The notes beneath the pieces were generated by a model. The model saw nothing but the letters and a program-made list of their open reading frames with translations. It did no database searches and was not told the DNA's origin. From positions 1 through 8,926 of the forward strand of contig PLXW01000154.1 of NCBI GenBank assembly GCA_003151595.1: a DNA stretch of 8,926 nt, in the 5' to 3' direction. The translations under genes and the position numbers were made by a program. This stretch comes from Myxococcales bacterium (GTDB lineage: Bacteria; Myxococcota; Polyangia; Polyangiales; Polyangiaceae). How positions within the stretch are numbered: the stretch's first letter is position 1; each line of letters starts with the position of its first letter. Shown here piece by piece: positions 1 to 8,926 of the stretch.

Positions 1-175
1 CCGCGCTTTCAGGCGACCGACAACAGAAGCCGAAACGTCGCGTCGCCCCGAGGTGTCGTTCGTCGCTTCCACCGCATCGTTCTCGCGACGCGTCGATGCT
101 CGACCCGCTGCCGGACCCACTCCCGGATCCGCTGCTCGACCCGCTACTGGAGCCACTGCTCGACCCGCTGCTCCC
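1..175 (-). pseudogene. Open Ser/Gly-repeat reading frame, 5'-truncated, running off the window
   Basis: On the minus strand a frame without stops runs from 175 to base 1. It encodes SSGS-type repeats (from the 12-bp repeat array) followed by a non-repetitive stretch containing several Cys. A TGA at 178-176 lies immediately upstream and there is no start codon before the repeat, so this cannot be an intact gene start here. Ser/Gly linkers of this sort are common in secreted proteins and lipoproteins of myxobacteria, so one reading is the 3' portion of a lipoprotein gene cut by the integrase segment next to it. The alternative is chance openness in GC-rich DNA. Nothing identifies the product, and the rest lies outside the window. 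Confidence 0.25.
102..173. repeat. Six imperfect 12-bp tandem repeats
   Basis: Six consecutive 12-bp units begin at 102, 114, 126, 138, 150 and 162, with approximate consensus GACCCGCTGCTC. Each unit departs from the consensus at a few positions, mostly C/A, C/T or G/C changes. Because 12 is a multiple of three, the array can be translated without interruption. On the minus strand one frame gives SSGS units and another gives EQRV-like units that form the last residues of the integrase remnant. The array ends exactly where integrase similarity ends, which suggests a recombination or slippage junction. Confidence 0.8.
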
Positions 176-371
176 TCAAGATCGCGAGCTGCTGGCGCAA
201 CACGAGGTTCTCGGCCACGAGGCTCGCGCGGGGGCGGAAGGAGGATAAGAGCGCGCCGAACTGGCCGAGAGGATCGCGAGCACCGTCGACGAGCGTGACG
301 CGGACGGCGCCGGTCGTCACCGGCGAATCGCCGTCGCGGATCGAGTAGGCTCGACGGCGCCGTGGTCCCAC
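144..371 (-). pseudogene. N-terminal remnant of an integrase/transposase (rve-type)
   Basis: The 75-codon minus-strand frame contains a stretch (about 260 down to 177) reading LLSSFRPRASLVAENLVL followed by RQQLAIL. This closely resembles the leader of many bacterial integrase-core transposases (typically RSRASLVAENLALRQQLAVL), where a short helix precedes the DNA-binding and DDE domains. Similarity stops at about 175. The last residues (EQRVEQWLQ) are encoded by the adjacent 12-bp repeats, and no catalytic domain follows. The first 30 or so residues do not match the family. A neighbouring frame at about 260-290 reads TVLAILSA, which would suit the usual start, so a frameshift in the remnant is possible. 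Certainly non-functional as a transposase. I judge the family call from a short but characteristic motif. Confidence 0.6.
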
Positions 372-466
372 GAACCGCCCCAGAAAAGCCTTCGGAATGC
401 GTTTTCAGTCACCACAGGCCACGGAGCCCCGGCAGCAGCCGCCGCGAACCGCTAAGCTCACCTTTC

Positions 467-1507
467 ATGGGCGAGACCGAAGTCGTTCTCCTCTGGCTCG
501 CGACGACCCTCGATCGTTTCGCCATCGTCCAAGCACGAGCGGCCCGGCAGGAGATGCGTGTCACAAGGTGCGCGCCAAAGGCTCTTCGGGCGCGCGATCT
601 GAAGCTCGGGGCCGGTCCTGTCATCGCCGTCCTCGACGATGACTATTCCGCGCCGGGAGCGCTCGGTGCCGGCGTCGACGAGGTCGTTCGCCACTCGGAA
701 CTCACGGACGCCCTGCTCGACCGAGCCGTGGTGCGCGCTTCCGCGCGCGCGCAGGCTCGCCACCGTTGGCTCGCGCAGGAAGCGCGTGAAGACCGCTCAG
801 AAGCGCTGCCATCATTGCTCGACTGGATCTCGATCGAGCTTGCCGCGCACCTGAGCGCCGCGGTGCTCGAAGCGGAAGGTCTCGAGGAGAGCGTGCAGGG
901 ACTCGCGACGCATGACGCGAAGACGCTCGAGTCGATTCCGCGTCACGCAGAGATGCTCGAGATGACGGAGACGGTCCGACACGGGCTGGGGAAGATGACC
1001 GAGCTCCTTGCTGCGGTTCGTACGCTGAGCGGATCGGAAGCGCCCGGAACATCCGTGCGCGAGGTCTTCGTCGCGCTCTCAACCGTGCTCACGAATCGGC
1101 TCGTCCCGATCGCGGATCTCCAAGTCTGCGCCGACGAAGGATGCACTACATCGGTCGCCTCGGCGCGGCTCGTTGCCGCACTGGTGATGCTCGTCGATGA
1201 CGTCTTGGCTCGCGCCGCGCGCGCGGGACACGCGCAGTCACAGAGACGCGTGACTCTCGCGCTACGTGCGTACGTCGTCGGCGACACGACGATCGTCGAG
1301 GTCGAGGATGACGCCGCTGCGTCGAGCTCGGCGGCCGCGCAGCGGCGGCCGTCCGTCGCAGACCTTCGCCTCTGGCTCCGTGAGGAAGGGGCCGACCTCA
1401 TAGTGACTACGACGCCCGACCGCAGAACCACGCGCCTCGTCCTTCCCCACCCGCCAGTCGAGCCGACGACCGACGATCGGAGCCAACGATGGCAATCCTC
1501 CTCGTAG
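467..1507 (+). CDS. Histidine-kinase-like protein with degenerate catalytic motifs (putative pseudokinase)
   Basis: 346 residues from the ATG at 467. The frame stays open to a GTG at 362, but the extra 35 residues look non-coding. No strong ribosome site precedes either start. Residues 50-100 (AVLDDDY, then GAGVDEVVRHSELTDALLDRA) resemble the last third of a receiver domain. Residues 117-185 are helical and align with a HisKA dimerisation domain, but the H-box HELNNPL reads IELAAHL at 123-129, so the phospho-accepting His is Ile. Residues 195-328 follow the HATPase_c layout. The N-box is LVMLVDDVL (239-247) with both Asn lost, the G1 box is DDAAA (281-285) in place of DxGxG, and the family-like end LRLWLREEGADLIV is followed by RLVLP. 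Catalysis is therefore unlikely, and a scaffold or partner-binding role is inferred. The last 19 nt overlap the receiver gene, so the two are probably co-translated. No membrane segment or signal peptide is seen. Confidence 0.7.
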   Translation: MGETEVVLLWLATTLDRFAIVQARAARQEMRVTRCAPKALRARDLKLGAGPVIAVLDDDYSAPGALGAGVDEVVRHSELTDALLDRAVVRASARAQARHRWLAQEAREDRSEALPSLLDWISIELAAHLSAAVLEAEGLEESVQGLATHDAKTLESIPRHAEMLEMTETVRHGLGKMTELLAAVRTLSGSEAPGTSVREVFVALSTVLTNRLVPIADLQVCADEGCTTSVASARLVAALVMLVDDVLARAARAGHAQSQRRVTLALRAYVVGDTTIVEVEDDAAASSSAAAQRRPSVADLRLWLREEGADLIVTTTPDRRTTRLVLPHPPVEPTTDDRSQRWQSSS

Positions 1508-1851
1508 ACGACGATCCGCGCGTTCTTCGCGCGGTCGAGAGGGCCCTTGGCACTTTCGACCTGTCTACCGCGAAGACTTCGACCGAAGCGCTCGCGCTCC
1601 TTGCGACAAGGCCGTTCAACGCGATCGTCGTCGACTACGGGCTCGCACCCGCCGATGGCGTGAGCGTCCTACGCGAGGTCGCTGCGACGTACCCCGCCGT
1701 GCGCAGATACATGATTTCGGGGTTCGAGAGGAAAAGGTTCGACGAGCACATTGCGTCCAATCTCGTGCGATATTTTTTCCGTAAACCACTCGATCTGAAC
1801 GAGCTGCGGAGCGAGTTGGGGACTGTGGGCCTTCACGCCCGCCCAATCTAA
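1489..1851 (+). CDS. Stand-alone response-regulator receiver domain
   Basis: 120 residues, a single REC domain with no output domain. Visible conserved residues are the acidic cluster DDD at 7-9, the phospho-acceptor D49 (IVVDYG), the switch Ser at 77 (YMISGF, the usual T/S position), and K99 in FFRKP preceding the last helix. All catalytic positions expected of the family are present, so it should accept phosphate. The ATG at 1489 is preceded by GGAG at 1479-1482 with 6-nt spacing. It begins inside the 3' end of the pseudokinase gene, so the pair is likely translated together. Stand-alone receivers relay phosphate, act as allosteric partners, or buffer phosphate in phosphorelays. Because the upstream partner appears unable to autophosphorylate, the active kinase encoded at 6411-4723 is the nearest candidate donor (inference). 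The gene's TAA overlaps the stop of the convergent operon. Confidence 0.93.
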   Translation: MAILLVDDDPRVLRAVERALGTFDLSTAKTSTEALALLATRPFNAIVVDYGLAPADGVSVLREVAATYPAVRRYMISGFERKRFDEHIASNLVRYFFRKPLDLNELRSELGTVGLHARPI

Positions 1852-2954
1852 AGCCGAATCTCCGGTGCAAGCGGGGTGGCTCCCACGCCGACGTCGCCCC
1901 ACCGAAGCACGACGGCGCTGGAGCTGGCCACGCTACCGATTGAATAGAGCACGACGAGATCATCCGGCTGGAGACGACCACCGGCCGCAGCCTCGTGGAG
2001 CGCTGCAGGCCACAAGACCGGACCGACGTTTGCATAGCGCGGATAGGTGTTCACGACGCGGTCTCGCTCGACACCTAGCTTGCGCGCGATGAACGCGGAG
2101 AACCACGCCGTTGGTGCGTTGCATGCAAAGACCTTGATGTCGGCGAGCGAAACGCCCGCGATATCAGCCGCCCCGCGGCAGCATTCCTCCACTGTGCTCT
2201 CCGCGACGTTGCGAAGCGCGTCGGCCGCGCCGGGAAACGTTTTCATCCGCATGACCGCACCATCAGAGCGCCCGACGAGCTCGTACGAAATGGCGCCGCA
2301 GCTCTCGGCAGTGTGCGCATTCCGCGCGCCGAGTACCTCGGCTCCATTGCCCCCCGCGGCGACGACGAACGCCGCCGCGCCGTCGCCGATGGTCCAGGCG
2401 AGCGTGTCGGCCGGCTCTGTCACGCGCGAGTAAACGCAGCTCGTGACCACGAGCACGCGATCGTGCCGTCCCGCGCGAACCAGCGAGGACGCGACGTCGA
2501 GCCCGACCAGCGCACTCGAACATGCACTCTCGAGGTTCCATGCCGCCCCTCGCAAACCGAGCGCGCGAGCAAGGAACGCCGATTCGCCGATGCCAGTCTG
2601 GTCCGATGGAAACGTGCAGGACATGAGGAGGTCAATCTCCTCGATCCGCATACCAGCCCACGCGAGCGCCGCCTGCGCAGCGGGGACTGCGATTGCGGAC
2701 GCCGGTTCATCGGCGGCGAGTACGCGGCGCTCGACCGTTCCGCGGAACGGGTCGCCGAGGTACGGCAGCATCTCGATCTCGAATGCGCTGAGCGTGCGGC
2801 CTGAGCCTTGATCCACATTCCACACTTTGCCGAGAGCCCGTTGCTCGATCGAGGACACCGCCTCGGGAAACTCTCGGCGGAAGAAATCGTTCGTCCGTAC
2901 CGTGCGGGGGAACTCGATGGCGATGGATCGCATCGTCGCGCGCCTGGTGCTCAT
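1848..2954 (-). CDS. Ketoacyl-ACP synthase III (FabH)-like thiolase-fold enzyme
   Basis: 368 residues, somewhat longer than FabH (about 320). The nucleophile Cys lies in LESACSSALVGLDVA at C145, in the normal KASIII context. GDGAAAFVV at 190-198 is the family's conserved glycine motif. The Asn of the Cys-His-Asn triad is in RYANVGP (N309). The His position (F-x-P-H-Q-A in FabH) reads FACNAPTAW, so His is replaced by Asn (N279). The enzyme should form an acyl-thioester on C145. With no catalytic His, decarboxylative condensation of malonyl-ACP is doubtful, and acyl transfer or non-decarboxylative condensation is the alternative (inference). Residues 1-80 are more divergent. The start is the ATG at 2954, which overlaps the stop of the ThDP enzyme as ATGA. 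An in-frame Met at residue 8 is the other option. Last gene of the operon. It probably acts with the ThDP enzyme on a shared acyl substrate. Cytosolic, with no signal peptide. Confidence 0.88.
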   Translation of the reverse strand: MSTRRATMRSIAIEFPRTVRTNDFFRREFPEAVSSIEQRALGKVWNVDQGSGRTLSAFEIEMLPYLGDPFRGTVERRVLAADEPASAIAVPAAQAALAWAGMRIEEIDLLMSCTFPSDQTGIGESAFLARALGLRGAAWNLESACSSALVGLDVASSLVRAGRHDRVLVVTSCVYSRVTEPADTLAWTIGDGAAAFVVAAGGNGAEVLGARNAHTAESCGAISYELVGRSDGAVMRMKTFPGAADALRNVAESTVEECCRGAADIAGVSLADIKVFACNAPTAWFSAFIARKLGVERDRVVNTYPRYANVGPVLWPAALHEAAAGGRLQPDDLVVLYSIGSVASSSAVVLRWGDVGVGATPLAPEIRL

Positions 2955-4726
2955 GGTCGCTCTATCTCGATGAAGCCGGCTAGCGAACGCATTCGCTCTC
3001 CCAGTGGCGGCACGATGTCCGGATCAACGCGCACCTCAATGAGCGATGGCCCACCGCGGCGCATCGCTTCGCGGACAGCATCCTGCATTTTTCCGGGAGC
3101 GTCGACGATCCAGGATGACATGCCCATCGCACGCGCAATCGCGGCCACTTCGAGCGGACGGCGATACTTGATGGATTCGAACGCCGTCCCATGACCCAGG
3201 ATCTTGCTGCAATGCCAGGTAATGCCGTGCATGTTGTTGTTCTCGACGACCCAGATGACCGGTATGTCGTATTCGACGGCAGTGAGAAGGTCCATCCCCT
3301 GCATCGTGAAGCAGGCGTCACCAACGATCGCAAAGACCGGCCGGTTCGCCTCCGCGAGCGCGGCACCGATGGGCGCAATCGTGCCGTGGCCCATGGAGCC
3401 GAAGCCGAGATTGATCACGAAGTGCTGCCGCTCGCGGATGCAAAGGTGGTGCATGTTGAAGAGCATGTGCCCGCCGATGTCCGAGAAGATGATGGCGTCG
3501 TCCGGAAGTACCTCCTCGAAGTCGGTGCGCCAGCGTTGGGGCGTGAGAGGGCGCGCCTCCGACGTGCGTTGATCACCATCTTCGTAGCGAGCGTGCGAAC
3601 GCACGAGCGGTGGGCTCGCATTCCACGCGGATTTTGGAGATGCGCCTTCGCGAATGCTGCGATGCAGGTGGTAGACGATCTCGACGAGAATGCTCTGCGC
3701 GTCGCCGACGAGCGCCACCTCGACCGGATAGTTGCGTCCGATCCGATCCGCATCGATGTCGACTTGAATGAGCGCACGCGACGGAAGGAGCTGGGGGCTC
3801 CAGTTGAACGTCGTGGTCTCATTGAGCGAAGCGCCGACCGTCATGAGTACGTCGACGTCGGGGCCAAGGATCGTGTCGCGCGCATCGCGATGACCGGCCA
3901 CGCCGAGGATGCCGAGCGAGCGCGGATCGTTCTCGGGGAAAACCCCTTTGCCGCGCGGCGTGGTGGCCACGCGTGCTGGGAGGAGTTCGGCGAGTGCCTT
4001 TAGGTGCTCCTCGGCACCCGCCGTATAGACACCAGAGCCGGCGAGCAAGATAGGGTACTTCGCGGCGAGGAGAAGCTCCGCGGCTCGCTGGACGGCCTGC
4101 CGGTCGAACGTGCGCGTCTGCGGTCTATAGGTGCGTGGATTGAACCATTCTTCGGTGAGTGGCTTCTCCCACAAGTCGACGGGCACATTCAGGTGTACGG
4201 GACCAGGCCGTCCCGTGAGCGCAAGACGCAGGGCGCGGCGCAGATGGTGCCCGAGGCTGAGCGCTGTCGTCACCATTGCCGAGTACTTCGTGACGGGATC
4301 GAACATCGCGACGATGTCGATGTCCTCGCGCGGTGTCTCTTGCGCAGCCCCTTTTCCGAGCGCATGAGAAGCGACCTGGCCGCTGATCACTAGCAGTGGC
4401 ACGCCGTCCGCGAACGCGCATGCAACCGCCGTGAGCATGTTTGTCGCGCCAGGTCCCGACGTTCCGGCGCACACCGCGAGCTGGCGACTCACGCGCGCGA
4501 AGCCGTCGGCCATGAACGCGCCGCCTTCTTCGTGCTTGGGAACGATGAGCCGCATCACCTTGGAGCGCTCGATGGCCTCGAAGAAAGGATGCAACAGCCC
4601 ACCGGGTATGCCGAAGACGACGCGCACTCCTTCGGCGTGCAGATATTTCAGGAGCACGTCGACGACGCGCGGTTCCTGCGGCGTAGGTTCTGGGGACGGC
4701 GCCGACGGGTGGCGCGAGGTACTCAT
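2951..4726 (-). CDS. ThDP-dependent acetolactate-synthase-like enzyme
   Basis: 591 residues with the three-domain order of the acetohydroxyacid synthase/pyruvate oxidase family. The N-terminal Pyr domain (about 20-190) has GIPGGLLHPFFEA, the catalytic Glu in PKHEEGGAFMADGFARV (E66), and the SGPGATNML loop (90-98). The central domain (about 208-350) has GKGVFPENDPRSLGILGV and the VDIDAD segment. The C-terminal PP domain (about 395-570) carries the ThDP/Mg motif GDACFTM at 469-475, ending in NNN at 496-498 (usual form GDG ... NN, so the third residue is Ala). These enzymes decarboxylate a 2-oxoacid and pass the activated acyl to an acceptor. The substrate cannot be read from sequence, and true AHAS is unlikely because no regulatory subunit or branched-chain genes are nearby. 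A purine-rich GGAGAG at 4737-4742 precedes the start. Both ends are in ATGA overlaps, which indicates coupled translation. The N-terminal 20 residues are Pro/Ser-rich and probably disordered. Confidence 0.93.
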   Translation of the reverse strand: MSTSRHPSAPSPEPTPQEPRVVDVLLKYLHAEGVRVVFGIPGGLLHPFFEAIERSKVMRLIVPKHEEGGAFMADGFARVSRQLAVCAGTSGPGATNMLTAVACAFADGVPLLVISGQVASHALGKGAAQETPREDIDIVAMFDPVTKYSAMVTTALSLGHHLRRALRLALTGRPGPVHLNVPVDLWEKPLTEEWFNPRTYRPQTRTFDRQAVQRAAELLLAAKYPILLAGSGVYTAGAEEHLKALAELLPARVATTPRGKGVFPENDPRSLGILGVAGHRDARDTILGPDVDVLMTVGASLNETTTFNWSPQLLPSRALIQVDIDADRIGRNYPVEVALVGDAQSILVEIVYHLHRSIREGASPKSAWNASPPLVRSHARYEDGDQRTSEARPLTPQRWRTDFEEVLPDDAIIFSDIGGHMLFNMHHLCIRERQHFVINLGFGSMGHGTIAPIGAALAEANRPVFAIVGDACFTMQGMDLLTAVEYDIPVIWVVENNNMHGITWHCSKILGHGTAFESIKYRRPLEVAAIARAMGMSSWIVDAPGKMQDAVREAMRRGGPSLIEVRVDPDIVPPLGERMRSLAGFIEIERP

Positions 4727-6411
4727 GCGCTTTTCACTCTCCGGATTGTAAGGACGCGGCCGAGCGTCTGCTCGTAGGGCTCCGGCCTCTTCTCGCTAGC
4801 CGCGCGCGGAGGGTCGCTCCGTGCCGGCATCTCGATTGGGAAGTGCACCCAGAACGTCGTACCGTGCTGGGGCTTCGACATGACGTCGAGGTGTCCGCCG
4901 ACCTGACCGAGGAGCTGGACGACGACCGACAGCCCGACGCCATGCCCGGACGGACCTCTCGGTGCGCGCGGCACGGTTCCCGGCCGGAACATCCCTTCGA
5001 GATCGGCGGCAGCGATGCCTCGCCCAGTGTCCGAAACCTTGATGATGAGCGAGGTCGGAGTGCCATCCACCTCGACTACGATGCTCCCGACCTCAGTATA
5101 CTTCGCAGCGTTCGTGAGAATGTTGTCGAGTACGCGATCGAAAAGCAGAGGATCGGTGGAGACCGCCTCCGGGGCCTCCCGCGTTCGAAAGACGCTTGCG
5201 CGGATGTCGCGGCCGAAGACCAGCGCGCGGATGCGACGCCGGAGTCGGTCTGTGATCGACGCGACGTCGAGTCGCTGCGCCGACACCTGCTTCACGACCA
5301 TCGAGCCGGTGATCGCTTTCATCAACTCGTCGAGGAGCGCGCTGATTTGTACGGTTGCTTCGTCGAACTCGCCGAGCACCTCACCCGTCTGAGGGCCGAG
5401 GTCCTGCTGCCGCAGGAAATCGATGTTCGCGCGCAGGGCCGTGAGGGGGTTGTTGAGGTCGTGTGATACGCCGCGGAGCGTCGAATCACGAGCGTTCTGC
5501 ACCTCACCGATGCGATCGAGTACTTGCTGGAACGCGAGCGTGCGCTCCGTCGTTTCGTCCTCAAGCATCCGCCCCCAGTCGCGTTGGCGCTGGTGGAGTT
5601 CGAGGAGTTCGCGACGCGCGTCTGCCGCTTCGAGCGCGAGGTCCTTGAGCGCATCGTTGATTTCCTCGCCGACCCTCAGGTTCGTTCTGCTGGTCGTACG
5701 AAGTTCGTAGATGTGGCCAACGGCCAGGCCGAGCAGCGCAATCGACGCCGTTGCCGCAGTCGCGATGAGATGCGTTCCAGCGAGCAGTGACGCGATCGCC
5801 GAGCCACCTGCCAGCCCCAGGACCGGCGGAAGCCATCGTCTCGCGTCGTACCATTGGAGCCGATAGACGCAGGCATCGTCTCCGAGCGCGACGCATGCCT
5901 CCTCTCGCAGGAGCGCTGGCGGGAGATCCCAGAGCGTTGGAAGCGCCGCGGTCTGCGCCTGCTGCATCAAGCAGTGCAGGCGGCTGATCGGAGTCGGTCG
6001 CAGGAGCCGCGCGTGCATCGAAGTGCGCGTGTGGGAAAGGATTTTCACCTCGCCGTTCGTCGTCACGAGCTTGTAGGTTTGCCCGGCGGCTGCGTAGACG
6101 GCACCTGGTGACGTCGCCCACATCACGTAGCGGATGGCGCCATAGGCGTCCGCAAGCCCGTACACGCTTGCCTGCTTGAAAACCTCGTCGCTGGGCATGC
6201 GCGCACGCGCGGCGGTCAGCACCGCTTCAATGCGCTTCAGCGCCACCCACAGGGTCCGGCCGTCGAGCTCTTCCGGCGCGAAGCTGCCCGCTCCGGCGAC
6301 TTCGGCGAACACCGTCGCGCCGTACTCGGCTCGCACGAAATTCATGAGCGTGCGGAGAATTCGGGCGTTGTACTGCGCCGTCTCTCTGGCGTTGGGAGCA
6401 GGATTGGACAC
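4723..6411 (-). CDS. Membrane-associated sensor histidine kinase
   Basis: 562 residues from a GTG start. A possible sensor domain spans about 10-190. It ends in EEACVALGDDACVYRLQW (C173, C181), a Cys-x-GDxxC-x-Y-x-W style ending that I associate with V4R-type or related small-molecule sensor domains (tentative). Two hydrophobic segments (about 193-212 and 215-234) form a membrane hairpin, so both ends would be cytoplasmic. A charged helical linker, probably a coiled coil, covers 245-310. The HisKA H-box is SHDLNNPL with H317. HATPase_c motifs are all present: N-box FDRVLDNILTNAAKY (N430, N434), G1 DTGRG (461-465), and G2 GHGVG (489-493). The last 35 residues are Pro/Arg-rich with no recognised domain. 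First gene of the operon, its TGA overlapping the ATG of the ThDP enzyme. No receiver or output domain is fused, so it needs a separate partner. The REC at 1489-1851 is the nearest. Confidence 0.93.
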   Translation of the reverse strand: MSNPAPNARETAQYNARILRTLMNFVRAEYGATVFAEVAGAGSFAPEELDGRTLWVALKRIEAVLTAARARMPSDEVFKQASVYGLADAYGAIRYVMWATSPGAVYAAAGQTYKLVTTNGEVKILSHTRTSMHARLLRPTPISRLHCLMQQAQTAALPTLWDLPPALLREEACVALGDDACVYRLQWYDARRWLPPVLGLAGGSAIASLLAGTHLIATAATASIALLGLAVGHIYELRTTSRTNLRVGEEINDALKDLALEAADARRELLELHQRQRDWGRMLEDETTERTLAFQQVLDRIGEVQNARDSTLRGVSHDLNNPLTALRANIDFLRQQDLGPQTGEVLGEFDEATVQISALLDELMKAITGSMVVKQVSAQRLDVASITDRLRRRIRALVFGRDIRASVFRTREAPEAVSTDPLLFDRVLDNILTNAAKYTEVGSIVVEVDGTPTSLIIKVSDTGRGIAAADLEGMFRPGTVPRAPRGPSGHGVGLSVVVQLLGQVGGHLDVMSKPQHGTTFWVHFPIEMPARSDPPRAASEKRPEPYEQTLGRVLTIRRVKSA

Positions 6412-6668
6412 CGAAACCTCCCAAGAGATCGAAGGGATGAGCCGCCGGAGAGCGTGCTCGCTCGACGTGTTCGGGGCAACGCACCAGCTCGACTACCGCG
6501 GAAAACAGCTTCGTAGCAGCATCGCGGCTGGTGCGCACGCTACGGGCCCCTACGCTACGGATGCTGCCCCGATGGACGACGGTGTCGAGTCGGGCCGCCG
6601 AGCGGCAGGCGCGGCGACCCGAAGCGACCCCGAGCCCGCCAGGCGAGCGGGCGCGCCCCGCAATCGAA
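6412..6668 (-). other. Leader region of the kinase-ThDP-KASIII operon
   Basis: A 257-bp gap between the lipoprotein stop and the kinase start, both on the minus strand. It holds the ribosome site of the kinase and should hold the operon promoter, but I see no clear -35/-10 pair. The minus strand has two direct copies of CCGTAGCGT (6552-6560 and 6537-6545) 15 bp apart. A 6-bp-stem inverted repeat, GCCCGC with a 7-nt loop and GCGGGC (6634-6652), lies 17 nt beyond the lipoprotein stop without a following T-run. The inverted repeat may be a weak terminator of the upstream pair. None of these is demonstrable from sequence alone. Confidence 0.4.
6417..6422 (-). promoter_or_regulatory. Strong Shine-Dalgarno of the kinase operon
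   Basis: The minus strand reads GGGAGG, then 5 nt, then GTG (6411). This is the best ribosome site in the window. It settles the GTG at 6411 as the kinase start, because no other start in that frame nearby has a comparable site. Confidence 0.75.
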
Positions 6669-7178
6669 CTACGGCGACGAGCAGTACATCGTATCAGCCG
6701 TGCAAGTACCTCTCGTCGGAGGGACCGGGCACGGTGGACTGCCAGTGCACGCCTTGGTGCAATGGCTCAGTTCAGTGGGACAAAGCGGATATGCGGTAGG
6801 GCACAGGTTGTTGCTTGGCGAGCAAGGAGAACCGAAGCTGAGGCTCCCGCCAGCGTCATTCGGCTGGGTGACGTCGGCAAGAGACGACGAATCGGAGTCG
6901 CTATCGCCGCTCCCCTCCGCCGGCGCCGTGACGTCATCGTTCGCGCCCGTCCCATCGCTTGAGCCATCGCTGGCGGCGACGGCGGAATCGCTCGTGCCGA
7001 GCGGGGAATCCACGGCGTCTTGAATCTCCTGCGCGCCGTCGCTCGAAAGAGACCCGTCTTCGGTTGCGCCGCCATCGCTCGCGTTGCCGCCAGTGAGATC
7101 CTGGAGTCCGAGCACGCTCGCGCAGGCGACACTCGACAGCGTCGCAACGGCCGCGACGAAGGCGACGGGCCGCTTCAC
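6669..7178 (-). CDS. Cys-rich lipoprotein with Asp/Ser/Gly linker
   Basis: 169 residues from the GTG at 7178. The frame extends to 7373, but the upstream 65 residues are Arg-rich shadow sequence of the neighbouring gene. The chosen start gives a clean signal peptide (KR, then VAFVAAVATLSSVA) and is preceded by GAGG at 7185-7188 with 6-nt spacing. The lipid Cys is C19 (SSVAC). The following ASVLGLQDL matches a start seen in many myxobacterial lipoproteins. Residues 30-112 are a low-complexity acidic Asp/Ser/Gly/Ala linker, probably unstructured. Residues 113-169 hold eight Cys (119, 126, 133, 140, 144, 150, 159, 166), enough for four disulfides in a small extracytoplasmic module. I do not recognise the module and assign no function. 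The start overlaps the TGA of the upstream TPR/PEGA-like gene as GTGA, so the two are co-translated and probably act together in the envelope. Confidence 0.8.
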   Translation of the reverse strand: MKRPVAFVAAVATLSSVACASVLGLQDLTGGNASDGGATEDGSLSSDGAQEIQDAVDSPLGTSDSAVAASDGSSDGTGANDDVTAPAEGSGDSDSDSSSLADVTQPNDAGGSLSFGSPCSPSNNLCPTAYPLCPTELSHCTKACTGSPPCPVPPTRGTCTADTMYCSSP

Positions 7179-8242
7179 CAGCGACCTCGGAGAGCCACGC
7201 CACCGCCGCCAATGAGCATCGACGGTCCGATGCCAACTGTGACGTTGCGGGATGTCGCGAGGTAGAGCACTGCGCCACTGGCTGCGAGCGCGCCGCCCGC
7301 GATGAAGGCCACAGTCGAGACGGCGGCATTGGAGTGCGCGTCGCGCCCTTCCGACACGCCGATGGCGTCGCACGATGTCGGCCCGGTCGGGCAGTGATGA
7401 TCGAGCGCGTCGTGATACGCGGAACTCGCTTTCAGCCCGAACACGGCGCCAACGACCAAGCCCACCGCACCTGCTGCGCCCAGGCCGATCGCGAGATATG
7501 GGGGCCGCGCGGCCGGTGGGCCGGACAACTCCGCTCGCTCATCGAGAACTACAGTGACGCGCTTCACGTCGTGCTCCTGAAGCTCGATGTGTCGCTCGGC
7601 ACACGCTCTCCCAGCGCTGATCGCGATCACGTGCGAGCCCGGATCGAGCGGCACAGGCTGCCCTACGGCGGCAACGTTCAGAACGTGACCGTCGATGTGG
7701 ATCTCCAGGCCCGCTGCGTTGGGTGGCGTGATCGCGAGCGTCACCTTCGGAACGCGCGGTTCCAACAGCGCCAGCTCTTCGCGCGCCTGATCTTGCGCGC
7801 GTGAAAGCGCGGTCGGCGCGTCGGGCGGGAGCGGCGTGCGAATCGCGGCGCGGTAAGCCTCCGCGGCTTCGAGGAGATGGTCGAGCGCCGCGTCACACTG
7901 CGCAATGCGAACGAGGTTCGTGGGAGCTGAAACGAGCCGCTGCGCTTTCTCGAACCTCGCGAGCGCATCCGGGTAGTGCCCAGCGCGCTGCAGCTCGTCC
8001 GCCTCGTGAAATAGGTCGCGTGCGACCGCGCGCTCGCTGTCGGATTGGGCGCGTGCCGGCGTAGCGCCGAGCAGGAGGACGGCGCAGGTAGCAACGAACA
8101 CGTACCGCGGCCAATCGGAGAAGTGAGCACGCGCGCGCTCGCCATCGGTCCCGCACGACTCGGGGCGGGTTCGTATGACCCCCGCGGGGACGTCCTCCGT
8201 TTCGCCACGAGCTGGGTCAGTCATCGGGCGCGCGGGCCACAT
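7175..8242 (-). CDS. Exported TPR/PEGA-like protein with C-terminal membrane segments
   Basis: 355 residues if the ATG at 8242 is used. The in-frame ATG at 8224 is equally possible, and neither has a convincing ribosome site. After a long polar N-terminus comes a hydrophobic stretch (47-60) and a likely signal-peptidase site ending ATPARA before Q66. Residues 67-165 are helical with TPR-like spacing (ADELQRAGHYPDALARFEKA and a following repeat). Residues 166-234 are beta-rich and resemble PEGA-type surface domains (VTLAITPPNAAGLEIHIDG, then PVPLDPGSHVIAI). A transmembrane segment lies at about 250-270, then a loop with paired Cys (C284, C291), then another at about 308-328. This architecture recurs in Myxococcota, where function is mostly unknown. 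A role in the envelope, possibly complexed with the lipoprotein encoded next, is inferred. Expression is probably driven by the promoter at 8256-8284. Confidence 0.85.
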   Translation of the reverse strand: MWPARPMTDPARGETEDVPAGVIRTRPESCGTDGERARAHFSDWPRYVFVATCAVLLLGATPARAQSDSERAVARDLFHEADELQRAGHYPDALARFEKAQRLVSAPTNLVRIAQCDAALDHLLEAAEAYRAAIRTPLPPDAPTALSRAQDQAREELALLEPRVPKVTLAITPPNAAGLEIHIDGHVLNVAAVGQPVPLDPGSHVIAISAGRACAERHIELQEHDVKRVTVVLDERAELSGPPAARPPYLAIGLGAAGAVGLVVGAVFGLKASSAYHDALDHHCPTGPTSCDAIGVSEGRDAHSNAAVSTVAFIAGGALAASGAVLYLATSRNVTVGIGPSMLIGGGGVALRGRW

Positions 8243-8255
8243 GTCGTAAAGGGAA

Positions 8256-8284
8256 CTTATCGCGTCACTTTAGTGCGCCGTCAA
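8256..8284 (-). promoter_or_regulatory. Sigma-70-like promoter for the TPR/PEGA-lipoprotein pair
   Basis: On the minus strand TTGACG (8284-8279) and GATAAG (8261-8256) are separated by exactly 17 bp. The -35 matches the consensus at 5 of 6 positions and the -10 at 4 of 6. The predicted transcription start lies around 8247-8250, only a few bases before the ATG at 8242 and about 25 nt before the ATG at 8224. The message is therefore nearly leaderless if the first ATG is used, which would agree with the absence of a Shine-Dalgarno sequence. Confidence 0.55.
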
Positions 8285-8292
8285 GTGGCGCA
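8266..8292. promoter_or_regulatory. Overlapping inverted repeats in the divergent promoter: candidate operator
   Basis: TGCGCC (8274-8279), 7 nt, GGCGCA (8287-8292) forms a 6-bp-arm inverted repeat spanning the -35 of the minus-strand promoter. CACTTTAGTG (8266-8275) is a second small palindrome in the spacer, and CACTT (8266-8270) also pairs with AAGTG (8283-8287). The cluster sits just before the XRE-type regulator start. Cro/XRE regulators commonly bind such sites next to their own gene, so autoregulation and control of the divergent envelope pair is plausible (inference). Confidence 0.4.
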
Positions 8293-8295
8293 GCG

Positions 8296-8574
8296 TTGCG
8301 CCCGGTGCAGCGTCGCAACCCGCAAGCCGTCATCGAAGCCGTCGGGCGACGCATCGCGGAGGTGCGCCAACATCACGGCCTGACGCAGGAAGAAGCGGCC
8401 GAGCGGCTCGGGATCTCGCTGCGCCACATGAAGCGGCTCGAAGCGGGCCATAACATGACGATCTTCACGCTCGCGAAGATCGCCTTCGCGCTCGATGTCG
8501 CACCGGCCACACTGCTCGCGCCTCCGCAATCGTTGGCGCCGAGAAGGCCGGGACGTCCCCGCGCATCTGAGTAG
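8296..8574 (+). CDS. XRE/Cro-family HTH transcriptional regulator, 92 aa
   Basis: A single XRE-type helix-turn-helix at about residues 16-75: RRIAEVRQHHGLTQEEAA, then RLGISLRHMKRLEAG as turn and recognition helix, then the typical tail LAKIAFALDVAPATLL. No ligand-binding or protease domain is attached. The C-terminus is basic and Pro/Arg-rich (PRRPGRPRASE) and contains a GRP core similar to an AT-hook. The start is uncertain: the frame given begins at TTG 8296, GTG 8305 is the alternative, and neither has a Shine-Dalgarno sequence. Either way the HTH is complete. Divergent from the TPR/PEGA-like gene, with inverted repeats in between, so it probably regulates that pair and itself. Such small XRE proteins also occur as antitoxins, but no toxin-like gene is adjacent. 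Confidence 0.88.
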   Translation: MRPVQRRNPQAVIEAVGRRIAEVRQHHGLTQEEAAERLGISLRHMKRLEAGHNMTIFTLAKIAFALDVAPATLLAPPQSLAPRRPGRPRASE

Positions 8575-8926
8575 CGGACCGGGGGTAGCGCGAGACTGCC
8601 CATGCCTCTACGAAGCTCGTCCTCTACGAAGTTCGCAAGGCACATTTCGCACTTGCCCGGAGCTGGTCAGTGAGCGCCGCGGCCGGCTCGGGTCGCCGGG
8701 AGCGCAGCACGAGACAGCGCTGTCAGAGCGCACGACGGCGTCATCGCGTTCCAGAGCGAGCGAGAATCTCGGGCCCCCCGTGGGCTTTCCGGGCCTCGCA
8801 CGGCACCGGTAGCTGTCATACACGGTTCCTCGCGCATGCCCGCCGAGCTCTCACCGCGTGGACGTCTCATCACCTTGGCCCTCGAACGCTTTCCACCACA
8901 CTGATCTTCCCCCGGTCGAGTAGACA
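8575..8926. other. Right-edge region without a supportable gene
   Basis: About 350 bp after the regulator. Open frames exist on both strands, but their translations are Arg/Ser/Pro-rich, show no recognisable domain, and look like GC-driven openness. Visible small structures are a 16-bp direct tandem duplication (8605-8636) and a perfect 12-bp palindrome GACAGCGCTGTC (8713-8724). No terminator with a T-run follows the regulator gene. Confidence 0.6.
8605..8636. repeat. 16-bp tandem duplication
   Basis: CCTCTACGAAGCTCGT (8605-8620) is followed directly by CCTCTACGAAGTTCGC (8621-8636), two adjacent copies differing at two positions. Replication slippage is the simplest explanation. A paired protein-binding site is possible but has no other support. 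Confidence 0.8.

What the first reader, a model, noticed from the sequence alone, without database searches (positions are those of the whole stretch)
1848..6411. A sensor kinase translationally coupled to a ThDP enzyme and a KASIII-like enzyme: candidate make-and-sense signalling locus
Seen: three minus-strand genes joined by two ATGA overlaps, in the order intact histidine kinase, ThDP-dependent acyl-transferring enzyme, FabH-like enzyme. Known: ThDP enzymes of this family form acyloins (alpha-hydroxyketones) or transfer acyl groups, and alpha-hydroxyketones are signals in the lqs and cqs systems, where a synthase gene sits with a sensor kinase. Inference: the two enzymes make a small acyloin-like or acyl-derived molecule that the kinase senses, a similar circuit built from different enzymes. 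A stand-alone receiver lies directly across the convergent junction.
Basis: partly seen in the sequence, partly recalled or inferred. Interest (0 to 1): 0.72.

Follow-up and report, generated by a model that had tools for sequence, protein, structure and literature searches.

The report
Sensor kinase wired to enzyme pair
In myxobacteria-like bacteria a sensor kinase is repeatedly found joined, as one gene cassette, to an enzyme that probably builds a small keto molecule, which suggests (but does not prove) a circuit in which cells make and sense a metabolite of their own.

Summary
In detail: histidine kinase (HK), ThDP enzyme and KASIII-like enzyme lie on the minus strand, joined by two 4-nt ATGA overlaps. 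The cassette is neither chance nor unique. In 377 genomes of one phylum the HK family occurs in 13 and close relatives of the ThDP enzyme in 15; the 13 are among the 15, and in 12 of 13 an HK gene directly precedes the enzyme gene. The HK N-terminus, unmatched in Pfam, is predicted to be an H-NOX/V4R-fold domain with the three-cysteine spacing of the zinc site of the phenol sensor DmpR: a likely small-molecule sensor. The slot after the ThDP gene mostly holds a degenerate citryl-CoA-lyase-like pair; on the enzyme tree a KASIII fills it in three separate lineages. Elsewhere such KASIIIs sit beside ThDP genes, in two genomes in an operon with a kinase of this family. Carbazole biosynthesis offers a ThDP-KASIII precedent. 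It is not an lqs/cqs system, and the convergent receiver is not conserved.

The parts
4723..6411 (-). sensor histidine kinase, 562 aa (sensor domain, hydrophobic stretch, HisKA, HATPase_c)
5842..6372 (-). N-terminal sensor domain (residues 14-190), predicted H-NOX/V4R fold with C147, E170, C173, C181 as likely zinc site
   Evidence: model (pLDDT 89.3); fold; conservation; DmpR zinc residues
5701..5832 (-). hydrophobic stretch (residues about 194-237), possible membrane hairpin placing the sensor domain in the cytosol
   Evidence: Kyte-Doolittle hydropathy only; topology inferred
5320..5487 (-). HisKA dimerisation/phospho-acceptor domain with His317
4831..5154 (-). HATPase_c catalytic domain
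4723..4726 (-). ATGA overlap of HK stop and ThDP start; a 4-nt overlap is kept in 10 of 16 HK/ThDP junctions measured (window included)
2951..4726 (-). ThDP-dependent enzyme of the acetolactate synthase superfamily, 591 aa, catalytic Glu66 and ThDP motif kept; nearest solved relative BbmA
2951..2954 (-). ATGA overlap of ThDP stop and KASIII start
1848..2954 (-). KASIII-like (thiolase-fold) enzyme, 368 aa, active site Cys145-Asn279-Asn309 in place of Cys-His-Asn
1489..1851 (+). stand-alone receiver domain, convergent; partner role unproven and position not conserved

Best explanation
A conserved cassette of Myxococcota in which a sensor kinase and a ThDP enzyme are made together and linked by a shared metabolite. 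Shown by sequence: HK and ThDP enzyme co-inherited and often translationally coupled; a third acyl-CoA-type slot filled by a citryl-CoA-lyase-like pair or, in three lineages, by a KASIII. [quoted passage not shown] the third enzyme joins or trims it with an acyl thioester; the product or a close intermediate binds the H-NOX/V4R-type domain of the kinase, which relays the level of the metabolite to a response regulator, usually encoded elsewhere. Because the sensor domain is probably cytosolic, the ligand is internal or membrane-permeable.
Against: 6 of 33 HK loci have no ThDP gene in the neighbourhood shown; three of these lie in large genomes that hold only 32-35% identical ThDP relatives, while G412 has a 68% relative on another contig. 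2 of 15 ThDP genomes lack the HK. None of the 19 fetched KASIII loci has a full-length HK of this family, and the genome with the closest KASIII found (59%, G383) is listed without HK. The KASIII lacks the catalytic His in the window, and that of L146/L147 lacks the Cys; the lyase-like second gene has Val or Ile at the usual His in 12 of 12, so what the third slot does is unclear. No regulator gene is conserved beside the HK of the main form. Sensor divergence shows no clear extra change where the third gene was swapped. MopR/DmpR matches have low TM-scores (0.41-0.48) and are not in VIA's 50 rows. No ligand, product or expression data.
Confidence: 0.42

Rival explanations
1. Pathway-specific regulation: the kinase senses some other cue (aromatic or hydrophobic compound, membrane or redox state) and switches on the enzymes, which make a specialised metabolite that is not the kinase's ligand.
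For: Scytonemin clusters have an acyloin-type ThDP gene (scyA) next to a two-component system conserved in four cyanobacteria and proposed to regulate it (passages). V4R domains of DmpR, MopR and PcrS sense external phenols (passages). HK copies without a nearby ThDP gene exist.
Against: ATGA coupling of HK with enzyme in 10 of 16 junctions measured and near-strict co-occurrence seem tighter than usual for a regulator (inference); no conserved response regulator beside the main form.
Confidence: 0.3
2. Non-catalytic metabolite sensing: the ThDP enzyme with its degenerate third partner forms a complex that reports 2-oxo acid or acyl-CoA levels to the kinase by contact; no signal molecule is made.
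For: Third-slot proteins carry altered active sites: KASIII Cys-Asn-Asn, Leu-His-Asn or Cys-His-Thr in the three HK-linked lineages; the second lyase-like protein has Val or Ile where GFGH (recalled) has His, 12 of 12. Translational coupling suggests similar amounts.
Against: The ThDP enzyme keeps catalytic Glu and GDG/GDA motif in 33 of 33 rows; the sensor domain has its own probable ligand-binding fold.
Confidence: 0.12
3. Primary metabolism: a local branched-chain or fatty-acid synthesis unit that happens to carry its own kinase.
For: The best curated family is biosynthetic acetolactate synthase (392.4 bits) and the KASIII resembles FabH.
Against: Both lie well below the curated cut-offs (392.4 of 538.35; 115.7 of 249); close relatives of the enzyme are sparse (15 of 377 genomes at E <= 1e-150); no ilvN-like protein among the 8 window proteins scanned.
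Confidence: 0.1
4. Neighbours without functional link; linkage is inherited inertia.
For: The HK and ThDP trees agree in several well-supported groups, as any linked genes would.
Against: The third gene was replaced three times while HK-ThDP stayed together, and the same HK family is linked to ThDP+KASIII in a second, differently built operon.
Confidence: 0.04

Closest known systems
Carbazole biosynthesis CqsB3/CqsB1 (NzsH/NzsJ): ThDP enzyme plus KASIII-like enzyme (PMC7466098, passages)
   Same: A ThDP enzyme with a KASIII-like partner; [quoted passage not shown]
   Different: No kinase in the passages seen; a cyclase (CqsB2) completes the skeleton there and none was seen among the window proteins scanned; the window KASIII lacks the usual His.
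lqs/cqs alpha-hydroxyketone circuits (PMC3376566, passages)
   Same: Synthase gene beside a sensor kinase gene; possible hydroxyketone-type product.
   Different: PLP-dependent synthase and six-TM sensor there; ThDP enzyme and V4R-like soluble sensor domain here.
Scytonemin cluster scyA with two-component system NpF1277/NpF1278 (PMC2726228 and PMC4870267, passages)
   Same: Acyloin-type ThDP gene next to a two-component system; ThDP enzymes that accompany these KASIIIs elsewhere are mostly ScyA-like (6 of 9 tested).
   Different: The window's ThDP enzyme is not ScyA-like; the kinase there is a proposed regulator of a pigment cluster; no KASIII or lyase-like gene in the part of the gene list seen.
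V4R sensors DmpR/MopR/PoxR and the V4R kinase PcrS (PMC7264223, PMC10715001, passages)
   Same: Predicted fold (with H-NOX) and the three-cysteine zinc spacing; V4R coupled to a histidine kinase is known (PcrS).
   Different: Pfam V4R gives no match for the window protein; no conserved His for a phenol anchor was seen in the alignment; encoded with a synthase, not with a catabolic pathway.
Photopyrone synthase PpyS, a ketosynthase that makes a quorum-sensing signal (PMC4578411, passages)
   Same: Precedent for a ketosynthase as signal maker.
   Different: No ThDP enzyme is mentioned in that paper's text (term search); not closely compared here.
BbmA (PDB 8x3x) and CsmA (8x3z), ThDP enzymes
   Same: Nearest solved relatives of the ThDP enzyme (458.7 and 318.3 bits).
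   Different: What they catalyse could not be learned here; no paper on them was found in the library.

Membership tests
lqs/cqs alpha-hydroxyketone systems | PLP-dependent autoinducer synthase (LqsA/CqsA) | tested here: not met
   The synthase here is a TPP_enzyme_N/M/C protein.
lqs/cqs alpha-hydroxyketone systems | sensor kinase with six N-terminal transmembrane helices | tested here: not met
   One hydrophobic stretch at residues 194-237 by Kyte-Doolittle, preceded by a domain modelled as soluble.
lqs/cqs alpha-hydroxyketone systems | synthase gene and kinase gene linked | tested here: met
   22 of 33 HK loci run directly into the ThDP gene; that the enzyme is a signal synthase is inferred.
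Carbazole-type ThDP/KASIII clusters (CqsB3/CqsB1/CqsB2) | ThDP enzyme gene adjacent to a KASIII-like gene | tested here: met
   Window; 17 of 19 fetched KASIII loci directly, one more with one gene between.
Carbazole-type ThDP/KASIII clusters (CqsB3/CqsB1/CqsB2) | cyclase gene of the CqsB2 kind | tested here: inconclusive
   None among the 8 window proteins scanned; the window's genome is not held.
Carbazole-type ThDP/KASIII clusters (CqsB3/CqsB1/CqsB2) | KASIII-like enzyme that keeps the catalytic residues of NzsJ | tested here: inconclusive
   The passage seen says NzsJ homologues keep them but not which they are; the window has Cys-Asn-Asn.
V4R domain (PF02830) | zinc site of three Cys and one Glu | tested here: met
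   C147, E170, C173, C181 invariant in 18 sequences; in the wider 17 C147 and C181 invariant, E170 and C173 at least 90%. Cys spacing equals DmpR's. Glu is 3 residues before the middle Cys here, 5 in that paper's numbering. Metal binding itself untested.
V4R domain (PF02830) | Pfam model match at gathering score | tested here: not met
   No match for the window protein; 8 of 17 family members match weakly, best E 0.0064.
V4R domain (PF02830) | fold of solved V4R sensors | tested here: inconclusive
   Foldseek to MopR, DmpR, PoxR at E 1.9e-4 to 5.3e-4 but TM-scores 0.41-0.48; H-NOX ranks higher; these chains are not in the 50 rows.
H-NOX (heme NO/O2 sensor) | fold | tested here: met
H-NOX (heme NO/O2 sensor) | conserved proximal heme histidine (recalled) | tested here: not met
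   No His among the invariant or nearly invariant columns of the sensor part in 18 full-length or 17 N-terminal sequences.
FabH / beta-ketoacyl-ACP synthase III | Cys-His-Asn triad (recalled) | tested here: not met
   Cys145 and Asn309 kept; the His position is Asn in 20 of 23 aligned, the window included.
FabH / beta-ketoacyl-ACP synthase III | curated NCBIfam cut-off | tested here: not met
   115.7 of 249 (PRK09352), 101.8 of 292.1 (TIGR00747); the Pfam domains are above cut-off.
Biosynthetic acetolactate synthase (IlvB) | TIGR00118 cut-off | tested here: not met
   392.4 of 538.35.
ScyA-type acyloin-forming ThDP enzymes | best match to NF035927/NF035923 | tested here: not met
   Not among the 25 best of 55 families for the window enzyme.

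The most novel reading that the evidence does not exclude
A new class of metabolite-signalling cassette in Myxococcota: a V4R-type sensor kinase reads the product of its own translationally coupled ThDP synthase, and the finishing enzyme is exchangeable between two unrelated folds (a degenerate citryl-CoA-lyase-like pair, or a KASIII recruited three times), so that lineages can rewrite the signal chemistry while keeping kinase and synthase; a sister form feeds the same kinase family into a partner-switching (STAS/SpoIIE/RsbT-like) module.
Probability: 0.33. Interest if true: 0.85.

Novelty: new variant of a known kind. Interest (0 to 1): 0.62.

Why it matters
Myxobacteria are social predators with very many kinases, most without a known ligand (recalled). 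Here the gene order itself names a candidate ligand source for one kinase family, which turns an orphan sensor into a testable pair of synthase and receptor. Three replacements of a citryl-CoA-lyase-like pair by KASIII would be an unusual natural exchange of one fold for another in the same slot, and a handle for finding the chemistry. The ThDP-KASIII pairs found in the same phylum look like small biosynthetic units whose products I could not find described.

Tried and rejected
Chance neighbourhood: rejected by co-occurrence and adjacency.

The convergent receiver as conserved partner: 12 hits in the called genes of 54 neighbourhoods, the best (59.9 bits) inside a 646-aa protein, no matching stand-alone gene beside the enzymes; the gene before it (467-1507 +) had no hit at E <= 1e-3. 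The neighbourhoods are of limited length and the gene calls are my own script's.

Sensor domain by sequence alone: Pfam gave nothing for the window protein; the profile search of solved structures gave only weak unrelated hits, best E 0.18; the fold prediction resolved it.

What BbmA and CsmA do: searches by name and by PDB code gave no paper on them (listings only). PMC12247030 does not name them.

A link to the myxobacterial pheromone stigmolone (idea from memory): none of the 10 papers listed holds the word; dropped.

Ligand co-adaptation: identities of sensor versus kinase domain show no clear extra sensor change where the third gene was swapped.

Close relatives of the window's KASIII: 28 of 317 genomes of the class at E <= 1e-80, best 59% (G383); no genome of the window's own clade among them; the neighbourhood of G383's copy was not fetched.

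Search for a prior description: (5 of 6 terms required) listed no paper; (kinase and sensor terms) was looked at as a listing only and did not name the cassette. Neither is exhaustive, and subscription journals are mostly absent.

Rows dropped before counts: G286 (match to the kinase part only); P0125 and P0140 of the 20 HK proteins were left out of alignment A1; of 26 KASIII places, two were already in hand (L079, L067) and five weaker ones were not examined; the ATGA overlap was measured on 16 junctions (the window and 15 of the 22 others), not on all; G458 (nothing in the third slot) was not counted in the state changes, and the four database rows there carry the KASIII label from matching contig lengths only. 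Two HK loci (G159, G433) are cut by a contig end.

Catalytic motifs of KASIII, citrate synthase and H-NOX (triad, GFGH, heme His) are recalled, not from a call.
Full report
WHAT IS THERE. On the minus strand lie a sensor histidine kinase (4723-6411), a ThDP-dependent enzyme (2951-4726) and a KASIII-like enzyme (1848-2954), each joined to the next by a 4-nt ATGA overlap. Pfam confirms HisKA+HATPase_c, the three TPP-enzyme domains, and ACP_syn_III with its C domain. Across a 4-nt tail-to-tail overlap lies a single receiver domain (1489-1851 +).

CONSERVATION OF THE KINASE-ENZYME PAIR. A scan of one genome per species gave 13 loci; six encode a ThDP enzyme at 57-78% identity (the other seven at 28-33%), and in five of these six a kinase of the same family, sensor domain included, lies directly before it; the sixth has none. 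In 377 genomes of the phylum of one of them (G001), the kinase family is found in 13 (14 at E <= 1e-60, one of them matching the kinase part only and dropped) and the ThDP enzyme (E <= 1e-150) in 15; the 13 are a subset of the 15 (hypergeometric 2.6e-22, uncorrected for kinship). In 12 of the 13 a kinase gene directly precedes the enzyme gene (in G001 one of three kinase copies); in G052 two genes lie between. A further search of 183 genomes of one order gave 22 genomes with the kinase at E <= 1e-120. Over all 33 kinase loci in 29 genomes: 22 directly before the ThDP gene, 1 with two genes between, 2 in a larger operon with another ThDP enzyme and KASIII, 2 with a ThDP-family gene 1-2 kb away in divergent orientation, 6 with none in the neighbourhood shown. 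Of these last, G412 has a 68% ThDP relative on another contig, and G465, G466, G467 have only 32-35% relatives. The 4-nt overlap of kinase and enzyme is kept in 10 of 16 junctions measured, the rest lying between a 1-nt overlap and a 35-nt gap.

THE THIRD SLOT. Of the 23 loci with kinase and close ThDP enzyme, 15 have two small genes (about 230 and 265 aa) after the enzyme gene, 2 have one of them (one of these two at a contig end), 1 has them between kinase and enzyme (G052), 1 has them before the kinase (G486), 1 has neither (G458) and 3 have a KASIII (G002, G449, G450). The small genes are distant relatives of citrate synthase and citryl-CoA lyase: profile searches give 4.1e-6 to a citrate synthase for the first and 6.6e-14 to citryl-CoA lyase for the second, with NCBIfam citryl-CoA lyase models well below cut-off. 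At the His of the recalled GFGH motif the second has Val or Ile in 12 of 12. On the tree of the ThDP enzymes a KASIII stands in this slot in three separate places: the window's clade of five, G002, and the pair G449/G450; the pair-versus-KASIII state needs three changes (quick tree with an unresolved backbone). The three sets of KASIII come from different parts of the KASIII tree (quick tree, long branches flagged). So KASIII seems able to stand in for the lyase-like pair. For the window's own clade the gene order itself was read only in the window; in three relatives kinase, ThDP enzyme and KASIII are listed with longest contigs of identical length (45,655; 1,152,634; 8,409 bases), and in a fourth (28,743) ThDP enzyme and KASIII. 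The order HK-ThDP-KASIII was read directly in G002, G449 and G450, with KASIIIs of other lineages.

KASIII WITH THDP ELSEWHERE. KASIIIs like the window's occur in 22 of 377 genomes at E <= 1e-70, in 26 places. I fetched 19 of these neighbourhoods; two more were in hand and five were not examined. In 17 of 19 a ThDP gene is adjacent, in one it is one gene away, in one (near a contig end) none was called; some of the 19 are close kin. The ThDP partner is usually ScyA-like: best match for 6 of 9 tested, though below the cut-offs. ScyA is reported to couple two aromatic 2-oxo acids to a labile beta-keto acid (PMC4870267, one passage). In G001 and G404 the ThDP and KASIII genes share a ten-gene run with STAS, SpoIIE and HATPase_c_2 proteins, a receiver-HTH regulator and a kinase of the window's own family (in G404 only the regulator and the ThDP enzyme were scanned against Pfam, and its HTH is below cut-off). 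In two other loci (L123, L124) different hybrid kinases directly follow the KASIII, and in L120 a STAS/SpoIIE set lies nearby. None of the 19 has a full-length kinase of the window's family, and in most no signalling gene is adjacent.

ENZYME CHEMISTRY. The ThDP enzyme keeps the catalytic Glu and the GDG/GDA motif in 33 of 33 rows compared. Its nearest solved relatives are BbmA and CsmA, on which I found no paper. It falls below the cut-off for biosynthetic acetolactate synthase. Enzymes of this superfamily commonly make alpha-hydroxy-beta-keto acids (recalled). In carbazole biosynthesis CqsB3 makes such an acid and the KASIII-like CqsB1 condenses it with an acyl-ACP (PMC7466098, passages). 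The window KASIII has Cys-Asn-Asn where Cys-His-Asn is canonical (recalled); the His position is Asn in 20 of 23 aligned, so it is a family trait and its reaction may differ. A ketosynthase that makes a quorum-sensing signal is known (PpyS; PMC4578411, passages).

HOW IT PROBABLY WORKS. Shown: the pair HK-ThDP is an inherited unit; the kinase is intact; the enzyme looks active. Inferred: the enzyme pair makes a small keto compound; the kinase's sensor domain binds it or a precursor; phosphate goes to a regulator, unlinked in the main form. The alternative that the kinase senses something else and merely controls the enzymes is nearly as good, and scytonemin offers a published parallel (PMC2726228, passages).

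RESULTS AGAINST. Six kinase loci stand without a ThDP gene nearby, and two ThDP genomes lack the kinase. The closest KASIII found in a held genome (59%, G383) lies in a genome listed without the kinase. Sensor divergence does not clearly jump where the third gene changed. Active-site changes leave the role of the third slot open. Nothing was measured in cells.

NOVELTY. Synthase-plus-kinase circuits are a known kind (lqs, cqs; PMC3376566, passages), but this shares neither the synthase class nor the sensor type. The literature searches made (listings) showed no description of the cassette, which is no proof of absence.

Noticed in passing
L070, L071, L073 (G366, G105, G311): The HK-ThDP-lyase-like cassette sits near genes that look by eye like type VI secretion (TssF/TssH-like) and FHA-domain genes in three genomes whose ThDP enzymes form one clade.
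   Followed up: no
L079 8043-16635 (G001) and L141 801-9387 (G404): Conserved run of ten genes: ThDP enzyme, KASIII, RsbT-like ATPase, SpoIIE, STAS, a 190-aa protein without a Pfam match above cut-off, HAMP/STAS, HATPase_c_2, receiver-HTH regulator and V4R-like kinase.
   Followed up: partly
L106-L124: ThDP-KASIII gene pairs, often ScyA-like, are scattered over Myxococcota with varied neighbours (by eye aldo/keto reductase-like, FAD-dependent, other kinases): apparently uncharacterised small biosynthetic units.
   Followed up: partly
window 467-1507 (+): A 346-aa protein without a Pfam or NCBIfam match and without a hit in 54 related neighbourhoods; by eye a degenerate kinase-like protein, overlapping the receiver gene.
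   Followed up: partly
L145 2419-4142 (G447): The ThDP gene after the kinase looks split into two open pieces; assembly error or decay not decided.
   Followed up: no
L146 6584-7588, L147 5488-6486: KASIII in the HK cassette with Leu where the catalytic Cys should be, His and Asn kept.
   Followed up: partly
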